From IMG/VR virus record IMGVR_UViG_3300023179_000041, positions 42,279 to 106,278 of that record: a stretch of 64,000 bases of DNA; one strand, written 5' to 3'. Under the pieces are notes generated by a model. The model saw nothing but the letters and a program-made list of their open reading frames with translations. It was not told the DNA's origin and did not search any database. The DNA comes from a virus. Each line of letters opens with the position of its first letter. The first letter of the stretch is position 1. A program made the position numbers and the translations under genes. Positions 1-64,000 of the stretch are shown one piece after another.

Positions 1-2
1 GC

Positions 3-323
3 GTTCTTATTGGTAATGCATCCAACGTGCCCACCGCCACCGCGCTGAGCGGAGATATCACAGTTAGTTCGTCTGGCGTAACAGCAATTGCGTCCGGTGT
101 AATTGTCGACGCGGATATTAATTCTTCTGCGGCAATCAGCCAGTCAAAGATTGCGACATCTACTACACAGGTTTGGGGAACTGGGTCGATTGAACTTGGT
201 CACGCGACGGACACGACAATTACAAGAGTTTCGGCTGGAAAGATTGCAGTCGAAGGCGTTACCGTAGCCACTACAACGGATACGAGAGATGTTCTAGTAA
301 GGTTCTACATGGAGGTTATCTGA
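3..323 (+). CDS. tail fibre-like structural protein, 3' part
   Basis: The frame is already open at the left edge (reads VLIGNASNVPTATAL...), so the 5' end lies outside the window. The repeated style G-N-A-S-N-V-P-T-A-x-A-L-S-G-D-I-T followed by V-D-A-D-I-N-S-S-A-A-I-S is common in phage tail-fibre and stalk proteins just before a C-terminal receptor-binding or trimerisation domain. About 107 residues are visible. It sits directly upstream of three further virion-type genes with 1-2 bp gaps, consistent with one late operon. A GTG at position 27 could be mistaken for a start, but the frame continues upstream of it. Which fibre domain this is cannot be told from the fragment. Confidence 0.75.
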   Translation, partial: VLIGNASNVPTATALSGDITVSSSGVTAIASGVIVDADINSSAAISQSKIATSTTQVWGTGSIELGHATDTTITRVSAGKIAVEGVTVATTTDTRDVLVRFYMEVI

Positions 324-324
324 T

Positions 325-687
325 ATGCCATTGACACAAAAGAGACTGGTCGGACCAACTCAGTTGACTACGACGACAAGCACTGTTCTCTATACGGTTC
401 CCCAAAGCACGACCACTATCGTCAAGCAAATAGTGCTGTGCAATACCACGGCGAGCGCTGTGACGGTAACTATGGTCCTCAAGCCGCTGAACGTTGCCCA
501 AGCATCATCGCAGAACTTTTTTAATACCTTGTCAATTGCAGCAAACGAAACGTTGACGTTCCAAACCAACATGGTTTTGACCAATAATGGAAGCACGGCG
601 AACGCTACCAATAGCGACCAAATCATTGGTTCAGCGAGCGCAAATACGGCAATCAATGCATTTATTTATGGCGTAGAAGAGAGTTAG
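325..687 (+). CDS. small virion structural protein (fibre or spike accessory)
   Basis: 120 aa, low in charge, rich in Thr, Ser, Asn and Val, with an alternating pattern that suggests an all-beta fold. It starts with ATG one base after the preceding stop and ends two bases before the next gene, so it is translationally coupled. The region TTTIVKQIVLCNTTASAVTV resembles small beta-sandwich proteins encoded beside actinophage tail fibres. No catalytic motif, signal peptide or membrane segment is seen. The structural role is inferred from context and composition. Confidence 0.65.
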   Translation: MPLTQKRLVGPTQLTTTTSTVLYTVPQSTTTIVKQIVLCNTTASAVTVTMVLKPLNVAQASSQNFFNTLSIAANETLTFQTNMVLTNNGSTANATNSDQIIGSASANTAINAFIYGVEES

Positions 688-689
688 TC

Positions 690-1421
690 GTGGCTGGGTT
701 TGTTCGGATGAACAACTCCACCATTTCAACGGCGGAGTCAACTTCAAGCGTGTCTGGTTCGTTATTGAACCTCGCAACGTACTTGAATTTGCCTGACCCC
801 GTATACGGAACTGGCGCCGACGGCGACGTCACCATAAGCGCGGACACGACCCTGACATCCGACAAGAACTACAAAAACCTCACGTTGGGCGCATTTACGC
901 TCAATCCTGGTGGATACAGAATATTCGTTCAAAATGTCCTCACCTTGGCGAACGGCTCAAGAATTGGGTACACGACAGGATTCACCACCGCTGGAACGCT
1001 CGCCCAGGGTGGAGCAACAAATACTGCCGTTACCCACAGTCTTGGCGGCTCAAGTGGTGCACAAACGGCGACGGCGCCAACAGCGGCACTTGGCGGGTCT
1101 GAGTACTACAGACAGCCCTTACAGGCGATTCGTGGTTGGGCGGTAACGGCTTCCTCTACGACTCCGACATTCCTTCGCGGCGGCGCCGGCGGTTCAAGCG
1201 GCGCTGGCGGCGGGGTCGTTCTTATTTCTGCTCGCTACATCACGGTATCTTCTGGCTCTGCCACATTCAGCGCTCCAGGAACTTCTGGTTCTGGCGGTGG
1301 CGGCGGCGGAGTTATCTTAATTGTCTCATCTGCGTCGGTACTCAATAATGGAGTAACTACTGATGTAACTGGAGGCACTGGGGCGTCGGCGGGCAACGTC
1401 TACTACATGCAGGTCGCATAA
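690..1421 (+). CDS. Gly-rich fibre/adhesin-like protein
   Basis: 243 aa from a GTG start two bases after the preceding stop; an ATG six codons in (708) is the alternative. The N-terminal half carries P-V-Y-G-T-G-A-D-G-D-V-T-I-S-A-D-T-T-L-T and a Y-K-N-L-T-L segment that are repeated closely in the next gene (around residues 22-50 there), so the two are paralogues in this part. The C-terminal half has poly-Gly/Ser runs (GGAGGSSGAGGG and GSGGGGGG), typical of polyglycine-helix receptor-binding tips of phage adhesins. Likely a tail-tip or fibre adhesin; the receptor is unknown. Confidence 0.65.
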   Translation: MAGFVRMNNSTISTAESTSSVSGSLLNLATYLNLPDPVYGTGADGDVTISADTTLTSDKNYKNLTLGAFTLNPGGYRIFVQNVLTLANGSRIGYTTGFTTAGTLAQGGATNTAVTHSLGGSSGAQTATAPTAALGGSEYYRQPLQAIRGWAVTASSTTPTFLRGGAGGSSGAGGGVVLISARYITVSSGSATFSAPGTSGSGGGGGGVILIVSSASVLNNGVTTDVTGGTGASAGNVYYMQVA

Positions 1422-1423
1422 TC

Positions 1424-2458
1424 ATGCCAAACATACAAAGATTCGGGCAGGATAGAGCGCCAGTTCAAAAAACTGGCACGGACAAAATCTTTGGTACTGG
1501 AGTCGACGGCACCGTAACCATCTCGACAAACACGTCTCTTTCTAGGGATATGTATTACGCAAACTTGACGGTCAATTCGAGCGTCACCTTGTTTACCAAC
1601 GGATTCAAAATATTCGTCAGTGAAACGCTAACGAACAACGGAACCATTGGAATGCCCAAGGGCACTGCTCAAACTACTGCCGTACTGGCTGGAACAGTCC
1701 TAACAAGAGTTAATTCAACCGCATCGTGGACGGCAAACCAGTCAATAGATTCGGCAAACAGTTCTGGAAACTTGGCATTTAGTAACACAAAGGGATTTGA
1801 AAATATTCTTGAGGGCGCATATACCACTGGCTCTGCCGTCAACAGATTCTTTGCTGGAGCACAAGGTGCAGCAGGTACCGCAAATCCAGGGAATGCTGGG
1901 AGCGGAGGAAACTCAACTGCGGGGAATCCTGGAACTGCTGGCTCTGCTGGTCTTGGTGGCGGAACTGTGGCAGTGATTGCCAAGACGATTTCTGGTTCTG
2001 GAACTTTTATCAGCGAAGGAACAGACGGTACTTCTGGGTCAAACGGTAACCCTGGAACAACTCAACCTGGAACATCGTTCCACAACCCTGGTGGTCATGC
2101 CCATGCCCCAGCACATGCTCCTGGCCACAATCCTGGTTCGCACAATCCAGAACAATCATTTCACCACCCCGCTGGATGTTGCGCGTGGAACGGCGCACAC
2201 CACCATGACCATCATAGTCACCATCACGTAAACCAAAATGCTTGGCACCACCCAGGAAACCAATTCCATTATCAATATCACTATTCGCACTCACATCCAG
2301 GGAATCCAGGGCATAATCCTACATACCCAGGTGGCACTGGTGGCAGTGGAAATTCTGGAAACCCAGGAAAAGGTGGGAGTCTTTATGTGTTGACACGTGG
2401 TATTTCTACACATATAGCCTCTGGGAACATGACATACGTAGAAGACCTAGACGATTAA
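1424..2458 (+). CDS. Gly- and His-rich fibre/adhesin-like protein
   Basis: 344 aa. The N-terminal part (about residues 1-75) is a paralogue of the preceding gene product (TGVDGTVTI, YYANLTV). A Gly/Asn/Ala-rich collagen-like middle is followed at about residues 215-305 by a dense histidine segment with repeated H-N-P-G, H-A-H-A-P and H-H-D-H-H-S-H-H-H, then more G-x-G. Known phage short tail fibres coordinate metal through His clusters on the trimer axis, and this much larger segment could act similarly. The last about 40 residues return to beta-type sequence. The gene starts 2 bp after its neighbour. Metal binding is inferred from composition only. Confidence 0.65.
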   Translation: MPNIQRFGQDRAPVQKTGTDKIFGTGVDGTVTISTNTSLSRDMYYANLTVNSSVTLFTNGFKIFVSETLTNNGTIGMPKGTAQTTAVLAGTVLTRVNSTASWTANQSIDSANSSGNLAFSNTKGFENILEGAYTTGSAVNRFFAGAQGAAGTANPGNAGSGGNSTAGNPGTAGSAGLGGGTVAVIAKTISGSGTFISEGTDGTSGSNGNPGTTQPGTSFHNPGGHAHAPAHAPGHNPGSHNPEQSFHHPAGCCAWNGAHHHDHHSHHHVNQNAWHHPGNQFHYQYHYSHSHPGNPGHNPTYPGGTGGSGNSGNPGKGGSLYVLTRGISTHIASGNMTYVEDLDD

Positions 2459-2473
2459 AGAGCGATGTAGTGT

Positions 2474-2773
2474 ATGATTGAAGACAGACACATAAGAGAA
2501 CAACTCGGATTTACAGAGGTGATTCAAATGATTGATTTTTCTACTCTTCCAGCAGAAGAGGTTTCTTCGGTAGTTGCCAGAGTCAAAAACGACATTACTG
2601 CCGCTATTTATGAAGGAGTGTTAAGACTTGGTCTTGACCCTGCTTCGTTTGACGAGTCAACTTTTGCTAGTTCATTTGACGAAACGGATGTTGATTACGG
2701 TTTAAAGTCGGTTATTGTCAATTCAATCAATCGCCTCAACTGGGTAAATAACTGGGCTGCTGAAAACCTTTAG
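2474..2773 (+). CDS. hypothetical protein, end of fibre operon
   Basis: 99 aa, acidic, predicted mostly helical (SSVVARVKNDITAAIYEGVLRLGL). ATG 2474 is used; an internal ATG at 2528 (MIDFSTLPAEE) is a credible alternative because the first 18 residues are less conserved in character. No recognisable family. A GGCGC-CTT-GCGCC hairpin (2781-2793) follows the stop and may end the fibre transcript. Confidence 0.6.
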   Translation: MIEDRHIREQLGFTEVIQMIDFSTLPAEEVSSVVARVKNDITAAIYEGVLRLGLDPASFDESTFASSFDETDVDYGLKSVIVNSINRLNWVNNWAAENL

Positions 2774-2780
2774 CCGCTAG

Positions 2781-2793
2781 GGCGCCTTGCGCC
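2781..2793 (+). terminator. short GC hairpin after fibre operon
   Basis: GGCGC-CTT-GCGCC, a perfect 5-bp stem with a 3-nt loop directly after the gene ending at 2773. There is no U-tract. It lies between the structural genes and the oxygenase/halogenase cluster, so it may be a partial terminator. Confidence 0.35.
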
Positions 2794-2809
2794 TTGATAG
2801 TATCCGTAT

Positions 2810-3424
2810 ATGAACTTCATAGAACATTTTTCGTGTCTTCGTGAATACACGTCGGTCTATTCGCCTGGTGATTTTGTAGAACTTGTTGAGCAAGAATGCA
2901 AACAAGATTGGGGATATTTGTCTTGGTATCAAACCCCAATTGGCGGAAACAAGAACAACTTGACAAATGTGGTTGACATTCACCGAACTTCACTCGGTTG
3001 CGAGATGTCCCCAATATCAATGCCGGTGGAGAATGTTTCCCAAGAAAGATTAATACCGCTTGCTAAAAAATGGATGCACATAAGGGAAAGAATCGATAAG
3101 TGCATTTGGCATTACCGCAATACGTATTCCCTCAACCTGAGCGCTGACGAGGGTTTCAGGTTGTTGAAATACGGACGTGGAGCAGAATATAAGGGCCACG
3201 TAGACCACGCCCCAACGAACGCAAGAGTATTAAGTCTCGTGAGTTTTGTTAATGATGGATTTACTGGAGGCGAACTTGTTTTCCCTCTTCTGGACGTTAA
3301 AGTGACGCCGACCGCTGGCTCTGTGCTTTTGTTCCCGTCTAATTTCCCTTACTACCACTATGCCGCCCCAGTTGGCAAAAGTGACGAATCAATAAAGTAT
3401 TCATTAGTTACATGGTTGCAGTGA
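2810..3424 (+). CDS. Fe(II)/2-oxoglutarate oxygenase (prolyl-4-hydroxylase-like)
   Basis: 204 aa. The C-terminal half shows the double-stranded beta-helix signature: H130-V-D132 iron ligands, F-x-G-G-E-L-V-F-P at about 151-159, distal H183 in Y-Y-H-Y-A-A-P-V, and K196 in the position that usually binds the 2-oxoglutarate carboxylate. Family members hydroxylate protein side chains (Pro, Lys, Asp) or small molecules. It opens a seven-gene cluster with a halogenase and two more oxygenase-like proteins; the next gene starts 7 bp downstream. A TAGTAT hexamer ends 6 bp before the ATG, so the mRNA may be leaderless. The substrate is unknown. Confidence 0.85.
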   Translation: MNFIEHFSCLREYTSVYSPGDFVELVEQECKQDWGYLSWYQTPIGGNKNNLTNVVDIHRTSLGCEMSPISMPVENVSQERLIPLAKKWMHIRERIDKCIWHYRNTYSLNLSADEGFRLLKYGRGAEYKGHVDHAPTNARVLSLVSFVNDGFTGGELVFPLLDVKVTPTAGSVLLFPSNFPYYHYAAPVGKSDESIKYSLVTWLQ

Positions 3425-3430
3425 ACAACG

Positions 3431-4885
3431 ATGAAGATAGTAATTGTTGGCTCTGGAACATCGGGATTAGTATCGGCAATAATCCTTAGGGGGCTATTCC
3501 CCTTGTGGGATATCACTGTTGTCTCATCAAAAGACATTGGCATTATTGGGGTCGGCGAAGGCTCAACAGAGCATTGGAGACTTTATTTCCAAGACAAATA
3601 TAACATCCCTGTTTCGGAGATGGTCACAGCCTGTCGCGCAACGCACAAATACGGAATCAAATTTGAAAACTGGACAAAACATACGCCAAATTATTTCCAC
3701 AGCGTAAGTGCTGGAGAGTGGGGTCGCGCGTATTTCCCTGCAAATTATGCGTTCTGTTTGGAGAACAACAAACTATTGACCAATTCTATGGTGACTCATC
3801 TTCACGACAATACGATTGTGTTGAACGAAGGCAACCCACATCATGCCGTAAATCAATTTCATTTTGACACTTTCAAACTTAATGAGTATTTGACAAGCGT
3901 CTGCAAGTTGCGAAATGTATCTTTTATCGATGGAAAGGTATCGCGAGTCACAAGAAACTCAGATAATGGTTTCATAGAGTCGATTGACGTGGATTCTTTC
4001 GGCTTGATAAATGGTGATTTTTTTATTGATGCAAGTGGGTTTCGCAGAGTTTTAATAAGTGAACTCGTTGATTCTGATAAAGACTTTGTTTCATATAGAA
4101 AATACGTTCCTTGCGATTCTGCCGCCGTATTCCCAACGCCACGTGACGAGAGTGGCGAAATTCGCCCATACACAAGGGCAAGAGCGATGCCGAATGGTTG
4201 GATGTGGGAAATCCCGACCCAAGACAGACGAGGCAATGGATATGTATTCGCCTCAGATTTTTGTTCAGAAGAGCAAGCAGTTAGAGAGATTTCGGAAGCC
4301 CACGGAAAAGATATAGAACCAGCAAAAATCATAAAGTTTAAGTCTGGATACCATAAAACCGCTTTCGCATTTAATTGTGTTGCTGTGGGCTTGTCCTCGT
4401 CGTTTGTTGAACCGCTGGAAGCAACTGCGATATCAACATCAATTCAACAAGCGCGAATGCTTGCCTCAGTTCTGCCGACGTTTTCTATTGGCTCAACTGC
4501 AACTGTGTCTCAATATAATAAACAGTACGAATCACTGTTGGAAAACATAATCACCATGGTGGCAATGCACTACATTTCCGACAGAGATGATACCGAAATG
4601 TGGAGAGCACAACAAGGTCTTGAGAAGCCGCCCATGCTTGAACACTTGATATCCCTGTGGAAAGAAAGACTTCCAGAAGCATATGATGTCCCAATATTTG
4701 GGTATGAATTATTTCAGAACGCACACTTTTGGCATGTCGCTCAAGGACAAGGTCTATTGAACCCAGATTTGGCAACTATCCAACTTGACGCATTTGCCGT
4801 ACGTAGAGAAGCAGCAAAAAACATTGCAAATCTAAAAAACGCCGCACTTGGGTCAAAAACCGTTAAGCATCATGCGATTTTTTAA
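3431..4885 (+). CDS. flavin-dependent halogenase (tryptophan-halogenase family)
   Basis: 484 aa, full length for the family. It shows the FAD-binding G-S-G-T-S-G near residue 7, G-V-G-E-G-S-T at 40-46, the halogenase signature W257-M-W259-E-I-P262 (WxWxIP), and L-S-S-S-F-V-E-P-L-E at 321-330. The catalytic Lys (K77, in K-F-E-N-W) and the Glu near the Cl/Lys site (E330, in P-L-E-A-T) both appear present when aligned by eye with PrnA-type enzymes. Such enzymes make HOX from FADH2, O2 and halide and pass it down a tunnel to a lysine haloamine. A cyanophage member of the family is known to halogenate small aromatics in vitro. No flavin reductase is encoded nearby, so host FADH2 would be needed. 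Confidence 0.88.
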   Translation: MKIVIVGSGTSGLVSAIILRGLFPLWDITVVSSKDIGIIGVGEGSTEHWRLYFQDKYNIPVSEMVTACRATHKYGIKFENWTKHTPNYFHSVSAGEWGRAYFPANYAFCLENNKLLTNSMVTHLHDNTIVLNEGNPHHAVNQFHFDTFKLNEYLTSVCKLRNVSFIDGKVSRVTRNSDNGFIESIDVDSFGLINGDFFIDASGFRRVLISELVDSDKDFVSYRKYVPCDSAAVFPTPRDESGEIRPYTRARAMPNGWMWEIPTQDRRGNGYVFASDFCSEEQAVREISEAHGKDIEPAKIIKFKSGYHKTAFAFNCVAVGLSSSFVEPLEATAISTSIQQARMLASVLPTFSIGSTATVSQYNKQYESLLENIITMVAMHYISDRDDTEMWRAQQGLEKPPMLEHLISLWKERLPEAYDVPIFGYELFQNAHFWHVAQGQGLLNPDLATIQLDAFAVRREAAKNIANLKNAALGSKTVKHHAIF

Positions 4886-5735
4886 TCGCAACAAAAAGAG
4901 CAGGGTAGTTCAAGGTTCTGCATGGGAAGATGTACCAATCCCCAAACCCAATGAACTTTTTGTTGTTCCAGCAACGAATGTATTGCTACACCCAAAATTG
5001 TCCGTTTATGAGAATAGGTCAAAAACACCAGACTGGTACAAAAAGGCAATAAGCGGTGAGTCAAGTATCAAACGATGCTATGGGCTGGCTGATTATCTTC
5101 GAACTGGCTACACAATCCCATTGTGGGCAAAATTGGACATACGACCGCCGTTGAATAAATTACAACCCAAATGGGAAGCAAAATACGATTTTTCACACGG
5201 CAACGTTTCCCATGATTTGCAGTTTGTTGATGAACTGGTCGACGATGAATTTTTTTCTATGAATTCATTGTTTCATAATCAGTTTGGTCAAGACCAAGTT
5301 GGTGAGTGTCCAGTGTCTCGCATAAAAACACGACCAAATTCTGCATATCTCAAATTGACAAATCCGTGGTTATTCAAAACCGCACCAGGGTATTCAACGC
5401 TATTTATAGCACCGCAGTGGAGTCCTGACCCAAGATATCAGGTCATGTCTGGAGTTGTAAATACCGATTATTACCATCATGCAAATGTTGTTTTAAACAT
5501 TATTGCAAACGAAGAGTTTTCTATTGAAGAGGGAACTCCGATGCTTCACGCAATCCCATTCAAGCGAGAGGACGGAATAAAAAGCAGTTCATTAATTAGG
5601 GGAGATGAAAGACTACACAAAACCCTAGATGGGCTTGGATTTTTGAATGTTAGGCGTCCGACTGACTGGAAGGGAATGTACAAGCGCGAACAATCTCAAA
5701 TAGATAAGATGATTAAGGAACAAAACAGTGGATAG
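4872..5735 (+). CDS. conserved phage protein of unknown function in halogenase cluster (A)
   Basis: 287 aa from ATG 4872, which overlaps the halogenase stop by 14 bp; an upstream in-frame start at 4848 would overlap more. Features: a basic N-terminus, S-K-T-P-D-W-Y-K-K near residue 55, a motif T-N-P-W-L-F-K-T-A-P-G-Y-S near 166-178, and E-E-F-S-I-E-E-G-T-P-M-L-H-A-I-P-F-K-R near 215-233. The last two motifs have a loose counterpart in the protein at 6889-7620 (SPFFHKTEAF and AANEPLFYLEFL), suggesting two distant homologues in one cluster. It resembles an uncharacterised family often found in marine and freshwater phages beside oxygenases. No catalytic residues can be named. Confidence 0.65.
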   Translation: MRFFNRNKKSRVVQGSAWEDVPIPKPNELFVVPATNVLLHPKLSVYENRSKTPDWYKKAISGESSIKRCYGLADYLRTGYTIPLWAKLDIRPPLNKLQPKWEAKYDFSHGNVSHDLQFVDELVDDEFFSMNSLFHNQFGQDQVGECPVSRIKTRPNSAYLKLTNPWLFKTAPGYSTLFIAPQWSPDPRYQVMSGVVNTDYYHHANVVLNIIANEEFSIEEGTPMLHAIPFKREDGIKSSSLIRGDERLHKTLDGLGFLNVRRPTDWKGMYKREQSQIDKMIKEQNSG

Positions 5736-6195
5736 ATACGTTTTTTGCCCCAATGAATCCATGATGGATGAGGCTGTTTTGCTCGCCAAAGAGTGGTCAT
5801 TGCCAATATTAAACGGTGATTCGGAGCGGTCAAAAAATGTTCATTTTGATAGAAATATTGTTTCCGTTGTTCTGATACCGATATTTAACGGGTTCGAGAA
5901 TTGTCCAGAAGTTCTGGAGCCAAACATGGCATACATATTTAGATACAGAAATGATTTCATAGATTGCGGAGAGTTGGCAGCGGTTCTGTCAACAAAAAAT
6001 CTAGGACTAAATAAAAGTTCTTTTTTACCGATACGAATGGTGTCGCCGCATGAAATAGAAATACTCGTTACAATCTCAAGTCTTGGAGAGTACTCAGTTA
6101 TGATTGCTAAAGATAAAGAGGTTTTTGCTACTCACGATTTTGCGGTTTTGCCAGATGGAAGTTCCTCTATTGAGGACTTAAGCGCGTATGATTAA
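5728..6195 (+). CDS. hypothetical protein in halogenase cluster
   Basis: 155 aa from a GTG that overlaps the preceding stop by 8 bp; it overlaps the next gene by 8 bp, so translation is coupled on both sides. Hydrophobic strands alternate with short polar stretches (NIVSVVLIPIF, EIEILVTISSL), suggesting a small alpha/beta or beta protein. No cysteine clusters, no HxD and no transmembrane helix. Function unknown; position argues for a role with the halogenase and oxygenases. Confidence 0.6.
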   Translation: MDRYVFCPNESMMDEAVLLAKEWSLPILNGDSERSKNVHFDRNIVSVVLIPIFNGFENCPEVLEPNMAYIFRYRNDFIDCGELAAVLSTKNLGLNKSSFLPIRMVSPHEIEILVTISSLGEYSVMIAKDKEVFATHDFAVLPDGSSSIEDLSAYD

Positions 6196-6892
6196 TTTCC
6201 CCAGTGGCAGGTCTACCTGCATAGCATATATAGATAACGCAATATCTGTTGACGATTGCAACTTTCTGATAGCAGAATGCACTAAAAATTATGACAAACT
6301 ATTTTCCCCTGGCCCGACCATAGGTGGCGTAAACACAAGAATCAAAAACTCGATGGATTTTGGTTTGTCCGAAGAATCTGACAAGATTTATCAAACTGGC
6401 AACAATAATTTTTTGAAAGCAACGCAATTTGTCCTAGATGGTCTTGGAACCGCAATGGCTCTATATTTGGAAGAGTTCAAAGAATTGCAGCACTCAACAG
6501 CATTAACGAGTACTGGTTTTAGACTTCAGCACTATCCAAGAAAACAGGGTTATTACAGGCGGCATCATGATGGCGCGCCATGGGACCCGGACCCGATAAA
6601 CAGCAGAGTGCTTGGGGTGGTCATATACTTAAACACCATTAAGCATGGTGGTGGGACAGAATTCCCAGAACAAAATTGCGAGATAGAGGCAAAGGCTGGA
6701 AGAATCGCTCTTTTCCCAGCAAATTGGACACATCCACACGCGGGGAAAGTTCCAATATCATGCGACAAGTGGATTATCAGCACATTTATTGTCTGCGATA
6801 GAATACATTCAGAACAATCAGTCGTTGTTCAGCCAGAGCAAATTAAATCGTATGATGACATTGAAAAACTTTTAGCGAATGAGGAAAAGTGA
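6188..6892 (+). CDS. Fe(II)/2-oxoglutarate oxygenase (P4Hc/PKHD-like)
   Basis: 234 aa. R-R-H126-H-D128-G supplies the HxD iron pair, G-G-G-T-E-F-P-E at about 154-161 is the usual strand after it, and T-H-P-H184-A-G-K gives the distal histidine, with K194 as a possible 2-oxoglutarate ligand. The double His in T-H-P-H is typical of PKHD-type hydroxylases. Together with 2810-3424 and 7622-8233 this makes three oxygenase-like genes within 5.5 kb. The stop overlaps the next start by 4 bp. The substrate may be a protein side chain or the same small molecule handled by the halogenase. Confidence 0.85.
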   Translation: MINFPSGRSTCIAYIDNAISVDDCNFLIAECTKNYDKLFSPGPTIGGVNTRIKNSMDFGLSEESDKIYQTGNNNFLKATQFVLDGLGTAMALYLEEFKELQHSTALTSTGFRLQHYPRKQGYYRRHHDGAPWDPDPINSRVLGVVIYLNTIKHGGGTEFPEQNCEIEAKAGRIALFPANWTHPHAGKVPISCDKWIISTFIVCDRIHSEQSVVVQPEQIKSYDDIEKLLANEEK

Positions 6893-7620
6893 AACAAACT
6901 CCACTTACCATTTATTGGGCACCATACTGGCCGCTGTCTTTAAAATATGACCTAAATCATATATTTCCTTCACCAAAATCTCTGTATGACGAGTGGTTTG
7001 AAAAATATACGCCGCAGCGACGACCAGATGTTTACTTCAACTGCCCTGCGTCTACAAGAAAAATGAAACGAACATTTTCGTTTGTCAACATTGTAGACAC
7101 ACACACCAGATTTAATTCAGATGGGTCAATCGAATATTCACGACCAGAGAAATATCAACTACTGAATGAACTAATTCACCAACCGACTATAGAAAATCAC
7201 CGACTGATAAATGTTCAGTATTCGTTGCTTGTTTTTTGTGAGGAGTCTGTAGTTGCCTCAATGGAGTCCCCGTTTTTTCATAAAACAGAAGCATTCAAAT
7301 ATGGAGCCATAGTGCCTGGGGAGTTTGATGTTGGTCAATGGTACCGCCCATTAAATGCGGAGTTTCAATTATGGGAAAACGTAGACGAACTATATCTTGC
7401 TGCTAATGAGCCGCTCTTCTATCTTGAATTTTTGACCGATAGACCAGTAGTTATGCAAAGGTATCAAGTCACGAAAAGACTAAGCACAATTGCAAGTTCC
7501 CTAATTCATGTAAATCCTCTTGGGAAATTTGCGGGTCTTTCTGAAAAATATCGCATCTTTCAACAATCGCGACTTAGAAGTCAGGTATTGAAAGAAATCA
7601 AGAACAATTTGGTTGATTGA
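6889..7620 (+). CDS. conserved phage protein of unknown function in halogenase cluster (B)
   Basis: 243 aa from a GTG overlapping the previous stop. Recognisable pieces are Y-W-A-P-Y-W-P near the N-terminus, V-Y-F-N-C-P-A (about 48-54), F-V-N-I-V-D-T, E-S-P-F-F-H near 124, G-E-F-D-V-G-Q-W-Y-R-P-L-N-A-E-F near 141-156, and A-A-N-E-P-L-F-Y-L-E-F-L. The order S-P-F-F ... G-x-F ... RPLNxEF ... G/N-E-P-L is shared loosely with protein A at 4872-5735. I recognise it only as a phage-typical unknown family. No membrane segment. Confidence 0.65.
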   Translation: MKQTPLTIYWAPYWPLSLKYDLNHIFPSPKSLYDEWFEKYTPQRRPDVYFNCPASTRKMKRTFSFVNIVDTHTRFNSDGSIEYSRPEKYQLLNELIHQPTIENHRLINVQYSLLVFCEESVVASMESPFFHKTEAFKYGAIVPGEFDVGQWYRPLNAEFQLWENVDELYLAANEPLFYLEFLTDRPVVMQRYQVTKRLSTIASSLIHVNPLGKFAGLSEKYRIFQQSRLRSQVLKEIKNNLVD

Positions 7621-7621
7621 A

Positions 7622-8233
7622 ATGACTATTAAAATAGTTGATTTTTTGTCTGCCGACGAAAGAGCGCGCGTCATTGAGTATGCAATGTGCAGACCGTGGT
7701 CAAAAGACAGTTGGGGACGTTTCACTTGTGACTTTCCTGTTTGGGACGTTCAAAACCTTGACTGGCTGTACGAGAAATCCGCCAATGCGGCATCTGCTGC
7801 GTTTGGCGCAGACGGCATTATTCCGACCTACTACAAATTTTGCAAGTATTCACCGCGTTACGGTATTCCAAGAGTCCCACCACACATAGATGAAAATGCA
7901 TGCACATATACAGTTGACATACAACTTGATTCAAATATTGACTGGTCTATATATATTGATTTTGATGAATATCTCCTTAAGGATGGAGATGCGGTTTTAT
8001 ACATGGGCGAAGACCAACTTCATTGGCGCCCAAAATTTCCAACAGATGATGAGTCGGATTCAATCTCAATGCTTTTCATGCATTATGCGCACCAGAATCA
8101 TTGGTTTTTTGAATATGGACAAGATTTTATGAGAAATCCAGAACTTCACAATATTTGGGTTCAAAGAATGCAAACTTTGCTTGCCTCGAACAAACACAAA
8201 ACGATGACAGAAATTGACGACGGAATATTATGA
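7622..8233 (+). CDS. 2OG-Fe(II) oxygenase-like protein
   Basis: 203 aa. The start is taken at ATG 7622, one base after the previous stop, rather than a TTG at 7613. P-P-H88-I-D90-E-N-A fits the HxD motif, Y-M-G-E-D-Q-L-H134-W-R-P supplies the distal histidine and a possible arginine for 2-oxoglutarate, and the spacing of about 46 residues fits the family. Compared with the two other oxygenases the G-G-E/T-F-P strand is not clear, so assignment is less certain. A leaderless promoter for the next gene overlaps its 3' end. Confidence 0.7.
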   Translation: MTIKIVDFLSADERARVIEYAMCRPWSKDSWGRFTCDFPVWDVQNLDWLYEKSANAASAAFGADGIIPTYYKFCKYSPRYGIPRVPPHIDENACTYTVDIQLDSNIDWSIYIDFDEYLLKDGDAVLYMGEDQLHWRPKFPTDDESDSISMLFMHYAHQNHWFFEYGQDFMRNPELHNIWVQRMQTLLASNKHKTMTEIDDGIL

Positions 8234-8245
8234 ATGTGCTATCAT
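8214..8245 (+). promoter_or_regulatory. promoter, TTGACG / TGC-TATCAT
   Basis: TTGACG, a 20-bp spacer, then TATCAT with an upstream TG dinucleotide (extended -10). The ATG at 8252 lies 6 nt after the -10, which predicts a leaderless mRNA. The long spacer makes the -35 doubtful. Confidence 0.4.
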
Positions 8246-8251
8246 GTTTTC

Positions 8252-8692
8252 ATGAACAAATTTCAACAATTCTTCAGACCAACCACGCAAGATGAATTGG
8301 CAGAACTAGCCAAAAAACTAACCCCTCCAGACGACATAAGAGACCTAGTTCCGATTCCAGGTAGACCAGAAGACTGGCTATTTTACGGAGTACAAAAGAA
8401 AGCACAGTCATTTTTCTCGACGATGGCGGCTCAAACCAAAAGGTTTGGGTCTCGTGAATACTGGACAAAGGTCAACGCAATTGAGGCGATATCCTTCACC
8501 ACGAAGATATCTATCATTTTCCCTGGTCTTTTATTTGGCAAACAATGGTGGTGGCTGTATCTCTTCGCCCTGGTGTCAAGTGCGGCGCTTGTGGCAACAT
8601 CAACCATAAAGACTTTACCGACGATAATTTGGTTCAATATTATTTGGATTGTTCTAGCCTCACTATCAATCGCAAAGCACTTTATTCAATGA
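8252..8692 (+). CDS. small integral membrane protein
   Basis: 146 aa from ATG 8252, chosen because a TATCAT -10 box ends 6 bp upstream. The first about 85 residues are polar and basic and should be cytoplasmic. The rest has three hydrophobic stretches (SIIFPGLLFG, WWWLYLFALVSSAALVATS, IIWFNIIWIVLASLSIA), i.e. two or three transmembrane helices. No family recognised. It sits between the oxygenase cluster and the glycosyltransferases, so it could serve cell-envelope modification, but nothing in the sequence proves this. Confidence 0.65.
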   Translation: MNKFQQFFRPTTQDELAELAKKLTPPDDIRDLVPIPGRPEDWLFYGVQKKAQSFFSTMAAQTKRFGSREYWTKVNAIEAISFTTKISIIFPGLLFGKQWWWLYLFALVSSAALVATSTIKTLPTIIWFNIIWIVLASLSIAKHFIQ

Positions 8693-8809
8693 CGCAAGCG
8701 GCGGGATACTGATAGAAATTCAAGACAACTTGGTTGATTAACTACTTGTTTTCGTTGGCGTAATCAAAAGTCTTAAAAATTTGATGCCCTATACGTTACA
8801 ATTTAGTCA

Positions 8810-9886
8810 ATGAAAATTGGGTACATTTCTCAAGATTGGTCAAAGCATAATGGCAATTCTGTTCCAAACGGATGCACTTGGTACAGGTGCATAGTACCCG
8901 GCAAGGAAATGAAAAAATTTGGGGTGCTGACCGAAGTCGGTCTACTCGCAATGACAAGGAGCAATCAAATTGGCGTACAGCGTGTTGACGGAATGAAAGT
9001 CTCCGGGTTCGACATAATTGTTTTCAAATTGGCAATGCACGTGAGCACACTCGCAGCAGTTGATAGGGCAAAGGGAAACGGTCAAAAAATAGTCGTAGAT
9101 ATAGATGATTGGTTTGATGACCTACCTGATACAAATAGAGCAAAAATTATCACCGACCCAGAGCGAAACCCCTTCAACAACAGAAATATTTATTTTCAAA
9201 TAATTGAACTTGCGGATGCGCTTATTTGCTCAACCGATTTTCTTTATCGCTGGTATAAAAACAAATATCCAAATAAATTGGTATTTTTAGTTCGCAACGC
9301 CATTGATTTGGATAGGTGGGCCAAGTACAAGCCACCAAAAGGAAAACCAGTCATCGGATGGATGGGCGCAACGCCCTGGCGTGCACTTGACTTAGAGCAG
9401 TTGCGTCCGTTTTTTGGGAATTTTATAAAACAACACAAACTAACTTTTCATCATGCCGGCCACATAGAGAATGCCGAGCACGCCGCAGACCTTCTTGGCA
9501 TAGATAGGTCTTTTACTTCAACAGAACCGATGCAGCCAATTACAAATCTCCCTTCACTAATGAAAAAATTCAACATTGGGATTGTTCCGCTAAACAATAT
9601 TGATTTCAATAAGGCCAAGTCATATCTGAAGGGGCTTGAGTATGCGGTTGCCGGAATCCCGTTTGTTGCCTCTGACATGTTTGAGTACAGACTCTTATCT
9701 GATGCTGGGATTGGTCGAATTGCAGATTCCCCAGAGCAATGGCAAGCACACATGGAGGCGCTATTGGATTTCAAGACGCGCAATGAAGATGCTAGAATTA
9801 ATTACGAAATAGCAATATCTGAATTCTCAATAGGTTCGCGTGTCAATGAATGGTTGTCAGTATTCAAAAAAATCTTGGAGCAATAG
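8810..9886 (+). CDS. glycosyltransferase, GT-B fold (GT4-like), copy 1
   Basis: 358 aa, usual length for GT-B enzymes. Conserved points: N-G-C-T-W-Y-R-C near residue 20, K-I-V-V-D-I-D-D near 97-104, V-I-G-W-M-G-A-T-P-W-R near 183-193 (start of the C-terminal Rossmann domain), and K-S-Y-L-K-G-L-E-Y-A-V-A-G-I-P-F-V-A-S near 265-283, the nucleotide-sugar binding E-x7-type motif. It transfers a sugar from a nucleotide donor, probably to a surface polymer, a phage protein or DNA. A TACAAT box ends 7 bp before the ATG, so the transcript may be leaderless. It is a tandem paralogue of the next gene. Confidence 0.85.
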   Translation: MKIGYISQDWSKHNGNSVPNGCTWYRCIVPGKEMKKFGVLTEVGLLAMTRSNQIGVQRVDGMKVSGFDIIVFKLAMHVSTLAAVDRAKGNGQKIVVDIDDWFDDLPDTNRAKIITDPERNPFNNRNIYFQIIELADALICSTDFLYRWYKNKYPNKLVFLVRNAIDLDRWAKYKPPKGKPVIGWMGATPWRALDLEQLRPFFGNFIKQHKLTFHHAGHIENAEHAADLLGIDRSFTSTEPMQPITNLPSLMKKFNIGIVPLNNIDFNKAKSYLKGLEYAVAGIPFVASDMFEYRLLSDAGIGRIADSPEQWQAHMEALLDFKTRNEDARINYEIAISEFSIGSRVNEWLSVFKKILEQ

Positions 9887-9889
9887 TTC

Positions 9890-10984
9890 ATGGCAAAAAT
9901 TGAATTCAGCGTTGGTTTTGTTTCTACCGACTGGTCTCAGGTTGATGGTCAAATAGTGCCAAATGGCTGCACGTGGTACAGATGTATTTTGCCTTCACAT
10001 GAGTTGCTGAAGTCTGGAATAAAATCGGCGGTTGGGCTCATTCAAATTCACGAAAATAGAGGTTTTGGCGTTGGCGGCATCGGGGTGCAAAAAGTAGGTA
10101 CACATAAAATCATTGTGATGAAAGTAATAATGCATAAGTTGGTTCGCGACCATATTAAAAAAGCACAAAAGTACGGCCAAAAAATAGTTGTAGATATCGA
10201 CGATTTGTTTGATGAGATTCATGAAAGCAATATGGCTCACGGCTCGACAGACCCAACAAAAAACAAAGACAACAATCGAGTCATTTATAGTGAAATTATT
10301 GAGGCCTCTGACGCGCTTATTTGCTCGACCCCATTCATAGCGGAACATTACAAAGCAATGTTCCCAAGAAAACCTATATTTGTAATCAGGAATTCAATTG
10401 ATGCCGGTAGATGGATACCATTTAACTCCGTTGAGAGGCAGCCAATTATCGGCTGGCTAGGCGCAACTCCATGGCGCTCATTAGACCTTGAGCAATTATC
10501 TGGTTTTTTCAACGAGTATCTTGAGTCTAGAAATGCAAAATTTCATCATTCGGGATACTTAAAGTGGGCCCCGCTCGCCCATAACAAATTGGGGATTAAG
10601 GATGCAAAGCGCGTAACGGTGTCTCCAATGGTGCCACTTATGGAGTTGCCACAAACATACGCAAACTTTGATATTGGAATTGTGCCGTTAAACGACATAC
10701 CTTTCAATCGAGCAAAATCCTTCATTAAGGGCCTTGAATACGCGGCGGCTGGGATTCCATTTGTTGCTTCTGCACTGCCCGAATATGAATATCTTTCTGC
10801 TTGCGGCATAGGAACGATTGCGTCAAATAAAAGAGAATGGTTTGATGCCCTTGATTCATTGCTGGACGCAGGCAAAAGAGAGAAAGAAAGTTATAGGTGT
10901 AGGAAGATAGTTGAGGCCGATTTTTCTATTCAGGCGCACCGTAAAGAGTGGATTTCCGTGTTTAGGGAGATTGACAAGTTGTAG
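9890..10984 (+). CDS. glycosyltransferase, GT-B fold (GT4-like), copy 2
   Basis: 364 aa, 3 bp downstream of copy 1 and clearly its paralogue along the full length: N-G-C-T-W-Y-R-C, K-I-V-V-D-I-D-D-L-F-D-E, I-I-G-W-L-G-A-T-P-W-R-S-L-D-L-E-Q-L, and K-S-F-I-K-G-L-E-Y-A-A-A-G-I-P-F-V-A-S line up residue for residue. Tandem duplication with divergence suggests two linkages on the same acceptor or two donors. The acceptor is unknown. Nearby candidate acceptors in this window are the Thr-rich protein at 11034-13172 and the tail fibres. Confidence 0.85.
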   Translation: MAKIEFSVGFVSTDWSQVDGQIVPNGCTWYRCILPSHELLKSGIKSAVGLIQIHENRGFGVGGIGVQKVGTHKIIVMKVIMHKLVRDHIKKAQKYGQKIVVDIDDLFDEIHESNMAHGSTDPTKNKDNNRVIYSEIIEASDALICSTPFIAEHYKAMFPRKPIFVIRNSIDAGRWIPFNSVERQPIIGWLGATPWRSLDLEQLSGFFNEYLESRNAKFHHSGYLKWAPLAHNKLGIKDAKRVTVSPMVPLMELPQTYANFDIGIVPLNDIPFNRAKSFIKGLEYAAAGIPFVASALPEYEYLSACGIGTIASNKREWFDALDSLLDAGKREKESYRCRKIVEADFSIQAHRKEWISVFREIDKL

Positions 10985-11033
10985 GACTGCGATATTTTCT
11001 CTATCTGACCAAGAGAAATAGTATGCGGTCAAA

Positions 11034-13172
11034 ATGTCTACTCGCACCCGCATTCGTCGAATCCAGGCCATTGTTTGGCTGATTGCATTTACTGCGTCTC
11101 TTTTTACCTTTGTTAGTTTCCAGTCGCAGCGTGTCGTATTTGCCGACGATGAGCCAACAACAACGACGACGGTTTCCCCTACCACTACAGAGCCCACAAC
11201 AACAACAGTTGAATCTACGACAACAACTGTTGCCATAACTACGACTATTCCGGCGACTACAACTACGGTCGAATCAACTACGACCACTACGGTTTCGCCA
11301 ACTACCACTATAGAACAAGTAACTACGACTACTACGACTGTTCCGCCGACTACAACAACGACAACAGTCCCTCCAACAACAACTACTACCGTTCCCCAGC
11401 AAGTTACGTATACGGCTACGCAATCAACGCGGGACTTTTACTTAGAAATTACAGAAGCGAGAACATTGACAATCAGGACATATGCGCAGTCGTTCGGCAT
11501 TGACTCAATGTTGTGGCTCTACAACTCAAGTAACACAATTCTTGCCGCAAACGACGACTGGTTCGGGCTGGATTCACATATTTCTATTCAACTTCAACCT
11601 GGCACATATCGACTTAGGGCTGGCGTTTGCTGCGGCAACCCGGATGCATGGTACGGAACTTCATACACAATCCAAGCGAATTCTGCATTGGCGCCTACGG
11701 CCGTTACGACTACTACGACTGTTCCGCCGACTACAACTACGACTACAACTACGACTACAACGACAACTACAACGACAACTACAAGTACTACGAGTACTAC
11801 GAGTACAACTACTACGACTGTTCCAACAACTACGACTACGACTACGACTACGACTACGACAAGTACTACGAGTACGACTACTACGACTGTTTATGTAACT
11901 CCGCAGACTACGACGACGACCGCTCCTGTCGTGGAGACAACGCTTCCCCCGACAACAACTGTTCCTGAGCCAGAAGAGACTGCGCCTGAGACGACTGTTC
12001 CTGATGAGACTGAGACGACTGTTCCTGATGAAGCCGAAGAGCCTTCAACAACGACAACCACGATTTTAGAGCCTCAAGAAGAAGACGAAACAACAACAAC
12101 AACAACGACTACTCCTGTTGAGACTGACCCTGGTTTTGAGGCTGAGCCAGATGATGAACAGACCACTCCTCCTGACGAAGAAACAAAGACGCAAGAAGAG
12201 ACACAGTCGACAGAACCAGAAAACCCAGAAAGCCAAACAGAATCAGAATCTCCACAGGACGAAACTGTAACAGAAATAGTTGAAGGGCTTACTGAAGTTC
12301 TAGACGAAGATGCCTCGGCAGAAGATGTGACTGCTGCCGTTGAGGACGTCCTTGAATCAATCACGGATAAGGAAGAGGTAGCCGCCTTAGTCGAGGCAAT
12401 TCTTGATGCAATCACGGAAGATAAGCCTGTCGAGCAGTTGACCGAAGAAGATAAAGAAAAGATTGTAGCGGTGGTAGAAGCAGTCATAAGCGCCGGTATT
12501 GATTCTTCAGTCGCCTCAGAACTGGCTTCTAGCGCTGCGGTTCTTGAGTCTGTTTCTGTTGACCAAGCCAAAACCATTTTTGCTTCAGTAGACGAAAGCG
12601 CCCTGACTGAAGAGGTTGCCGAACAAATAGTTGACGCGGTGCAGGAAGCCCCCTCAGAGATTCGTGAAGTCTTTGAAGACGTCGTCAGCCTGTTCTCCGG
12701 CGCATTCGACTCCTATAAGATGCTCGGTTCAAATATCGATGTTGGGCAACGCCGAACAGTTGTTGCGGCAACTCTTCTAACTTCTGCCGGAGCGGCTTCG
12801 GCCATGCTCGGGACGTCTAGGCCCACCCCTAGCGGGTCTGCCCCGTCTAGTCCGAGCACACGGCAAGACACTGCGACTAGACGGGATGATGAGGAAGAAT
12901 CTGAGCCTGCCGGCGAGATTGCTGGCGACGGTCTGGATTGGATTAGGAGTATAAGTATTTACAAATACGTAAATGGAGTAAAGGTTATGGACTGGAAAGC
13001 ATTCATCAAAAAGTTTGTCTACGGGTTGCTCAATATGGGCTTCACCATCGCTGGCTCCCTTGTTGTGTATTTAACTCTGTCTGGAGCCATTCAGAAGATT
13101 GCTGGCATCTCAACAGTTCTGGCAATCGCTGCCGCTCTATATTTGCACATGAAGGAGCCTGGAGAAGGCTGA
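11034..13172 (+). CDS. secreted Thr-rich, membrane-anchored surface-type protein
   Basis: 712 aa. Residues 1-37 are a basic start plus hydrophobic core (signal peptide or anchor). Then come Thr-rich linkers with V-P-P/V-S-P punctuation (about 41-121 and 224-350) flanking a domain at about 125-216 (Y-x-L-E-I-x-E-A-R-T-L-T-I ... L-Q-P-G-T-Y-R-L-R-A-G) that looks like a PPC-type beta domain. A long acidic segment follows, then helical repeats around 410-560, and a C-terminal hydrophobic region at about 665-705. VPPTTTT linkers are typical of actinobacterial surface proteins and are candidate O-glycosylation sites. It lies just after two glycosyltransferases. Virion versus host-surface location is not known. 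Confidence 0.7.
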   Translation: MSTRTRIRRIQAIVWLIAFTASLFTFVSFQSQRVVFADDEPTTTTTVSPTTTEPTTTTVESTTTTVAITTTIPATTTTVESTTTTTVSPTTTIEQVTTTTTTVPPTTTTTTVPPTTTTTVPQQVTYTATQSTRDFYLEITEARTLTIRTYAQSFGIDSMLWLYNSSNTILAANDDWFGLDSHISIQLQPGTYRLRAGVCCGNPDAWYGTSYTIQANSALAPTAVTTTTTVPPTTTTTTTTTTTTTTTTTTSTTSTTSTTTTTVPTTTTTTTTTTTTSTTSTTTTTVYVTPQTTTTTAPVVETTLPPTTTVPEPEETAPETTVPDETETTVPDEAEEPSTTTTTILEPQEEDETTTTTTTTPVETDPGFEAEPDDEQTTPPDEETKTQEETQSTEPENPESQTESESPQDETVTEIVEGLTEVLDEDASAEDVTAAVEDVLESITDKEEVAALVEAILDAITEDKPVEQLTEEDKEKIVAVVEAVISAGIDSSVASELASSAAVLESVSVDQAKTIFASVDESALTEEVAEQIVDAVQEAPSEIREVFEDVVSLFSGAFDSYKMLGSNIDVGQRRTVVAATLLTSAGAASAMLGTSRPTPSGSAPSSPSTRQDTATRRDDEEESEPAGEIAGDGLDWIRSISIYKYVNGVKVMDWKAFIKKFVYGLLNMGFTIAGSLVVYLTLSGAIQKIAGISTVLAIAAALYLHMKEPGEG
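11700..11890 (+). repeat. ACT/ACG trinucleotide tract in Thr-rich coding region
   Basis: Within the second Thr linker the DNA is a long microsatellite of ACT, ACA and ACG codons in 6-base and 15-base sub-repeats. Such tracts expand and contract by slippage in multiples of three, which would change linker length without breaking the frame. Confidence 0.8.
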
Positions 13173-13221
13173 TTCGCGCTAGACTAATCGCACCAAATAA
13201 CCACAACCCAAAGAGGTGCAA

Positions 13222-13686
13222 ATGCAAGCAGAACAAGACGTCCTAGACATGGCCAAGCGCGAGTGCAAAGGCTTGGCAACAGACGAAGAAATTGCATGGC
13301 TTCACGATGACGAGAACAGATTGGCTTGGTGCCACGCGCTAATCACTGCCCTGTCCGACAGCGAATCTCAAGTTGTATTTCACAAAAGCCGAATTGATAT
13401 GATGGCTAAGGATGTCGAACTTGGGATTAAAGATGCAAACGATTACTACGAGGAAAAGCAAAAATTTGACGAGTGGGTTCGCAAGTCTCAGCGATACCGC
13501 AACGGCATCAGCAAAAGGCTTTCTGAAGTCAAGACCATCCTTGCAGATACGGATGGGTTGGACCTTGTCGAGGAAAACGCCAAACTTGTCAAGGCAATCC
13601 TTGAGCACAAGCGTGCTTCTTTTGATGGCGAATATACAGCCGAGCCGCACGACATAAAACTATGGTCGGTGATTCCAAGCCGGTAA
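13222..13686 (+). CDS. hypothetical protein upstream of SNF2 helicase
   Basis: 154 aa. ATG 13222 is chosen because GAGG lies 5-9 bases upstream; a GTG two codons earlier (13216) falls on that SD. Acidic and highly helical (LGIKDANDYYEEKQKFDEWVRKSQRYRNGISKRL), likely a coiled coil. It overlaps the SNF2 gene by 25 bp, so the two are probably co-translated and may act together. No known family. Confidence 0.65.
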   Translation: MQAEQDVLDMAKRECKGLATDEEIAWLHDDENRLAWCHALITALSDSESQVVFHKSRIDMMAKDVELGIKDANDYYEEKQKFDEWVRKSQRYRNGISKRLSEVKTILADTDGLDLVEENAKLVKAILEHKRASFDGEYTAEPHDIKLWSVIPSR

Positions 13687-15854
13687 TTGCTTACGACGTA
13701 GAGCCGTTAGCAAGAGCGTTTAGAAAAATCGCAGCCCTTTGCGATGGCGCAACTGAACAAGATGGAGTTGGCTTTAGTAAGGCTGATTCGCGGTTTGGCG
13801 CTCTTGTTGCACTTCTCCCAAGCAACAAGTGGTCTCCGGCAGTCACATACGTTGCATGGACCATTCTTGCAAACTATGGCTCGCAATTAAAACGTAACGG
13901 AATTGATTACGACTCGATTATTCCACCACCACGACCTGATACATACGCTGGCGCAGACACGGTTTCTCTGATATCTCAATTGCGGCAGAAGGGCGTAAAT
14001 AGGGTTTCGACAAACGGAGAATTGTTTGCAATCGAATGCGAGTATGACGAGCAACTAATTGGAGAATTACAGAAAATAAAAGGTATTGCCTGGAATCCCG
14101 AGGCAAGTATGTGGTTGGCCCCGCTTTCGAGTAGCGAGCAAGTAGCATCTCTTATAAGCCAATACAAATTCAATACAACAAAGGAACTTGACGAAATGGC
14201 TATCGTTCCAACAATCCCAACACAATCGGTTGACCGCTCGATAACCGTATCAAAAGGTGGGCGATTAATTTTCCAATTTCCATACGACCAAGACATAGTT
14301 GCAGAAATCAAGCAATTAAATGGGCGACTTTGGGACGTTAAAAAAAAGGTGTGGACCGCACCACCATCACTTACCGCTGTGGAGATTGCAGACAAATACG
14401 GCTTTGCGATTTCTCAGTCTCTTCGCGACTCATTGCTGAAAGCAGCAAAGCGCGAGACGGAACTTCTTGAAGCCTCAACCTCCACTGATGCGGAAGTTGA
14501 AATCCCGACTCTCTCTGGCACGCTGATGCCGTATCAAAGGGCTGGCGTTGCGTATGCATCTTCTGTCGGCAGATGCCTTATCGCAGACCAGATGGGTCTT
14601 GGCAAGACGGTTGAGGCGATAGCAACGCTTGAGGCAAAAGATGCGTTTCCTGCGGTCGTCGTTTGCCCCGCATCCCTTAAGGAGAACTGGCGCCGCGAGT
14701 TTGCAAAATGGCTTCCCCACAGAACGGTAAATGTCGTATCTGGAAAGACTGATATTGTTGCCTGCGATGTGAACGTAGTGAACTATGACATTCTGTATAA
14801 GTTTGTCGAGCCAATCCAGCACTTGGGACCGAATGGGCTAATCCTTGATGAATCACATTATGTAAAAAATGCTACGTCTAAACGAACTAAGGCGGCAAAA
14901 GAAATAGCGTCATCGATTGGCAACTCTGGTGCGGTTCTGCTGTTGTCTGGAACCCCAGTTATGAACCGTCCATCCGAACTGGTTTCTCAGTTGGAAATAA
15001 TGGGGATGCTGAGCAGATTCGGCGGCAAATGGGCATTCTTGAAACGCTATGCGGCAGCGCACCATAACGGTTTCGGTTGGGATACTGGCGGCGCAAGCAA
15101 TCTCATTGAACTCAATACAAAACTCAGGCAGAACTGTTATATCCGCAGAACAAAAGATGAGGTGCTTCAGGAACTCCCGGACAAAGTTAGAAACGTGGTG
15201 CATCTTGACGCTTCTGGTCCGGGTTTTAGGGAGTATAGGAATGCAGAAAATGACCTAGTTTCTTTTCTTATGGCAAACGGATACAAAGCAAAAGATTCAT
15301 CAGAACATCTGGCAAGAACACAAGTTCTGAAGCGTTTGGCTGCATTGGCAAAAATGGATGCTGTCGAGGAGTGGATTGACTCATTTCTTGAATCGTGCGA
15401 CCGCAAACTTGTCGTGTTTGCACACAACGTAGACATTGTGGACCACTTGTCTGATAAGTACGGCGGCTTGCGAGTTTCTGGACGAGACAGCCTTGAAGAA
15501 CGTCAGCACGCAGTTGACGCATTTCAAAATAACCCAAAAGCGCGTGTGATTATATTGAACCTGCAGGCTGGTGGAGTTGGTATTACATTGACCGCCGGTT
15601 CTGATGTTGTTTTTGTGCAGATGGGCTGGACTCCGGGCGAACACGACCAAGCGGAAGACCGTTGCCACCGAATCGGCCAGAAAAACAACGTTCAAGCATG
15701 GTACTTGCTTGCAGCAGACACGATTGATGAAGATATCTACGACCTTGTTGACACAAAGAGAAAAGTTGTTGATGCCGTTACCGAAGGCGACGAAGTGGAA
15801 CAACAATCAGTTGTAAAAGATTTAATGAAGCGGCTTCTAGCAAAAGCAGAATAA
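13662..15854 (+). CDS. SNF2-family (SMARCAL1-like) DNA helicase/translocase
   Basis: 730 aa. Residues about 95-270 hold two similar segments (GVNRVSTNGELFAIEC / SKGGRLIFQFPYDQ, each ending in W-N-P/W-D-V-K ... W-x-A-P) that look like tandem HARP-like modules, as in annealing helicases. The motor has Walker A D-Q-M-G-L-G-K-T at about 308-315, D-E-S-H at about 395, L-L-L-S-G-T-P-V near 426, and the SNF2 C-terminal H-R-I-G-Q-K near 669. Phage enzymes of this type are thought to remodel or anneal DNA during replication and recombination. It overlaps the preceding small gene. Not a restriction subunit: no nuclease domain is visible. Confidence 0.88.
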   Translation: MVGDSKPVIAYDVEPLARAFRKIAALCDGATEQDGVGFSKADSRFGALVALLPSNKWSPAVTYVAWTILANYGSQLKRNGIDYDSIIPPPRPDTYAGADTVSLISQLRQKGVNRVSTNGELFAIECEYDEQLIGELQKIKGIAWNPEASMWLAPLSSSEQVASLISQYKFNTTKELDEMAIVPTIPTQSVDRSITVSKGGRLIFQFPYDQDIVAEIKQLNGRLWDVKKKVWTAPPSLTAVEIADKYGFAISQSLRDSLLKAAKRETELLEASTSTDAEVEIPTLSGTLMPYQRAGVAYASSVGRCLIADQMGLGKTVEAIATLEAKDAFPAVVVCPASLKENWRREFAKWLPHRTVNVVSGKTDIVACDVNVVNYDILYKFVEPIQHLGPNGLILDESHYVKNATSKRTKAAKEIASSIGNSGAVLLLSGTPVMNRPSELVSQLEIMGMLSRFGGKWAFLKRYAAAHHNGFGWDTGGASNLIELNTKLRQNCYIRRTKDEVLQELPDKVRNVVHLDASGPGFREYRNAENDLVSFLMANGYKAKDSSEHLARTQVLKRLAALAKMDAVEEWIDSFLESCDRKLVVFAHNVDIVDHLSDKYGGLRVSGRDSLEERQHAVDAFQNNPKARVIILNLQAGGVGITLTAGSDVVFVQMGWTPGEHDQAEDRCHRIGQKNNVQAWYLLAADTIDEDIYDLVDTKRKVVDAVTEGDEVEQQSVVKDLMKRLLAKAE

Positions 15855-15877
15855 TAAAGACCTTAGTCAGACTATAC

Positions 15878-15926
15878 GACTCCTTGGTTGAGACTGTTGG
15901 TGGCAAAAGCCATCAACAAAGGAGTC
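15878..15926 (+). promoter_or_regulatory. alternative RNA hairpins covering the SD of the first holin-like gene
   Basis: Arm 15878-15891 (GACTCCTTGGTTGA) can pair with 15913-15926 (TCAACAAAGGAGTC) over 13 of 14 positions, burying the SD AAAGGAG. A competing inner hairpin, GTTGGTGGC-AAAA-GCCATCAAC (15896-15917), would leave the SD partly free. This is a plausible translational switch timing lysis. It rests on base complementarity only. Confidence 0.45.
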
Positions 15927-15929
15927 ATC

Positions 15930-16139
15930 ATGGACAAAAAGACCCAGACACTCGACCAAGTTGTTAAGGGCGGCGCTCTTGGCGTCGTTGTTTATCTTTG
16001 CGATAAGTACAGCGTCGACGCGACATTGACTGCTCTTTTGATGCCGCTTGCTGCTGCCGTTTTTGCTTGGGCAAGCACCAAGGTCGGTGACCCATCGGTT
16101 GCTTCATTCCTTGCAAAGAAGGAGCAGGCCAAGAAATAG
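15930..16139 (+). CDS. small membrane protein, holin-like (1)
   Basis: 69 aa from ATG 15930 with SD AAAGGAG at 15918-15924; upstream in-frame codons from 15888 are not used. Residues about 14-45 are hydrophobic (GALGVVVYLCD ... ALLMPLAAAVFAWAS), giving one or two membrane helices, and the tail is charged (KKEQAKK). Size, topology and position upstream of an endolysin fit a holin or its partner. A second small membrane protein follows, so this may be a holin/antiholin pair. Confidence 0.65.
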   Translation: MDKKTQTLDQVVKGGALGVVVYLCDKYSVDATLTALLMPLAAAVFAWASTKVGDPSVASFLAKKEQAKK

Positions 16140-16156
16140 GTATCGCTACCTCGGAC

Positions 16157-16195
16157 GTGTGCGCCCAGTGCGTAAACACTCCGCTGGGCGCACAC
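16157..16195 (+). terminator. strong hairpin between the two holin-like genes
   Basis: GTGTGCGCCCAG at 16157-16168 and CTGGGCGCACAC at 16184-16195 form a perfect 12-bp stem with a 15-nt loop. No U-tract follows and the next ATG is 15 bp away, so it may attenuate transcription or set relative expression of the two membrane proteins. Confidence 0.5.
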
Positions 16196-16210
16196 TCTGG
16201 CTGAAAGAAT

Positions 16211-16459
16211 ATGGACCTCATCAAAAACGTACTTTTGCGAATCATCGCGACATTCGTCGTGACTGGCCTTGGAGTTATTGGCGCAGGCACCATTGCTGGC
16301 GTGTCGATAGAAAAGGCAATATTTATGGCCGGAATCGGCGGCGTGGCAAATGTGCTTGAAGGTCTTGCTCGCGCATTTTTGACTGATGGCAAGTTGTCTG
16401 AAGACGAGGTCAATGCTGTCTTTTCAAAAATCGAACAAGAAAATCCAGCAGAGCAATAG
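16211..16459 (+). CDS. holin-like membrane protein (2)
   Basis: 82 aa. Hydrophobic segments at about 7-27 (LLRIIATFVVTGLGVIGAGTI) and 34-50, with a charged C-terminus (SKIEQENPAEQ). This pattern matches actinophage holins. It ends 9 bp before the endolysin, typical of a lysis cassette. Which of the two membrane proteins forms the lethal lesion cannot be decided. Confidence 0.7.
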   Translation: MDLIKNVLLRIIATFVVTGLGVIGAGTIAGVSIEKAIFMAGIGGVANVLEGLARAFLTDGKLSEDEVNAVFSKIEQENPAEQ

Positions 16460-16468
16460 GAGATACAG

Positions 16469-17323
16469 ATGTCAGAACTGTACATTGATAAATTGACCCC
16501 GCCAAAAGATGTTGCTGGTCATAAACCTGGAAAACTCCCGGATGGTCTGCTTTCAAAAGTTGACGGTGGACGTTTGCACTGGCTTGCTGCGAACGCCTGG
16601 AAAGCGCTCAAGGCCGCTGCCGCTGCAGAAGGAATTGAACTGAAGCCAACATCTGCTGGCGACTTGTATCGTTCTTATGATGCACAACTCAAAGTCTTTC
16701 TTGAGCGTTACACAAAAGAGCCGAATGGGAACAGCACTCGCACATTTGAAGGTGTGAAGTGGTACAAGAAGTCTGAAAAACTGGCCAGCCTTGCCGCGCC
16801 AGGTACCTCTCAGCACAACAGCGGATTGGCAGTAGACGTTCATACCGCAAGCGGCGAACGTCTTAAGTGGATGATTGCAAACTGCCGCAAGTTTGGGTGG
16901 AGTTGGGAAGTTGTTCCAGAAGAGCCATGGCACATCCGTTATACGCAAGGCGATAATGTCCCAGAAGCAGTGAAGGCATGGATGGACGCAAATCCAGCAG
17001 AGGTCTGCAAGGCCGGCGAGGTCACTGCTCCGGCAGAACAGCCCAAACCAGCACCTGCTGCTGCAGCACCTGCTGGAGATGTAGATGCTGCCGTGAAGCG
17101 CGGAAAGACAAATGCTGCCACGAATCCAGTTCTGCAACTTGGCGCAAAAGGTGGTACGGTTCGCACCCTCCAGCAACTGCTCAATAAAGCAGGAGTCAAG
17201 TGCGCGACCGATGGAGACTTCGGTCCGAAGACAGAAGCCGCAGTAAAAGAATTCCAGAAGAAAGTTGGTCTGGAAGAAACCGGCATCGTCAATCACAAGA
17301 CGTGGGCAAAAGTAAATCCGTAG
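16469..17323 (+). CDS. endolysin: M15 peptidase plus peptidoglycan-binding domain
   Basis: 284 aa. The N-terminal domain has the M15/VanY zinc-site signature S-Q-H116-N-S-G-L-A-V-D123-V-H and E152-P-W-H155-I-R-Y, predicting a D-Ala or L-Ala-D-Glu type carboxy/endopeptidase. An Ala/Pro linker (about 190-212) leads to a PG_binding_1 domain (about 221-284: L-Q-L-G-A-K-G-G-T-V-R-T-L-Q-Q-L-L, D-G-D-F-G-P-K-T-E-A-A-V-K-E-F-Q). No signal peptide, so release through the holin is expected. SD GGAGA lies 6 bases before the ATG. Confidence 0.9.
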   Translation: MSELYIDKLTPPKDVAGHKPGKLPDGLLSKVDGGRLHWLAANAWKALKAAAAAEGIELKPTSAGDLYRSYDAQLKVFLERYTKEPNGNSTRTFEGVKWYKKSEKLASLAAPGTSQHNSGLAVDVHTASGERLKWMIANCRKFGWSWEVVPEEPWHIRYTQGDNVPEAVKAWMDANPAEVCKAGEVTAPAEQPKPAPAAAAPAGDVDAAVKRGKTNAATNPVLQLGAKGGTVRTLQQLLNKAGVKCATDGDFGPKTEAAVKEFQKKVGLEETGIVNHKTWAKVNP

Positions 17324-17365
17324 AGAATACTTCGTCTATACATACAAACCTGTGAGACTTTACCC

Positions 17366-17381
17366 GTTCGCGAAAGCGAAC
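17366..17381 (+). promoter_or_regulatory. GAAA-tetraloop hairpin in tail-tube leader
   Basis: GTTCGC-GAAA-GCGAAC, a 6-bp stem capped by a GNRA loop, in the leader of the abundant tail protein gene 27 bp before its ATG. Likely a 5' stabilising or processing hairpin. Confidence 0.45.
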
Positions 17382-17408
17382 AACTAGCAGAACAAAGGAG
17401 TCATAACA

Positions 17409-17966
17409 ATGGCTGCATCAACATCCACAATCTCATTTGACGTTCACGACTGCAAGGTCTACCCCGTCACAGCAGATGCCACTGGTGGCATCACCTACGG
17501 CGCAGCCGTTGACGTTCCTGGTATCCAGGAAGTCTCGGTCGAGCCGAACTTCATCTCGGTTGAGTTGAAGGGTGACGGAAAGGTCCTTGCCAAGAAGGGC
17601 AAGGTCGACCGTCTCAACTTCTCCGCAACATACAGCGAACTGAGCCTCGATGTTCTCGCAGCCATCTTCGGTGGTTCGACAACAACAGCAGGCAGTGGCT
17701 CGGCTGAGTCTGCATCGTACGAGTTCGATGGCGACAGCCTTCCGTACTTCAAGATTGAAGTCTTGGTCAATGACCTTGAGTCTGAACTTGCCGAGATGGT
17801 CTTCACGCTGAACAAGTGCCAGATTACTGGTGGCACGATTATGTCTGGCTCGACAGACAACTTCTCGACACCATCGTTTGACGCCGAGGCAATCCTCCCG
17901 ATTGCAACTGGTGTCGGCTTTGGCAAGGTCACGCTCCGCGAGGCCGCTTCGGGTCTTACCGCCTAA
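17409..17966 (+). CDS. major tail tube protein (candidate)
   Basis: 185 aa, acidic, no Cys except in H-D-C and N-K-C, and a beta-rich pattern starting I-S-F-D-V-H-D-C-K-V-Y-P-V. Codon usage is strikingly uniform (GTC, CTC, AAG), a sign of high expression. It has a strong SD (AAAGGAG), a structured leader and a strong terminator behind it, and it is followed by the tail assembly chaperones and tape measure, the standard position of the tail tube gene in siphoviruses. The assignment is from position, size and composition. Confidence 0.7.
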   Translation: MAASTSTISFDVHDCKVYPVTADATGGITYGAAVDVPGIQEVSVEPNFISVELKGDGKVLAKKGKVDRLNFSATYSELSLDVLAAIFGGSTTTAGSGSAESASYEFDGDSLPYFKIEVLVNDLESELAEMVFTLNKCQITGGTIMSGSTDNFSTPSFDAEAILPIATGVGFGKVTLREAASGLTA

Positions 17967-17991
17967 TAACTGAATAGTTCTGCTGGCGCCT

Positions 17992-18031
17992 ACGCCAGTC
18001 TTGGGGATGTGTGTGACCCCAAGGCTGGCGT
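17992..18031 (+). terminator. strong hairpin after tail tube gene
   Basis: ACGCCAG-t-CTTGGGG, 10-nt loop, CCCCAAG-g-CTGGCGT: two 7-bp helices separated by one mismatch, followed by TTG. It separates the highly expressed tail tube gene from the chaperones. Confidence 0.7.
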
Positions 18032-18060
18032 TTGCGCGTTTGTGACCGTGTATGTATGCT
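18032..18060 (+). promoter_or_regulatory. promoter for tail assembly chaperone
   Basis: TTGCGC, 17-bp spacer, TATGCT; the ATG at 18067 begins 6 nt after the -10, predicting a leaderless mRNA. Same architecture as the promoters of the 43-64 kb region. Confidence 0.6.
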
Positions 18061-18066
18061 GTGTGC

Positions 18067-18597
18067 ATGGACTATACACCGCTAGTACTCAAGAACAAAG
18101 GCGTTCCCTGCCTCTTTGCAAAGACAACCAAAACTGGACCAGCAGAAGAGGATTGGACAAGACAAACAACAGAAGAAGGTGAGCCAATCACAGAAACAAT
18201 TCATGTCAGATTTACAAATAACTCAATTTCTGACATTGAAGAATTTTTTGGCAACCTTGAAAAATGGCAAGAAAGCCTTGAGCAGAAGCCATACAACACA
18301 CTTAGGCAGACACTTGCTTTTGCCTTGAAGCGCTCAATTTATGATATTGGCGAAGCGATGCTCGACGGTGAAATAGTTGGCTACTCAAATGTGATAGGAA
18401 CGGCTTGGTCAATCGCCAATGGCGTGGACCCTATCGTGGCGAGTCGAATGCTCAGCCAGACAATCGCACTCGCCGAAGAAAACAAAAAGCGTCTAGCCGA
18501 AAGTCTGGCTCAAGCACTACCGGATTTGCAGACTGGAAACAGTGGCTCGGACTCTGGGCCCAAACGGGCCAACCGCTCAAAGAATTCTGGGAACTAA
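18067..18597 (+). CDS. tail assembly chaperone (gpG-type)
   Basis: 176 aa, acidic and helical, between tail tube and tape measure. ATG 18067 is chosen because it lies 6 nt after a TATGCT box; an upstream in-frame ATG at 18052 lies inside that promoter. A second ORF in the -1 frame overlaps its 3' end, the hallmark of the G/GT chaperone pair. These proteins wrap the tape measure during tail assembly and are absent from virions. The C-terminus (GSDSGPKRANRSKNSGN) is low-complexity, as expected for the non-shifted product. Confidence 0.8.
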   Translation: MDYTPLVLKNKGVPCLFAKTTKTGPAEEDWTRQTTEEGEPITETIHVRFTNNSISDIEEFFGNLEKWQESLEQKPYNTLRQTLAFALKRSIYDIGEAMLDGEIVGYSNVIGTAWSIANGVDPIVASRMLSQTIALAEENKKRLAESLAQALPDLQTGNSGSDSGPKRANRSKNSGN

Positions 18598-18710
18598 GTC
18601 CAGCGCAACTAGCCGTTGTTTTTGAATCGCGCGGCTGGATGAAACAGCGCGCTGGCCAAGAGCAACTTATGTCTTTTGCTGCCCAGATGGGGCTGAAGAT
18701 AGAAAAGTAA
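18480..18710 (+). CDS. tail assembly chaperone -1 frameshift extension (gpGT-type)
   Basis: Reading in the -1 frame gives ASSRKSGSSTTGFADWKQW ... FESRGWMKQRAG ... MGLKIEK to the stop at 18710, with no good SD or start of its own. A slip on C-AAA-AAG at 18483-18489 (Lys-Lys codons, followed by GCG) would fuse it to the upstream protein. The heptamer is not a perfect X-XXY-YYZ, so the exact slip site is uncertain. Gene order and overlap strongly favour a frameshift product. Confidence 0.7.
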   Translation, partial: KQKASSRKSGSSTTGFADWKQWLGLWAQTGQPLKEFWELSPAQLAVVFESRGWMKQRAGQEQLMSFAAQMGLKIEK

Positions 18711-18758
18711 GGCTTTTCGCAAATTTGACATTTCTGCGGGTTGTGGAAAAATATTTAT

Positions 18759-21700
18759 ATGCCTGCAGCATCGAGTGGTGGTGTAACGCCCCTTAGCGTA
18801 CAAATAAAAATCACCACAACTGGTGTAAGCGCCGCAGCAAGAGGGATGGGTGCTGTTGGCAAGGCTGGCGGTTCAATGAGCAGGTCGCTTGCCGCAAGTT
18901 CAATATCTACAAGAACTCTTGGCGATGCAATGCGAATGACAGCAACCCTTATGAAATACACGGTTGTTGGCGCATTTATGAATGCTGGGAAACAAGCAAT
19001 CCAAATGCAGAGACAGTTTGAGGTGGCGTTTTCTCGGATTAAGGGCTTGGTCGTTGTTGGCGGAGACAGCGTCGACAAAATGCGAGAAAAGGTTCTCTCT
19101 CTTGCTGGAGAAACCACAAGAGCGCCATTGGAACTTGCTGATGCCCTTTATTACATCACCTCTGCCGGCATCAAAGACGCAAGTACGGCGATGGAAGTTC
19201 TTGAGTCTTCAGCGAAAGCGGCAGCAGCAGGTCTTGGAACAACCAATACCGTTGCCGACGCAATCACCTCTACATTGAATGCGTACGGACAGGAAAATTA
19301 CTCTGCGGCCAAAGCCACCGACATCCTTGTTGCCACCGTGCGTGAAGGTAAAGCAGAAGCCGATACATTTGCTCCTGCACTTGGTAAGGTTCTGCCAGTT
19401 GCTGCGGCATACGGTGCATCGTTTGAAGACGTATCTGCCGCAATCGCTGCCCTATCAAGAGGCGGTTTGTCTGCAGGAACGGCAGCCATCTATGTTCGTC
19501 AAACCCTGTCTCAGTTGCTTAAGCCATCAAAGCAAGCGCAAGAAGTTCTTGCAGGTGTTGGGACCAACGCAGACGAAATTCGCAAGAACATCCAAGAAAA
19601 AGGTTTGTTCCCAGCCCTTATGGAGTTGAGAGACCAACTTGGCGGTATTGAAAATGCTGCAGACTTTACAAAAGTCTTTGGAAACGTTCGCGCCCTAACC
19701 GCAGTTTTATCATTGGTCGGTCCTGCTGCCGAAGACAATGCAAAAATCTTTGAGCGCATGCAATCTGCCACTGGAGACTTGGACTACGCATTTGCTGCTT
19801 ACGCAGACACAACAGATGCACAGTTCAACAAAGCAATGGCAGAACAGCAGGCAGCCTTAATTAAACTCGGCGAAGCCCTTAAGCCAGTCATAACAACGTT
19901 GCTAAAACTCGGAACTGCAATATCAAAAACCCTCGGCGCATTTGTTGGGACTGGATTTGGTAAGGGATTTGCGCGCGTCGCTGCCGGTGCCGTTCTAGCG
20001 ATTGCTGCTCTTTCAACGGTAATGAAAACAATGTCTGCCCTTATTCGATTGGGTTCAAACTTAAACATCACATTGTTTGGAACTCAATTTAGATATAACG
20101 CAACAACTGGCGCCATTACAAAATATACAACTGGCACAATTACAGCGGCAACAGCAACTGGAACAATGACCAGGTCGGTTGGCGCATGGACTGTGGCAAA
20201 TGGATTCTTGGCAGGTTCAATCAGGCTCGTTGCTCTTTCCATGAATTTCTTGACCAAATCAATGACCTATATTATTCCTGTTTTGACTATTGGTTTGATG
20301 TTATTCGAAGGTTTCAAGTTTATTGCCGGAATGTTCAATAGGGGCAAAGATGGTGCTGATTCACTTGGTCAAAGTGTTGGAAAACTTAACACATTGCTCG
20401 ATGAAACCGTTAAATACGGAAGGTCAAACCTTGTATTTGACGTAACAATTAACACAGATAACGCCAATTCAATGGAGGCAATTAAGCGATTGCGTGACGA
20501 AATTGAAGAACAATCGCCGAACCTATTGCCGGACTTCAAGAACCTTGTCACAAAACAGGGCGCAGAAGCAGGAGCCCTTTATATCCAGTCAATGCTTGAC
20601 ACCGCATTTGCAGGAAATACAAAAGAGTTCAAAGACACGTTTGTGCAAATGATGCTCTCGGTCCGGCCAGATGTGGCCGCTGCTTTTAAAGAACTTGGCA
20701 GCAGCGTTGACTACGACGAAGCATTTGGTGACCCGGTTACTAACGCCGAAACATTCCAGGCCCTTGCATCTGCCGTGGCAAGTGGAGGGGATGTTATATC
20801 CAGAGCATCGATTAAGGCAGGCGATGGGCTTGAATCGTTCATTAAAAAAGTTACAGATACTGAAATGGACCAACATGCCGAAAGAAGCAAGGAGGCATTG
20901 GGCGCATATGGTCAGGCATTTACTGACACAATTCAAAACACCGGACAACTTAATCCACTTGTTGCAAATATTAAAAAGTGGCAAGCATATTTTGAATCTG
21001 CTGGCACCAATTCTACCGAACAAGCCGAAATCATTTCTCAAATTGTTGGACCGGCACTTACAGGTCTAACTGGAGATTTAGACCTTGTTGCAGATTCGAC
21101 TGGAAACTTTAGGAATGTGTTCCTAAAGACTGCCAATGAGACTGCTGCCATAAAGTTTATCGAAAATACATTTGGCGTTGAAGGAGCACGCGCTCTAGAA
21201 ATTCTTGAGGTTTTGCGCGACAGAATGAGAGCAATCCCAGAAGGTGCAGAAGGTGCAGCACAATCTGCACAAGTTCTTGTTGATGCCCTTGGTGAAATGA
21301 AAGTTAAAGCAGAAGATGTTGTTTATAGCGTTTATGACCTTGATACTGCGGTAACTGCTCTTGGCGACCGTTTTTCTGAAGGTCTGCATCCAGAAGTGCA
21401 GGGCCTCGTTGATGATTTTGATGCCGCTCAAGCGGCGCTCAAGAATTTCCAAAGAGGCCAAGAAGCCCTTATGGGCGTCACAAGGGGAATGACAGAAGCA
21501 CAAATTGACTTCCGTGACTCAATGCGAGGTTTTAGGGAAGACGCAGCGGCTGCCGGTGGAGACCTTTTCTCCGGAAGCGCCAATGCCGATAAAGCCCAAG
21601 AGGGCCTCCTTGACGCAATGGACAGCGTCCTCGAAGTGGTGAATCAGTTTGCCCTTAAGGGAGATGAGGCTGGAGCCACACGTGCGCTGGGTGAGGGAAT

Positions 21701-23660
21701 CGCTCGAATTGTCGGAGACGGGATGGCGGCAGGCTTAAATGAAGAGGATATTAATAAGTTCTTGGAAATGCACAGTTTCGGTCCCGAAATGATAAATACG
21801 CTTTTGGGCGCAAAAGATGCACAAAGCGCAAACGCCCAAAAAATTGGCAATGACCTTATGTCTGGATTTGCTACTGGTATCGAAAATGGCCGACCGTATG
21901 TTTCGCAAGCGATTGACGCTGTCGGAGATGATGTTATCGCTCGTCTTAAGCGCCGCCTTGGCATCAAGAGCCCGTCAACGGTTATGGCAAAAGAGGTTGG
22001 TAAACCGTCTGCGGAAGGTGTTGCTGTTGGGTTCAAGGCAGAAATGGCTGGTAGCGCTGGTCGAGTAATTGAAAAGTCAATGGAAAACGCCATTATGAAT
22101 GCATACAAAAAAGGTGGCTATAGGGGTGCTGGCTCTTTCTTCAAAAAGTTTCTTGAGCAAAAAGAGGATGTTGAAACTCCGGCCACTGATTATGTAAAAG
22201 CCGTAATGGGGCGAATGAAAGACATCATTGGCTCTCTTTCTGGTTATATCAAGTCTCAGTTGAATTTCCGTAAGGCTCAAGCGGACTTAGCAAAACTAAT
22301 CAATATGCAAAAGGGGCTTGATGACCGCAGAAAACGTGCTGCTCGCGAGCAGCAATATGCCCAAACAAGATTCGGCATGGGTGGCGGTGCGGAAGTAACC
22401 GGATATGAACAGGCCCAACTTGACGAATTGCAACTTGAATTTGAGCGCGTATCGCGCGATTATGCAATGGGACGTGCAACATACGTTCAACTTGTGGATG
22501 CAGAAATTGCATTGTTCGAAGCACGTGCTGCTGCATCCGAGATAAATGACACAGTCATTGATTCACAAAATAAGTTCATCGATGCATCTGTTGATGTAGA
22601 AAATAAACAACTGAATCTTGCTGATGCAACAGTAAACGTTCTTTCGGCTTATCAGGGTGTTCAGGAAGCGGCAGCGGAACTTTATAAAAATCATAAAGAA
22701 CTTGAGACTGTTTATAACAATTTGGCAACAGCAACAGGAATCGCCAGTGGGAAGTTGCAAATTGGCACAACCGACCTGACTACTTTGGGTGGAGAGGTTG
22801 GCAAATATGGTGGATACGTGTCCACCGTTGGAGGATATGTTTCGACTCTTGGAAACAATGTCACGGTAACTGGGCAAGCCTTTAACACAACTCTTTACGG
22901 CGAAAATGGAGTATTTGCAAACATCATAAAGGCTGGCGGAAACGTAAAAACTCTTACGGCTGGCATTGGAGCAGATTTTACAAATCTTGCAAGAGGCCTT
23001 CTTGACACAGATAGCCAAATGTACAAAGACCTGAAATCATTGGGGCCAGCAATTTTTAAAGCCATTCAAAGTTCAGCAAACGAATCATTCGCTAAGTCGC
23101 CACTTGTTCTGAAAATCCCAGTAAGTGCAATTATTGACACTGGCGGCGGCGGCGGCTACAAAGAGCCCGATGACAAGTCGGGCGCTGGACTTGGAACAAA
23201 GCCAATGACATATTCACAATGGCTGGCTAGTTCAAAGACATCAATTGAAAATGCCGCTTGGGCAAGTTTTGGCAGCCAATACGGAGGAGGAGGTCAAGCA
23301 GTTAGGAGCCAATTGATTGATTCCGGTGCATTTGATAGGCGATATCAGAGTCTTTTGACTAGCGAATGGGATAAGTATCTTCAAGGATTTAAGGCTGTTG
23401 GCGGACCAGTTACAGGAAATATGCCATATGTCGTTGGTGAGCGCGGACCAGAAATGTTTGTTCCAAAAGTTTCCGGAACAATCGTTACCAACTCAGCACT
23501 TGACCGATATGCGCGAAATACACAACGTCAGACAGCGACATCACAGGCATCATCTGGTCATCCTATTATTGTCACGGTCAATAACCCAGTCCCGGCAGCA
23601 GCAGAGGATTCAATTACTCGCCGCATGAAGGTTCTGGCAAATAGCGGATTGTTTGGGTGA
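18759..23660 (+). CDS. tape measure protein
   Basis: 1633 aa from ATG 18759 (a GTG at 18741 is the alternative). About residues 60-270 match the phage tape-measure core (LAGETTRAPLELADALYYITSAG, GLSAGTAAIYVRQTLSQLL). Hydrophobic segments lie at about 400-420 and 490-530. The C-terminus has the widespread motif G-G-P-V-T-G-N-M-P-Y-V-V-G-E-R-G-P-E-M-F-V-P before the last 70 residues. At the usual relation of about 1.5 A per residue the tail would be roughly 240 nm; this is an estimate from length alone. It follows the chaperone pair and precedes the distal tail protein. Confidence 0.92.
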   Translation: MPAASSGGVTPLSVQIKITTTGVSAAARGMGAVGKAGGSMSRSLAASSISTRTLGDAMRMTATLMKYTVVGAFMNAGKQAIQMQRQFEVAFSRIKGLVVVGGDSVDKMREKVLSLAGETTRAPLELADALYYITSAGIKDASTAMEVLESSAKAAAAGLGTTNTVADAITSTLNAYGQENYSAAKATDILVATVREGKAEADTFAPALGKVLPVAAAYGASFEDVSAAIAALSRGGLSAGTAAIYVRQTLSQLLKPSKQAQEVLAGVGTNADEIRKNIQEKGLFPALMELRDQLGGIENAADFTKVFGNVRALTAVLSLVGPAAEDNAKIFERMQSATGDLDYAFAAYADTTDAQFNKAMAEQQAALIKLGEALKPVITTLLKLGTAISKTLGAFVGTGFGKGFARVAAGAVLAIAALSTVMKTMSALIRLGSNLNITLFGTQFRYNATTGAITKYTTGTITAATATGTMTRSVGAWTVANGFLAGSIRLVALSMNFLTKSMTYIIPVLTIGLMLFEGFKFIAGMFNRGKDGADSLGQSVGKLNTLLDETVKYGRSNLVFDVTINTDNANSMEAIKRLRDEIEEQSPNLLPDFKNLVTKQGAEAGALYIQSMLDTAFAGNTKEFKDTFVQMMLSVRPDVAAAFKELGSSVDYDEAFGDPVTNAETFQALASAVASGGDVISRASIKAGDGLESFIKKVTDTEMDQHAERSKEALGAYGQAFTDTIQNTGQLNPLVANIKKWQAYFESAGTNSTEQAEIISQIVGPALTGLTGDLDLVADSTGNFRNVFLKTANETAAIKFIENTFGVEGARALEILEVLRDRMRAIPEGAEGAAQSAQVLVDALGEMKVKAEDVVYSVYDLDTAVTALGDRFSEGLHPEVQGLVDDFDAAQAALKNFQRGQEALMGVTRGMTEAQIDFRDSMRGFREDAAAAGGDLFSGSANADKAQEGLLDAMDSVLEVVNQFALKGDEAGATRALGEGIARIVGDGMAAGLNEEDINKFLEMHSFGPEMINTLLGAKDAQSANAQKIGNDLMSGFATGIENGRPYVSQAIDAVGDDVIARLKRRLGIKSPSTVMAKEVGKPSAEGVAVGFKAEMAGSAGRVIEKSMENAIMNAYKKGGYRGAGSFFKKFLEQKEDVETPATDYVKAVMGRMKDIIGSLSGYIKSQLNFRKAQADLAKLINMQKGLDDRRKRAAREQQYAQTRFGMGGGAEVTGYEQAQLDELQLEFERVSRDYAMGRATYVQLVDAEIALFEARAAASEINDTVIDSQNKFIDASVDVENKQLNLADATVNVLSAYQGVQEAAAELYKNHKELETVYNNLATATGIASGKLQIGTTDLTTLGGEVGKYGGYVSTVGGYVSTLGNNVTVTGQAFNTTLYGENGVFANIIKAGGNVKTLTAGIGADFTNLARGLLDTDSQMYKDLKSLGPAIFKAIQSSANESFAKSPLVLKIPVSAIIDTGGGGGYKEPDDKSGAGLGTKPMTYSQWLASSKTSIENAAWASFGSQYGGGGQAVRSQLIDSGAFDRRYQSLLTSEWDKYLQGFKAVGGPVTGNMPYVVGERGPEMFVPKVSGTIVTNSALDRYARNTQRQTATSQASSGHPIIVTVNNPVPAAAEDSITRRMKVLANSGLFG

Positions 23661-23665
23661 CATAG

Positions 23666-24538
23666 ATGGCCACAGCGCTTCCAACTGTTCTTGAGTGGTA
23701 TGACGTCAATGGCGTAGAACTAGCCACACACGGCTACATGCTCTCCAGCGTTGAACGAGGCATTCCGGCCAAAAAAGGCGACAACGTTGGGTCAGCAATC
23801 ATTCATGGCACTCAGTGGCGCGAGAAGCGCCTTGAGGCACGTACAGAAACATGGACGATTTGGATTACGGACAATGACCCGGTATCTGGCTCTGTTGCCG
23901 CTACGGAAGCGGGACGCCGTTCTCAGTTTAACGAAAACTACGACACAGTATTTAATCTACTCAACGAAATGCCAGAACTTCTTACTATCACTCATGTTCG
24001 CATTAATCCAGACAACCCCTCAAATTATTCATCGCGAGTTGCATATGGCGAGATTGTTAACGCAGTTACGGTATCTGACCATCGTGACTTGAATGTCACG
24101 GAGTTTTCAGTCGACGTGCAGTTCCCGGACCCACGCTGGTTTGCACCAACGTCCTCGTCTGCTTCTGCGGCTTTTGCTGGTTCAAATGTCGCTGTTCCAA
24201 TGCCCGCATCTGCTATCGGTACGGCTCCTGTTACATACATGACTATCACGTTCACATCGACATCAAATCTGACTAATCCGCGATTGACAAATGAAACCTA
24301 TGCGAACAGCCTCAGTTCTATTGGCTATACAGGGACGATTCCTACGGGACAATCAGTAATAATTGATACCGATGCTTTAACGCTTGAGAAAAGTAGCGTT
24401 AATGAAATCAGCAAACTGTATAGGGCTGGCTCCAGGCAGTCTTGGTTCGAATTGTTTCCGATAGCAAACGATTTGACCTTTTCCGCACAGTCTGGAACTG
24501 GTACAGTAACTATTTCTTATAGGAAGGCTTATTACTAA
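23666..24538 (+). CDS. distal tail protein (Dit-like)
   Basis: 290 aa, 5 bp after the tape measure. Acidic N-terminal half with V-E-R-G-I-P-A-K-K-G-D-N-V and E-A-R-T-E-T-W-T-I-W-I-T, then V-D-V-Q-F-P-D-P-R-W-F at about 149-159, which is characteristic of siphovirus distal tail proteins of actinophages; the C-terminal half is beta-sandwich-like. It links the tail tube to the hub. Its stop overlaps the next start (ATG at 24538). Confidence 0.8.
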   Translation: MATALPTVLEWYDVNGVELATHGYMLSSVERGIPAKKGDNVGSAIIHGTQWREKRLEARTETWTIWITDNDPVSGSVAATEAGRRSQFNENYDTVFNLLNEMPELLTITHVRINPDNPSNYSSRVAYGEIVNAVTVSDHRDLNVTEFSVDVQFPDPRWFAPTSSSASAAFAGSNVAVPMPASAIGTAPVTYMTITFTSTSNLTNPRLTNETYANSLSSIGYTGTIPTGQSVIIDTDALTLEKSSVNEISKLYRAGSRQSWFELFPIANDLTFSAQSGTGTVTISYRKAYY

Positions 24539-27500
24539 TGGCAAAGACAACCTGGGATGTTTGGGTTGTTCTGGCCAATAATCCAAACCAAACCATCGCC
24601 TACGTTCCGCGCTGGAAAACAATTCAGTTCTCTGACCAACTAAACGATGTTGGCTCGGCGACTCTTGAACATGATTTCTCTGACCCATTTTTTGCTGCCT
24701 TCCAAGCGGACCGTGGCGATTCGCTTCTTGACGGACCATACGCACTTCAGGTGCGTCGAGATGGAACTCCAGTATTTACGTTTTTTATTGAAGATGTTCA
24801 AGTCGACCGCGCAGGAGTAAGCCAGGCCCTGACCATGGGCGGAAGAGGAATTGCCTCTGCAATGGAGTGGGCAATTGTATTGCCAGAAGATTTTTCAAAT
24901 CAAATCCGTGTAACTGCCGGGACAACACAAAGGCCTCGATTCTTTGACCGCCTATTTCCTGGTTATGCATACAACGTTCGCGTAGCGACGACTGGCAATC
25001 TTTCTGCAACCTATTCGAATGGCCCACAAACTGACGTTCCTGGTGCTGGCGCTCGACTAACCGCAACATCGAATGGGTCAATTAATAATGCCGGTATTGA
25101 CGGTTTGACAGATTTGGTTGTTGGAGACACCGTCCTGGTAAAGAATCAAACGAATGCAGCACACAATGGTGTTTACTGGATTGCAACGATTGGTGGGGCT
25201 TCTGAGCCGTGGATTTTGCAGCGAACAGCACGAGCAGATGGCTCACCAATAGGTGACCTTGCTGTCGACAATACGGCTTTTGTAACTGATGGAACGACCA
25301 ACGGATACACGTCGTGGCGAATTTCAGACAATGGTTCTTTGTCCAATTCAAATCAGGTTGGAACAAACAATATTGTTTGGTCTTCTGTCAGTCTTGGCTC
25401 ATTTACTGGCATTTCAGCCTTTTACATTCTCTTTAAAGAGGCAGATACTGGCTACGAATACTCTACAAAGAAAGCAGATTTTGGAACGGTCAAAACGCTT
25501 TACGGACGTGGTGGAACTGGCTATGCGGTGGACTGGCCACTATCACTTGATGCAACGCTCAATGCCTCGATGGGCAAGACTGATTCAAAAGGACATGTCG
25601 TTCAAGACGGTGGCAATTTCAACATTGCGGTAGGCCGTACAATTCTTGACGTATTAAATGAAGTAGCCAGCAATACAGGTGTTGATTGGCACGTTGCGCC
25701 CACTGGCGCAATAAGTATTGCGGTTCGCCCGTTTTCAACGGCGACGGTTGTCTTTGATGACCCATTTGGGAACGACCTTACAAGTGGTTCTGCTGCGCTG
25801 TTGTTCAGCCTTCCAATGCTTGAGCAAGTAGAGACACGCACGTCTGTTGCAGAACTTCGAACTGTTGTATATGGTTCTGACGGATTCAATCTCGACAGGC
25901 AAATATCTGACCGTACTGGTATTTATGGTTTCCGCGAAACATTTATTGAAAACACAAGTGACGATGCTCCCGCGGTGGCAAACATAACTGCAGCGGCAGT
26001 CCGACAGGTTCGTGATGGAAAACTTCAAATCACGACATCATTTGCCGAAAGAGATGGGATGATTGCGTGGGAAGATTTTGGAATTGGCGACAAGGTTTTG
26101 GTTGAAATCGATACAGGAGTTTTTAGCGAACGGATTATTAGCGCCATCGGTGCGTCGGTGGATGAAAATGGTAATGAAACAGTCGAGGTTACGTTTGGCG
26201 ATGTGTTTCAGGACTTGGCCAGCAATCTTAAATACGCAGCGAATTACGGACGCTTATCTGCCGCTGAGATACCGACATTCACACTGCGAGGCACGTCGTC
26301 TCAGCCAACAAAAGCCACCGGAACATCAATCGGGGCAGAAGTTCAGGGTTTAAGCAACCGTGTTGTTGCCTCATGGGTCCCTGCAGACAATACAAGTGCC
26401 GCGCAATATGAGGCAATTGTTTATAGGGAAGAACAAAACTCTGTTGGGATTGCAATAACTTATCCAATAGTAAATATTTACCGTGATGGGAATATCGCAT
26501 ACTGTCAAGTTGATTCTGCTCACGGTTTTGATGTTGGTGACCGCATAAACATATACGACACGACAAATGACTATTTTGACCGCACAAGCGTGTTTCTAAC
26601 TAGCGCGAGCGGTGCTTACTTTACATTTAACGATGCCGGCCCAGACATTGATAGCGGGACATATACAAGCGGAGATGTTGTTCGAGTTGTCGAGCGCCAC
26701 TCCACATTTGTGCCAGCAAATCAAACATCTGCGACTTTTGAAAACCTTGCCGCGCCAGGACGTGAATATCAATTTACCGTTTTACCTTATACGTCAAATG
26801 GCCAAGCCGGTCTTCCAGCCGACCCAATCTCGTTTACTGCTTCCGCTAGCGCGCAAATACTTTTAGGCGGTGCAATTCGTTCAAATAACTATGTTCAGAA
26901 TACAAGCGGATGGACAATTGAGCACGATGGTTTTGCTGAATTAAACAATTTGATTGTTCGCAACGGTACATGGGTTCAAGGAACTCTGACTGCGCCAACG
27001 CTGCAAACCGCAACATCAAACCCAAAACTGGTAATTACATCAGCCGGATTGTATGCATATAACAGTGCTGGAGATATAGTTACGTCGATTGCTTCGACAA
27101 CTGGAGCATTTTCTACTGTTTCTGGTGCGTTTTCTGGCACTATTAACGTTGGCGGTAATGATGCAACATCTTTTCACGTTGACACAAACGGGAATATGTG
27201 GATTGGTGCAACAACGTTTGCTTCTGCGCCGTTTAGGGTTTCCAGTGCAGGAGAACTGACGGCCACAAGCGGAACTTTTAGCGGCGCATTTGCTGGCACG
27301 TTGGATATTGGAGGTAGCGACACAACCTCATTTCACGTTGACACTGCTGGGAACATGTGGCTTGGTGCTGCTACTTATGCCGCGGCTCCGTTCAAAGTAA
27401 GTAATGCTGGCGCACTGTCTGCAACTGGTGCAACCGTTACAGGCACCATAAATGCTTCGAGTGGAACGATTGGAAATCTTTCTATCAGCGATGGTGCAAT

Positions 27501-28347
27501 CACATATGCCGACTCAAGTAGCCGATTTCTGCGATTGGGTCCGCAGTCATGGCCGGATAATAACAGCGCTGCATCTCTTGTTATTTCTACAACAGTTGGA
27601 GGGGGTTCTTACACCAGAATTTTATCAACAGGTATCAATACACCATCAATAACTTCTGATGTCTTCTATGGGAGTTTTGCGCGAATTGACGATTATCGAA
27701 ACAGTGCTGGAGGAAATGCAAACTTTTTTGGAACTTTATACGGAAATATAACTGGGAATGCTGCCACCGCAGATAGTGCAAATAATGCAAATAATGCAAA
27801 TTACGCAAGCAATGCTGGTGCTGTTAGCGGATACGCAGTAAGTACTGGATTTGGAAGTACCAACAGCCTCCCAGTGCGCGAAGGTGATGCATCGATTGGT
27901 GCTCAATACTTTAGATTTGATGGCGGAGCATCAATCAATCCAGGACAAGGCCAAGAAATTCGCGTTCGTAATGATGGTTATATTTTGCGTTATAATTCCA
28001 GACGTGACCTTAAGGAGCAAATTCAAAACATAGAACCAGATTTTGCTATAAATTTGATTCAATCACTTCAGCCGGTATCTTTTAGGTGGAAAACAAATGA
28101 TTATGACGACCCTGTTTTTGCAGAACATACAAGCACGTATAAAGAATTTGGTTTTATCGCAGAAGATGTTGCTGCGGTAACTCCGCATTTGGCTAGTTTC
28201 CGAACTAATGAAGGCGGAACTGGCATTGCCCCATCATCGTGGCAGTCAAACGGGCTTATATCAATATCCGTTTCTGCCATTAAGGGGCTTATTGTCGAAA
28301 TTAATGCGTTGAAAGACCGTATTTCGGCGCTAGAATCTCAGCCATGA
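24538..28347 (+). CDS. tail hub / receptor-binding protein with S74 chaperone domain
   Basis: 1269 aa. Residues 1-145 and about 290-560 resemble the Gp37-type hub (Y-V-P-R-W-K-T-I-Q-F-S-D-Q-L-N-D-V-G-S-A; L-D-V-L-N-E-V-A-S-N-T-G-V-D-W). Between them, about 148-285 is an inserted fibre-type domain (V-A-T-T-G-N-L-S-A-T-Y-S-N-G ... V-L-V-K-N-Q-T-N-A-A-H-N-G-V-Y). Two about 50-residue stalk repeats (TSFHVDTNGNMWIG / TSFHVDTAGNMWLG) follow. The last about 120 residues are a Peptidase_S74 intramolecular chaperone (S-R-R-D-L-K-E-Q-I ... F-G-F-I-A-E-D-V ... ending in a coiled coil), which trimerises the stalk and usually cleaves itself off at the Ser. Confidence 0.85.
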   Translation: MAKTTWDVWVVLANNPNQTIAYVPRWKTIQFSDQLNDVGSATLEHDFSDPFFAAFQADRGDSLLDGPYALQVRRDGTPVFTFFIEDVQVDRAGVSQALTMGGRGIASAMEWAIVLPEDFSNQIRVTAGTTQRPRFFDRLFPGYAYNVRVATTGNLSATYSNGPQTDVPGAGARLTATSNGSINNAGIDGLTDLVVGDTVLVKNQTNAAHNGVYWIATIGGASEPWILQRTARADGSPIGDLAVDNTAFVTDGTTNGYTSWRISDNGSLSNSNQVGTNNIVWSSVSLGSFTGISAFYILFKEADTGYEYSTKKADFGTVKTLYGRGGTGYAVDWPLSLDATLNASMGKTDSKGHVVQDGGNFNIAVGRTILDVLNEVASNTGVDWHVAPTGAISIAVRPFSTATVVFDDPFGNDLTSGSAALLFSLPMLEQVETRTSVAELRTVVYGSDGFNLDRQISDRTGIYGFRETFIENTSDDAPAVANITAAAVRQVRDGKLQITTSFAERDGMIAWEDFGIGDKVLVEIDTGVFSERIISAIGASVDENGNETVEVTFGDVFQDLASNLKYAANYGRLSAAEIPTFTLRGTSSQPTKATGTSIGAEVQGLSNRVVASWVPADNTSAAQYEAIVYREEQNSVGIAITYPIVNIYRDGNIAYCQVDSAHGFDVGDRINIYDTTNDYFDRTSVFLTSASGAYFTFNDAGPDIDSGTYTSGDVVRVVERHSTFVPANQTSATFENLAAPGREYQFTVLPYTSNGQAGLPADPISFTASASAQILLGGAIRSNNYVQNTSGWTIEHDGFAELNNLIVRNGTWVQGTLTAPTLQTATSNPKLVITSAGLYAYNSAGDIVTSIASTTGAFSTVSGAFSGTINVGGNDATSFHVDTNGNMWIGATTFASAPFRVSSAGELTATSGTFSGAFAGTLDIGGSDTTSFHVDTAGNMWLGAATYAAAPFKVSNAGALSATGATVTGTINASSGTIGNLSISDGAITYADSSSRFLRLGPQSWPDNNSAASLVISTTVGGGSYTRILSTGINTPSITSDVFYGSFARIDDYRNSAGGNANFFGTLYGNITGNAATADSANNANNANYASNAGAVSGYAVSTGFGSTNSLPVREGDASIGAQYFRFDGGASINPGQGQEIRVRNDGYILRYNSRRDLKEQIQNIEPDFAINLIQSLQPVSFRWKTNDYDDPVFAEHTSTYKEFGFIAEDVAAVTPHLASFRTNEGGTGIAPSSWQSNGLISISVSAIKGLIVEINALKDRISALESQP

Positions 28348-28502
28348 CCAACAGTAGACCACAGCCAGACATAAACGTAGTTATCGCCGAATTGTCCATC
28401 CAGGTGGCCAATTTAACCCGTGAAAACGCCATTCTTAAGGCCACAATTCAGGCTATGCAGGGCACAAAAACAACAGATGGCGGCGAGTTGGAAACCGAAT
28501 AA
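28344..28502 (+). CDS. short coiled-coil protein after the tail hub
   Basis: 52 aa, ATGA overlap with the hub stop. The centre (VVIAELSIQVANLTRENAILKA) is a leucine-zipper-like heptad helix; the ends are polar. Probably an accessory or assembly factor of the hub. Its 3' end contains a TTGGAA -35 for the next gene. Confidence 0.6.
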   Translation: MTNSRPQPDINVVIAELSIQVANLTRENAILKATIQAMQGTKTTDGGELETE

Positions 28503-28517
28503 CACCCCGGCTATACT
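28488..28517 (+). promoter_or_regulatory. promoter before replication region
   Basis: TTGGAA, 18-bp spacer, TATACT, then a 38-nt leader and SD GGAGGG before the gene at 28556. It marks the switch from tail to replication genes. Confidence 0.5.
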
Positions 28518-28555
28518 GTTAGTACAACATAACCACAAACAAGTTAGGAGGGCGT

Positions 28556-29404
28556 ATGCCCGTAAACTTTGACGATTACATCTCCACCTCACTGAGGTGG
28601 GCAATGTTTAAGGCAGATTGGCCTGATGCCACTGTCGAATTCTCAGAAGGGACTGCTGGCGATGCTGGTATTCCTTCGTCTTTCCACAAGAAAGATGAGA
28701 AGGTGTGCATTGCGACAATCACCCGATTCGTTGGCGATAAGCGCCCAATGATTGGCTACAAGACGCTTTCTGATGCTCGCTCGCGCGATACCGATTCGTG
28801 GAACGTCCTTTGCTCAAAGGCAATGGGCCGTGCGCTGAAGAAGGCTGGCTATCCAGACAACATGAACGACCTCAAGGTCTGGATGCGTTTTCGAGAGGCA
28901 ACTGGCAGTGCAACTCCTGCCCAACCAAAGCAGGTTTCGCAGATGGAGACAAAGTCGGTTGTCGCTGGAGTTTCATTGACTCAGCCACAACTCCCGATTG
29001 AGTCCAAAGAGCAGCCGGTCAAGAAGCCACTTATGGACTGGCCAAATGAGACGGAGCGCGAAGAGGCGCACCGCCTATTCAAGCAGTCTTGCTCTGACCT
29101 CTCGCCTGACGACCTTGAGACTTTGCGTGACGCTCACGACAAACTCAATAACCGTGCTTGGCCAATGCCCAAAGCGGAATTGAACACTCTTATCATCACG
29201 CTTGAAGGCATCCGTTCAAACAAAAAAGAGAGCGGAACAATCGGCATTGACGCAGTGAAGTCAATGTACGATTTCTCTTCTCCGAGCATTCAGGCAATCG
29301 TTCGTGAAAAACTTGGCAACCCAGAATCTTGGCCAGCCGAGTTGAGCGAGGCTGAGTACGACCAGATGGTTCAGGTGTTTGAGGCTGCTTCGGAAGCCGA
29401 ATGA
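28556..29404 (+). CDS. hypothetical protein, possible single-strand annealing type
   Basis: 282 aa with SD AGGAGGG. The N-terminal 110 residues contain W-N-V-L-C-S-K-A-M-G-R-A-L-K-K-A-G-Y, reminiscent of the A-x-G-R-A-L-A-x-x-G-Y segment of Erf/Rad52-like annealing proteins, after basic strands (KVCIATITRFVGDKRPMIGYKTL). The remainder is a Pro/Gln linker and a helical C-terminal domain. It leads a run of overlapping genes including a HIRAN protein and a replication-type helix-turn-helix protein. The annealing idea is weak; treat as unknown. Confidence 0.55.
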   Translation: MPVNFDDYISTSLRWAMFKADWPDATVEFSEGTAGDAGIPSSFHKKDEKVCIATITRFVGDKRPMIGYKTLSDARSRDTDSWNVLCSKAMGRALKKAGYPDNMNDLKVWMRFREATGSATPAQPKQVSQMETKSVVAGVSLTQPQLPIESKEQPVKKPLMDWPNETEREEAHRLFKQSCSDLSPDDLETLRDAHDKLNNRAWPMPKAELNTLIITLEGIRSNKKESGTIGIDAVKSMYDFSSPSIQAIVREKLGNPESWPAELSEAEYDQMVQVFEAASEAE

Positions 29405-29763
29405 CGTCGTATATCGACGGAACAATGCCAGAACAATTCGTCACAAAAGTTGTTGGTGTCTCTTTCGTGGAGGCATATCCAGAGAACATTTATGCGCTTG
29501 CCAAAGATACGGCAATCATGAATGCCCCCCTGTCTCTAGTCAGAGACCCCAACAACGAGCATGATAAATATGCGATTCGCGTTGAGGCATTCAATGGCGC
29601 ACTTGGTCATCTGCCAAGGCTGATATCGCTGATTCTGGCCCCGAAACTAGATGCTGGAGAAGTGTGGAATGCTTCCGTCCATTCCATCGTTGTCTCTAGC
29701 GAAAATGTAAATCAACCAGGTATAAAAATTCACGTTTGGAGAACCAGCAATGAGAATGGATGA
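29401..29763 (+). CDS. HIRAN-domain protein
   Basis: 120 aa, ATGA overlap upstream. V-V-G-V-S-F-V-E-A-Y-P-E-N-I at about 17-30, L-V-R-D-P-N-N-E-H-D-K-Y-A-I-R-V-E at about 46-62, and L-G-H-L-P-R at about 68-73 are the HIRAN signature. HIRAN domains recognise 3' ends or stalled-fork DNA, usually as part of SNF2 proteins; here the domain stands alone while a SNF2 helicase is encoded at 13662-15854. It may guide that helicase or a replication protein. The C-terminus overlaps the next gene by 14 bp. Confidence 0.8.
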   Translation: MTSYIDGTMPEQFVTKVVGVSFVEAYPENIYALAKDTAIMNAPLSLVRDPNNEHDKYAIRVEAFNGALGHLPRLISLILAPKLDAGEVWNASVHSIVVSSENVNQPGIKIHVWRTSNENG

Positions 29764-30292
29764 ACTTATTGCCGATGTCGGCGAAACACTCAAGAAGGGA
29801 ATTGAATCTGTTGCCGGACGACTTGAACGCCAAGAAGAAAAAATTGATGAACAAGAACTATTTTACGCATTGGTTGAATTTGGCGAACTGAAATACCTAG
29901 TTAGGACATTGGAGACTCGCCTAAACATCATTCTCACCGAAAACATGAGACTGAGCGGAGAAAAATATTTAGAATTTAACGGCATGCTTGCAGAGCGCAA
30001 AGTAAGTTCGAGTCGCAAAAACTGGGAACACAACACCCTCATTGAGGCAGTCGTAAACAAGGCTATTTCCGGCGCTTCCGAAAGCGTCGTGGACCCCAAT
30101 ACGGGCGAGGTAGTGGACCTTGCTTCTATTTCAAAGCCCCTTATTGATGCCGTTGTCGAGAATTTGACTCGCGCAGCAGCCATTCGTGACTGGCGCGTTA
30201 CAGCGCTTCGTGCAATGATTCCTGGCCTAAATCCAGATGACTTTTGCGAAGTAGAAAAAGCAGAGCGCGTATCAATCAGGAGGAAGCAATGA
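29750..30292 (+). CDS. hypothetical helical protein
   Basis: 180 aa; the start could be ATG 29750 or 29756. About residues 8-60 are a probable coiled coil (GIESVAGRLERQEEKIDEQELFY), followed by a second helical domain ending in a basic tail (KAERVSIRRKQ). No known family. Overlaps on both sides suggest co-translation with the HIRAN protein and a tiny membrane protein. Confidence 0.6.
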   Translation: MRMDELIADVGETLKKGIESVAGRLERQEEKIDEQELFYALVEFGELKYLVRTLETRLNIILTENMRLSGEKYLEFNGMLAERKVSSSRKNWEHNTLIEAVVNKAISGASESVVDPNTGEVVDLASISKPLIDAVVENLTRAAAIRDWRVTALRAMIPGLNPDDFCEVEKAERVSIRRKQ

Positions 30293-30387
30293 GGCCACTC
30301 GGATTGACCGTCGCCGTAGTGGTGACAACTCTTGTGATGATTGTTTTGCTGATTAATCTTGACGGCGTAATTGGAAGTAACCTGTGA
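30289..30387 (+). CDS. 32-residue membrane microprotein
   Basis: MRPLGLTVAVVVTTL ... INLDGVIGSNL. SD AGGAGGA (30278-30284) is ideal and the ATG overlaps the preceding stop (ATGA), so the reading is well supported despite its length. Residues about 5-23 form a single membrane helix with N-in topology. Its own stop overlaps the next GTG. Too short for family assignment. Confidence 0.6.
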   Translation: MRPLGLTVAVVVTTLVMIVLLINLDGVIGSNL

Positions 30388-30563
30388 TTCCAACAAGAGA
30401 TGCTCCAGAAATCGTGGACGTAGCGGTAAAGCAGCATTTGCGCAAACTGACAAAGCCAACCTCAATCCATGGTATTTCTTCTGCACTCCGATACAGTCGT
30501 GAGGTCATTTCGCAGTCATTGGTCAGAATAGCAACAGAATTAGTGAGGAAAGATGTCAATTAA
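30384..30563 (+). CDS. small basic protein
   Basis: 59 aa from a GTG (GTGA overlap with the previous stop): MIPTRDAPEIVDVAVKQHLR ... ending RKDVN. Basic and helical; could be a small DNA-binding protein (ISSALRYSREVISQSLVRIA resembles a helix-turn-helix pair). It overlaps the next gene start by 11 bp. Confidence 0.55.
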   Translation: MIPTRDAPEIVDVAVKQHLRKLTKPTSIHGISSALRYSREVISQSLVRIATELVRKDVN

Positions 30564-31218
30564 AATCATGGACTGGGTATTCGAGAACTCCAAGGCTCAA
30601 GGCATCGAGCGATTGATTCTGCTCGTCATTGCTGACCATTGCAACAGCGAAGGCGAGCATGCATTCCCAAGAATCAGCGTGATTGCTAAGCGCGCCAATG
30701 TTTCCGAGAGAACCGTAAAACGCAAACTACAAGATTTGGTTGAACTTGGAGAACTAAAAGTTGTTAAGCGGCACGGAACGTCGAACCTATATAAAATTGT
30801 CACCAGAAAAAATAAAACTTCTTCAAACGAAATAGTTCCCATCGAGCCAAAGGTGCAAAAAAGCAAAAAGCGAGAACGCAATCCGATTTGGGACACGCTC
30901 CTTGAAGTATGTGGAGTCAACCCGAACAAAGTCAATTCAAACGAGGCATCTCGATATGGTCGAATGGTCAGGATTCTAAATGAATCTGATGCGACCCCAG
31001 AAGATATTCGCGTTCGTGCAGAAATATATAAACAAAAATTTTCCTACGCCACAATGACCCCAACGGCATTAGTGAATCGCTGGTCTGAATGTGACCCAGC
31101 AAGTCAACCGATGAACGGCTTGAACGGCGTTGTGCCGAAAGGCTGGAACGCTATTAAGGCAGCACGCGAACAGCGGCTATCTCAAGCCGTAACAGTGAAA
31201 GGTGAATTGAATGTCTGA
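30553..31218 (+). CDS. replication-type helix-turn-helix protein (HTH_36/DnaD-like)
   Basis: 221 aa with SD GAGGAAAG. Residues 1-80 are a winged helix: I-E-R-L-I-L-L-V-I-A-D-H-C-N-S-E-G-E-H-A-F-P-R-I-S-V-I-A-K-R-A-N-V-S-E-R-T-V-K-R, in two parts, typical of the replication initiator N-domains of phages and plasmids. A basic linker (about 90-113) leads to a helical C-terminal domain resembling DnaD-type helicase loaders (PTALVNRWSECDP). With the genes at 31211 and 31501 it may form the initiation module. Confidence 0.75.
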   Translation: MSIKIMDWVFENSKAQGIERLILLVIADHCNSEGEHAFPRISVIAKRANVSERTVKRKLQDLVELGELKVVKRHGTSNLYKIVTRKNKTSSNEIVPIEPKVQKSKKRERNPIWDTLLEVCGVNPNKVNSNEASRYGRMVRILNESDATPEDIRVRAEIYKQKFSYATMTPTALVNRWSECDPASQPMNGLNGVVPKGWNAIKAAREQRLSQAVTVKGELNV

Positions 31219-31501
31219 AACTTTTTACGACCCAGAAAAAAATTACCTTGGTGTTGGGCGCAATGCGATTCCTGGTGATACATCATTCGATGACTGGATG
31301 TCATTTGGCATCGCGCGCGGTTGGTGTGGACCACCAGTCTGCTACACCCATGATGGATTTCCAATGTCAGAAGAAGAAGGTCAAGAATTTGAATCTGGCG
31401 ACCCGTGCGTACACATGATTCGACTTTACAATGATGACGAACACAAAAAAGCAATTGAGGATTCCCATTCGCCAAGCCAATGGAGAAACAGTTACACATA
31501 A
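31211..31501 (+). CDS. hypothetical acidic protein
   Basis: 96 aa, overlaps its neighbours by 8 and 1 bp. Contains G-I-A-R-G-W-C-G-P-P-V-C-Y-T-H-D-G-F-P, a motif seen in several actinophage proteins of unknown role that accompany replication genes. Two Cys and one His are visible but no clear zinc motif. Confidence 0.6.
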   Translation: MSETFYDPEKNYLGVGRNAIPGDTSFDDWMSFGIARGWCGPPVCYTHDGFPMSEEEGQEFESGDPCVHMIRLYNDDEHKKAIEDSHSPSQWRNSYT

Positions 31502-31848
31502 TGACCCCTGACCAAGCAGACGCAATAATCGCCGAACTAAATGTTTGTTTCCCCTCCAAGAACCTTGTGGTTGAAGAAGTTCGTAGGTGGGAGCAAAACC
31601 TAGAGCGATTCCATTTTGAGGATGCCAGAGCGGCGGTAAAGCGGATTGAGGATACAAGCCGCTTTTTCCCGTCTTGGGCTGAGTTTCGCGAGACCATCTG
31701 GCCACTTCATGAGCACAGGCTCTGGGTCGAAAAGGAACGTCGCGACGCCGAACGCAAGCAACTTGAGAAGCCACAAACAGAAGAAGAAAAGCAACGCATC
31801 TCCGCGATTATCTCTGAAATTATGTCTGGGCTGCGCACTCCCAAGTAA
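31501..31848 (+). CDS. small helical protein, possible helicase-loader type
   Basis: 115 aa; the ATG shares its A with the preceding TAA. M-T-P-D-Q-A-D-A-I-I-A-E-L-N and W-E-Q-N-L-E-R-F-H-F-E-D-A-R-A-A-V followed by F-F-P-S-W-A-E-F resemble the N-domain of replisome organisers / phage helicase loaders (G39P-like), which hold a four-helix bundle. The C-terminal 40 residues are a charged helix. The match is by feel of the pattern only. Confidence 0.55.
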   Translation: MTPDQADAIIAELNVCFPSKNLVVEEVRRWEQNLERFHFEDARAAVKRIEDTSRFFPSWAEFRETIWPLHEHRLWVEKERRDAERKQLEKPQTEEEKQRISAIISEIMSGLRTPK

Positions 31849-31858
31849 ATACTTGTTC

Positions 31859-31864
31859 TATACT
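31859..31864 (+). promoter_or_regulatory. -10 box TATACT for ParB-like gene
   Basis: TATACT ends 7 nt before the ATG at 31872, suggesting a leaderless transcript. No good -35 is seen 17 bp upstream. Confidence 0.35.
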
Positions 31865-31871
31865 TGTCCGC

Positions 31872-33191
31872 ATGTCGGACAACATTCAAGTAAATACAGA
31901 GATAGTTGAAATCACCAGTCTTAAGCCATACCCAAAGAACCCGCGTCGCGGTGATGTTGAGGCAATCGCACAATCACTCAAAGTGAATGGACAGTACAAA
32001 CCAATCGTCGTGAATAAGCGCGACAACACCATTCTTGCCGGTAACCACACATGGAGAGCGGCACGAAGCCTGGGCTGGACACACATTGCAGTTTCGTTTG
32101 TCGATGTAGACGATTACGGTGCGCAAAAAATTGTTCTGGCTGACAATCGCACGTCCGATATGTCTTCCTATGACGATTCAAAACTCCTTGACCTTCTGCA
32201 ATCGTTGTCGACGCTTGATGGAACAGGATTCCAGCAGGTTGACATCGACCAACTTGAAGCACTAATTAGCGGAGACGGAGAATTTGAAGCGCCTAACCGA
32301 GATAGAACCGGCGCGGTTGGCAAGGAAATTCGTGTATGTGTTGGAAGTTACAGAATTCTTGTTGATGACGATGTTTACTCTGATTGGGCAAATGATATTG
32401 CTACAAAAGTTGGAGATGATGACAAGGTTCTAGTCGAACTCAAGAAGCGTTTACGTCTTTCAGATGTAACTCATTTACCACCAGAAAAAACAAAGCCAAA
32501 GCGACAAAAACGAAATATCGACAGGCAGCAAATGCACTCTGTGATGCTTTCTACGGAAAATGTCGACATCAATAGCGTCTTCCCATACCCGCTCAATGCA
32601 CGACAGGGCGATATCGGCCTGATTGCTGAATCTTTAAGCAAGAACGGTCAGTTCCGGCCAATTGTTGTCAACAAACGGGACAATTCAATCTTGGTTGGTA
32701 ATCACACGTGGAAGGCAGCCAAGATGTTGGGGTGGAAACAAATTGCGGCAACCTTTGTTGATTGCGATGAGGAGGAGGCAGCAAAGATTGTTCTTGTGGA
32801 CAACAAGACTGCAGACCTTGGGTCTTATGACCATGTTGAACTAGCAGAAATTCTTCAAACACTTCCAGTGTTTGACGGAACCGGATATACAGGAGATGAC
32901 TTAGACGACCTGATGCATGAGGTCGCCGGTTGGGGTATCAAAGAAAAACCAGTCAAAGAAAAGAACGATAAGCCCAGAAACGTTACGGCGATTATCGGAA
33001 AGTGGGAGTTCAAGATGGCGCCTAACTTTTATGAAGATTGGGAAGAGGCAATGTTTGTTGAGTTCGGATACTCATATGAAGAGGTTTGCGCTGGAATTGT
33101 TGGTCTTTTGGACATTCAAAACGATGCATGGGTTTCTACCCGTCAGCGACGTTCAAAGAAGGTCAGCCCGCGTAGGGCAAACGGAGAATAA
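31872..33191 (+). CDS. tandem ParB/Srx-domain protein
   Basis: 439 aa with two copies of the ParB/sulfiredoxin-like domain. Copy 1 (about 8-135): P-Y-P-K-N-P-R-R-G-D, V-N-G-Q-Y-K-P-I-V-V-N-K-R-D-N-T-I-L-A-G-N-H-T-W. Copy 2 (about 230-350): P-Y-P-L-N-A-R-Q-G-D, K-N-G-Q-F-R-P-I-V-V-N-K-R-D-N-S-I-L-V-G-N-H-T-W. Both keep the G-N-H nucleotide-site motif, while copy 2 has lost the P-R of N-P-R. ParB/Srx folds bind or hydrolyse nucleoside triphosphates; phage versions often accompany DNA methyltransferases. The stop overlaps the next ATG (TAATG). Confidence 0.85.
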   Translation: MSDNIQVNTEIVEITSLKPYPKNPRRGDVEAIAQSLKVNGQYKPIVVNKRDNTILAGNHTWRAARSLGWTHIAVSFVDVDDYGAQKIVLADNRTSDMSSYDDSKLLDLLQSLSTLDGTGFQQVDIDQLEALISGDGEFEAPNRDRTGAVGKEIRVCVGSYRILVDDDVYSDWANDIATKVGDDDKVLVELKKRLRLSDVTHLPPEKTKPKRQKRNIDRQQMHSVMLSTENVDINSVFPYPLNARQGDIGLIAESLSKNGQFRPIVVNKRDNSILVGNHTWKAAKMLGWKQIAATFVDCDEEEAAKIVLVDNKTADLGSYDHVELAEILQTLPVFDGTGYTGDDLDDLMHEVAGWGIKEKPVKEKNDKPRNVTAIIGKWEFKMAPNFYEDWEEAMFVEFGYSYEEVCAGIVGLLDIQNDAWVSTRQRRSKKVSPRRANGE

Positions 33192-34738
33192 TGAAGCCCG
33201 TTCTTGCATCAGTAACAGACTTAAGGCCATCTGCATACAATCCGCGCAAAGCGGATGCAGAGAGGCTTGAGTTGGTTGAATTATCGCTGCGCAAGTTCGG
33301 TTGGCTATTACCTATCTACGCAGACAAGGATGGCGAGATTCTCAGTGGTCACCAGCGCCACATGGTCGCCACAAATATGGGAGCCACGATGGTCCCCGTC
33401 GTGCGTGTTCCTTCGTTCAAGATTGAGCGACGCATGGGCATCAACGTCCTTTATAACCGTGCTACGAACGACATGTACAAAACTCGTTCAACCACAGAAC
33501 TCAAAGATGACCTAATGGCAAAACTTGGAGACCTTGAGAAAATCAAGATGCTCCCAGACATCCCTGTTGATTCTCTAGAATGGTATCCAGTACTTAAGAC
33601 CAAGCCGGTTTCCACTCTTAGGCTCATACAACTGAACGGAAAATGGCCGGAACAGCACGCAGTTGCTATGGCAGCGCAGTTAAAAACTAACGGGCTTCCC
33701 CAGATGCCGGTCATCTGCACCACTGACTACAAGGTTCTCAATGGCCTTGCCAGGCTGACATACGCAGTGTCAGTAAATGAAGACTTTGTTCAGACCGTAC
33801 AGGTAGCGCCAGACATTGCCGAAGAGGTAACAGCAATGCTGAACCTTCTGACGATGGATTACAACATTCAAGAACGATATGAAGACCTGCTTCGATACAA
33901 CTCGTTTCGTCGAAAAAACCAACGGGTTCAGATTCTCACACCAACATTCTTGGAAGATTTTCTCCGCCACTTCATTAACTCTGGCAATCGTAACGGCGCC
34001 TTTGAACTCGATAACCCGCGCCATGTAGAACTATGGAAAGAGTATTACGGCACTCACGTCATTGACTTTGGTGCTGGTCTATGCGACAAGACTCAGATTC
34101 TCCGAAACATGGGAGTGGATGCAGTTGAATTTGAGCCTTTCTTCCTTGCCAAAGACAACGAAACAATCGATACGGACGCCGCTCGCGAACTTACGTCAAA
34201 ATTCCTTGCCCGCGTTGCGGACGGTACGGAGTGGGACAGTATCTTTATCGCTTCGGTATTCAACAGCATCCCATTCCTGCAAGACCGCAAACACGTGATT
34301 GCCATTGTCGCTTCCTTGTCGTCCCCACATACAAAACTCCACACAGCCGCTATATGCACGGAATCAGACCGTTGGTTCAATCACACTCGCGGAGATTTAA
34401 AGAAGGGACACGACACGTCAAGCAACGGATTTGCCCTTGATTACGAGCCACGCATCATCATCTCCGATATCGCTCTAAAGCCAAAGGTCCAGAAGTACCA
34501 TACCGAAACCGAGTTCAGCGAACTCATTAGGCACGGCTACCGGCATGTAGATACGTTCTTGACCGCCAAAAACGGGCTTGTTCAAGCCGTTGGTTCCAAT
34601 GCCCGACAAATTGGGGTCGACGAACTACGTGTTGCAATTGAGTTTGAGTTCAATGTCCCACATCCAGAAGGCCGTCGTCTTGGAATGGTGGAGGAAGCAA
34701 AAGCGGCGTTTTCCAAGAGGCTTGGGATTCAATTATGA
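33191..34738 (+). CDS. ParB/Srx domain fused to methyltransferase-like domain
   Basis: 515 aa. Residues about 1-110 are a ParB/Srx domain (A-Y-N-P-R-K-A-D, L-S-L-R-K-F-G-W-L-L-P-I-Y-A, I-L-S-G-H-Q-R-H-M-V-A). About 110-270 is a helical middle with a second degenerate version (LRLIQLNGKWPEQHAVAMA). From about 290 a Rossmann-type segment V-I-D-F-G-A-G-L-C-D-K-T-Q-I-L resembles class I methyltransferase motif I, with E-F-E-P-F-F as motif II. No D/N-P-P-Y/W/F catalytic motif is obvious, so the modified atom is unclear. It sits between a tandem ParB and a carboxy-SAM synthase homologue, with ATGA coupling to the latter. Confidence 0.75.
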   Translation: MKPVLASVTDLRPSAYNPRKADAERLELVELSLRKFGWLLPIYADKDGEILSGHQRHMVATNMGATMVPVVRVPSFKIERRMGINVLYNRATNDMYKTRSTTELKDDLMAKLGDLEKIKMLPDIPVDSLEWYPVLKTKPVSTLRLIQLNGKWPEQHAVAMAAQLKTNGLPQMPVICTTDYKVLNGLARLTYAVSVNEDFVQTVQVAPDIAEEVTAMLNLLTMDYNIQERYEDLLRYNSFRRKNQRVQILTPTFLEDFLRHFINSGNRNGAFELDNPRHVELWKEYYGTHVIDFGAGLCDKTQILRNMGVDAVEFEPFFLAKDNETIDTDAARELTSKFLARVADGTEWDSIFIASVFNSIPFLQDRKHVIAIVASLSSPHTKLHTAAICTESDRWFNHTRGDLKKGHDTSSNGFALDYEPRIIISDIALKPKVQKYHTETEFSELIRHGYRHVDTFLTAKNGLVQAVGSNARQIGVDELRVAIEFEFNVPHPEGRRLGMVEEAKAAFSKRLGIQL

Positions 34739-35454
34739 GGGACAAAGACAACTACAAACCAAGTGGCAAATGGACATTTGATGAGGGTGTCACGAAGGTA
34801 TTTGAAGACATGATTTCCAGGTCAATTCCTGGATATCAAACAATGCGCGATTCTGTCGTCCGAGTGGCTACGCCAATTTTGTGCGCCGCAAACGTATCAA
34901 ACTTTTTGGATGTTGGCTGCAGCCGTGGTGAAACTATCTATCAAATCCTTAACGCTCTTCCTACTGACATCCCCGCGACTGCTGTTGGTGTCGACTCCAG
35001 CCAGCCCATGATTGATGCTGCTGCTGAACTTTTTGGGAACTTTGACAATGTTCGATTTGTTTGTGCGGATGTCAGCGATATCGAGATAAGGCCCTTCGAA
35101 TATTCGCTTATTACGTCGGTACTCACCGCGCAATTCATTCCTCTTGATGTCCGCCAAAATTTCTATCAACAGGTGCATAATGGTTTGTCCTTAAATGGGG
35201 CGTTTATTATCGTCGAAAAGATACTTGGCGAGACTCCACTTTGTCAGGATTTGCTGGTTGACATTTATCACACTTTTAAAGCCGACAACGGTTATACGCA
35301 CGAACAGATAGAAGAGAAGCGGAAGTCACTTCAGGGAGTTTTGGTTCCGCTTCGTGGTTCGGAAAATGAAAAAATGCTCAAAGATGCCGGCTTTATAAAT
35401 GTTCAGCGTTTCTGGCAATGCCTGAACTTTGCTGGTTGGGTGGCATTCAAATGA
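34735..35454 (+). CDS. cmoA: carboxy-SAM synthase homologue (CmoA-like)
   Basis: 239 aa, the same size as E. coli CmoA, and collinear with it by eye: W-T-F-D-E-G-V-T-K-V-F-E-D-M-I-S-R-S-I-P-G-Y (13-34), L-D-V-G-C-S-R-G (58-65), V-G-V-D-S-S-Q-P-M-I (84-93), T-F-K-A-D-N-G-Y (180-187), and the C-terminal W-Q-C-L-N-F-A-G-W-V-A-F-K. Arg196 falls on E. coli Arg199, which holds the carboxylate of the product. CmoA converts SAM and prephenate to carboxy-SAM, which CmoB uses on wobble uridine. No CmoB is visible here, so the phage may feed carboxy-SAM to its own ParB-methyltransferase or to a host enzyme. Confidence 0.85.
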   Translation: MRDKDNYKPSGKWTFDEGVTKVFEDMISRSIPGYQTMRDSVVRVATPILCAANVSNFLDVGCSRGETIYQILNALPTDIPATAVGVDSSQPMIDAAAELFGNFDNVRFVCADVSDIEIRPFEYSLITSVLTAQFIPLDVRQNFYQQVHNGLSLNGAFIIVEKILGETPLCQDLLVDIYHTFKADNGYTHEQIEEKRKSLQGVLVPLRGSENEKMLKDAGFINVQRFWQCLNFAGWVAFK

Positions 35455-35831
35455 AAAAGCAGGACAAGAAAGTCCATGTTCTTGAAGTTTGGGGCGAAAT
35501 GTGGACCTCCAATAAAGAACGAACACTCCATCATTTCACGCGCGCCAAGAAGGTCAAGGAGTGGCGTGAAGCAGCATGTGTGTCTGCCATTGCCCGCAAG
35601 ATTCCCAAGATGAAAGCAATCGAGGTCCGCTTCATCCCCCATCGGGTGAACAAACGGGGCCTAGCAGATACTGGTGGGCACTTCCCGGTAGCAAAGGCCA
35701 TGATTGACGGTTTGGTTGACGCCGGCATCCTTACTGGCGATGGACCGGATACTGTGCGTAGACTTATATTCGAAGCACCGATTATTTCTGGCGAAAGCAA
35801 AGCAGTAATCGAAATCACCGAGTTGGAGTAG
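35451..35831 (+). CDS. RusA-like Holliday junction resolvase (candidate)
   Basis: 126 aa, ATGA overlap with the preceding gene. V-R-F-I-P-H-R-V-N-K-R-G-L-A-D-T-G-G-H-F-P-V-A-K-A (in two blocks), I-D-G-L-V-D-A-G-I-L-T-G-D-G-P-D-T-V and the final V-I-E-I-T-E-L follow the RusA pattern, in which spaced acidic residues bind Mg at a junction. The classic D-x-D-N is replaced by A-D-T-G-G, as in many actinophage members. Expected to resolve recombination or replication intermediates. Confidence 0.65.
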   Translation: MKKQDKKVHVLEVWGEMWTSNKERTLHHFTRAKKVKEWREAACVSAIARKIPKMKAIEVRFIPHRVNKRGLADTGGHFPVAKAMIDGLVDAGILTGDGPDTVRRLIFEAPIISGESKAVIEITELE

Positions 35832-35834
35832 GAC

Positions 35835-36119
35835 ATGATTGAAGGAAAACTAAAAGAGGTTACAAAGATTTCTGACCCAGTCGAACGCGCGCGTATTCTT
35901 CATTTTGAATTACTCCCAGCAGTTGCAGAAATTCGCCGCAGCATCATTGAGCAGCGCGCTCTTGCAATCAAAGAGTCGTGTGAGTTTGGTGGACCTGACG
36001 CAGAAGGACTTTCCTATTCGGCAATGGCTGGCGAACTGACAGTTTCCAAGCCGCTAATCCAGCAAATGGTGGCGTTGGCTCGCAAAATTGTTGCTGGTGG
36101 TCGGGCTCCCCTCGAATGA
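35835..36119 (+). CDS. small helix-turn-helix-like protein
   Basis: 94 aa. Helical throughout; the C-terminal half (YSAMAGELTVSKPLIQQMVALARKIV) reads as a helix-turn-helix with S-K-P at the turn. Could regulate or bind DNA as a partner of the recombination proteins. It overlaps the next start by 4 bp. Confidence 0.6.
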   Translation: MIEGKLKEVTKISDPVERARILHFELLPAVAEIRRSIIEQRALAIKESCEFGGPDAEGLSYSAMAGELTVSKPLIQQMVALARKIVAGGRAPLE

Positions 36120-36322
36120 CATTGTTTTGGCTGATTGTTGCTGTCTTTGGGTGGCTCGGCGCTATTTTATTGTGCGTCTTACTTGGTTTTATTTTAGTTG
36201 TTCTTGGTGGCCTTCAATCTGAATATCAAGAACTAGAAAAAAAATACACTTTGCTCTTGGAACAAAAAAAGTCTGGCAGTAGCATGTGGGCCTTGCGAAA
36301 GGAAGTCCCATTCGGTGATTGA
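36116..36322 (+). CDS. membrane-anchored coiled-coil protein
   Basis: 68 aa. Residues about 3-33 are one long or two short membrane helices (LFWLIVAVFGWLGAILLC, LLGFILVVLGGL), then a short coiled coil (QSEYQELEKKYTLLLEQKK). Resembles phage spanin or Rz-type small membrane proteins in layout, but it is far from the lysis genes. Overlaps the next GTG. Confidence 0.55.
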   Translation: MTLFWLIVAVFGWLGAILLCVLLGFILVVLGGLQSEYQELEKKYTLLLEQKKSGSSMWALRKEVPFGD

Positions 36323-36593
36323 ACCCAATCCATATCGGCGTCAAAACCGATTTTACAAAGCAGTAAAAATTGTTGACCGAATAGAACAACTCGGTCTTGC
36401 ATTATTCAATGTAAAAAATATGTCAATAAAGTATCGAGCGAAGATTTCCAACGAAGCAGGATTCCCGGCCCCGTCTGAAGAAACTTGGGATAACGTCATC
36501 GATTTGTATTCAAAGAGGGTGGTATCCCCTTTAGTTCTGAAGGCGGCAGCGCGAAATACTGGCAGCGCATGTACGCCTCTGCGGTCGTACTAA
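36315..36593 (+). CDS. hypothetical protein (possible frameshift partner)
   Basis: 92 aa from a GTG overlapping the previous stop. The N-terminal 75 residues look like a normal helical protein (VKIVDRIEQLGLALFNVKN, SEETWDNVIDLYSK); the last about 20 (AAARNTGSACTPLRSY) are of a different character. In the -1 frame the sequence continues naturally as FKEGGIPFSSEGGSAKYW into the ORF that ends at 36820. Either the gene ends here or a -1 shift, real or a sequencing error, joins the two. Confidence 0.5.
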   Translation: MIEPNPYRRQNRFYKAVKIVDRIEQLGLALFNVKNMSIKYRAKISNEAGFPAPSEETWDNVIDLYSKRVVSPLVLKAAARNTGSACTPLRSY

Positions 36594-36820
36594 CGCAAAC
36601 ACTCCAGCGTCACGCACTCGACCCCAGCGAGTGCCAGATGTTGAGAAGTCAAGAAATCCATCATCTCTGCACGTCAAGCGGAATCTTCACCGAAGAAGAA
36701 GATGTCGTATTCAAAATTTCTGTTTTGATGTTGGAAGAACGACATGGCTGGTCGTATGGTGGTGGCGAACAACTCCACAAAAAGAAAGAAGAAGAACAAT
36801 GGTCACACAAAACCGATTGA
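36569..36820 (+). CDS. hypothetical protein overlapping the previous ORF
   Basis: 83 aa from ATG 36569, no clear SD. Y-A-S-A-V-V-L-T-Q-T-L-Q-R-H-A-L-D-P-S-E and E-E-E-D-V-V-F-K-I-S-V-L-M-L-E-E look like genuine protein, ending in a charged tail that overlaps the WhiB start. Its frame is open upstream to about 36489, so it may be the C-terminal half of the 36315 gene read after a -1 shift. Confidence 0.45.
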   Translation: MYASAVVLTQTLQRHALDPSECQMLRSQEIHHLCTSSGIFTEEEDVVFKISVLMLEERHGWSYGGGEQLHKKKEEEQWSHKTD

Positions 36821-37353
36821 GAGAAAATGGCGCCTTTAGCCCGGACCCAAAAGTTCGTGTCCATGTCCCACAGGACGTGTTTCTTCAGAACAACAAATAT
36901 TTGTTGGATGAAAAGATTGATACGCCGCGTGGCGGCGCTTGTCAAGGCCAAGACACTTCGATTTTCTTCCCACTACATGCAGACGGTCGCTACACAAAAA
37001 AGCAGTTGACAGATAGACAAACCGCTATATCGCTTTGCCGGTCCTGCGATATCAGACAAAAGTGTTTGATGTATTCACTGGAGTACGAGCCACAAGGAAT
37101 TTGGGGTGGATTCCCGGAACAAGCCAGAGCCCTACTCGGGAAGTTCTGGGGTATTGAAAACAAGAGAACTTGGAAGGTCAGAGCCTCCTTCTTGAGGTAT
37201 AGAAAGATTGTCGACTATATTGTCAATTCGGAAGACATTGCGTTTCTCAAGAAAGTAGCCCATGACCACAATCTTGCACAACCACCTTTTGATGAACGGT
37301 CAGGCCTATCAGCCGCCGCGCGACGTCGAATCAGTCAAGGAGTGGCTAACTAA
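36799..37353 (+). CDS. WhiB-family transcription factor
   Basis: 184 aa from ATG 36799. The four iron-sulfur cysteines are C48 (G-A-C-Q-G) and C80, C83, C89 (C-R-S-C-D-I-R-Q-K-C), followed by G-I-W-G-G at 100-104, the WhiB beta-turn. WhiB proteins bind a [4Fe-4S] cluster and region 4 of the primary sigma factor to redirect transcription. The family is confined to Actinobacteria and their phages, which sets the host phylum. Unusually long N-terminal (about 45) and C-terminal (about 70, basic) extensions; the latter could bind DNA. A phage WhiB could act on the repeated promoters of the 43-64 kb region. Confidence 0.88.
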   Translation: MVTQNRLRENGAFSPDPKVRVHVPQDVFLQNNKYLLDEKIDTPRGGACQGQDTSIFFPLHADGRYTKKQLTDRQTAISLCRSCDIRQKCLMYSLEYEPQGIWGGFPEQARALLGKFWGIENKRTWKVRASFLRYRKIVDYIVNSEDIAFLKKVAHDHNLAQPPFDERSGLSAAARRRISQGVAN

Positions 37354-37651
37354 GTTAGTTGCCGACATCGGCATGAAGATTGTTACTGGTCCTCATGCTT
37401 ACTATGTCGAGAGTGAAGGAAATCGCGGAATCACTGCGTGTGTATGTATTGAGACTTCGCACATCGCCTTCCACGTCTGGGATGAGGCAGTTCCCGCGCG
37501 CGTGCAGTTTGACCTTTACACATGCTCAACCCTCCCCACACAAGCAGTTCTAGAAGCGTGCGAAAAGTATTTCGACTTGGTGGATTATCAGTATGTTGTC
37601 CTTAACCGCGAAGATGGTTTTGTCATTGAGAAAACAGGTCAGCGCATTTAG
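37262..37651 (+). CDS. S-adenosylmethionine decarboxylase-like protein
   Basis: 129 aa, close to the size of bacterial AdoMetDC proenzymes. Around residues 56-89, G-I-T-A-C-V-C-I-E-T-S-H-I-A-F-H-V-W-D-E and F-D-L-Y-T-C-S align with the family: S66 is the residue that becomes the pyruvoyl group, H71 and C88 the conserved catalytic His and Cys. The residue before the cleavage Ser is Thr rather than Glu, so self-processing should be tested. The N-terminal H-N-H-L-L-M-N also fits. AdoMetDC makes decarboxylated SAM for spermidine. The start overlaps WhiB by 92 bp; ATG 37292 is a shorter option. Confidence 0.7.
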   Translation: MTTILHNHLLMNGQAYQPPRDVESVKEWLTKLVADIGMKIVTGPHAYYVESEGNRGITACVCIETSHIAFHVWDEAVPARVQFDLYTCSTLPTQAVLEACEKYFDLVDYQYVVLNREDGFVIEKTGQRI

Positions 37652-37653
37652 TC

Positions 37654-37869
37654 ATGGGCGCAAAGAATAAGAAGGTCGCCCGTGGCTCGCAACAGCGAAT
37701 CCGCCACAACTATCTGACCGGCAAGGATGAAACCATTCCTGGAACCAAAGCAGGTAGGAAGAGACAGCGACTTTCTTTGGGTGACCCACTACGCACACAT
37801 GACCTTCACGGCCCGGTCGGCAAGAAGAAGAAGCCCAAAAAGTCGGAGCGACAAAACCAAGAAGATTAA
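37654..37869 (+). CDS. small very basic protein
   Basis: 71 aa, rich in Lys, Arg and Gly with a K-K-K-K-P-K-K-S tail; two bases after the previous stop. Probably a nucleic-acid-binding protein. No family recognised. It ends the long rightward operon; a minus-strand gene converges on it. Confidence 0.55.
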   Translation: MGAKNKKVARGSQQRIRHNYLTGKDETIPGTKAGRKRQRLSLGDPLRTHDLHGPVGKKKKPKKSERQNQED

Positions 37870-37887
37870 GTTGGGAATTGATACCAA

Positions 37888-38460
37888 CTAGCGGTACGGC
37901 TCTCCATGTGCCCACGTAGTCAAGGAATACCTAACCCCCGACTCTACGGGTAGGACCTGATGAAGGGTCCACGAAGGCCACACGGTGGCGTACCCCTGAA
38001 CAGCGGAGATTGATTCCTCTTCCGGCCCCGCATATAAAACAACCCTCCCGCCTTTGTAGTTGTAGTGGGAGGACAGTTGGACGGTCATGGACAACTTCCG
38101 CTCCCGCGCCGCCCCGTATGACCAATCGGTATGACGCCCGTATCCATCCCCGACCTGATACTCCAGAACTCGGATGGACGGGATATCGGTATAGGACAGT
38201 TGCCACGGATTACCCCTGGCGAACCCCTCGTAGACGCGCTGAGAGAGGCTAGAAGCGTCGTTAAAGGTTAAACCATGTGGGTCTATCAAATATTCTTTAC
38301 AACGCCTTAAATCGCTTCCTGACGCTTGTGGGGAGTGGTGGACGAGGCCAGGTTGGGAATATCCCGATGAGATGGCGTAGTCAACGACCATTTGGGCTTC
38401 CTGCGGCGTGAACATCTGAAATTCATAATGAGTCCCCTTATTCAGCCCCTTGTTTTTCAT
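37888..38460 (-). CDS. Fe(II)/2-oxoglutarate oxygenase, minus strand
   Basis: 190 aa. G-R-H110-T-D112-W gives the iron pair, K-G-G-R-V-V-L-Y at about 136-143 the following strand, W-T-L-H167-Q-V the distal His, and R177-Y-S-L-T-T-W the 2-oxoglutarate arginine. This is the fourth oxygenase of the window and the only one on the minus strand, isolated between two rightward genes. It is related in layout to the 2810-3424 protein (both end Y-S-L-V/T-T-W). GC content is higher than in its 2.8-8.2 kb relatives, so it may have arrived separately. Confidence 0.82.
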   Translation of the reverse strand: MKNKGLNKGTHYEFQMFTPQEAQMVVDYAISSGYSQPGLVHHSPQASGSDLRRCKEYLIDPHGLTFNDASSLSQRVYEGFARGNPWQLSYTDIPSIRVLEYQVGDGYGRHTDWSYGAARERKLSMTVQLSSHYNYKGGRVVLYAGPEEESISAVQGYATVWPSWTLHQVLPVESGVRYSLTTWAHGEPYR

Positions 38461-38526
38461 ACATTCTCCCTATACTCGCGGTACTATCACAACGATACAC
38501 AACCGATAACACTAAGGTCTTGGACT
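38461..38526. promoter_or_regulatory. divergent promoter region
   Basis: 66 bp between the minus-strand oxygenase and the rightward HExxH gene. CTATACT on the plus strand (38469-38475) and several TAT/ATA steps could serve as -10 boxes for either direction; AAGG precedes the ATG at 38527. No clear -35. Confidence 0.35.
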
Positions 38527-39081
38527 ATGCCCCTTCAAAAAACCCACTACCCAGATTGGCTGAAGGATTACGTAAAAAAACTGCAGAGCGAGATGAAACT
38601 TGCTCATTGGCAGATTGAGTTTGAAAAGCACTACTGCGGAGAAGCAGCCTTCGCTGAAATCTCCGTCCTGCCAGCACAACACTCCGCAACGCTATCTCTG
38701 TGTCGAGGTTGGCGCAAGTGGTCACCAAGTTTGATGCGAAGCACCATCACTCACGAACTCATGCACTGCCATCTAAACGCAATAAACGAAATTGCGGAAG
38801 AACACTTGGAAGAGTTGTCCCCCAAGACGTATGAAGCACGCAAGAAGGGAATTGATTATGTCAATGAGAGGGTAACGGATGCCCTGGCAGAGATGATTTC
38901 CCCACACTTGACTTTGCCAAAAGTGCCAGTGGTCCGCAAGTCGCACACACTATCGCATACACTATCATACTCTCGCACACGAAGTAGTGCAAAATCGGGT
39001 AAGTCAAACGGGAAGAAAGTACAGAAGTCCGGTAAAAAGAATGTAAGGAAGAGGCCCGCTAAGCCGAAGAAACGAAATTAA
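38527..39081 (+). CDS. HExxH zinc-protease-like protein with Lys-rich tail
   Basis: 184 aa from ATG 38527. I-T-H76-E77-L-M-H80-C-H-L-N-A-I-N-E is a zincin motif within a small alpha/beta domain, as in SprT/ImmA-type metallopeptidases. The last about 45 residues are almost purely basic (GKSNGKKVQKSGKKNVRKR), suggesting DNA association like SprT repair proteases, which act on DNA-protein crosslinks. Targets unknown; it could also process a phage protein. Confidence 0.7.
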   Translation: MPLQKTHYPDWLKDYVKKLQSEMKLAHWQIEFEKHYCGEAAFAEISVLPAQHSATLSLCRGWRKWSPSLMRSTITHELMHCHLNAINEIAEEHLEELSPKTYEARKKGIDYVNERVTDALAEMISPHLTLPKVPVVRKSHTLSHTLSYSRTRSSAKSGKSNGKKVQKSGKKNVRKRPAKPKKRN

Positions 39082-39140
39082 GTAAAACAAGTTGGCCGAA
39101 AACCTAAAAAATCGACACGTGTGTGCGCGATAATTTTTTC

Positions 39141-39190
39141 AAGAAACGGCACCGGATTAAACCCATCACGGCTGGAACACCATTTTTTGC
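39141..39190 (+). repeat. interspersed 70-bp element, copy 1 (partial)
   Basis: GAAACGGC ... ATTAAACCC, then CCATCACGGCTGG-AACA-CCATTTTTTG. It has the same core and orientation as the copies further right but lacks the CCAAGGG and GGGGCAG ends. Lies between a rightward and a leftward gene. Confidence 0.75.
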
Positions 39191-39192
39191 GA

Positions 39193-39519
39193 CTAATCTC
39201 GCGCTAAATCCCGTCTTCGCAGCGTCTCATTTGAAACTTGTGCGTCCTTTATGAATTTAGTTTTCTCGTAAGCCATCAATGCAGCAATTCCACGTTCAGT
39301 AATCACAACATTCTTCCCCACTCGCATACACCAGCCGTTTTCCAAGTATCGACGAATGATTAACAGGGCCTGTGAGCGTGTTGGGACGTTCTTGGACTTC
39401 GCATTCGCTCCTTCGTGTGGAGAGACGAAGTCAATGTAGACGTCAGCGTTGAATTCCTTGCCGATGCGCGTGTAAAAGCGCATGATGTTGAGCATGTTCC
39501 ATTTGTGATTTGTTGCCAT
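39193..39519 (-). CDS. hypothetical winged-helix-like protein
   Basis: 108 aa on the minus strand. T-R-S-Q-A-L-L-I-I-R-R-Y-L-E-N-G-W-C-M-R-V-G-K-N-V-V-I-T-E-R-G, in order, reads as a winged helix (recognition helix then beta wing). It overlaps the 3' end of the next minus-strand gene by 77 bp, so both are likely on one transcript. Function unknown; a regulator is possible. Confidence 0.55.
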   Translation of the reverse strand: MATNHKWNMLNIMRFYTRIGKEFNADVYIDFVSPHEGANAKSKNVPTRSQALLIIRRYLENGWCMRVGKNVVITERGIAALMAYEKTKFIKDAQVSNETLRRRDLARD

Positions 39520-40045
39520 AGTTGTTCTTCTTCAATCTAGCGACCATCACGTCCTTTTCCAACTGCGTGAGTGGTCTTTTGTATGGTGTGTGTCTCTTGG
39601 AGTACTTGCAATTATGTTTCTTCATCGCGGCCTTTAGTTGTTTTAATTTCTCCCGACCAAAAAACAGAAGTACCAAATGCTGATATACGCGGCAAAACTC
39701 TCTTCCGTGTTCCTGTACATCTGCCGGAGTGAATAGATGCGCGAGTTCGTGGAGGATGGTGTGTTTATTTCGGAACTTGCGCGGGAATGAAACCCACATC
39801 TTGTCCGGAAGTATGCGGGCCCATGCCTTACGAGAGCCATCACCCTTGGATATCTTGAGCGGGATACGTCCAGATACGATATCGCGGGCCACTGGGTATC
39901 TTTTTTGGACCCGCCAGTTCGATAAAACTTTCCAAATGTATGCCTCGGCATCCCCCATGGTCTTGAATTCCATTGTCGGCCAGCCAAAGCACTCCCACTC
40001 CGCTGCGTAGAGGCGGCTTCTCTGGTTGTCTCGCGGGCGCGGCAT
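39443..40045 (-). CDS. actinobacterial HExxH metallohydrolase-like protein
   Basis: 200 aa. R-D-N-Q-R-S-R-L-Y-A-A-E at about 5-16 and I-L-H99-E100-L-A-H103-L-F ... E-H113-G-R-E-F-C match a family of putative metallohydrolases known mainly from mycobacteria and related actinobacteria and often tied to phage or mobile regions (I recall it as TIGR04338). Two histidines of HExxH plus H113 would bind zinc. Function is unknown in that family too. Supports an actinobacterial host. Confidence 0.72.
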   Translation of the reverse strand: MPRPRDNQRSRLYAAEWECFGWPTMEFKTMGDAEAYIWKVLSNWRVQKRYPVARDIVSGRIPLKISKGDGSRKAWARILPDKMWVSFPRKFRNKHTILHELAHLFTPADVQEHGREFCRVYQHLVLLFFGREKLKQLKAAMKKHNCKYSKRHTPYKRPLTQLEKDVMVARLKKNNYGNKSQMEHAQHHALLHAHRQGIQR

Positions 40046-40058
40046 GAAAACAGTTTAG

Positions 40059-40121
40059 AGAAACGGCAAAAGCAGAATAAACCCATTCCGGCTGGAACAC
40101 CATTTTTTTGGGACAGAGGCA
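40059..40121 (+). repeat. interspersed 70-bp element, copy 2
   Basis: GAAACGGC...AGAATAAACC, CCATTCCGGCTGG-AACA-CCATTTTTTTGGGA, CAGAGGCAGAAAA. Followed by a GTGCGCACTTTCACAA motif shared with the flanks of copies 8, 9 and 11. Confidence 0.8.
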
Positions 40122-40203
40122 GAAAAGTTTGTGATTGTGCGCACTTTCACAAACGAGGGCTCAAAATGATTTTACCGAGAGCAAAAATATTTTTTGAAAG
40201 AGG

Positions 40204-40232
40204 TTGTCGCATGCTCTATCACGCTGTATCAT
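40204..40232 (+). promoter_or_regulatory. promoter TTGTCG-17-TATCAT
   Basis: First member of the repeated promoter style; drives the gene at 40271 with a short leader. Confidence 0.6.
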
Positions 40233-40270
40233 GGATAGTGTCCCTAGACAACTCAAGAAATGAGAACCCA

Positions 40271-40480
40271 ATGAAAGAGTACAGAATCACCACCATGGTC
40301 ACCGTGGATGTTTTGGCCGCAAGTGAGACCCTTGCCGTCAAGTACGCCCTGGATGAGATTGACGACCACATCAGAAACAGAGAAGACACCAAGTCTGTTA
40401 AGAACCCAGTCGTTACCGGCATTGCTCAGACCTTGGATGGCGAGTTCATGGTTTTTGAACAGAAGCGTGCTAGAGCCTGA
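40271..40480 (+). CDS. hypothetical small protein
   Basis: 69 aa from ATG 40271, chosen because the promoter at 40204-40232 excludes the upstream in-frame starts. Pattern M-K-E-Y-R-I-T-T-M-V-T-V-D-V-L-A-A-S-E ... A-L-D-E-I-D-D-H resembles the beta-alpha layout of the protein at 44202-44441 (N-K-Y-V-V-R-V-T-A-S-L-D-I ... M-E-N-S-L-D-R-F-D). Possibly the same small ferredoxin-like fold. Confidence 0.6.
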   Translation: MKEYRITTMVTVDVLAASETLAVKYALDEIDDHIRNREDTKSVKNPVVTGIAQTLDGEFMVFEQKRARA

Positions 40481-40486
40481 TATAAT
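40455..40486 (+). promoter_or_regulatory. promoter TTGAAC-20-TGA-TATAAT
   Basis: A perfect TATAAT with extended TG, inside the 3' end of the previous gene; the -35 spacing of 20 is long. Drives 40520. Confidence 0.55.
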
Positions 40487-40519
40487 ATGATAACAACACA
40501 ATACGAGGAGGTGAAACAA

Positions 40520-40720
40520 ATGAGCATTGACTTAGACGCCCGCGTGGAAGAAGCGGTAGACGTGGGTCTTGAAGCCTTCTGGGCTGCCATCGTGGAGAAG
40601 TTCCCCGAGTCGCAATCCGGAGACTTTGACCCGATGCTAGAAGGTGCAATGTATGCAGATATGTCCGCATACCTTCGCCACTGGCTTACACTCAATACCA
40701 ACCTAATTCCAAAGGAGTAA
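40520..40720 (+). CDS. hypothetical acidic protein
   Basis: 66 aa, strong SD GGAGGTG. Helical (ARVEEAVDVGLEAFWAAIVEKF). Common small phage protein type; no function. First of four closely spaced genes. Confidence 0.65.
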   Translation: MSIDLDARVEEAVDVGLEAFWAAIVEKFPESQSGDFDPMLEGAMYADMSAYLRHWLTLNTNLIPKE

Positions 40721-40724
40721 ACGA

Positions 40725-41015
40725 ATGTCCTTAATCAGGAACAAATGGTTTTGGTGGTTTGTCGTTCTGGTGTTGTCCTTCGGTGTGCTGCCGGTGACGA
40801 ATGCGTCGCCGATGTTGGTCGCCATGGCAATGCTGTGGGCAATCTTTTTCCCAACCATGCAATTCACTGGAGGAGTATTTAAGTTCCTCAAGTTTCATCA
40901 ATTCCCAACCCCATTTCAACTACTGAAAGGATTCAAGCGCATATGGCCCGCCGTAAGAAAAGGTCCCGTCGTCACGCGAGTGCACCGACCACGCCCATCG
41001 TCACGTACACCGTGA
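40725..41015 (+). CDS. two-helix membrane protein
   Basis: 96 aa. Hydrophobic segments at about 8-28 and 30-48 with a basic C-terminal half (RPRPSSRTP). SD AAAGGAG overlaps the previous stop. The last 70 bp overlap the next gene. Confidence 0.6.
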   Translation: MSLIRNKWFWWFVVLVLSFGVLPVTNASPMLVAMAMLWAIFFPTMQFTGGVFKFLKFHQFPTPFQLLKGFKRIWPAVRKGPVVTRVHRPRPSSRTP

Positions 41016-41197
41016 CAGTGGCGCACGAGCCGAATGCTGAGTGTGATGCGTGCTGCATGCCGCGGCCAACGCTCATCGAGCAGGAAAGCGGCGCATGGAT
41101 TTGCGAGATGTGCGCCGGGCTCTCAAGAGGCGGCGGTGCGTTTTGGAGCATGGCATTCTTCAATGGAATCTACGATGCAGCAGGAGACGGCTGGTGA
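40943..41197 (+). CDS. zinc-ribbon-like protein
   Basis: 84 aa. Basic start (MARRKKRSRRH) and C-D-A-C-C ... W-I-C-E-M-C, two CxxC pairs separated by about 20 residues, a likely zinc ribbon that could bind nucleic acid. Overlaps the preceding gene by 73 bp in another frame; both readings look protein-like. Confidence 0.6.
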   Translation: MARRKKRSRRHASAPTTPIVTYTVTVAHEPNAECDACCMPRPTLIEQESGAWICEMCAGLSRGGGAFWSMAFFNGIYDAAGDGW

Positions 41198-41694
41198 AAA
41201 TAACCGACGACATCATCGAAAACAAGAACGCAGAACTGTGGAAGGATGCAGCGCTTAAGTACGGGACGAAATTCAAAGTTCCGAATAGCGAGCAGCAGCG
41301 CATCGGCGAACTTATCCGCGGGCTGTGCGTGATGCAGGTTTGGCAAAAAACGCCATCGGCCGGCAACATAGTGCGGTTTATGCGCGATTACTCGATTGCC
41401 CAGCCGGTAATCGAGTATCTCGTCACAGAGTACCTGGGGAAAGAACGGTTGAAAGAAGCGGTCCAAGAAAAGAAACCTGAGAAGCGCGCCGACAAGTGGA
41501 AAGCCCTTGAGGAGTGGTGCAAAAACAACACTTACAAGGAAGTAACCACCGAAGAGATTGTCGGCCTTTCGGGATTTTCTTATCCAACAGTTCTAAACTA
41601 TCTTAAAACTTCCCCATACTTCCGCAAAATACAGCGGGGCTCGTGGGAAGTGAGGGACCCCAAAGCGGATAGAGAACGAGAGAAGAATGGCTAA
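41194..41694 (+). CDS. hypothetical DNA-binding-type protein
   Basis: 166 aa from GTG 41194 (GTGA overlap, SD AGGAGA). The C-terminal third (YKEVTTEEIVGLSGFSYPTV, then LNYLKTSPYFRKIQRGSWEV) is a winged helix-turn-helix; the N-terminal part is helical. Likely a small regulator. Overlaps the next gene by 8 bp. Confidence 0.65.
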   Translation: MKITDDIIENKNAELWKDAALKYGTKFKVPNSEQQRIGELIRGLCVMQVWQKTPSAGNIVRFMRDYSIAQPVIEYLVTEYLGKERLKEAVQEKKPEKRADKWKALEEWCKNNTYKEVTTEEIVGLSGFSYPTVLNYLKTSPYFRKIQRGSWEVRDPKADREREKNG

Positions 41695-42148
41695 GAAGTC
41701 AACTGAGCGCATCGTACTGATGGACTTGAACGTGGCTTTGTCGTCCAACTTCAGCGAGATGCGTAATCATGCCTTTGAAGACTTCGTAAACAATCACGAG
41801 GACTATCGGAAGTGGATGACGGAACTACTTGACCCGGAATTTACGATTCTGATTACGGCGCGCAACATCAAGTGGGCCATTCCCACGTTGAAGCGCATAT
41901 ATGACCGTACCGGATGGCAGCCAGACCTCGCCCTCTTTAACGACACAGACATCGATGGCCAAGATGCTCCGGCAATCAAGGAGTATCAGATGGTCAATCG
42001 AGTATTCAAGAAATTCGGGAATGACACAGGTAAATACCACGCCATTGACTCAAACGCGAATACGCGGGCGATGTACAAGCGGCTTGGGCTGAGCAGCGTG
42101 CATGACTGTGCGCGCGGCAAGGACATGTGGTTCAGGCTCCCCTTTTAA
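41687..42148 (+). CDS. HAD-like phosphatase domain protein
   Basis: 153 aa. I-V-L-M-D-L-N-V-A at about 9-17 corresponds to HAD motif I (DxD with N as third residue), F-T-I-L-I-T-A-R-N at about 52-60 to motif II, and the later F-N-D-T-D and A-I-D-S-N-A to motif IV. Size and I-T-A-R fit the phosphatase half of phage polynucleotide kinases and 5'-nucleotidase-like proteins. The missing second Asp may reduce activity. Confidence 0.6.
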   Translation: MAKKSTERIVLMDLNVALSSNFSEMRNHAFEDFVNNHEDYRKWMTELLDPEFTILITARNIKWAIPTLKRIYDRTGWQPDLALFNDTDIDGQDAPAIKEYQMVNRVFKKFGNDTGKYHAIDSNANTRAMYKRLGLSSVHDCARGKDMWFRLPF

Positions 42149-42171
42149 CAAAACAAAGAAAGACATAAAAC

Positions 42172-42414
42172 ATGACAAGGAAGACGGAGTTCCGGCAGCC
42201 GCCGGGACCACGAAACGGCAGCCCATTTCAGGTTGCGCGTTTCGTAGACAAACTCAAAGAGACTCCTGGCGAGTGGGCGGTGTACTGCACCGGCAACATC
42301 GCGCGCACGGGTCACTCCAAAGCACAGCAATACAAGAAGCGATATCCGGGTACGGAATGGATTGTGCGACGCGAAGAAGGCGGCTACACCGTCTTTGGAA
42401 GATGGGTGGGGTAG
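42172..42414 (+). CDS. hypothetical protein
   Basis: 80 aa. P-G-E-W-A-V-Y-C-T-G-N-I-A-R-T-G-H-S-K-A-Q-Q-Y-K-K-R-Y-P-G (in two stretches) then E-W-I-V-R-R-E-E-G-G-Y-T-V-F-G-R-W, a pattern seen in small actinophage proteins that look like DNA-binding domains. No assigned function. Confidence 0.6.
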   Translation: MTRKTEFRQPPGPRNGSPFQVARFVDKLKETPGEWAVYCTGNIARTGHSKAQQYKKRYPGTEWIVRREEGGYTVFGRWVG

Positions 42415-42424
42415 ATTGCCGCAC

Positions 42425-42688
42425 ATGAAACCAATCACCGTGAGTGCTGCGGCAAATACCCGTAGTGATGGATTGCGCATCGTTGCAGTTTTGCGCGAAC
42501 TCGATGAAACAGGAGAACTCCTGTTACATGAAGCAAAGAAGGGAATGGGGTGGACGGTCACGGGCTATGTGTGCTTGTCCCTCGACAATCTTCGCAAACT
42601 ACGAAATCGTTTCAACGACATGGGTGTACTTGCCTCGGTGAAGGATGCTGACCGGCCACATGGCCCAAGGGAACGGCCTGCGCAGTAA
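42425..42688 (+). CDS. hypothetical winged-helix-like protein
   Basis: 87 aa from ATG 42425, which lies 10 bp after the preceding stop. L-R-I-V-A-V-L-R-E-L-D-E-T-G-E-L-L-L-H-E-A and the following V-T-G-Y-V-C-L-S-L-D-N-L-R-K-L-R read like a winged helix. The CDS runs into copy 3 of the interspersed element: the element start CCAAGGGAACGG encodes the last codons. Confidence 0.55.
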   Translation: MKPITVSAAANTRSDGLRIVAVLRELDETGELLLHEAKKGMGWTVTGYVCLSLDNLRKLRNRFNDMGVLASVKDADRPHGPRERPAQ

Positions 42689-42736
42689 AATAAAACCATT
42701 TCTACTGGAACACCATTTTTTGGGCTAGGGGCAAAA
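42664..42736 (+). repeat. interspersed 70-bp element, copy 3
   Basis: CCCAAGGGAACGGCCTGCGC, AGTAAAATAAAACC, CCATTTCTACTGG-AACA-CCATTTTTTGGG, CTAGGGGCAAAA. The first 25 bp overlap the coding end of the preceding gene. Confidence 0.85.
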
Positions 42737-42759
42737 TGAGACACTATTGCCGAAGTGTC

Positions 42760-42915
42760 TCACGGTAAACAGTTGAGACTGAACCAATCCTTTATTTTCT
42801 GCCAACGCGACCTATTTTCCCAATCGCGCATAGCCAGTTTCAGGCGCACATACAGGAGTTTTATTTCATCGTCGGTCATATTTTCCAGTTTGGTGTTGAA
42901 TGTTTGTTTGTCCAT
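42760..42915 (-). CDS. small basic protein, minus strand
   Basis: 51 aa; the start (complement of 42913-42915) has SD AGAAAGG, the same SD used in the right-hand region. M-D-K-Q-T-F-N-T-K-L-E-N-M-T-D-D-E-I-K-L-L-Y-V-R-L then W-E-N-R-S-R-W-Q-K-I-K. Helical and basic. Function unknown. It is one of the last minus-strand coding genes before the all-rightward block. Confidence 0.6.
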   Translation of the reverse strand: MDKQTFNTKLENMTDDEIKLLYVRLKLAMRDWENRSRWQKIKDWFSLNCLP

Positions 42916-42950
42916 ACCCTTTCTACGCACGAACTTTTTGGGGTGTGACG

Positions 42951-42979
42951 TTGGCAAATAAGATTCTTTGTGCTACAAT
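42951..42979 (+). promoter_or_regulatory. promoter TTGGCA-17-TGC-TACAAT
   Basis: -10 ends 6 nt before the ATG at 42986: leaderless arrangement. Confidence 0.8.
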
Positions 42980-42985
42980 GGGTGT

Positions 42986-43234
42986 ATGAATCAAACTTAT
43001 GTGCTCCAAAAAACCAATGATAAGGGATACCGGCGATTCGCAGCAAAGGTCTTAGGCGACCGAGGCGGAACCACCAACACCCTTCGCAATGCCTTGACTT
43101 GGGATAGTTTTGCCAATGCTGAGACTTTCCGTATTATCCATAACCTGACTCAGTTTGATGTTGTCCTTTCAGACAATACGGACGACGAGCAGACAGAAGT
43201 GCGCGCGTATTGGGCTGCCAAGAATGGAAAATAA
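42986..43234 (+). CDS. hypothetical protein, leaderless
   Basis: 82 aa from ATG 42986 (in-frame upstream codons at 42968 lie inside the promoter). Y-V-L-Q-K-T-N-D-K-G-Y-R-R-F-A-A-K then T-F-R-I-I-H-N-L-T-Q-F-D-V-V-L, beta-rich, unknown. Overlaps the next start by 11 bp. Confidence 0.6.
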   Translation: MNQTYVLQKTNDKGYRRFAAKVLGDRGGTTNTLRNALTWDSFANAETFRIIHNLTQFDVVLSDNTDDEQTEVRAYWAAKNGK

Positions 43235-43541
43235 ACCAGACTGGACGGATATGCTCCTTGCGCCACCCGAAAGTATCCCCGACTACATAATCGAAGACCA
43301 CGAAGACTGGTGGATTTGTAAGTGTAAGAACCAGCCAGACTCAGATGGGTTTAGTCCTTGTAGTCCTATCGGCGCGCGTTGCGAGCCAGATGACGACAGT
43401 TGGGACGGAACCCACTACCTATGTGAACGGTGTTTTCGTATCATCGACCAACATACACTTCAGATAATGGGTATCCCCTCAGACGAAGTAATCCAACAGA
43501 ACGAGTCGTATCGTTGGCACGATGTGTCCTTATTTGACTGA
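43224..43541 (+). CDS. cysteine-rich hypothetical protein
   Basis: 105 aa from ATG 43224 within the previous gene's end. W-W-I-C-K-C-K-N, C-S-P-I-G-A-R-C and Y-L-C-E-R-C-F provide six Cys that could bind one or two zinc ions. Very acidic. Unknown role. Confidence 0.6.
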   Translation: MENKPDWTDMLLAPPESIPDYIIEDHEDWWICKCKNQPDSDGFSPCSPIGARCEPDDDSWDGTHYLCERCFRIIDQHTLQIMGIPSDEVIQQNESYRWHDVSLFD

Positions 43542-43546
43542 TAAGG

Positions 43547-43575
43547 TTGCTAAGTGTGCTACAATATGATACAAT
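43547..43575 (+). promoter_or_regulatory. promoter TTGCTA-17-TGA-TACAAT
   Basis: A second TGC-TACAAT lies inside the spacer (43558-43566), a partial internal duplication. Drives 43619 after a 37-nt leader containing AGTGTAAGCAATAA, also seen before 46363 and 48457. Confidence 0.85.
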
Positions 43576-43618
43576 CTAAGTGTAAGCAATAATCAACTCA
43601 ACAAGAAAAGAGAAACTA

Positions 43619-43936
43619 ATGGCTACTACAACTATGGAAGATTACTGGCTTGATGTCGCAGAGGCGTGTCATGCGGCGCACCTCATCGCGTGGGATACGT
43701 GCCACAAGATTTATCTCGCTATGGACAAAACTCAGGCTGACTGGTTTGAGGAAAACTATCTCACTGAGCGCGGCACTCCAGAAGAAATGCTGGAAACTCT
43801 CAAGCGTTGGTACGAGCGTTCGTGCTGGCTTAGGTTCATTTCGGCGGTAGAAACCAACGAGGCTGACCCCAACGAAGGCTTCACCGACCTCATTCCTCAA
43901 GGCGCGGAAGAAGAAGAAGAGGAGGAGTATGCGTGA
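43619..43936 (+). CDS. hypothetical acidic protein
   Basis: 105 aa, helical (MEDYWLDVAEACHAAHLIAW), ending in a run of Glu. No family. Followed by a TGATG-coupled gene. Confidence 0.65.
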   Translation: MATTTMEDYWLDVAEACHAAHLIAWDTCHKIYLAMDKTQADWFEENYLTERGTPEEMLETLKRWYERSCWLRFISAVETNEADPNEGFTDLIPQGAEEEEEEEYA

Positions 43937-44142
43937 TGGAGAAAATTAACGTCATCCGCACCTTCACCTACGATGTCGCGGCAGTCAAAGAGTCAATTCG
44001 GGAACTTAACCACGACCCTGAGTTAGAAGTGTCTGACGACGAAGTGATGGACTTGGTCTATGGGTGGGCATATGAAGATATGCGCTCAGTCCCGTCCCGT
44101 CACGAACTCATCTTCCAAGATGAGGATGGCAACGATATCTAG
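43936..44142 (+). CDS. hypothetical acidic protein
   Basis: 68 aa. ATG 43936 overlaps the preceding TGA (TGATG); GTG 43933 is possible. I-N-V-I-R-T-F-T-Y-D-V-A-A-V-K-E-S-I then L-E-V-S-D-D-E-V-M-D-L-V, an alpha/beta pattern. Unknown. Confidence 0.6.
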   Translation: MEKINVIRTFTYDVAAVKESIRELNHDPELEVSDDEVMDLVYGWAYEDMRSVPSRHELIFQDEDGNDI

Positions 44143-44143
44143 G

Positions 44144-44172
44144 TTGTAAAACCACCTACAATGTGCTACAAT
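44144..44172 (+). promoter_or_regulatory. promoter TTGTAA-17-TGC-TACAAT
   Basis: A partial TACAAT sits in the spacer. Drives 44202 with SD AGAAAGG. Confidence 0.85.
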
Positions 44173-44201
44173 GTAATCAACCCAATAGAAAGGCAAACAC
44201 A

Positions 44202-44441
44202 ATGAACAAATATGTAGTTCGCGTCACCGCGTCCCTTGATATCTCCTATGTAATTGAGGGAGAGGATATGGACGACGCGATGGAAAACTCTCTTGACCGC
44301 TTTGACCCCAAGAATATTGTCGGAATAGACCACATTCATTGGGACAAGCCGTGGGACATTGAGGAGTACGCCGTAGGCGCGCCCCACCGTGTCCTTACAG
44401 AGAAAGAACTGAAGCCCTATCAGGAAGCAGGAATCATCTGA
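44202..44441 (+). CDS. hypothetical small alpha/beta protein
   Basis: 79 aa from ATG 44202 with SD AGAAAGG. N-K-Y-V-V-R-V-T-A-S-L-D-I-S-Y-V-I-E-G-E-D-M-D-D-A-M-E-N-S (in two stretches) matches small phage proteins with a beta-beta-alpha layout. TGATG-coupled to the next gene. Confidence 0.65.
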   Translation: MNKYVVRVTASLDISYVIEGEDMDDAMENSLDRFDPKNIVGIDHIHWDKPWDIEEYAVGAPHRVLTEKELKPYQEAGII

Positions 44442-44797
44442 TGGGCGCAGACTTCTTTCTATGTGTCCTCGAAATAAAACACACAAAGAGTGTCGCTCTG
44501 GCAAAGGCGAAAGACCTGAACCTGACCAAAGACGACTTTCATACCTTTGAGGACGCAGGCATTTGGTTTGACTGGACTGGCGATGACGCAGAACTGGTTA
44601 AAGAGATGCGTGCGAGGCTCCTAGAGGCTGTGGAGGCCGTTTATAGCGCAACCCAGCGTCGCGACTGTTCATACTTCTATGTGGACGGCGACAGGGTGTT
44701 CTACGCCACCGGTGGGACTTCGTGGGGCGGCGAACCAAGCGATGTCTGGGACGACTTCCTCCTTGTCCAGCAATACTCCAAAGAAATCTTGGAGTAG
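44441..44797 (+). CDS. conserved phage protein of unknown function
   Basis: 118 aa. M-G-A-D-F-F-L-C-V-L at the start and V-F-Y-A-T-G-G-T-S-W-G-G-E-P-S-D-V-W near the end are a pattern I recognise from many actinophage small proteins without assigned function. Acidic, no membrane segment. Confidence 0.7.
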   Translation: MGADFFLCVLEIKHTKSVALAKAKDLNLTKDDFHTFEDAGIWFDWTGDDAELVKEMRARLLEAVEAVYSATQRRDCSYFYVDGDRVFYATGGTSWGGEPSDVWDDFLLVQQYSKEILE

Positions 44798-44800
44798 AGG

Positions 44801-44829
44801 TTGGCAAGTGTGCTACAATGTGCTACAAT
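44801..44829 (+). promoter_or_regulatory. promoter TTGGCA-17-TGC-TACAAT
   Basis: A duplicated TGTGCTACAAT sits in the spacer. Drives 44867. Confidence 0.85.
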
Positions 44830-44866
44830 GTAAGTAATAACCAAACTCAATGAAAGGGAATACACA

Positions 44867-45346
44867 ATGGGATTAGACCAATACCTCTACGCAAAGAAAT
44901 ACTCTTGCCCGAACGACATAACTGGCAACGAGCGTTGGAAGCAGATGAACGCTGACTTCTCAAAGTTTAAGAAGTTGCTTGGCGACGACGCTAAATACAT
45001 TCATAAAGAGTTGCCAAGTATTTCTGTCGAGATGAAAATCGGCTATTGGCGCAAGGCAAATGCCATTCACCAATGGTTCGTGGACAACTGCCAGAAGGGT
45101 GAGGACGACTGCCGTGAAGCCTATGTGTCTCGTGAACAACTTGAGGAACTCTTGGGAGTAGTCAATAAAGTCCTTGCTGACCACAGCAAGGCTGATGAAC
45201 TACTGCCAACACAGTCAGGTTTCTTCTTCGGCTCAACCGAGTACGACGAGTATTACTTTGGCGACCTTGAACTGACCAAGAAGATACTGAAGAACGCCCT
45301 CTCTATGCCGAAAGAGTGGGACTTCGGATACTCAAGTTCTTGGTAA
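44867..45346 (+). CDS. conserved phage protein (GLDQYLY family)
   Basis: 159 aa, SD GAAAGGG. M-G-L-D-Q-Y-L-Y-A-K-K and I-G-Y-W-R-K-A-N-A-I-H-Q-W-F-V are hallmarks of a small protein found in many phages; its role is not known to me. Ends in S-S-S-W. Followed by a structured, gene-free interval. Confidence 0.75.
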   Translation: MGLDQYLYAKKYSCPNDITGNERWKQMNADFSKFKKLLGDDAKYIHKELPSISVEMKIGYWRKANAIHQWFVDNCQKGEDDCREAYVSREQLEELLGVVNKVLADHSKADELLPTQSGFFFGSTEYDEYYFGDLELTKKILKNALSMPKEWDFGYSSSW

Positions 45347-45354
45347 TAACTAAA

Positions 45355-45463
45355 CACATAAGGGCAGATGACTTGGCTGGGGCGGGACGCCGCTACTTCC
45401 AGTAATGGATGTCGTTGCCGATGCTGAAAAGATGGCTGAAATAAACCATCGTTCCCTTGTGTG
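45355..45463 (+). ncRNA. candidate structured RNA
   Basis: Arms CACATAAGGG (45355-45364) and CCCTTGTGTG (45454-45463) pair over 10 bp (one G-U), closing a 109-nt domain. Inside, GGCA..TGAC pairs with GTC-GTTGCC, CTGG with CCAG enclosing a GGCG-GGA-CGCC hairpin, and GATGG-(9 nt)-CCATC forms a third arm. This is a three-way junction layout. No ORF, no promoter directly upstream; it would be cut from the 44867 transcript. Not a tRNA (no T-loop). Confidence 0.5.
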
Positions 45464-45466
45464 AAG

Positions 45467-45495
45467 TTGTAAAACGACAAGAAAGGTGATACAAT
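45467..45495 (+). promoter_or_regulatory. promoter TTGTAA-17-TGA-TACAAT
   Basis: -10 ends 6 nt before ATG 45502: leaderless. Confidence 0.85.
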
Positions 45496-45501
45496 ATCAT
45501 T

Positions 45502-45726
45502 ATGGACAAGACAACCAAATACGAAAACATAATCAACAGTATTATCAACGCCATTACCCATCACGGCGACCTCGCCACTGATGGAGAGTGCCTAGATGAG
45601 GTTTGGGGAGTTCTTGAGCAGGCTGGCTACGGCGAGCAACTCAGGAAAGTCCAAGCCGAACAAGAAGCCGACCACTTGGCGTTCATAGAAGCAAACCGCG
45701 TTCGGAGTGGTGGCGATGACGACTGA
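45502..45726 (+). CDS. hypothetical helical protein, leaderless
   Basis: 74 aa. Y-E-N-I-I-N-S-I-I-N-A-I-T-H-H-G and E-V-W-G-V-L-E-Q-A-G-Y. Acidic tail. Overlaps the next gene by 11 bp. Confidence 0.65.
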   Translation: MDKTTKYENIINSIINAITHHGDLATDGECLDEVWGVLEQAGYGEQLRKVQAEQEADHLAFIEANRVRSGGDDD

Positions 45727-45982
45727 CCTTTGTGTTTACTGTCATCGCTCAACGGCGTTCGGTAGCGGCAACGGCCTGTTCGTGAACCGTATTCCAGTCG
45801 ATGACGGCTGGGGTTGCGCGGAATGCTCAGGCTTTGAGTGCGACGAGTGCGGAGAACAGATTTATCTGGACTCAGAAGTTCGCGTCGAGGGCTACGACGA
45901 AGGCAAATATCTGTACGGCAACTATCACCAAGAGTGCTACAACAGAACAAAACACGGCGACGCAAGTTATGGTGTCGTATGA
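45716..45982 (+). CDS. multi-CxxC zinc-binding protein
   Basis: 88 aa from ATG 45716. C-V-Y-C-H, C-A-E-C, C-D-E-C-G and H-Q-E-C-Y give a LIM-like series of four zinc half-sites (treble-clef or double ribbon). Probably binds protein or nucleic acid. Overlaps the next tiny gene by 4 bp. Confidence 0.65.
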   Translation: MTTDLCVYCHRSTAFGSGNGLFVNRIPVDDGWGCAECSGFECDECGEQIYLDSEVRVEGYDEGKYLYGNYHQECYNRTKHGDASYGVV

Positions 45983-46071
45983 AAGACATACTCGTGGTCA
46001 TTGCCCTGTTCGCTGTTCTTGCGGCTGTATTGGCCATTTACATCAAAACAAACGAAAGAGATACACAATGA
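45979..46071 (+). CDS. 30-residue membrane microprotein
   Basis: MKDILVVIALFAVLAAVLAI plus a polar tail. Single membrane helix; ATG overlaps the preceding stop and its own stop overlaps the next ATG (ATGA), so it is embedded in a coupled operon. Comparable to the 32-aa microprotein at 30289. Confidence 0.55.
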   Translation: MKDILVVIALFAVLAAVLAIYIKTNERDTQ

Positions 46072-46298
46072 GCATTGTCTATTGTGATGCTTGTAGCGGG
46101 ACGTGGTTTCTTGACGCCCCGGTACGCATCGATACGCAAGGCTGGGATGACGCCGACTGGAATGCGTGGGACAATGTGATGTCCGACGCCGAACGCGGCG
46201 ACTACGCAGATAAATACGCGCACGCACAAATGTACGGCACTGTCGACAAAATGCCTTCTCCTCAAGAATATTCTCGTGGACAGGTTGGAGATGGCTGA
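46068..46298 (+). CDS. hypothetical acidic protein
   Basis: 76 aa from ATG 46068. C-D-A-C-S-G-T-W-F-L-D plus an aromatic acidic body (WDDADWNAWDNVMSDAERGD). One CxxC pair only. The promoter for the next unit begins inside its 3' end. Confidence 0.6.
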   Translation: MSIVYCDACSGTWFLDAPVRIDTQGWDDADWNAWDNVMSDAERGDYADKYAHAQMYGTVDKMPSPQEYSRGQVGDG

Positions 46299-46313
46299 TT
46301 ATTGTGCTACAAT
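46285..46313 (+). promoter_or_regulatory. promoter TTGGAG-17-TGC-TACAAT
   Basis: Overlaps the end of the preceding gene. Drives 46363; leader has AGTGTAAGCAATAACC. Confidence 0.8.
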
Positions 46314-46362
46314 GTAAGTGTAAGCAATAACCAATAACCAACTCAATGAAAGGGAATACAAA

Positions 46363-47037
46363 ATGCCAAACTGGTGCTACAACGAATTAGAAGTCCACGG
46401 CGAAACAAGCGAACTCCAAAGGTTCGTTGACGCCACCAAGACCACCTACAAGGATGAGGAGACTGGCGAGACCAAAAAAGAAGTTGGTCTCAACCACCTC
46501 TTTCCTTGCCCCAAAGAACTGTCCGACACCGTGTCTGGCTTTCTGGGTGACGGAGAAGAACAGAAGAAACTGGAAGAACAGCAAAAGCGCAACATCGAGA
46601 AGTACGGTCACCAAGACTGGTATTCGTGGTGTAATGCCAATTGGGGAACCAAGTGGGGTGCTTGCGACTTTGACTGGACTTCATTCTTTGACGACAAGAT
46701 GGAAGAAAAAGCACAATACATTGGCGCCTACTTCCAGAGTGCGTGGTCGCCTGCTGAAGGTCTCATCAAAGAGATTTCCAAGCAGTTCCCAACTCTGGTG
46801 TTCTCGCTTGTTTACACAGAAGAAAGCCACGCCTTCGCAGGGTGCTCAGTCTTCCGTGACGGCAAACTTCTGGCAGAAGAAGGTGAAGAGCCACAGATGC
46901 CAGAAGGCTTAGAAGAACTTGCCGAGAAAGAAGATATGGACGACTACTACGAGGCAATGAGCGACTGGCAAAACGAATACTCGGACAAGTATCGAGAGAT
47001 GCGTGACTCCCTAGTTGCCAATGCCCTTGGCATTTAG
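46363..47037 (+). CDS. Api92-like / DUF1281-type protein
   Basis: 224 aa, SD GAAAGGG. M-P-N-W-C-Y-N-E-L-E-V-H-G-E-T-S-E-L at the start and W-Y-S-W-C-N-A-N-W-G-T-K-W-G-A near 107-121 define a ferredoxin-like phage/plasmid family (YubB, Api92). Function unknown although the family is widespread on plasmids and phages. It precedes the repeat block at 47054-47292. Confidence 0.8.
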   Translation: MPNWCYNELEVHGETSELQRFVDATKTTYKDEETGETKKEVGLNHLFPCPKELSDTVSGFLGDGEEQKKLEEQQKRNIEKYGHQDWYSWCNANWGTKWGACDFDWTSFFDDKMEEKAQYIGAYFQSAWSPAEGLIKEISKQFPTLVFSLVYTEESHAFAGCSVFRDGKLLAEEGEEPQMPEGLEELAEKEDMDDYYEAMSDWQNEYSDKYREMRDSLVANALGI

Positions 47038-47053
47038 GGGTCAATATGTGGGG

Positions 47054-47187
47054 GGTGACAGGTTGTCACCTCCACTACATATAGTATGTGACATCCGACA
47101 CAAGTAGTGACAGGTTGTCACCCTGGGGTGTCAGGCTGTCACCCCCTAGGTGACAGGTTGTCACCCCCTAGGTGTCAGGCTGTCACC
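47054..47187. repeat. array of GGTGACA-GGT-TGTCACC palindromes
   Basis: Palindromes at 47054-47070, 47106-47122, 47127-47143, 47149-47165 and 47171-47187, plus a weak one near 47087-47102. Two variants alternate (GGTGACAGGTTGTCACC and GGTGTCAGGCTGTCACC). The last four start 21-22 bp apart, two helical turns, so bound proteins would face one side. Confidence 0.9.
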
Positions 47188-47193
47188 CGCAAA

Positions 47194-47248
47194 TATGGTA
47201 CAAATCTCGGGAAACCCTTACCCAGTAAGGGTTTGAGCCTGTACCATA
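47194..47248. repeat. nested inverted repeat (cruciform-like)
   Basis: Outer arms TATGGTACA (47194-47202) and TGTACCATA (47240-47248); inner hairpin AAACCCTTAC-CCA-GTAAGGGTTT (47212-47234), 10 bp perfect. Could be a terminator for 46363 or part of an origin/partition site. Confidence 0.8.
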
Positions 47249-47255
47249 GATATCT

Positions 47256-47292
47256 AACCGTCACTTAACCGTCACTATAACCGTCACTTAAC
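47256..47292. repeat. three direct repeats AACCGTCACT
   Basis: Copies start at 47256, 47267 and 47279 (11-12 bp spacing, one helical turn), with a fourth partial AACC. They share the GTCAC core with the palindromes upstream. Confidence 0.85.
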
Positions 47293-47323
47293 CACAAAGC
47301 GCGAGTGACCTCGCGCACAGAGG

Positions 47324-47352
47324 TTGTGGTGATGTCAAACAGTATGTATAAT
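47324..47352 (+). promoter_or_regulatory. promoter TTGTGG-17-TATAAT
   Basis: Lies 31 bp after the direct repeats; drives the ribbon-helix-helix gene, which would allow autoregulation. Confidence 0.8.
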
Positions 47353-47391
47353 GAAGATGTAATACCAACACACATAGAAAGCAGAAAAGCA

Positions 47392-47556
47392 ATGAGCAAG
47401 ACCAAGACGGCGTCAAAGCCTAAGTACCCACTCATCGCCTTCCGTCTCTCGGAGGATATGGCGCGTCAAATCGCGACCGCATCCAAAGAGGACAAGGTAA
47501 GCAAGTCGGCAGTCATCAAGTCCGCTATTGAGGCTTACCTCAAGAAGCGCGGATAA
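47392..47556 (+). CDS. ribbon-helix-helix DNA-binding protein
   Basis: 54 aa from ATG 47392 (start codons further upstream lie in the promoter). P-L-I-A-F-R-L-S-E-D-M-A-R-Q-I is the beta strand plus helix A, and S-K-S-A-V-I-K-S-A-I-E-A-Y-L-K-K-R helix B of a CopG/Arc-type dimer. Such proteins bind short direct or inverted repeats in arrays and control plasmid copy number or partition. The GTCAC repeats just upstream are the obvious target. Confidence 0.8.
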   Translation: MSKTKTASKPKYPLIAFRLSEDMARQIATASKEDKVSKSAVIKSAIEAYLKKRG

Positions 47557-47563
47557 CGTAGCG

Positions 47564-47595
47564 TCCCTTGCGGCTGGGCAATCAGCCCCAAGGGA
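47564..47595 (+). terminator. hairpin terminator after RHH gene
   Basis: TCCCTTG-c-GGCTG-(6 nt)-CAGCC-c-CAAGGGA. The 3' arm is the CCAAGGGAACGG start of interspersed element copy 4, so element and terminator share sequence. Confidence 0.7.
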
Positions 47596-47660
47596 ACGGC
47601 CGCACTGTAAATTAAATCCAATTTATCTGGAACACCATTTTTTGGGCCAGAGGCAAAAAC
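47588..47660 (+). repeat. interspersed 70-bp element, copy 4
   Basis: CCAAGGGAACGGCCGCACTG, AAATTAAATCC, CCAATTTATCTGG-AACA-CCATTTTTTGGG, CCAGAGGCAAAAAC. Confidence 0.9.
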
Positions 47661-47666
47661 CAAAGT

Positions 47667-47734
47667 AGCCGGGTCAGGCAAGAACCACATCCGCGAACAT
47701 ATTCTTTCGGGAAGGTTGCAAACCTGACTCGGCT
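47667..47734. promoter_or_regulatory. 12-bp inverted repeat flanking XRE promoter -35
   Basis: AGCCGGGTCAGG (47667-47678) and CCTGACTCGGCT (47723-47734) match at 11 of 12 positions; the right arm lies in the promoter spacer. Candidate autoregulatory operator with looping, or a long hairpin. Confidence 0.5.
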
Positions 47735-47744
47735 ATGGTACAAT
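47716..47744 (+). promoter_or_regulatory. promoter TTGCAA-17-TACAAT
   Basis: Drives the XRE-type gene at 47781. Confidence 0.85.
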
Positions 47745-47780
47745 GTAGTTGTGGCACAACACCCACAGAAAGAAAAAATA

Positions 47781-48014
47781 ATGAACAACGCAATGAACAA
47801 AAAGGCACTGCTTGAAGTTGCAAGCCGAGTAAAGAGCCTGCGTGAGACCAACGGTCTCTCACAGGGTCAGTTGGCTGAGAGCGCAGGCATTGACCGCAAA
47901 ACCATCAACAGAATCGAGAACGGTCACTTCTCGCCGTCACTAGATACATTTTTCCGTATCTGCTACGCGCTTGATACCCGACCAGAAAAACTCGTGACGG
48001 GAATCAAGGTATGA
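47781..48014 (+). CDS. XRE-family helix-turn-helix regulator
   Basis: 77 aa from ATG 47781. R-V-K-S-L-R-E-T-N-G-L-S-Q-G-Q-L-A-E-S-A-G-I and R-K-T-I-N-R-I-E-N-G are the classic Cro/cI-type HTH; single domain, no effector region. It may repress its own or many of the repeated promoters. ATGA-coupled to the next gene. Confidence 0.85.
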   Translation: MNNAMNKKALLEVASRVKSLRETNGLSQGQLAESAGIDRKTINRIENGHFSPSLDTFFRICYALDTRPEKLVTGIKV

Positions 48015-48235
48015 GCAATACCAAAGTCAAAGGCAAGGCTCACTACGCTCAGTCACTTGTTGGCAAAACAATCGTCAGCGTTCGCTATCTTTCAGAAGCA
48101 GAGATGGAAAACCTAGGTTGGTTCCCAACGGGCGACCCGACGTGCGTAATCTCGTTTAACGACGACACATACGCGCTCGTGCAATCCGACCCAGAAGGCA
48201 ATGGCACAGGCTTCCTAGACATTGGTCGCTACTAA
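48011..48235 (+). CDS. hypothetical protein
   Basis: 74 aa. V-G-K-T-I-V-S-V-R-Y-L-S-E-A-E-M-E-N-L-G-W and I-S-F-N-D-D-T-Y-A-L-V, beta-rich. Resembles small phage proteins next to XRE regulators. Overlaps the next ATG (TAATG). Confidence 0.65.
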   Translation: MSNTKVKGKAHYAQSLVGKTIVSVRYLSEAEMENLGWFPTGDPTCVISFNDDTYALVQSDPEGNGTGFLDIGRY

Positions 48236-48408
48236 TGTCTGAACCCGTGACGGGCGATAAATACGAAGCAGCAAGAAAACTCGTGGATGAGGCTCTGTCG
48301 GAAATCTCCGGCAGAGACCTTGTCTCATCCGCAGAGATGACTGACCTACTCCTAGACATTCGTCTACATTTAGCAGCAGAAGAAGTTGCAACACAACCAA
48401 CTTCGTGA
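48235..48408 (+). CDS. hypothetical helical protein
   Basis: 57 aa: MSEPVTGDKYEAARKLVDEA, then LSEISGRDLVSSAEMTDLLL, ending TQPTS. Helical, acidic. The last codons and stop contain the -35 and part of the -10 of the next promoter. Confidence 0.6.
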   Translation: MSEPVTGDKYEAARKLVDEALSEISGRDLVSSAEMTDLLLDIRLHLAAEEVATQPTS

Positions 48409-48414
48409 TACAAT
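48386..48414 (+). promoter_or_regulatory. promoter TTGCAA-17-TGA-TACAAT
   Basis: Embedded in the end of the preceding gene; the TGA of the extended -10 is its stop codon. Drives 48457. Confidence 0.85.
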
Positions 48415-48456
48415 CTAAGTGTAAGCAATAACCAACTCAACAGAAAGAAAAACAAA

Positions 48457-48927
48457 ATGGGATACTTTGTACAGACAACCAATAACGACATAACCATCAA
48501 GAAAGAAAACTTTGTCAAGTGCTACGAGGCGATGTGCGCCCTCAACCAGCATGATGACTTGAAGCGTGGCGGCTCATACGGCGGCGATGGTGTGGACGCT
48601 CGTAGTCCACGACCAGAAGGTTTGGACTATCACCCCGCCAAATGGTTTTCGTGGATGCCAGCGGATTACCCTCACCAATACAAGACCTTTGAGGAAATCA
48701 TCAAGGCTCTTGGCTTTGACGCTGACTACAACCAAGATGGTGACCTCAGCGCTATCTACTACGACAACAAGATGGGTTCAGAAGACCTGTTCTTCCAGGC
48801 AATCGCCAAGTATGTCGAGAAAGATAGTTTCATTGATTGGCGTGGCGAAGACGGTGCCGAGTGGCGTTGGTTATTCAACGGCGACAGCATTGTGACGCAA
48901 AGCCTCATCAGAAAGGTTTGGGCATGA
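48457..48927 (+). CDS. conserved phage protein of unknown function
   Basis: 156 aa. M-G-Y-F-V-Q-T-T-N and Y-H-P-A-K-W-F-S-W-M-P near 58-67, A-L-G-F-D-A-D and W-R-W-L-F-N near the end are typical of a widespread phage family with no known function. Distant similarity in style to the protein at 52853 (M-G-Y-T-H-Y-W). Confidence 0.7.
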   Translation: MGYFVQTTNNDITIKKENFVKCYEAMCALNQHDDLKRGGSYGGDGVDARSPRPEGLDYHPAKWFSWMPADYPHQYKTFEEIIKALGFDADYNQDGDLSAIYYDNKMGSEDLFFQAIAKYVEKDSFIDWRGEDGAEWRWLFNGDSIVTQSLIRKVWA

Positions 48928-49331
48928 ACGGATATACCGAAACAAACGGATATACCGAAAAACGCGGAACCAAGTACGAAGACGTCGCCTATCTGTCTGA
49001 CGCAAACGACAGTGGCGTCACATTTACAGAAGGCAAAAGCCTCATCACTTTGTGGAACCACCACCAAACGTGGCACTTCGTAGAGGTAAAGCCCTATCTT
49101 TCTCAAAATCTGTTCCGTGTTTACATAGCCCGCAACGCATACGATGAGCAGTCATACGCGCGGCTAGAAAAGTTCATGGGTTCTGGCTGGGTCAAACTCC
49201 ACGAAATAGGAATCAACGGGACTCCTGCTGCACAGGTTTCATACATTCAGAAGTTGGGTCGTGTTGATATAGAACTATTCCGCCGCACCGCAGATATTTT
49301 GTGGGACATAAAGGCGTTCATGAATGAGTAA
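48924..49331 (+). CDS. hypothetical protein
   Basis: 135 aa from ATG 48924 (ATGA overlap). The first 12 residues repeat N-G-Y-T-E, from a 16-bp direct DNA repeat AACGGATATACCGAAA. The rest is beta-rich (GVTFTEGKSLITLWNHHQTW) with a helical C-terminus. Unknown. Confidence 0.65.
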   Translation: MNGYTETNGYTEKRGTKYEDVAYLSDANDSGVTFTEGKSLITLWNHHQTWHFVEVKPYLSQNLFRVYIARNAYDEQSYARLEKFMGSGWVKLHEIGINGTPAAQVSYIQKLGRVDIELFRRTADILWDIKAFMNE

Positions 49332-49464
49332 AGAAACGCGATATTGCGAAGCGGGATGCGGTTATAAGTTGCCAGAAGAATACGGCGACGACGAGACCAT
49401 CTGTGGAGCCTGTTTGGACAATCCTGAATCTTGGGAAGAGTCAGACTTGACATCCGTAAAATAA
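49324..49464 (+). CDS. small zinc-ribbon-like protein
   Basis: 46 aa: C-E-A-G-C-G near residue 8 and C-G-A-C near 27, enough for one zinc site; acidic tail. ATG overlaps the previous stop region. Confidence 0.55.
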   Translation: MSKETRYCEAGCGYKLPEEYGDDETICGACLDNPESWEESDLTSVK

Positions 49465-49475
49465 CTGTCATACTT

Positions 49476-49517
49476 GACGACGCGGCTGAGGCTTTCCTTC
49501 CTTGTGCCTCAGTCGTC
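49476..49517 (+). terminator. hairpin terminator
   Basis: GACGAC...CTGAGGC (to 49492) pairs with GCCTCAG-TCGTC (49506-49517); 7-bp inner and about 5-bp outer stems. Confidence 0.6.
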
Positions 49518-49573
49518 GGGTGCGCGGCCCGTCCAGGTTCTTAATCCCTTTCTGTCCTGGGCGGGCCCCCTGA

Positions 49574-49649
49574 CCCCAAGGGAACGGCCTGCCGGTATAA
49601 ATAAATCCATTATTCGAGGAACACCATTTTTTGGGGCAGGGACAAAAAC
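49574..49649 (+). repeat. interspersed 70-bp element, copy 5
   Basis: CCCAAGGGAACGGCCTGCCG, TATAAATAAATCC, CCATTATTCGAGG-AACA-CCATTTTTTGGGG, CAGGGACAAAAAC. Confidence 0.9.
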
Positions 49650-49695
49650 TCGGCAGCAAGATTCACAAACACACAACGGGGGCCCGGGCCGAAAG

Positions 49696-49716
49696 TTATC
49701 CACAGGCTGTGGAAAA
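49696..49716. promoter_or_regulatory. inverted DnaA-box pair
   Basis: TTATCCACA (exact DnaA-box consensus) at 49696-49704, then GGC, then TGTGGAAAA (one mismatch to the inverted box) at 49708-49716, followed by AT-rich ATAATTCTTGAAAT. Candidate replication origin element. Confidence 0.6.
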
Positions 49717-49733
49717 ATAATTCTTGAAATAGG

Positions 49734-49762
49734 TTGGCATTTGGGTATTCTCCCCCTATATT
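49734..49762 (+). promoter_or_regulatory. promoter TTGGCA-17-TATATT
   Basis: Distal of two tandem promoters for 49883. A GTG at 49775 could start an N-terminally extended product. Confidence 0.65.
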
Positions 49763-49803
49763 GGTATTACCAACGTGAACGAAATAAATATTCGCGATGG
49801 TGG

Positions 49804-49832
49804 TTGCGAAAGCAACGGCAATGTGATACACT
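49804..49832 (+). promoter_or_regulatory. promoter TTGCGA-17-TGA-TACACT
   Basis: Proximal promoter for 49883, standard family member. Confidence 0.85.
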
Positions 49833-49882
49833 TAGTAATAGCAATACCAACCCAAATAACCAAACACAGAAAGGCAATAGCA

Positions 49883-50926
49883 ATGTCCAAAGAAACTATG
49901 GAGTGGCTCAACTCCAACATTCTCGTCGGGTTCACCGCCGAGCGTGGGAACGCGTGGCACTACCGCGCCGACCTACAAGGTTCAGAGCCAAACCACTACG
50001 AAGGCGCGATTCCGACCGACGATATTCTTCGTCGGCTCTTCGCGTGGTCGGCAGTATCGGCTCCCGTTTTTGTTCGTGTCCCCGCGACACTTGAAGACGC
50101 GACCTCAACCGATGACGAAGGCAATCCAATCAAGTTCATTCGCGTAGAGCGTCAAGCAATCTTGCGCTCAGATACCAACGAACTGATGGAAATCTTCGGC
50201 AACGACTATCGCTCGCACCAATACGGCGAGTGGCTCGTTCAGAACCTTGCGAACATCGTTGATGGAAATATCAACTTTGGCTCGGCAGGGCTCTTGAAGA
50301 ACGGCGCAGTTGCGTTCGTCTCGTTGGAAATGCCAGAGTCAGTAGAAGTGTTGGAAGGATTCTCAGTCCGACCGCACCTACTCGCGACTACTTCGCACAA
50401 CGGAATGTTGGCAACGACCTACAAGAGCGTTTCTACATTCGTCGTGTGCGATAACACTCACGCGATGGCGATGAGCGAAAACACGAGTCAGTTCAAGACC
50501 CGACACAGCAAGTATTCGGGAATGAAGATTCAGTCTGCTCGTGACGCTCTTGGTATCGTTCACAAGATGACGGAAGATATCGTCGCGGAAGTGACGAAAC
50601 TGTCCGAAGTCAAAGTGACCGACGCAGAATGGCAAAAAGTGCTTGAAGCACTCGCGCCTATTCCGTCGCTTGCGAAAGACGAAAGCAACAAGGCAGCAGT
50701 GACGCGCGCAGAGAATAAGCGCGCCGAACTTGTCGGTCTTTACAACTACGATGTTCGCGTGGCACCGTGGAAGGGTTCAGCACTTGGAGTTCTTCAAGCG
50801 TTCAACACTTACAACCACCACATCGTCGGCAACGACAAGAACCGCGCCGAGCGCAATCAAATGAACGCGCTAATGGGCAAGACCGAGCAGAGTGACCGAA
50901 AGGTTCTCCAACTTCTCGGAGTCTGA
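49883..50926 (+). CDS. DUF932 (phage/plasmid-like) protein
   Basis: 347 aa from ATG 49883 with SD AGAAAGG. F-V-V-C-D-N-T-H-A-M-A-M near the middle and K-Y-S-G-M-K-I-Q-S-A-R-D-A-L-G are the DUF932 pattern (TIGR03299-type). The family is common on phages and plasmids and is of unknown function. Largest gene of the right-hand region, driven by two promoters and followed by 680 bp without a conventional gene. Confidence 0.82.
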   Translation: MSKETMEWLNSNILVGFTAERGNAWHYRADLQGSEPNHYEGAIPTDDILRRLFAWSAVSAPVFVRVPATLEDATSTDDEGNPIKFIRVERQAILRSDTNELMEIFGNDYRSHQYGEWLVQNLANIVDGNINFGSAGLLKNGAVAFVSLEMPESVEVLEGFSVRPHLLATTSHNGMLATTYKSVSTFVVCDNTHAMAMSENTSQFKTRHSKYSGMKIQSARDALGIVHKMTEDIVAEVTKLSEVKVTDAEWQKVLEALAPIPSLAKDESNKAAVTRAENKRAELVGLYNYDVRVAPWKGSALGVLQAFNTYNHHIVGNDKNRAERNQMNALMGKTEQSDRKVLQLLGV

Positions 50927-50936
50927 CCGCGTACAG

Positions 50937-50960
50937 GTGGGGTGCGAAAGCACCCCACCG
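50937..50960 (+). terminator. hairpin terminator, GAAA loop
   Basis: GGTGGGGTGC-GAAA-GCACCCCACC: 10-bp perfect stem with a GNRA loop, 11 bp after the DUF932 stop. Confidence 0.75.
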
Positions 50961-51030
50961 AACACGCGTTCGGGCCGCGAGCGCGCGGCGAGGCCGGGAA
51001 CAGGGACCGACGAACCGGACATGCCAGGGT

Positions 51031-51100
51031 CCAAGGGAACGGCGCAGCATAAGAATAAAACCATTGGTAATGGAACACCATTTCTTGGGTCGGGAGCAGG
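51031..51100 (+). repeat. interspersed 70-bp element, copy 6
   Basis: CCAAGGGAACGGCGCAGC, AAGAATAAAACC, CCATTGGTAATGG-AACA-CCATTTCTTGGG, TCGGGAGCAGGA. Here the variable part is itself a perfect palindrome. Confidence 0.88.
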
Positions 51101-51134
51101 AGCAGGTTTACAGCGCACCGGCGCATAGCAAAAC

Positions 51135-51152
51135 TGTTAGGCAAGCCTTACA
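51135..51152. promoter_or_regulatory. palindrome TGTTAGGC-AA-GCCTTACA
   Basis: One mismatch from perfect; same motif as 57500-57517 and 62227-62244. Candidate operator. Confidence 0.5.
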
Positions 51153-51182
51153 AAAGAAACTTTGCACAATCTCAGTTTCGGG

Positions 51183-51212
51183 TTGCGCACCACACCCCAA
51201 GTGTGGTACAGT
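51183..51212 (+). promoter_or_regulatory. promoter TTGCGC-18-TACAGT
   Basis: -10 ends 6 nt before an ATG (51219), the leaderless spacing. Confidence 0.65.
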
Positions 51213-51218
51213 ATAGGT

Positions 51219-51278
51219 ATGGGGTTAGCACCCCAGAAAATAATTCAGAATAAGGTTGCGAAAGCGACTAGAATGTGA
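51219..51278 (+). CDS. possible 19-residue leaderless peptide
   Basis: MGLAPQKIIQNKVAKATRM. Supported only by exact leaderless spacing from a promoter. The ORF runs through the next promoter and its stop is the TGA of that -10, so it may be fortuitous. Confidence 0.25.
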   Translation: MGLAPQKIIQNKVAKATRM

Positions 51279-51284
51279 TACAGT
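51256..51284 (+). promoter_or_regulatory. promoter TTGCGA-17-TGA-TACAGT
   Basis: No ORF follows for 270 bp; likely drives the RNA gene at 51290. Confidence 0.8.
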
Positions 51285-51288
51285 ATAA

Positions 51289-51530
51289 GTAGTGGGAAAC
51301 CACTACGGAATCACTAACAACATACGGATAGCATTACCAGTCACGCGTTGTATCACCAGCGATGTGCGAGAGAAGTGCCGCGGCACCCACTCAGTTCCTC
51401 TCCTGCGATGAGCCGCCTCTGCTAGTCCCTGCTATCGGCGGCAACCAGACTTGCTATCTGGTGGGTCGCAACGAAATGGGCAACGACGGTTGCTGTTGGT
51501 GGTTTCGTAGTGGTTTCTGACTGCGATAGG
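51289..51530 (+). ncRNA. candidate promoter-driven structured RNA
   Basis: Begins with GTAGTGG-GAAA-CCACTAC (51289-51306), then several hairpins: GTGCCGCGGCAC, GCCGCC...GGCGGC with an 18-nt loop, CCAGA...TCTGG and GCAAC-GACG-GTTGC. No ORF. The next promoter (51531) starts at its 3' end. The 3' boundary is not defined. Confidence 0.55.
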
Positions 51531-51559
51531 TTGCGAAAGTGCCTAGCGTGTGATACAAT
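51531..51559 (+). promoter_or_regulatory. promoter TTGCGA-17-TGA-TACAAT
   Basis: Drives 51610. The leader starts with a 9-bp hairpin GTAGTGGGC-(6)-GCCCACTAC. Confidence 0.9.
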
Positions 51560-51609
51560 CTAAGTAGTGGGCAATCCCGCCCACTACAAACACAAGGAAA
51601 GGCAACACA

Positions 51610-52062
51610 ATGAGTACCATCAGCAATACGACGGAACTGAGCGTGGGAGAAATCGTCTCACTGCTCGGCGCAAACTGTCTCAACACCAACCCGACTATCG
51701 GCACTGCCCCCACAAAGGCTCGTGTCGCACCCGTAGCGTTCCACGACGGACACCCAATCTGGGTCAAAGACTTGGAACAGCGTGGCGGAGATGTGTACGA
51801 CCTGCTGGATACAATCACCCCCGACGAGTCTGCGAACTATTACGGGGTCATTACGGCTGGTTGGGCTTCGCCCGTTGGAGACAACGACCACCTGCCACCG
51901 TCTCAGCACCCTGAGCGTCGGCGTGTGGAGTTGCTGGTCGTCGTCAATCGTGACGGCTCAATAGCAAGCGCACTCTCAATGTCGGGCAACGACGAACTGA
52001 TTATTGACGAAGGCAAAGCGCACGGCGCACTTGCCGACGCAGTTCTCGGTATCTTCGCCTGA
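51610..52062 (+). CDS. hypothetical protein
   Basis: 150 aa, SD GGAAAGG. A-P-V-A-F-H-D-G-H-P-I-W-V-K-D-L-E-Q-R-G-G-D-V-Y and later V-E-L-L-V-V-V-N-R-D-G-S-I-A-S-A-L read like a small alpha/beta fold. No family. Ends before a strong GGGCTGGTGGG terminator. Confidence 0.65.
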   Translation: MSTISNTTELSVGEIVSLLGANCLNTNPTIGTAPTKARVAPVAFHDGHPIWVKDLEQRGGDVYDLLDTITPDESANYYGVITAGWASPVGDNDHLPPSQHPERRRVELLVVVNRDGSIASALSMSGNDELIIDEGKAHGALADAVLGIFA

Positions 52063-52069
52063 GTCAGTC

Positions 52070-52096
52070 GGGCTGGTGGGCAACCCCCACCAGCCC
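52070..52096 (+). terminator. GGGCTGGTGGG hairpin terminator
   Basis: 11-bp perfect stem with a 5-nt loop, no U-tract. First of a recurring family. Confidence 0.85.
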
Positions 52097-52134
52097 ACAA
52101 CTCGGCCGGCAGGGGCAGAATCTTCCAAACAAAG

Positions 52135-52163
52135 TTGCAAAGCAACAGAAAGTGTGATACACT
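52135..52163 (+). promoter_or_regulatory. promoter TTGCAA-17-TGA-TACACT
   Basis: Leaderless: ATG 52170 is 6 nt after the -10. Confidence 0.9.
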
Positions 52164-52169
52164 AGAACT

Positions 52170-52382
52170 ATGAGCACAAACACCGAAATCAAATATCCAG
52201 AGATAACAATCCCGCTTGAGGGCGAGGACGGAAATGCGTTTGCAATACTTGGGCGTGTTAGCCGTATCGCCAAGCAGGAGGGTGTCTCAAAAGAAGAGAT
52301 TAAAGCGTTTATGGATGAGGCGATGAGTAGCGATTATGACCACCTTCTCCGCACCGTGATGCGCTGGTTCTCGATTACCTGA
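52170..52382 (+). CDS. hypothetical protein, leaderless
   Basis: 70 aa. E-D-G-N-A-F-A-I-L-G-R-V-S-R-I-A-K-Q-E-G-V-S-K-E-E-I (in two parts) then Y-D-H-L-L-R-T-V-M-R-W-F. This resembles a small family in phages of many hosts. Alpha-helical. Confidence 0.68.
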   Translation: MSTNTEIKYPEITIPLEGEDGNAFAILGRVSRIAKQEGVSKEEIKAFMDEAMSSDYDHLLRTVMRWFSIT

Positions 52383-52389
52383 GTTCGCT

Positions 52390-52428
52390 TCTACGGGATT
52401 GCACACACACCTAGGTGGTCTCCGTAGA
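52390..52428 (+). terminator. hairpin TCTACGG/CCGTAGA
   Basis: 7-bp stem, 25-nt loop, directly after the 52170 gene. Confidence 0.45.
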
Positions 52429-52432
52429 ACGA

Positions 52433-52470
52433 GGGCAGGGGCAGAGTATTCACTTTCTCTGTCCCTGCCC
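52433..52470 (+). terminator. hairpin GGGCAGGG/CCCTGCCC
   Basis: 8-bp stem plus inner CAGAG/CTCTG. Separates 52170 from a promoter remnant near 52480-52510. Confidence 0.6.
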
Positions 52471-52513
52471 GACTCTCAGGTTGCAAATTCAGAAAAACCG
52501 CTACGCTTTAGTT

Positions 52514-52593
52514 CTTCCCGAGTTGAGTTCCCGGCGGGCCTTTTCCTCGGGAAGGCGCAGGGGCAGGGCACGGGCCTCCGTAGTCCCTGCCCC
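52514..52593 (+). other. two GC hairpins, likely remnant of a lost unit
   Basis: CTTCCCGAG/CTCGGGAAG (52514-52554) and GGGGCAGGG/CCCTGCCCC (52560-52593). A TTGCAA with TACGCT at 15-bp spacing (52481-52507) precedes them. No ORF between: either a small RNA or a decayed gene cassette. Confidence 0.45.
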
Positions 52594-52603
52594 TCGCAGC
52601 AGG

Positions 52604-52632
52604 TTGCAAATCAACAGAAACTGTGATACAAT
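52604..52632 (+). promoter_or_regulatory. promoter TTGCAA-17-TGA-TACAAT
   Basis: Leaderless: ATG 52639 is 6 nt after the -10. Confidence 0.9.
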
Positions 52633-52638
52633 ATAACT

Positions 52639-52806
52639 ATGAAACCAAACCACTACTACGCACCATTCAAAAACTTTGAAGGCTGGGAAGTCTGGCTTTA
52701 CAGCGGGACAACTCGCCTAGACCGCATCTCTGGCCCTCATCAAGACCGCATCGCTGCCGAAAGAGCAGCAGCGCGTTTGATGAACGAAGAGTTGCTAAGT
52801 CAGTAA
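52639..52806 (+). CDS. hypothetical protein, leaderless
   Basis: 55 aa: MKPNHYYAPFKNFEGWEVWL, then YSGTTRLDRISG, ending ELLSQ. Basic-aromatic. No family. The next promoter begins inside its 3' end. Confidence 0.65.
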   Translation: MKPNHYYAPFKNFEGWEVWLYSGTTRLDRISGPHQDRIAAERAAARLMNEELLSQ

Positions 52807-52820
52807 ATAAGTGATACAAT
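52792..52820 (+). promoter_or_regulatory. promoter TTGCTA-17-TGA-TACAAT
   Basis: Its -35 overlaps the last codons of the preceding gene. Drives 52853. Confidence 0.88.
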
Positions 52821-52852
52821 AGAGATAACACAACAAGAAAGGCACAAACACA

Positions 52853-53344
52853 ATGGGATACACGCACTACTGGGTACGAGACAAGCGCAATGTCGGCTCG
52901 GCTTGGATGTTCGGCAAACTTGCCCTAGACACCAAGAAGATTATTGAGCAGGCAAAGTCAGAAGGCATAGAAATATGCGGACCTCTTGGCAAAGGCGAGC
53001 CCGAGTTCACCGAGGCACACTTCTGCTTTAACGGAACCGAAGTCGGCGGACTTGACCACGAGACCTTTTGGTGGGAAGCACTGCCAACTCAGCCCGACTA
53101 CCAATACGAATACAAGAAAGGCACCGACCGTGAGAATGAGATTTTTGAGTTCTGTAAGACTGCTTACAAGCCGTATGACTTGGTGGTCGTGGCAGTTCTT
53201 CTCAGGGCTAAATACTGGTACGGAAATGTCGTAGATGTTTTTTCTGATGGTGGCTGGGATAGCGACTGGAAAGAAGGGCGAGCCTTCTACGAGCGCATCT
53301 TTGACGAAGTCGCACAGTGTCCACGAGACGAGGTGTCGGCGTGA
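52853..53344 (+). CDS. conserved phage protein of unknown function
   Basis: 163 aa, SD AGAAAGG. M-G-Y-T-H-Y-W-V-R-D opens a family found in many phages. F-C-F-N-G-T-E-V-G-G-L-D-H-E-T-F-W-W-E near 58-76 and F-C-K-T-A-Y-K-P-Y-D-L-V-V-V-A-V-L near 97-113 are its strongest blocks. Function unknown. GTGA overlap with the next gene. Confidence 0.75.
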   Translation: MGYTHYWVRDKRNVGSAWMFGKLALDTKKIIEQAKSEGIEICGPLGKGEPEFTEAHFCFNGTEVGGLDHETFWWEALPTQPDYQYEYKKGTDRENEIFEFCKTAYKPYDLVVVAVLLRAKYWYGNVVDVFSDGGWDSDWKEGRAFYERIFDEVAQCPRDEVSA

Positions 53345-53505
53345 CGCGCCTCTATCGAGATATGGTCCACTTCGGCACCGAGGACTCATTCGACGCCTTT
53401 AAGCGGAAAGTAAACGATTACTACGACTGGTGTCTACGACTTGGTCGAGACCCCCAAAACGACGAGAACTGGATTACGTACCACGAGATGATGGCCAACG
53501 CTTAG
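53341..53505 (+). CDS. hypothetical protein
   Basis: 54 aa from GTG 53341: MTRLYRDMVHFGTEDSFDAF then KRKVNDYYDWCLRLGRDPQN. Coupled to the previous gene. Helical. Confidence 0.6.
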   Translation: MTRLYRDMVHFGTEDSFDAFKRKVNDYYDWCLRLGRDPQNDENWITYHEMMANA

Positions 53506-53558
53506 TCCTTGGCTGGCCCGGCCTCATCCTTTCCGGGCCGGGCCGGCACCCAAGGGAA
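53506..53558 (+). terminator. GC-rich hairpin after 53341 unit
   Basis: CCTTGG and GGCCCGG (53516-53522) pair with CCGGGCC (53533-53539) and CCAAGG (53550-53555); the outer arm merges into interspersed element copy 7. Confidence 0.55.
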
Positions 53559-53619
53559 TGGCGCAGCCTTAAATAAATCCGAATATCGAGGAACACCATA
53601 TTTTGTGGCAGGGGCAGAA
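53549..53619 (+). repeat. interspersed 70-bp element, copy 7
   Basis: CCCAAGGGAATGGCGCAGCC, TTAAATAAATCC, CCGAATATCGAGG-AACA-CCATATTTTGTGG, CAGGGGCAGAA. Confidence 0.88.
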
Positions 53620-53726
53620 TTCATCAATTGCTTATTAGCAAGTCGTGCAGATAAGCCGCAGGGGCCAAGGTCACTCTCCGTGGTCGAGCGGCCACCCTGG
53701 GCGGTCAGAACTTTTTTCCGTAGAAG

Positions 53727-53755
53727 TTGCCAACTGTCTAACAAACTGCTATAAT
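53727..53755 (+). promoter_or_regulatory. class II promoter TTGCCA-17-TATAAT (GTCTAAC spacer)
   Basis: Spacer carries CTGTCTAACA. Leaderless: ATG 53762 is 6 nt after the -10. Confidence 0.88.
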
Positions 53756-53761
53756 CTAGGT

Positions 53762-54157
53762 ATGAGAACATACACACTCCCAAACATCAACCGTGAAGGT
53801 CGCGAATGTGACCCCACAGAACTTATCCAGCAAATCGGACTAATGAACCTCTACGCCATCTCTGGTGGTCTTTGGGGCTCTCTCCGTGACGCTGAGCAAA
53901 ACATAATCGGTGCGTGGCTGCCTGTCGGTCAAGGTCGTATGGTTGAGGTGTCGCTTGACTTTGACGACACCTACCGTGTCCGTTGCGTTCGCCGTGTTAT
54001 GCGTGGCAAGAACCGTAATCAGGGCATTATTGAGACCGAAGTAGTCGGTGTCTATTGCGACCAAGTGGGCGAGGCTGCCTATCAAGCGTCGTGCTGGCGC
54101 ACCAACAACTACCGAAAAGAAATCGCGTCACAGGTTGCCGACAGCGCAACGGTGTGA
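53762..54157 (+). CDS. hypothetical protein, leaderless
   Basis: 131 aa. I-N-R-E-G-R-E-C-D-P-T-E-L and G-R-M-V-E-V-S-L-D-F-D-D-T-Y-R-V-R-C-V-R-R-V are the clearest segments; mixed alpha/beta. No family. Its last codons encode the next promoter (TTGCCG ... GTGTGA with the TGA as stop). Confidence 0.65.
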   Translation: MRTYTLPNINREGRECDPTELIQQIGLMNLYAISGGLWGSLRDAEQNIIGAWLPVGQGRMVEVSLDFDDTYRVRCVRRVMRGKNRNQGIIETEVVGVYCDQVGEAAYQASCWRTNNYRKEIASQVADSATV

Positions 54158-54163
54158 TACAAT
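54135..54163 (+). promoter_or_regulatory. promoter TTGCCG-17-TGA-TACAAT
   Basis: Embedded in the preceding gene's end. Leader has GTGTGGGGATAACCTCAC, a weak 5' hairpin. Drives 54213. Confidence 0.88.
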
Positions 54164-54212
54164 AGAGGTGTGGGGATAACCTCACGCTAAACCAAACAGG
54201 AAAGGCAATCAA

Positions 54213-54623
54213 ATGAGTAAAACAGTAAATGTTCGGGTCGCCAAGAGCAAGTTGCTCAAAGCCCTGAAAGAAGCACTTGACCGCAAGGTTGAGGAAGCGA
54301 ACAACCACGCCAAGGCTGAGAAGGCTCAGAAGCAGGCAATCGCAGACATCAAGAAGTCTGTCGCCGCGCTTGTGAAGTCTGGAAAACTCACGCCCAAAGA
54401 GGTGTCGTTTCCATACAACTATCACCGCTACGGCAACGAGGAAATCAACGAAGTCACCGTGACTTTCAGTCACAAGATTTCACTCCCCAAAATTGAGGGT
54501 TTCAGCGAGCACCGTAATCAGGAAGCGCAAGAGGAACTTTCTAACGCAATCCGAGTGCTGGAACTGTCCGACGAGGAGTATGTCCGTACTTCCTCATACG
54601 GCGCAGTAGCCAAGTATCTCTAA
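54213..54623 (+). CDS. hypothetical coiled-coil protein
   Basis: 136 aa, SD GGAAAGG. Residues about 10-60 form a long charged coiled coil (LLKALKEALDRKVEEANNHA); the C-terminal half is a small alpha/beta unit (ITVTFSHKI-like). Possibly a virion-host interaction scaffold; unknown. Confidence 0.65.
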   Translation: MSKTVNVRVAKSKLLKALKEALDRKVEEANNHAKAEKAQKQAIADIKKSVAALVKSGKLTPKEVSFPYNYHRYGNEEINEVTVTFSHKISLPKIEGFSEHRNQEAQEELSNAIRVLELSDEEYVRTSSYGAVAKYL

Positions 54624-54634
54624 GTGGTCAGCGA

Positions 54635-54661
54635 GGCTGGTGGGGCAACCCCCCACCAGCC
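54635..54661 (+). terminator. GGCTGGTGGGG hairpin terminator
   Basis: 11-bp perfect stem, 5-nt loop. Confidence 0.85.
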
Positions 54662-54665
54662 CAGC

Positions 54666-54737
54666 CCCAAGGGAACGGCGCAAGGCAAAATAAATCCATT
54701 TATCGAGGAACACCATTTTTTGGGGCAGGAGCAGAAA
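54666..54737 (+). repeat. interspersed 70-bp element, copy 8
   Basis: CCCAAGGGAACGGCGCAAGG, AAAATAAATCC, CCATTTATCGAGG-AACA-CCATTTTTTGGGG, CAGGAGCAGAA. Closest to the consensus. Followed by GGGCTTGTGAAAGTG, shared with copies 9 and 11. Confidence 0.92.
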
Positions 54738-54815
54738 TCGCTTTCACCGGCCCCGGGCTTGTGAAAGTGTGAACAAGCACAAGCCGAATGTCACACAACT
54801 GTAATACTTCTCAGG

Positions 54816-54845
54816 TTGCCAAATGTCTAACACTATGCCTATAAT
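54816..54845 (+). promoter_or_regulatory. class II promoter TTGCCA-18-TATAAT (GTCTAAC spacer)
   Basis: Leaderless: ATG 54852 is 6 nt after the -10. Confidence 0.88.
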
Positions 54846-54851
54846 GTAGTT

Positions 54852-55211
54852 ATGAACACCACACAAGGAACCAGCCCTAATGCTGGAAGCGCAATAGATA
54901 AGTTAGATGAGTTCACGGAATACTGCTTCGAGTTCTATCTGCTTGACCCAGAAAGACCGTCGCTGTACCCGTTTGCTCTGGATTGGGAAATCTGTCGTGC
55001 GGTAGTCGCCCACATGACTGACCCGAACCCGCTATTCCCGTTTGACGGTGATAGCGCAGACCGTGAAGCAGTCCGTGACCGTATTCTCGCAGACCGCCGT
55101 CTAATCGGCTGTGGCGAGACTAACTTCGACAAGGCTGTGGCAATGGGTCAGCACGGTATCCCGTCACGCTGGCGAACCTACGAACAGACGCTAGAAAAAA
55201 TCCTCAAATAA
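54852..55211 (+). CDS. hypothetical protein, leaderless
   Basis: 119 aa. D-E-F-T-E-Y-C-F-E-F-Y-L-L and T-D-P-N-P-L-F-P-F-D-G-D-S-A-D-R-E-A-V. Mostly helical, acidic. No family. Confidence 0.65.
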   Translation: MNTTQGTSPNAGSAIDKLDEFTEYCFEFYLLDPERPSLYPFALDWEICRAVVAHMTDPNPLFPFDGDSADREAVRDRILADRRLIGCGETNFDKAVAMGQHGIPSRWRTYEQTLEKILK

Positions 55212-55213
55212 GG

Positions 55214-55242
55214 TTGCTGTTCTGCCCCACATCTGGTATTCT
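55214..55242 (+). promoter_or_regulatory. promoter TTGCTG-17-TATTCT
   Basis: Lies within the 14-bp inverted repeat of 55220-55259. Drives 55288. Confidence 0.7.
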
Positions 55243-55259
55243 GTAGATGTGGGGCAGAA
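55220..55259. promoter_or_regulatory. 14-bp inverted repeat across a promoter -10
   Basis: TTCTGCCCCACATC (55220-55233) and GATGTGGGGCAGAA (55246-55259), perfect, with the -10 TATTCT in the loop. Candidate operator that replaced the usual TGTGATACAAT. Confidence 0.6.
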
Positions 55260-55287
55260 GCACCACCAACACAAGAAAGGCAAGGAA

Positions 55288-55512
55288 ATGGAAACAGAAA
55301 TCCAGAAGCCACGACAAGCGGCAACGCTCTACTCGTGGAACACAGCCATTGACCAAATCAAAGTCAGGGTGAACGGCGGTCACTTAGAGGTTCGCATTGG
55401 TGACCTCTCTATCGTGATGAGCGCAGTCTCAGGCGAGCAGGTGCTCGACCTTGCGGCGGCGTTCAGTCAGGTGGAAGTCACCGACACCGTCACCAAGACC
55501 GTCAGGGTGTAA
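55288..55512 (+). CDS. hypothetical protein
   Basis: 74 aa from ATG 55288, SD AGAAAGG. I-K-V-R-V-N-G-G-H-L-E-V-R-I-G-D-L-S-I-V is a beta meander; ends V-T-K-T-V-R-V. Unknown. Confidence 0.65.
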   Translation: METEIQKPRQAATLYSWNTAIDQIKVRVNGGHLEVRIGDLSIVMSAVSGEQVLDLAAAFSQVEVTDTVTKTVRV

Positions 55513-55519
55513 GTGGTGG

Positions 55520-55545
55520 GCTGGTGGGGTGAAAGCCCCACCAGC
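55520..55545 (+). terminator. GCTGGTGGGG hairpin terminator
   Basis: 10-bp perfect stem, 6-nt loop TGAAAG. Confidence 0.82.
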
Positions 55546-55601
55546 AAACACCCAGCCGATAGGCCGGGAATAGGGGCCGACGAAAATAATCGGCCGCCGA
55601 G

Positions 55602-55630
55602 TTGCGAAAGCGTCTTGGGTGTGATACAAT
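55602..55630 (+). promoter_or_regulatory. promoter TTGCGA-17-TGA-TACAAT
   Basis: Drives 55674; SD AGAAAGG. Confidence 0.9.
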
Positions 55631-55673
55631 AAAAGTGTAAGGTAAACCAACAACAGAAAGGTAAGAAACAGAA

Positions 55674-55940
55674 ATGGCAAATGTTCCAGTCCCGTTTCAG
55701 GGAACCAAAGAAGAGGCTGAGGCTAACTACCTCACGCATTCGTGGTGGTCGTTTGACGGCACGCCCGTTTGCGGAGAATGTGACGCAAAGGCTTGGCACC
55801 AAGCGGCCAACTACCCTTGCGGCACCGAGCCTGAGCGTCTTAATGTCGCAGACCTATCAGAGTGGGCAGCCCTAATCAAGGGTGAAATCACGCTGGCAGA
55901 GTTGCGAGAGCGTGAAAAGTGTGATACAATAGAAGTATAA
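55674..55940 (+). CDS. small zinc-finger-like protein (CxxC-H-C)
   Basis: 88 aa. V-C-G-E-C-D-A-K-A-W-H-Q-A-A-N-Y-P-C-G-T near 32-51 offers Cys, Cys, His, Cys, and is repeated as R-C-A-K-C-D-A-R-Y-G-G-K-W-H-N-L-P-C-G-T in the protein at 63380, so the two are paralogues. The C-terminal codons C-D-T-I-E-V are the -10 region of the next promoter. Confidence 0.7.
   Translation: MANVPVPFQGTKEEAEANYLTHSWWSFDGTPVCGECDAKAWHQAANYPCGTEPERLNVADLSEWAALIKGEITLAELREREKCDTIEV
55902..55930 (+). promoter_or_regulatory. promoter TTGCGA-17-TGA-TACAAT inside 55674 gene
   Basis: No ORF follows; 20 bp after the -10 a terminator hairpin begins. Predicts an about 50-nt RNA. Confidence 0.85.
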
Positions 55941-55990
55941 GGTCGAGTGCGGCTGGTGGGGTTCCTTACCTCCTTTCCCCACCAGCCCAA
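55936..55990 (+). ncRNA. candidate about 50-nt RNA: leader plus terminator with anti-SD loop
   Basis: From the promoter at 55902 the only product is a short leader and the hairpin GGCTGGTGGGG-(15-nt loop)-CCCCACCAGCC (55951-55987). The loop contains ACCTCCTTT, identical to the 16S rRNA anti-Shine-Dalgarno core. Could titrate SD sequences or simply be a promoter whose gene was lost. Confidence 0.4.
55951..55987 (+). terminator. GGCTGGTGGGG hairpin terminator
   Basis: 11-bp perfect stem, loop TTCCTTACCTCCTTT. Confidence 0.85.
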
Positions 55991-56038
55991 GACCTCCCCA
56001 CGGCAGGGCCGACAGGGGCAGAATCGCAGAAAGGCAGG

Positions 56039-56067
56039 TTGCAAAACGCGAACAGATGTGATACACT
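56039..56067 (+). promoter_or_regulatory. promoter TTGCAA-17-TGA-TACACT
   Basis: 6 nt before ATG 56074. Confidence 0.9.
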
Positions 56068-56073
56068 GGAAGT

Positions 56074-56328
56074 ATGAGGAAAGGAAAAACAATGACCAAG
56101 AAAATCAGGCAATACCGATACGAGCCCGTCGGACTGGATGTCTTTGACGCTCGCCCGCATCAGCCAAAGCGTGGAACCCTCGTGGTGAAGTGCTCAGGCG
56201 GAATGGGTGCGCCAAAGAACGGAACGATGGGTCACTCGTTCGTGAAAGACGCAGTGACAGGTGAGTTCTACGGCCTCGTGCTGAATAACTCACTGAAGCC
56301 CGCTGGCCTCGTCCCTACCTCACGGTAG
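56074..56328 (+). CDS. hypothetical protein, dual start
   Basis: 84 aa from the leaderless ATG 56074, or 78 aa from ATG 56092, which has an SD (AGGAAAGG) lying inside the first codons. Y-R-Y-E-P-V-G-L-D-V-F-D-A-R-P-H-Q-P-K-R-G-T-L and G-M-G-A-P-K-N-G-T-M-G-H-S-F-V, beta-rich. Unknown function. Confidence 0.65.
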   Translation: MRKGKTMTKKIRQYRYEPVGLDVFDARPHQPKRGTLVVKCSGGMGAPKNGTMGHSFVKDAVTGEFYGLVLNNSLKPAGLVPTSR

Positions 56329-56365
56329 GGCGAGTGCCGCCCGGAGGCAAACTTTGCCGCCGAGG

Positions 56366-56394
56366 TTGTCAAACAGCAAAATAGGTGATACAAT
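56366..56394 (+). promoter_or_regulatory. promoter TTGTCA-17-TGA-TACAAT
   Basis: Leader begins GTAGTGGGGC..GCACCACC hairpin. Drives 56441. Confidence 0.88.
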
Positions 56395-56440
56395 TTAAGT
56401 AGTGGGGCAAAAGCACCACCTAACAGAAAGGAAGTAAACA

Positions 56441-56905
56441 ATGCCATTGACATGGGATATCGGAAACACAAAGGCTTACGCCAAAGACCCTGACGGAATC
56501 TGGGTGAAAGACGAGTACGGTCACACCACCGTACGCGCCGACATTCAGACGTTCATCTTCTGGGGTGGCGTGGTCGGATACGGTCGCATCACCGAAGCAA
56601 ACGCTGCCGACTACTACGGTCGGTCAAAGGCTGTTGAGGCTCTGATGCAAAACTCAATGATGCACGAGTGGAGAGAAGATGGCGAACGCCACAACCTCTA
56701 CATCACTCCAGAGATGGTAGATGAGATGGTCGGACTCAGCACCAACCACAGCACCTACAGCATCACCGAGTGGGCAAACCGTATTGCGAAGTACGGAAAC
56801 AACGTGGTCGAGATGCCAGCAAAAGTCATCAAAGCCATCGTGACCACTGAGTCGTGGAACTACGAGCAGTGGGTCAAAGCCCAGAAAGAGTTAGTCACAG
56901 CCTGA
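56441..56905 (+). CDS. hypothetical protein
   Basis: 154 aa, SD AGAAAGG. D-V-F-like start replaced by M-P-L-T-W-D-I-G-N-T-K-A-Y; H-T-T-V-R-A-D-I-Q-T-F-I-F-W near 29-42 and W-R-E-D-G-E-R-H-N-L-Y-I-T-P-E-M-V near 78-94. Looks like a small globular alpha/beta protein. Not recognised. Confidence 0.66.
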   Translation: MPLTWDIGNTKAYAKDPDGIWVKDEYGHTTVRADIQTFIFWGGVVGYGRITEANAADYYGRSKAVEALMQNSMMHEWREDGERHNLYITPEMVDEMVGLSTNHSTYSITEWANRIAKYGNNVVEMPAKVIKAIVTTESWNYEQWVKAQKELVTA

Positions 56906-56912
56906 CGGGTCT

Positions 56913-56939
56913 GGCTGGTGGGGAACCACCCCACCAGCC
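56913..56939 (+). terminator. GGCTGGTGGGG hairpin terminator
   Basis: 11-bp perfect stem, 5-nt loop. Unusually, a gene with SD but no promoter follows, implying read-through. Confidence 0.85.
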
Positions 56940-56962
56940 GATGCCCGGAGGCAGAGGAAAAA

Positions 56963-57163
56963 ATGAACTACATCATCAAACTCGAAACAGCCGTGGGCGA
57001 AATCTGCCTCGGCCCATACTCAAAACTCAGTGAGGCGCTCAGAGTGGCAAAAACCAGGGGGCAAATCATTGCGGTCATCAAACCCACAAAACTAAACGCA
57101 GTAGATATTCAGGCCATGACCGAAGCAGAGTTGCTAAAACTCCTAGAGTGTGATACACTGTAA
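56963..57163 (+). CDS. hypothetical protein
   Basis: 66 aa from ATG 56963 with SD GAGG at 56954. Y-I-I-K-L-E-T-A-V-G-E-I-C-L-G-P-Y-S-K-L-S-E-A-L-R-V-A (in two parts) is a beta-beta-alpha pattern. It has no promoter of its own, only the terminator upstream, and ends C-D-T-L from the next promoter's -10. Confidence 0.6.
   Translation: MNYIIKLETAVGEICLGPYSKLSEALRVAKTRGQIIAVIKPTKLNAVDIQAMTEAELLKLLECDTL
57131..57159 (+). promoter_or_regulatory. promoter TTGCTA-17-TGA-TACACT
   Basis: Embedded in the preceding gene. Drives 57188. Confidence 0.88.
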
Positions 57164-57187
57164 TTATCCAACAAGAAAGGAAACACA

Positions 57188-57340
57188 ATGAGCAAGACAA
57201 CGTGGTGGGAGCATCTCCCAGAAGACATCCAAGAAGGCAAAGCGCCGCTTACAGAAGACGACTTCTGGCAAGCAGTAGCCGATGCCAACGACCTTGATGT
57301 CTCCGAGATAGCAGATGGAGACGTCATCGAGTGGCTCTAG
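57188..57340 (+). CDS. small acidic protein
   Basis: 50 aa: MSKTTWWEHLPEDIQEGKAP then LTEDDFWQAVADANDLDVSE. Start resembles the next-but-one gene (MSEVNVTYLTWDEVPEEIQ), suggesting related short acidic proteins. SD AGAAAGG. Confidence 0.62.
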   Translation: MSKTTWWEHLPEDIQEGKAPLTEDDFWQAVADANDLDVSEIADGDVIEWL

Positions 57341-57345
57341 CCAAG

Positions 57346-57378
57346 TGGGGTGAGTGGCCGGCGTGGTCACTCACCCCA
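57346..57378 (+). terminator. TGGGGTGAGTG hairpin terminator
   Basis: 11-bp perfect stem, 11-nt loop. Confidence 0.8.
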
Positions 57379-57390
57379 AGGCTCGGGAGC

Positions 57391-57464
57391 CCAAGGGAAC
57401 CGCCCCGAAAACAAAAATTAAACCATTTCTGACGGAACACCATTTCTTTGCCGGGGGCAAAAAC
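57391..57464 (+). repeat. interspersed 70-bp element, copy 9
   Basis: CCCAAGGGAACCGCCCCG, AAAAATTAAACC, CCATTTCTGACGG-AACA-CCATTTCTTTGCC, GGGGGCAAAAAC. Followed by GCGGGCTTGTGAAAGTTCG. Confidence 0.88.
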
Positions 57465-57499
57465 AAGGTCGCGGGCTTGTGAAAGTTCGTACTATCACT

Positions 57500-57517
57500 T
57501 GTTAGGCACGCCTAACA
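57500..57517. promoter_or_regulatory. palindrome TGTTAGGC-AC-GCCTAACA
   Basis: Perfect 8-bp arms. About 60 bp upstream of the weak promoter for 57624. Candidate operator. Confidence 0.6.
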
Positions 57518-57521
57518 CCTA

Positions 57522-57541
57522 TTGTTACAGTTGTGTAACAA
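57522..57541. promoter_or_regulatory. inverted repeat TTGTTACA/TGTAACAA
   Basis: Perfect 8-bp arms around GTTG, 4 bp after the TGTTAGGC palindrome. A related TTGTGTTACA direct repeat lies at 62284-62304. Confidence 0.55.
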
Positions 57542-57578
57542 GTGTCGCACAATGCGAGGAAATCTACCCCACCAATGG

Positions 57579-57584
57579 TATGCT
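57579..57584 (+). promoter_or_regulatory. extended -10 TGG-TATGCT, no -35
   Basis: Upstream of 57624; lacks TTGCRA, suggesting activator dependence, perhaps through the palindromes above. Confidence 0.4.
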
Positions 57585-57623
57585 TAGAGTGTAAGGTAAA
57601 AACAACAACAAGGAGAAAACACA

Positions 57624-57794
57624 ATGAGTGAAGTGAACGTCACCTACCTAACATGGGACGAAGTACCAGAAGAAATCCAATGGGAATACTACGAGCGCAT
57701 AATGGCGAAGACGTGGCACCCATGCGACCGCATGAACGAAGACAAGGCATGGAAGTACGCCGAAGAACTATGGGAAAACGAAAACGGTAGGTAA
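57624..57794 (+). CDS. small acidic protein
   Basis: 56 aa: MSEVNVTYLTWDEVPEEIQW then EYYERIMAKTWHPCDRMNED. SD AAGGAG. Acidic, aromatic. Paralogous in style to 57188. Confidence 0.62.
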   Translation: MSEVNVTYLTWDEVPEEIQWEYYERIMAKTWHPCDRMNEDKAWKYAEELWENENGR

Positions 57795-57813
57795 CTCCGT
57801 TACACCCATAAGG

Positions 57814-57819
57814 CATAAT
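57814..57819 (+). promoter_or_regulatory. -10 CATAAT, no clear -35
   Basis: Same leader as the 57624 unit (GTGTAAGG ... CAACAAGGAGAAA). Drives 57860. Confidence 0.4.
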
Positions 57820-57859
57820 GAGAGTGTAAGGCAATAACAAAACAACAAGGAGAAACCCA

Positions 57860-58132
57860 ATGAGAATAGAAGTAACCCAACTCAACTCAACGGCAGTGAG
57901 AAAACTCACTTACGTTCTGGGTGCTATTGACCCAGCCGAGACAGACGAAAATAACGAACTCACCTATGGTGAACTAGTTATTGAGTACGCCAACGGTAGC
58001 GAGTATGTCTACTACGACGTAATGCTCGGCGTGTTCACTGACCTACTCAATGCGAAGAGCATTGGGCGAGCCGTGAACGAAGACATAAAGCCGACCCACC
58101 GCTACGACAAACTCGCAACGGTAAACGCCTAG
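57860..58132 (+). CDS. KTSC-domain-like protein (1)
   Basis: 90 aa, SD AAGGAG. Y-G-E-L-V-I-E-Y-A-N-G-S-E-Y-V-Y-Y-D-V, then V-F-T-D-L-L-N-A-K-S-I-G-R-A-V-N-E-D-I-K-P, is the KTSC pattern (strand, N-G-x-x-Y-x-Y, S-x-G-x-x-x-N-x-x-I). KTSC domains are small and of unknown role, often beside nucleic-acid enzymes. Paralogue at 59833. Ends T-V-N-A like two other proteins nearby. Confidence 0.72.
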   Translation: MRIEVTQLNSTAVRKLTYVLGAIDPAETDENNELTYGELVIEYANGSEYVYYDVMLGVFTDLLNAKSIGRAVNEDIKPTHRYDKLATVNA

Positions 58133-58140
58133 TAGCAAAC

Positions 58141-58176
58141 GGGTGTAACACAGTTAGCAATAACTGTGTTACACCC
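58141..58176. terminator. GGGTGTAACACAGTT inverted repeat
   Basis: 15-bp perfect arms, 6-nt loop. Second copy with a different loop at 62631-62666. Confidence 0.8.
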
Positions 58177-58240
58177 CCACGCTAAAATGGGAGTGTGGGA
58201 GAGAACTGCGTTAGCCCAGGGGCAAAACTTTCAGACGAGG

Positions 58241-58269
58241 TTGCGAAATCACTAGAAGTGTGATACACT
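58241..58269 (+). promoter_or_regulatory. promoter TTGCGA-17-TGA-TACACT
   Basis: Drives 58307; SD AAGGAG. Confidence 0.9.
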
Positions 58270-58306
58270 TAGAGTGTAAGGTAAACCAACAACAAGGAGA
58301 AACACA

Positions 58307-58528
58307 ATGGGAACATACAGCAACCTGCCCCCGGGCGTCAGCGTCAGCGACCTCCCGGGCTGGCACGACATTACGGCAGAGGTAGAGATTATCTGCCCAA
58401 ACTGCGGCCACCAGTATTGGGAAGAACACGAAATTGACGGGCGTTGCGGATACACAACAGATGTCGAGACCCAGTGCCCAAACTGCCTACGCAGGTGGGA
58501 GCACCCAGTAACCGTGTCGCTTGACTGA
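58307..58528 (+). CDS. zinc-ribbon protein
   Basis: 73 aa. I-I-C-P-N-C-G-H-Q-Y and T-Q-C-P-N-C-L-R-R-W form a classic two-knuckle zinc ribbon around residues 29-65, with an additional Cys in G-R-C-G-Y. Likely nucleic-acid binding. Confidence 0.72.
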   Translation: MGTYSNLPPGVSVSDLPGWHDITAEVEIICPNCGHQYWEEHEIDGRCGYTTDVETQCPNCLRRWEHPVTVSLD

Positions 58529-58539
58529 CCGAGCGCAGT

Positions 58540-58559
58540 GGTGGGGCGCAAGCCCCACC
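58540..58559 (+). terminator. GGTGGGGC-GCAA-GCCCCACC hairpin
   Basis: 8-bp stem, GCAA tetraloop. Also stands at the far end of the minus-strand RNA unit. Confidence 0.78.
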
Positions 58560-58673
58560 CGAACGCGCAGGGGCAGAATCGAACAGGTGTTCGCCCGTGC
58601 GCCAGAGGCCGCGGCGGGCGGCGAGGCACGCGCAGAGGGCGGAGAGCGTCTCCCACCTCTCCCGTCTATTATT
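58560..58673 (-). ncRNA. candidate minus-strand GC-rich RNA (family member 1)
   Basis: Transcribed leftward from the minus promoter at 58674-58702. 5' end GACGGGAGAGGTGGGAGACG folds as GGAGA-(loop)-TCTCC; then very GC-rich sequence up to the shared terminator. No ORF begins after the promoter. Same 5' style as the RNAs at 59600-59694 and 61165-61284. Confidence 0.5.
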
Positions 58674-58702
58674 ATTGTATCACACAGCGAGAGAAAAAAC
58701 AA
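58674..58702 (-). promoter_or_regulatory. minus-strand promoter TTGTTT-17-TGA-TACAAT
   Basis: Divergent from the plus promoter at 58745. Confidence 0.85.
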
Positions 58703-58744
58703 CCTGAGCCGGCAAAAAGTTTCTGAAGTTTCTGCCCGAATAGG

Positions 58745-58773
58745 TTGCGAAGTGTCTAACAATCTGGCATAAT
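58745..58773 (+). promoter_or_regulatory. class II promoter TTGCGA-17-CATAAT (GTCTAAC spacer)
   Basis: Drives 58820. Confidence 0.85.
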
Positions 58774-58780
58774 TGAGTTA

Positions 58781-58802
58781 GTAGGGAAACCGAAGTACCT
58801 AC
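58781..58802 (+). promoter_or_regulatory. 5' leader hairpin with GAAGTA loop, copy 1
   Basis: GTAGG-GAAACCGAAGTA-CCTAC at the predicted mRNA 5' end; related copies at 59795, 60201 and 62351. Confidence 0.65.
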
Positions 58803-58819
58803 GAGAGAGAGGTAATGAA

Positions 58820-59110
58820 GTGAGTTATTACAAACTGCCGAGAGGCGCAAAGCGCACGAGCGAGTGGGCTGAGGTATCCAGCGAGGCTTACCCTACGGGG
58901 TGGGCTTACGACGAGATTACCAAAGTCACCTACGAAGCCGAAGTGACCTACGACGATGGCATAAAGGCAAACGCCGTTATGGTGGAGTTGTACCACAAAG
59001 GCAAGCGTGTCTATCGGCAAGCGTTCTACGGCGAGACAGCCGACAGCGACGCTTGGCGAGAGAGTGGCGACGCCCTCAACAAGTTGGCAATGGCAACGCC
59101 AACCGCATAG
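58820..59110 (+). CDS. hypothetical protein
   Basis: 96 aa from GTG 58820; SD AGAGAGG at 58805-58812. S-Y-Y-K-L-P-R-G-A-K-R-T-S-E-W and V-T-Y-D-D-G-I-K-A-N-A-V-M-V-E-L-Y. Beta-rich. No family. Confidence 0.62.
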   Translation: MSYYKLPRGAKRTSEWAEVSSEAYPTGWAYDEITKVTYEAEVTYDDGIKANAVMVELYHKGKRVYRQAFYGETADSDAWRESGDALNKLAMATPTA

Positions 59111-59119
59111 GTCGTGAGA

Positions 59120-59154
59120 GCACGGCGGGGTTCAACCTCCTTCCCCCGCCGTGC
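59120..59154 (+). terminator. GCACGGCGGGG hairpin terminator with CCTCCTT loop
   Basis: 11-bp perfect stem; loop TTCAACCTCCTTC presents an anti-SD-like sequence, as in 55951-55987. Confidence 0.8.
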
Positions 59155-59212
59155 CAGACCTCTCCCGCCAAAGGCCGGGAATAGGGGCTGACGAAAAAAA
59201 GTTGGGAATGAG

Positions 59213-59241
59213 TTGCGAAGTTATCGAGAGTGTGATACACT
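59213..59241 (+). promoter_or_regulatory. promoter TTGCGA-17-TGA-TACACT
   Basis: Leader hairpin GTAGTGGGGC-AACC-GCACCACTA. Drives 59288. Confidence 0.9.
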
Positions 59242-59287
59242 AATAGTAGTGGGGCAACCGCACCACTAGACCAAGGAAGGAAACACA

Positions 59288-59479
59288 ATGAGTACCCACA
59301 TCTACCACAACCTCAAAGCGGAGGGTGTCGTCGTAGAAATGCGAAACGGCACACTTGTTATCGAAATGCGCGAGGGAGACAAGTGGACTTGGCTGAACAT
59401 TACGGGCGAAATCGTAGAAATCGCTCGCAAGTTGGGCAACCCAACCGTCAAGGCAAAGCCAGAAACGGTAAACGCCTAA
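59288..59479 (+). CDS. hypothetical protein
   Basis: 63 aa: H-I-Y-H-N-L-K-A-E-G-V-V-V-E-M-R-N-G-T-L-V-I-E-M-R, a beta hairpin, then a helix. Ends P-E-T-V-N-A, matching the tail T-V-N-A of 57860 and V-N-A of 59833. Confidence 0.62.
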   Translation: MSTHIYHNLKAEGVVVEMRNGTLVIEMREGDKWTWLNITGEIVEIARKLGNPTVKAKPETVNA

Positions 59480-59541
59480 GAGCGCAAGTGGGCTGAGGGG
59501 GACGAGAAGTGCCCCCTCGGCTCAATGCTCACGGCCGGGAG

Positions 59542-59613
59542 CCCAAGGGAACGCCTAGCGCAAATAAATCCAATTATCAGGAAACACCATATTTTGGGCG
59601 GCCGGGAGCAGGA
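59542..59613 (+). repeat. interspersed 70-bp element, copy 10
   Basis: CCCAAGGGAACGCCTAGCG, CAAATAAATCC, CCAATTATCAGGA-AACA-CCATATTTTGGGC, then GGGAGCAGGA. Confidence 0.85.
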
Positions 59614-59694
59614 GCAGTCTGAGGCGCGCGGGAAAAGACAAGAGGGGGGAGGGCTAGGGCTCTCCCGTGTCGCCTGCCTTGCCCTACTACTATC
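59600..59694 (-). ncRNA. candidate minus-strand RNA (family member 2)
   Basis: Leftward from the promoter at 59695-59723. 5' part TAGTAGGGCAAGGCAGGCGA folds GGGC...GAGCCC; ends near the element. No ORF. Confidence 0.48.
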
Positions 59695-59723
59695 AGTGTA
59701 TCACACTCCGACGGAAAAAGCAA
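59695..59723 (-). promoter_or_regulatory. minus-strand promoter TTGCTT-17-TGA-TACACT
   Basis: Divergent from the plus promoter at 59759. Confidence 0.85.
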
Positions 59724-59758
59724 CCTCAAAAAGAAAAATAAGTTTCTGCCCGAATAGG

Positions 59759-59788
59759 TTGACAAATGTCTAACAGCGTGCCTATAAT
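59759..59788 (+). promoter_or_regulatory. class II promoter TTGACA-18-TATAAT (GTCTAAC spacer)
   Basis: Consensus -35 and -10; probably the strongest of the set. Drives 59833. Confidence 0.9.
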
Positions 59789-59794
59789 GTAGTT

Positions 59795-59816
59795 GTAGGG
59801 AAAAAGAAGTACCTAC
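59795..59816 (+). promoter_or_regulatory. 5' leader hairpin with GAAGTA loop, copy 2
   Basis: GTAGG-GAAAAAGAAGTA-CCTAC. Confidence 0.65.
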
Positions 59817-59832
59817 AGAAAGAGGTAATGAA

Positions 59833-60093
59833 ATGAAAGTCCTTATCGGCGCCGAGACCCCAGAAAGCACGGCTATCGCAAAGTGGCACTATTCCACTGA
59901 AGACGAGGCTGGCACTATGGGCGCTCTCTTTATCACTTTCACGAATGGAAGCGTGTACGGCTACCCCAACTGCCCACTGACTATGGCACTCGCTATGGCA
60001 CAGCAGGCAAGCGTTGGTCGCTACTTCGCCCACACCGTGAAGCCCTACTTTGGCGAGAACTTCGTCAAGGTTGGCGAACAGGTGAACGCCTAA
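59833..60093 (+). CDS. KTSC-domain-like protein (2)
   Basis: 86 aa. M-G-A-L-F-I-T-F-T-N-G-S-V-Y-G-Y-P and A-S-V-G-R-Y-F-A-H-T-V-K-P-Y match the KTSC strand-turn-helix layout and align with 57860. Driven by a near-consensus promoter, so it should be well expressed. SD AGAGG. Confidence 0.7.
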   Translation: MKVLIGAETPESTAIAKWHYSTEDEAGTMGALFITFTNGSVYGYPNCPLTMALAMAQQASVGRYFAHTVKPYFGENFVKVGEQVNA

Positions 60094-60104
60094 GACCCTC
60101 GCTA

Positions 60105-60128
60105 GTGGTGGGGCGCAAGCCCCACCAC
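60105..60128 (+). terminator. GTGGTGGGGC-GCAA-GCCCCACCAC hairpin
   Basis: 10-bp perfect stem, GCAA tetraloop. Confidence 0.85.
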
Positions 60129-60165
60129 AACAGCGAAGCCGCTGGGGCAGAAATCGTAGATGGAG

Positions 60166-60194
60166 TTGCGAAACCGCGATAGATGTGATACAAT
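60166..60194 (+). promoter_or_regulatory. promoter TTGCGA-17-TGA-TACAAT
   Basis: Drives 60238. Confidence 0.9.
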
Positions 60195-60200
60195 AAGAGT

Positions 60201-60222
60201 GTAGGGAAAAAGAAGTACCTAC
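60201..60222 (+). promoter_or_regulatory. 5' leader hairpin with GAAGTA loop, copy 3
   Basis: GTAGG-GAAAAAGAAGTA-CCTAC, here behind a class I promoter. Confidence 0.65.
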
Positions 60223-60237
60223 AAGAGAGAGGTAAAA

Positions 60238-60483
60238 ATGAGACACAAAGGAACAGTGGCAAGCGCCGAAGTGGTGCTGAGCCCAACAATGGAATACGGA
60301 GTACGGACAGAGTGGGCAGTTGCCTTACACTTCCAAAGCCCGACGGGTGACGCCTCGGACTTTATGGTGCGAGAGTTGCCCTGCCTGAACCGTGAACAGG
60401 CAGTGATTATCGCAGACAAGTGGAATAGCGAAGTTTGCCCAGAGTTAGTGGGCAGGTTCGCAGTCTCCGACTTGGTGAACTGA
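60238..60483 (+). CDS. hypothetical protein
   Basis: 81 aa, SD GAGAGG. A-V-A-L-H-F-Q-S-P-T-G-D-A-S-D-F-M-V-R-E-L and N-R-E-Q-A-V-I-I-A-D-K-W-N-S-E-V, alpha/beta. No family. Confidence 0.64.
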   Translation: MRHKGTVASAEVVLSPTMEYGVRTEWAVALHFQSPTGDASDFMVRELPCLNREQAVIIADKWNSEVCPELVGRFAVSDLVN

Positions 60484-60494
60484 AAACGGCGTAA

Positions 60495-60522
60495 GGCTGG
60501 TGGGGCGCTCCCCCCACCAGCC
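60495..60522 (+). terminator. GGCTGGTGGGG hairpin terminator
   Basis: 11-bp perfect stem, 6-nt loop. Confidence 0.85.
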
Positions 60523-60562
60523 GAGCCGCTGGGGCAGAACTCTAAAAATCTTTGCGAAAGAG

Positions 60563-60591
60563 TTGCGAAACCTCGCAGAGTGTGATACACT
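60563..60591 (+). promoter_or_regulatory. promoter TTGCGA-17-TGA-TACACT
   Basis: 6 nt before ATG 60598. Confidence 0.9.
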
Positions 60592-60597
60592 ATTCTT

Positions 60598-60744
60598 ATG
60601 GAGGTAAAGATGAAAAAGCAAAAGAGCAAGCGCAAGGGCTGGAACTCAGCCGATAGGCAAGCGTTCGCCGACGGGCTTCGCACCCGTGCGGTGACTATCC
60701 ACCACAAGCGCAAGCCTGCGCCTGACCGCCGAGAGTGGGACTGA
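60598..60744 (+). CDS. small basic protein, dual start
   Basis: 48 aa from the leaderless ATG 60598: MEVKMKKQKSKRKGWNSADR ... PAPDRREWD. The second ATG (60610) has SD GGAGG formed by codons 2-3 of the longer form. Highly basic, probably nucleic-acid binding. Confidence 0.6.
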   Translation: MEVKMKKQKSKRKGWNSADRQAFADGLRTRAVTIHHKRKPAPDRREWD

Positions 60745-60818
60745 CCCACCCAGGGCGGCGGGCAACCTAGGGCGCGCGGGCGGCGGAGGCCGCGGCGGGC
60801 AAAACTTTGCGCCGCAGG

Positions 60819-60847
60819 TTGCGAAATAGAAGTAGTTGTGATACACT
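60819..60847 (+). promoter_or_regulatory. promoter TTGCGA-17-TGA-TACACT
   Basis: Drives 60895; SD AAAGGAG. Confidence 0.9.
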
Positions 60848-60894
60848 AGAAGTAGTGGGGCAACCGCCTCACACAACACAAAGGAGAAAGAACA

Positions 60895-61137
60895 ATGGAT
60901 ACAATGACCGAGGGTGAGATAGCGCAGCAGAAGGCGAATGAAGTCAAGTTCATTCTGCGCCGACTGATTGACCAAGTAGAGGCAGCCGAAGCGGAGGCAG
61001 CCGACACGCCCCACGACGAAGAAAAGAGCAGCCTCATTCAGGGTGCACTGAGGGTCGTACAGCGACGTTGCAGCAACCTCGCCTACGACATTGTGTACGC
61101 ATACGGAACGCTGCTCAACACGCAAGAAGCAAAGTAG
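60895..61137 (+). CDS. hypothetical helical protein
   Basis: 80 aa, acidic and wholly helical (ANEVKFILRRLIDQVEAAEA, LRVVQRRCSNLAYDIVYAYG). Possibly a small coiled-coil dimer. Unknown. Confidence 0.64.
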   Translation: MDTMTEGEIAQQKANEVKFILRRLIDQVEAAEAEAADTPHDEEKSSLIQGALRVVQRRCSNLAYDIVYAYGTLLNTQEAK

Positions 61138-61144
61138 TCCCGAG

Positions 61145-61164
61145 GGGGGAGGGCGACCTCCCCC
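61145..61164 (+). terminator. GGGGGAGG-GCGA-CCTCCCCC hairpin
   Basis: 8-bp stem, GCGA (GNRA) loop. Confidence 0.78.
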
Positions 61165-61284
61165 ACAAGGGGCGGCCAGGGGCCGCGCGGGGCGCGGCGG
61201 GCAACCCAGGGCGAAGAGGGGCGCGCGGGCTGCCACTTGCCGGAGAGGGGCGCGAGCCGTCTCCTACCCCACCCCTACAATAAT
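61165..61284 (-). ncRNA. candidate minus-strand GC-rich RNA (family member 3)
   Basis: Leftward from 61285-61313. 5' part GTAGGGGTGGGGTAGGAGAC folds GGGG...GCCCC; followed by a very GC-rich tail ending at the shared terminator 61145-61164. No ORF begins after the promoter. Confidence 0.5.
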
Positions 61285-61313
61285 AGTGTATCACAGACTG
61301 ACGCAAAAAGCAA
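61285..61313 (-). promoter_or_regulatory. minus-strand promoter TTGCTT-17-TGA-TACACT
   Basis: Divergent from the plus promoter at 61346. Confidence 0.85.
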
Positions 61314-61345
61314 CCTCAAACAAAAAATAAAAAATGCTCAGGAAG

Positions 61346-61374
61346 TTGCGAAACCTTGCGAAGTGTGATACAGT
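61346..61374 (+). promoter_or_regulatory. promoter TTGCGA-17-TGA-TACAGT
   Basis: Drives 61395 with a short leader (SD GGAGG). Confidence 0.9.
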
Positions 61375-61394
61375 ATTAGTAGGAGGAAAACACA

Positions 61395-61646
61395 ATGAAC
61401 ATCGGACAACTAGCAACGGCACACATTCGCAACGGCGGAACCGCTAAGGCTTCGTCGTGGCGTGCTTATCAGGGCGAGAAGGTACGAGAAATCTACCACT
61501 ACACCACCTTGATGGCGAAGGTCGAAGGCAAGACCCTCACCAAGGTAAGTGAAGGTTGGGGCTCAGTCACCGATAAGCAAGGCTGGCGAAAACTGAGCAA
61601 CGCTGCCCGAAATGCAGGGTTCACCGTGAACGAGTTGCAAAACTAA
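61395..61646 (+). CDS. hypothetical protein
   Basis: 83 aa. H-Y-T-T-L-M-A-K-V-E-G-K-T-L-T-K-V-S-E-G-W-G-S-V-T-D-K-Q-G-W (in two parts), then a helix-turn-helix-like end (RKLSNAARNAGFTVNELQN). Basic. A promoter overlaps its last codons. Confidence 0.65.
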   Translation: MNIGQLATAHIRNGGTAKASSWRAYQGEKVREIYHYTTLMAKVEGKTLTKVSEGWGSVTDKQGWRKLSNAARNAGFTVNELQN

Positions 61647-61663
61647 TAGAAGTGTGATACAAT
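61635..61663 (+). promoter_or_regulatory. promoter TTGCAA-17-TGA-TACAAT, RNA-only unit
   Basis: Overlaps the end of the 61395 gene; no ORF follows. Confidence 0.85.
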
Positions 61664-61669
61664 AGGACT

Positions 61670-61736
61670 AGAGTGGTTGGGGCGGGCTAAACCGGCTGCG
61701 GAACAGAGGCGTCGTGCTCTCGCCTCAACCACTCAC
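61670..61736 (+). ncRNA. candidate hairpin RNA, 14-bp closing stem
   Basis: GAGTGGTTGGGGCG (61671-61684) pairs with CGCCTCAACCACTC (61721-61734) over 14 positions (one G-U), closing a 36-nt loop with CCGG and GAGGCG sub-motifs. The predicted transcription start (about 61670) coincides with the base of the stem. Confidence 0.6.
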
Positions 61737-61742
61737 AGAAAG

Positions 61743-61771
61743 TTGCAAAACCAAGGGAAATCTGTTATACT
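61743..61771 (+). promoter_or_regulatory. promoter TTGCAA-17-TATACT, RNA-only unit
   Basis: Followed by ATGATG, but the ORF is only 20-21 codons. Confidence 0.75.
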
Positions 61772-61777
61772 AAAGAT

Positions 61778-61892
61778 GATGCAAAGCGAGCCCGAAGGTA
61801 TTCGTACCTTCACCAAAGGGTTAGCCGAGCACCCTCGCTGAACAACCGAAACCCCCAGCCGCAAGGGCGTAGGCAGCGTTGATTGAGAAGGC
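61778..61892 (+). ncRNA. candidate three-way-junction RNA with UUCG loop
   Basis: AGCGAG (61785-61790) pairs with CTCGCT further on, enclosing GAAGGTA-TTCG-TACCTTC (a 7-bp stem with the very stable UUCG loop) and GGGT...ACCC. A GCC-GCAA-GGGC hairpin follows. Alternatively a 20-codon leader peptide MQSEPEGIRTFTKGLAEHPR starts at 61779. Confidence 0.5.
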
Positions 61893-61926
61893 CACGCAGG
61901 GTAGTTGCAAAACACTACCCTGCGTG
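61893..61926. promoter_or_regulatory. 13-bp inverted repeat around a -35 box
   Basis: CACGCAGGGTAGT (61893-61905) and ACTACCCTGCGTG (61914-61926), perfect; the -35 TTGCAA is in the loop. Acts as terminator for the upstream RNA and/or operator for the next promoter. Confidence 0.75.
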
Positions 61927-61933
61927 TTATACT
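61905..61933 (+). promoter_or_regulatory. promoter TTGCAA-17-TATACT
   Basis: Overlapped by the inverted repeat 61893-61926. Drives 61950. Confidence 0.85.
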
Positions 61934-61949
61934 AAAAACAGGAGGAAAA

Positions 61950-62096
61950 ATGACACCGAGAGAACAAAACAGACTAAACCGAGAGAACCACGAGAGGGTA
62001 GAAATCTTCGACTGGGCGCTCGACATTGACCTAAACGAGGACTTCGCCAAATGGGCAGAGGAACTTCGGAGGGCTCTGGAGAGCGACGAGGACTGA
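61950..62096 (+). CDS. small acidic protein
   Basis: 48 aa: MTPREQNRLNRENHERVEIF then DWALDIDLNEDFAKWAEELR. SD GGAGG. Helical. Unknown. Confidence 0.62.
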   Translation: MTPREQNRLNRENHERVEIFDWALDIDLNEDFAKWAEELRRALESDED

Positions 62097-62119
62097 CCTG
62101 CGAGCAGGGGCAGACCAGC

Positions 62120-62193
62120 CCCGAAGGAACGCTTTGCGCAAAAATAAATCCGAACATTCTGGAACACCATATTTTGGGCAGCCGGAGGCAAAA
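62120..62193 (+). repeat. interspersed 70-bp element, copy 11
   Basis: CCCCGAAGGAACGCTTTGCG, AAAAATAAATCC, CCGAACATTCTGG-AACA-CCATATTTTGGGC, AGCCGGAGGCAAAA. Confidence 0.85.
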
Positions 62194-62211
62194 GTGAAAG
62201 TTCGCACTTTC
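62192..62211. promoter_or_regulatory. palindrome GTGAAAGT-TCGC-ACTTTCAC
   Basis: Perfect 8-bp arms immediately after element copy 11; half-sites recur after copies 2, 8 and 9. Confidence 0.55.
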
Positions 62212-62226
62212 ACAAGGTCGCGGGTT

Positions 62227-62244
62227 TGTTAGGTCAGCCTAACA
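62227..62244. promoter_or_regulatory. palindrome TGTTAGG-TCAG-CCTAACA
   Basis: Third occurrence of the TGTTAGGC-type operator. Confidence 0.55.
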
Positions 62245-62317
62245 CGCTCGTCACTCTCCGTGACTGCCGACCACCTAGGGTGTTGTGTTACAGTTGTGTT
62301 ACAAATGGTCGTAGAAG

Positions 62318-62346
62318 TTGCGAAGTGTCTAACAATAGTGTACCCT
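62318..62346 (+). promoter_or_regulatory. class II promoter TTGCGA-17-TACCCT (GTCTAAC spacer)
   Basis: Weak -10. Drives 62393. Confidence 0.75.
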
Positions 62347-62350
62347 TGTA

Positions 62351-62378
62351 TTAGTGGCGAAAACGAAGTACCCACTAA
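62351..62378 (+). promoter_or_regulatory. 5' leader hairpin with GAAGTA loop, copy 4
   Basis: TTAGTGG-CGAAAACGAAGTAC-CCACTAA. The stem is rebuilt with different bases from copies 1-3 (GTGG/CCAC in place of GTAGG/CCTAC), i.e. covariation. Confidence 0.65.
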
Positions 62379-62392
62379 GGAAGGTTACCGAA

Positions 62393-62620
62393 GTGCTCAC
62401 TATCCACCCAACACCAGCCAACGCTACGGCTTGGCTTCGTGATAACGCCCGTAAGGGTGCTATGAAGTACACCATCAACGGCTTGACCGTCTTCGTGACG
62501 GGTGCCAAAGTCACCTACGGCGACCCCGACAAAGGCACCGAGCAGTGGCCGTTGTTCGCCCCGACCCACGCATTGGGCAAGGCGTACACCGACACCAGCA
62601 CGAAGCCCCAAATCGACTAG
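62393..62620 (+). CDS. hypothetical protein
   Basis: 75 aa from GTG 62393 with SD AAGGAAGG; an upstream in-frame GTG (62354) lies in the leader hairpin. K-Y-T-I-N-G-L-T-V-F-V-T-G-A-K-V-T-Y-G-D-P is beta-rich. Unknown. Confidence 0.6.
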   Translation: MLTIHPTPANATAWLRDNARKGAMKYTINGLTVFVTGAKVTYGDPDKGTEQWPLFAPTHALGKAYTDTSTKPQID

Positions 62621-62630
62621 GTGTATCAAA

Positions 62631-62666
62631 GGGGTGTAACACAGTTTCGTAACTGTGTTACACCCC
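62631..62666. terminator. GGGGTGTAACACAGTT inverted repeat
   Basis: 16-bp perfect arms, TCGT loop; arms identical to 58141-58176 apart from one extra G-C pair. Confidence 0.82.
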
Positions 62667-62762
62667 TGAACACTTGTTCGCCCGAACACGCGTTCGCAGG
62701 GGCAGAAATCGCCTGCGGGCGCAGTCTGCGAGTAGTGTCTAACAGCCCACCAGACGCAATAG

Positions 62763-62826
62763 GAAGCCCCCAGAGCGTTCGTTTCCAAAAGCCTTGACTA
62801 AGGGCAAGGTTTGTAAAACGCTCGCC
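62763..62826 (+). ncRNA. structured repeat unit 1 (AGCCTTGACTAAGGGC family)
   Basis: GAGCGTT (62773-62779) pairs with AACGCTC (62817-62823); inner AAGCCTTG pairs with CAAGGTTT. Shares GCCCCCAGAGCGT and AAAAGCCTTGACTAAGGGC with unit 2. A damaged promoter precedes it. Confidence 0.45.
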
Positions 62827-62894
62827 ACAAGGGCAGCCTAAACGCTTGTATTACACTCAGGCAACCACGCTCAGAAGACCCACCACACGCACCC

Positions 62895-62961
62895 GAGAGC
62901 CCCCAGAGCGTCGCAAACAAAAAGCCTTGACTAAGGGCTTATTTCTCTCAGCGAGGCGCGC
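62895..62961 (+). ncRNA. structured repeat unit 2 (AGCCTTGACTAAGGGC family)
   Basis: GAGAG (62895-62899) pairs with CTCTC (62945-62949); inner AAGCC pairs with GGCTT. Same GCCCCCAGAGCGT and AAAAGCCTTGACTAAGGGC blocks as unit 1, about 130 bp apart. Confidence 0.45.
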
Positions 62962-62992
62962 CAGGGCGTTCTAAAAAAATCTTCGTCAGAAG

Positions 62993-63021
62993 TTGCGAAG
63001 CGTTGCCAAGTGTGATACACT
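62993..63021 (+). promoter_or_regulatory. promoter TTGCGA-17-TGA-TACACT
   Basis: Drives 63039; short leader with SD AGGAGG, duplicated at 63334-63380. Confidence 0.9.
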
Positions 63022-63038
63022 GATAGCAGGAGGAAAAA

Positions 63039-63260
63039 ATGGAAACCCAAACAGAAACCCCAGAACAGAAAGCCCACTTAGACAGCAAGGTCTATAGCGG
63101 GACAGACGCTTGGCTGCTCGGCTGCCTAGACAAGGTAGGGGAAATTACCTACCGTGAGGCACTCGCAGCATTCCACGCCCGCGAGCAGGCAAAGGCGAAA
63201 ATGGCAGCAGCCACTATCGCCCTCGCTCAGGAAATACTGAGCCCGAGCCCGCGAGCCTAA
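63039..63260 (+). CDS. hypothetical protein
   Basis: 73 aa. M-E-T-Q-T-E-T-P start (shared with 63380), then G-T-D-A-W-L-L-G-C-L-D-K-V-G-E-I-T-Y-R-E-A and a long helix (FHAREQAKAKMAAATIALAQ). Unknown. Confidence 0.64.
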   Translation: METQTETPEQKAHLDSKVYSGTDAWLLGCLDKVGEITYREALAAFHAREQAKAKMAAATIALAQEILSPSPRA

Positions 63261-63273
63261 GGGCAAGACCCAC

Positions 63274-63297
63274 GTGGGGGAGGGCAACCTCCCCCAC
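63274..63297 (+). terminator. GTGGGGGAGG-GCAA-CCTCCCCCAC hairpin
   Basis: 10-bp perfect stem, GCAA tetraloop. Confidence 0.85.
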
Positions 63298-63333
63298 CAA
63301 GGGATTCGCAGGGGCAGAACTTGCCCCGCTGAG

Positions 63334-63362
63334 TTGCAAGATTACCAATAGTGTGATACACT
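63334..63362 (+). promoter_or_regulatory. promoter TTGCAA-17-TGA-TACACT
   Basis: Preceded by GGGGCAGAACTTGCCCC, a small hairpin in the upstream box. Drives 63380. Confidence 0.9.
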
Positions 63363-63379
63363 GATAACAGGAGGAAAAA

Positions 63380-63532
63380 ATGGAAACCGAAACCCAAGGA
63401 CATATCTGGACACAGACCGACGAGGAGAGCGTTCGCTGCGCCAAGTGCGACGCTCGCTACGGCGGGAAGTGGCACAACCTGCCGTGCGGTACCGACGGCA
63501 CCGACATTCACCTACTTGACATCGTTGAGTAA
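63380..63532 (+). CDS. small zinc-finger-like protein (paralogue of 55674)
   Basis: 50 aa: C-A-K-C-D-A-R-Y-G-G-K-W-H-N-L-P-C-G-T near 20-38, giving Cys-Cys-His-Cys as in the 55674 protein. Upstream 50 bp (promoter, SD, METxT start) duplicate those of 63039. Confidence 0.66.
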   Translation: METETQGHIWTQTDEESVRCAKCDARYGGKWHNLPCGTDGTDIHLLDIVE

Positions 63533-63548
63533 GTGAGGTTCGCCCAAA

Positions 63549-63568
63549 GGGGGAGGGCAACCTCCCCC
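63549..63568 (+). terminator. GGGGGAGG-GCAA-CCTCCCCC hairpin
   Basis: 8-bp perfect stem, GCAA loop. Confidence 0.82.
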
Positions 63569-63604
63569 GAAGGGGCGGTCAGGGGCAGAACTTGCCCCGC
63601 GGAG

Positions 63605-63633
63605 TTGCAATCTGTCTAACACTATGCTATACT
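63605..63633 (+). promoter_or_regulatory. class II promoter TTGCAA-17-TATACT (GTCTAAC spacer)
   Basis: Preceded by GGGGCAGAACTTGCCCC. Drives 63655; SD AAGGAGG. Confidence 0.88.
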
Positions 63634-63654
63634 AGAACCAAGGAGGGAAAACCA

Positions 63655-63876
63655 ATGAACAACGAAATCGCACCCGAGGAAATGGAAACCGAGCAAAAGT
63701 GGGAAGAAACGCCCTATTGCTTCGTGTGCAGTCGCTGCACCTGCCACATAGGTGAGCACGAGGACGAGGTAGCCGCAGGGCTCGCCGAGTACCGCGAGGG
63801 CTTGTATGTGGACTGGCGCGAGGGCGTCACCCGCGAGCAGGTAGAGGCGTTCTACGCCGCCCAGCGCGCGGGGTGA
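63655..63876 (+). CDS. small Cys-rich acidic protein
   Basis: 73 aa from ATG 63655. Y-C-F-V-C-S-R-C-T-C-H near 21-31 gives four Cys and a His in 11 residues, then an acidic helical tail. Probably zinc-binding. Unknown function. Confidence 0.64.
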   Translation: MNNEIAPEEMETEQKWEETPYCFVCSRCTCHIGEHEDEVAAGLAEYREGLYVDWREGVTREQVEAFYAAQRAG

Positions 63877-63894
63877 GGGTCGCCCCGAGGGGGA

Positions 63895-63931
63895 GGGTGT
63901 GAGCCCGCGGAAGCGGGTTTCGGAAACACCC
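63895..63931 (+). terminator. nested hairpin GGGTGT/ACACCC with CCCGC/GCGGG
   Basis: Inner CCCGC-GGAA-GCGGG (GGAA loop) within outer GGGTGT/ACACCC arms. Confidence 0.65.
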
Positions 63932-63971
63932 AACCCCAAGGGTCGACAGGGGCAAAACTTGTTTCGAGGAG

Positions 63972-64000
63972 TTGCAAAACATCGAGAAGTGTGATACACT
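63972..64000 (+). promoter_or_regulatory. promoter TTGCAA-17-TGA-TACACT at window end
   Basis: The next transcription unit starts beyond the right edge, so the modular array continues. Confidence 0.88.

Follow-up and report, generated by a model that had tools for sequence, protein, structure and literature searches.

A ParB-ParB-methyltransferase fusion linked to a CmoA homologue as a candidate carboxymethylation module of phages

Results

Gene organization of the locus

The stretch of DNA analysed (the window) comprises 64,000 nucleotides of a 106-kb virus record, IMGVR_UViG_3300023179_000041. The initial annotation had described three consecutive open reading frames for proteins of 439, 515 and 239 amino acids, and all three were recovered as described, each on the plus strand. 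These genes, the parts of the fusion protein and an additional gene that lies 6 kb downstream are as follows.

31872..33191, plus strand: tandem ParB/Srx-fold protein, 439 amino acids (PF02195 in two stretches; ParB-like by phrog_8071/723)
33191..34738, plus strand: ParB-ParB-methyltransferase fusion, 515 amino acids, phrog_5475, candidate carboxy-SAM-dependent transferase (phrog match, AlphaFold2 model, linkage with CmoA)
33191..33475, plus strand: ParB-type domain 1 of the fusion, with YNPR and GHQR motifs (PF02195; Noc/ParB structures 7ng0 and 6sdk)
33584..33928, plus strand: ParB-type domain 2, with an NGxxR motif (hhalign; secondary-structure repeat in the model)
33974..34735, plus strand: class I methyltransferase domain and COOH-terminal helices (AlphaFold2, Foldseek, conservation)
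34064-34078, plus strand: motif I of the methyltransferase domain, DFGAG
34130-34141, plus strand: acidic motif of the same domain, FEPF
34262-34276, plus strand: NSIPF motif of the same domain, after the strand at residues 350-354
34478-34501, plus strand: KPKVQKYH of the same domain, with the invariant PK..K
34735..35454, plus strand: CmoA homologue, predicted carboxy-SAM synthase, 239 amino acids (TIGR00740, PDB 1im8/4gek, cofactor residues)
35320-35322, plus strand: codon of R196 in the CmoA homologue, corresponding to E. coli Arg199 (codon of K195 at 35317-35319)
41687..42148, plus strand: HAD-like protein, phrog_32036, 153 amino acids

The coupling of the genes that had been proposed was evident in the sequence, with the 439- and 515-amino-acid genes overlapping at TAATG and the 515- and 239-amino-acid genes at ATGA. 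The 439-amino-acid protein, which contains two ParB_N stretches, corresponds to a doubled form of the small ParB found ahead of the transferase in related loci. Comparison with the nearest relative (L019) revealed purifying selection on the genes for ParB, the methyltransferase, CmoA and the HAD-like protein, with pN/pS values of 0.04-0.11. In many relatives the HAD-like gene is placed between those for the ParB-methyltransferase and CmoA. The usual DxD of HAD proteins is replaced by DLN in phrog_32036.

Domain structure of the fusion protein

The 515-amino-acid protein matched phrog_5475, a family of unknown function, over its full length (E = 7.7e-88), and its AlphaFold2 model had a pLDDT of 85. 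The description of this protein as ParB/Srx plus methyltransferase-like was borne out by a ParB_N region and a predicted class I fold, to which we add a second ParB domain that had not been named. PF02195 was found in all 27 ParB-methyltransferase family members scanned, with the window protein itself scoring 17.3 bits, under the cut-off of 26.3. Domain 2 matched both domain 1 and the upstream ParB at 97% probability in hhalign, and the secondary-structure pattern of the model repeats across domains 1 and 2. The ParB_N fold carries its conserved Box II arginine, with R56 and R188 being conserved in at least 97% of the family.

The whole-chain Foldseek search with the multi-domain model was uninformative on the methyltransferase part, and this domain was therefore refolded alone, yielding a model with a pLDDT of 90 and a pTM of 0.89. 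The refolded domain matched class I N- and C-methyltransferases of the small-molecule type, at TM scores of about 0.45-0.5, with Trm9 (5cm2) among the matches; PF13489 gave a weak match in 16 of 27 members scanned. DFGAG, FEP[FY], NS[IV]PF and PK..K are invariant or near-invariant in ParB-methyltransferases (sets of 141 and 45 sequences). The invariant K432 and K435 together with R366 are the sole candidates for contact with a carboxylate.

The possibility of an N6-adenine or N4-cytosine DNA methyltransferase was considered and rejected: the fusion contains no [DNS]PP[YFW] or DPPY motif, the corresponding site reading NS[IV]PF, and no such family was present in the Pfam matches or among the 50 Foldseek matches listed. 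Nor did the transferase domain resemble a known DNA base methyltransferase among the Foldseek matches listed. Conservation over the aligned members revealed no invariant cysteine in the family, which makes chemistry of the type catalyzed by the C5-methyltransferase CmoX unlikely. Judged by its sequence, the ParB-methyltransferase is thus not a C5-methyltransferase of the CmoX kind.

CmoA homologue

Residues 11-239 of the 239-amino-acid protein were collinear with CmoA (E = 7.9e-35 for PDB 1im8 and 1.1e-27 for 4gek), as had been read from the sequence in the initial annotation. TIGR00740 was its top NCBIfam model (162 bits, E = 1.6e-47), and the next-best family other than CmoA reached only E = 2e-05. 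The score is under the curated TIGR00740 cut-off of 193, but this is no objection, because the experimentally proven CmoA of Synechococcus phage S-B43 scores lower, at 116 bits. Among nine diverse CmoAs linked to ParB-methyltransferases, TIGR00740 was the best match for all nine.

Of the residues through which E. coli CmoA contacts its cofactor (PMC3663124), the window protein retains Tyr39, Asp62, Gly64, Ser66, Asp89, Asp117, Glu164 and Arg199 (E. coli numbering). The arginine noted earlier at the Arg199 position is indeed present, as R196. Asn132 is replaced by Val, and this position is hydrophobic in the proven S-B43 enzyme too. Arg199 is missing in 39 of 131 CmoAs linked to ParB-methyltransferases as well as in the S-B43 enzyme. 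These alignments confirm a CmoA homologue with carboxy-SAM residues, for which synthase activity is predicted. Common ancestry of CmoA and the methyltransferase domain of the fusion was not supported by hhalign (3% probability).

Linkage of the ParB-methyltransferase with CmoA

A scan of viral contigs with the window CmoA alone returned close relatives only. ParB-methyltransferase loci were collected from viral contigs, phage records and GTDB genome contigs. A CmoA homologue lay beside the ParB-methyltransferase in 135 of the 137 loci with enough flank (134 downstream, 1 upstream), many of these loci being near-duplicates and dereplication leaving about 40 CmoAs of <80% identity. The two exceptions (L097 and L100) are prophage contexts in metagenome-assembled genomes (MAGs) that look decayed. 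The phage CmoA is thus tied to a transferase without CmoB, and this linkage is accompanied by exchange of partners with CmoX, as described below.

The family occurs in phages, including one actinophage, and in prophages of several bacterial phyla; Gordonia phage Evaa, Aeromonas phage HJ05 and a Pseudomonas Samunavirus are among the culturable phages concerned. Contigs carrying it were titled Alphaproteobacteria, Gammaproteobacteria, Verrucomicrobia, Clostridia, Desulfovibrionaceae, Bacteroidales, Chloroflexi and Leptolyngbya, with these taxon-titled contigs often being MAGs in which binning errors are possible. Packaging genes aside, the only recurrent neighbours across divergent lineages were ParB, CmoA and the HAD-like protein. 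The upstream ParB adjoined the ParB-methyltransferase in 129 of 130 loci, and the module often adjoined terminase genes.

Mutual exclusion and exchange with CmoX

In phage S-B43, CmoA feeds CmoX, a DNA cytosine C5-carboxymethyltransferase, giving rise to 5-carboxymethylcytosine in phage DNA, and CmoX accepts carboxy-SAM only (PMC12783734). The control loci that we compared contain genuine CmoX, with Cys98 present in 92/92 and Arg350 in 90/92. CmoX was absent near all 136 pairs of ParB-methyltransferase and CmoA, and the ParB-methyltransferase was absent near all 87 pairs of CmoX and CmoA, with the loci in both sets having been ascertained via one partner, for which reason a Fisher test of this exclusion was given no weight. 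At the level of whole records, a PF00145 C5-methyltransferase was present in 5/5 control CmoA phages versus 1/45 ParB-methyltransferase phages, and the single protein in the latter set has ALGN, not Arg, at the Arg350 position of CmoX. The 106-kb record from which the window derives has no PF00145 match, and so no CmoX with SPPC and Arg350. C5-methyltransferases near five loci (L021, L022, L028, L094 and L095) were rejected as CmoX on the basis of low CmoX-profile scores; the two that were read (L021 and L094) have ALGN at the Arg350 site and look ordinary.

The CmoAs of the two partner kinds interleave in one tree, which was built quickly and includes some long branches, and the partner changes about 16 times on it. 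At least six switches are forced by strongly supported branches, and a single clade of CmoAs linked to ParB-methyltransferases was rejected (p-AU = 4e-67). CmoAs that are up to 72% identical carry different transferase partners. ParB was also found within 2.5 kb of CmoX in 42 of 45 loci. The phrog_32036 HAD lay near 116 of 146 ParB-methyltransferase loci versus 0 of 92 CmoX loci. The pattern is most simply explained by a module of ParB and CmoA that both kinds have in common and in which the transferase is exchangeable, which makes the ParB-methyltransferase the likely consumer of carboxy-SAM; on these comparative grounds, it has likely replaced CmoX in this role in many lineages.

CmoB and the tRNA route

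The ancestral and known cellular role of CmoA is tRNA modification (CmoA-CmoB of E. coli, cmo5U34). The earlier statement that no CmoB was visible extends to the whole 106-kb virus record, in which TIGR00452 gave no match. Of 33 host assemblies, many of them incomplete MAGs, just two (Vibrio and Photobacterium) contained CmoB above the curated cut-off. Given the host and phage searches, CmoB-based tRNA modification is unlikely.

Discussion

We propose, with a probability of roughly 0.6, that the three genes constitute a phage carboxymethylation module in which the ParB-methyltransferase would use carboxy-SAM, probably on phage DNA. CmoA would make carboxy-SAM from SAM and host prephenate, and the ParB-ParB-methyltransferase would use it to carboxymethylate nucleic acid, with the DNA of the phage itself as the most likely target. 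The two ParB folds, together with the upstream ParB protein, may serve to load the enzyme onto DNA or to tether it there, perhaps in a nucleotide-gated manner. Carboxymethylation would change the surface of the DNA and could shield it from nucleases of the host. We infer the use of this cofactor by the ParB-methyltransferase, the DNA target, the ParB-dependent loading and the protection. The initial annotation had suggested that the phage makes carboxy-SAM for a modifying enzyme of its own, giving an unusual DNA or RNA base that could resist restriction. The part of this interpretation that has strong comparative support is that carboxy-SAM feeds the ParB-methyltransferase and not CmoB, because the linkage is near-obligate, CmoX is excluded, partners are exchanged and CmoB is missing from the virus record and from nearly all host assemblies; that the product would be a DNA base able to resist restriction is a proposal.

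Carboxymethylation of RNA or protein, for instance of tRNA or of host components for transcription or defence, with CmoA still supplying the ParB-methyltransferase, appears unlikely. Such a target would suit a fold that is nearer to class I enzymes of the small-molecule or tRNA type, such as Trm9, than to DNA base methyltransferases, as well as the ancestral role of CmoA, but two ParB-type domains in the enzyme and an adjoining ParB, the substitution for CmoX, a proven DNA enzyme, and the frequent position beside terminase genes argue against it. Less probable still is a plain SAM-dependent DNA methyltransferase, with CmoA depleting SAM or serving some other, unrecognised enzyme. Depletion of SAM by phage CmoA has been raised as a possibility (PMC12783734), but depletion alone needs no linked transferase, no other recurrent transferase lies beside the pair in divergent lineages, and exchange with an enzyme restricted to carboxy-SAM implies a common cofactor need.

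We regard it as very improbable that phage CmoA boosts host cmo5U34 through host CmoB and that an ordinary SAM-dependent ParB-methyltransferase adjoins it by chance. The known cellular role of CmoA and the presence of CmoB in the Vibrio and Photobacterium assemblies would fit such a function, but CmoB over the cut-off was missing in 31 of 33 host assemblies, including those of Clostridia, Bacteroidales and Verrucomicrobia and several incomplete MAGs, and chance proximity does not explain a linkage of 135/137.

That phages provide carboxy-SAM for DNA modification has been reported before (PMC12783734); what the present analysis adds is the transferase. CmoX is so far the sole proven enzyme class of phage DNA carboxymethylation, and when the same study looked in a preliminary search for N6-adenine or N4-cytosine carboxymethyltransferases that accompany phage CmoA, it found none (PMC12783734). 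Comparative genomics suggests that the same carboxy-SAM supply is also tapped by a transferase family unrelated to CmoX, which is spread among phages and prophages of several phyla. More tentatively, at somewhat less than even odds, ParB-ParB-methyltransferases may represent another class of carboxy-SAM-dependent DNA carboxymethyltransferases, the second after CmoX and not homologous to it, whose members dispense with a cysteine nucleophile, probably modify a heteroatom of the base and are loaded on DNA by an NTP-binding ParB clamp. If the proposed module is real, it would extend the natural chemistry of DNA (or RNA) modification, place a carboxyl handle at another position of a nucleobase and offer a reason why phages carry ParB-methyltransferase fusions. 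Our literature search, which left out subscription papers and bioRxiv preprints, found no paper on the link between ParB-methyltransferases and CmoA, and priority is not assured.

The domain combination itself has been described in a survey, in which a ParB-CTPase fold fused to Methyltransf_23 was found to be enriched in phages and prophages and was predicted to be a DNA methyltransferase (PMC12704722). Those fusions share with the present protein ParB folds of a type able to bind NTPs, but the term CmoA is absent from that paper. Gp2 of Gordonia phage Evaa, named a 'ParB-N-terminal-like domain methyltransferase', is an uncharacterised full-length homologue (39% identity) with a CmoA homologue, gp5, nearby; it differs in that a HAD gene lies between gp2 and gp5 on the opposite strand. 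The window CmoA is homologous to that of the E. coli CmoA-CmoB pathway for cmo5U34 and has the carboxy-SAM residues, whereas the window lacks CmoB and the partner protein does not match the CmoB family. The CmoA-CmoX-CmoY system of S-B43 resembles the present module in that it has a CmoA of the same family, placed in one interleaved tree, an adjoining transferase without CmoB and, in many contigs of this type, a ParB neighbour. The transferases differ, with CmoX being a C5-methyltransferase with a catalytic Cys and a carboxylate Arg, and the enzyme described here being a ParB-ParB-class I methyltransferase. The amide ligase CmoY (PF00733) of S-B43 has a counterpart in just 1 of 45 ParB-methyltransferase records (Aeromonas phage HJ05), and in its place the HAD-like protein often accompanies the ParB-methyltransferase.

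Variation among phage CmoA proteins

Alignment of 218 phage CmoA homologues showed that Lys165 and Lys198 (E. coli CmoA numbering) are invariant, and that many of the phage proteins, including the proven carboxy-SAM synthase of phage S-B43, lack Arg199. As judged from these sequences, phage CmoAs do not all share Arg199, the residue accepted as contacting the carboxylate. A very divergent CmoA-like protein of Pseudomonas Samunavirus PA_L9 (L003) carries F in place of Tyr39, S in place of Glu164, and T in place of Arg199, and may have an altered function; a ParB-MTase still adjoins it.

CmoA genes and a CmoY-type candidate in compared records
L003, 11534-12271: CmoA-like, very divergent
L004 (Alcaligenes phage Afa-NA1), 7983-8735: CmoA
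L088 (MT835562, human faecal phage contig), 5953-6744: CmoA
L002 (OQ594355, Aeromonas phage HJ05), 10737-11015: Asn-synthase-like domain (PF00733, weak)

Neither a C5-MTase (PF00145) nor a ParB-MTase was found in the Afa-NA1 record, and a gene annotated as DNA adenine methylase lies approximately 2.5 kb downstream of its CmoA; a third class of CmoA partner is possible in this phage. Neither CmoX nor a ParB-MTase was found within the 32-kb record of L088, which is perhaps itself a fragment.

Genes near the module

Window genes and a HAD-like homologue
36631-37353, +: WhiB-family protein (PF02467)
37888-38460, -: 2OG-Fe(II) oxygenase-like (phrog_61, E=4e-25)
41687-42148, +: HAD-like protein (phrog_32036)
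L083 (a compared locus), 10054-10545: HAD-like protein (phrog_32036)

The WhiB-family protein suggests an actinobacterial host. The oxygenase-like gene is near the module by position alone and lies on the opposite strand.

Among ParB-MTase phages, only HJ05 has a candidate of the CmoY type, the weak PF00733 match. Motif I of the HAD-like protein reads D-x-N instead of D-x-D, and this gene is linked to ParB-MTase/CmoA modules, not to CmoX modules.
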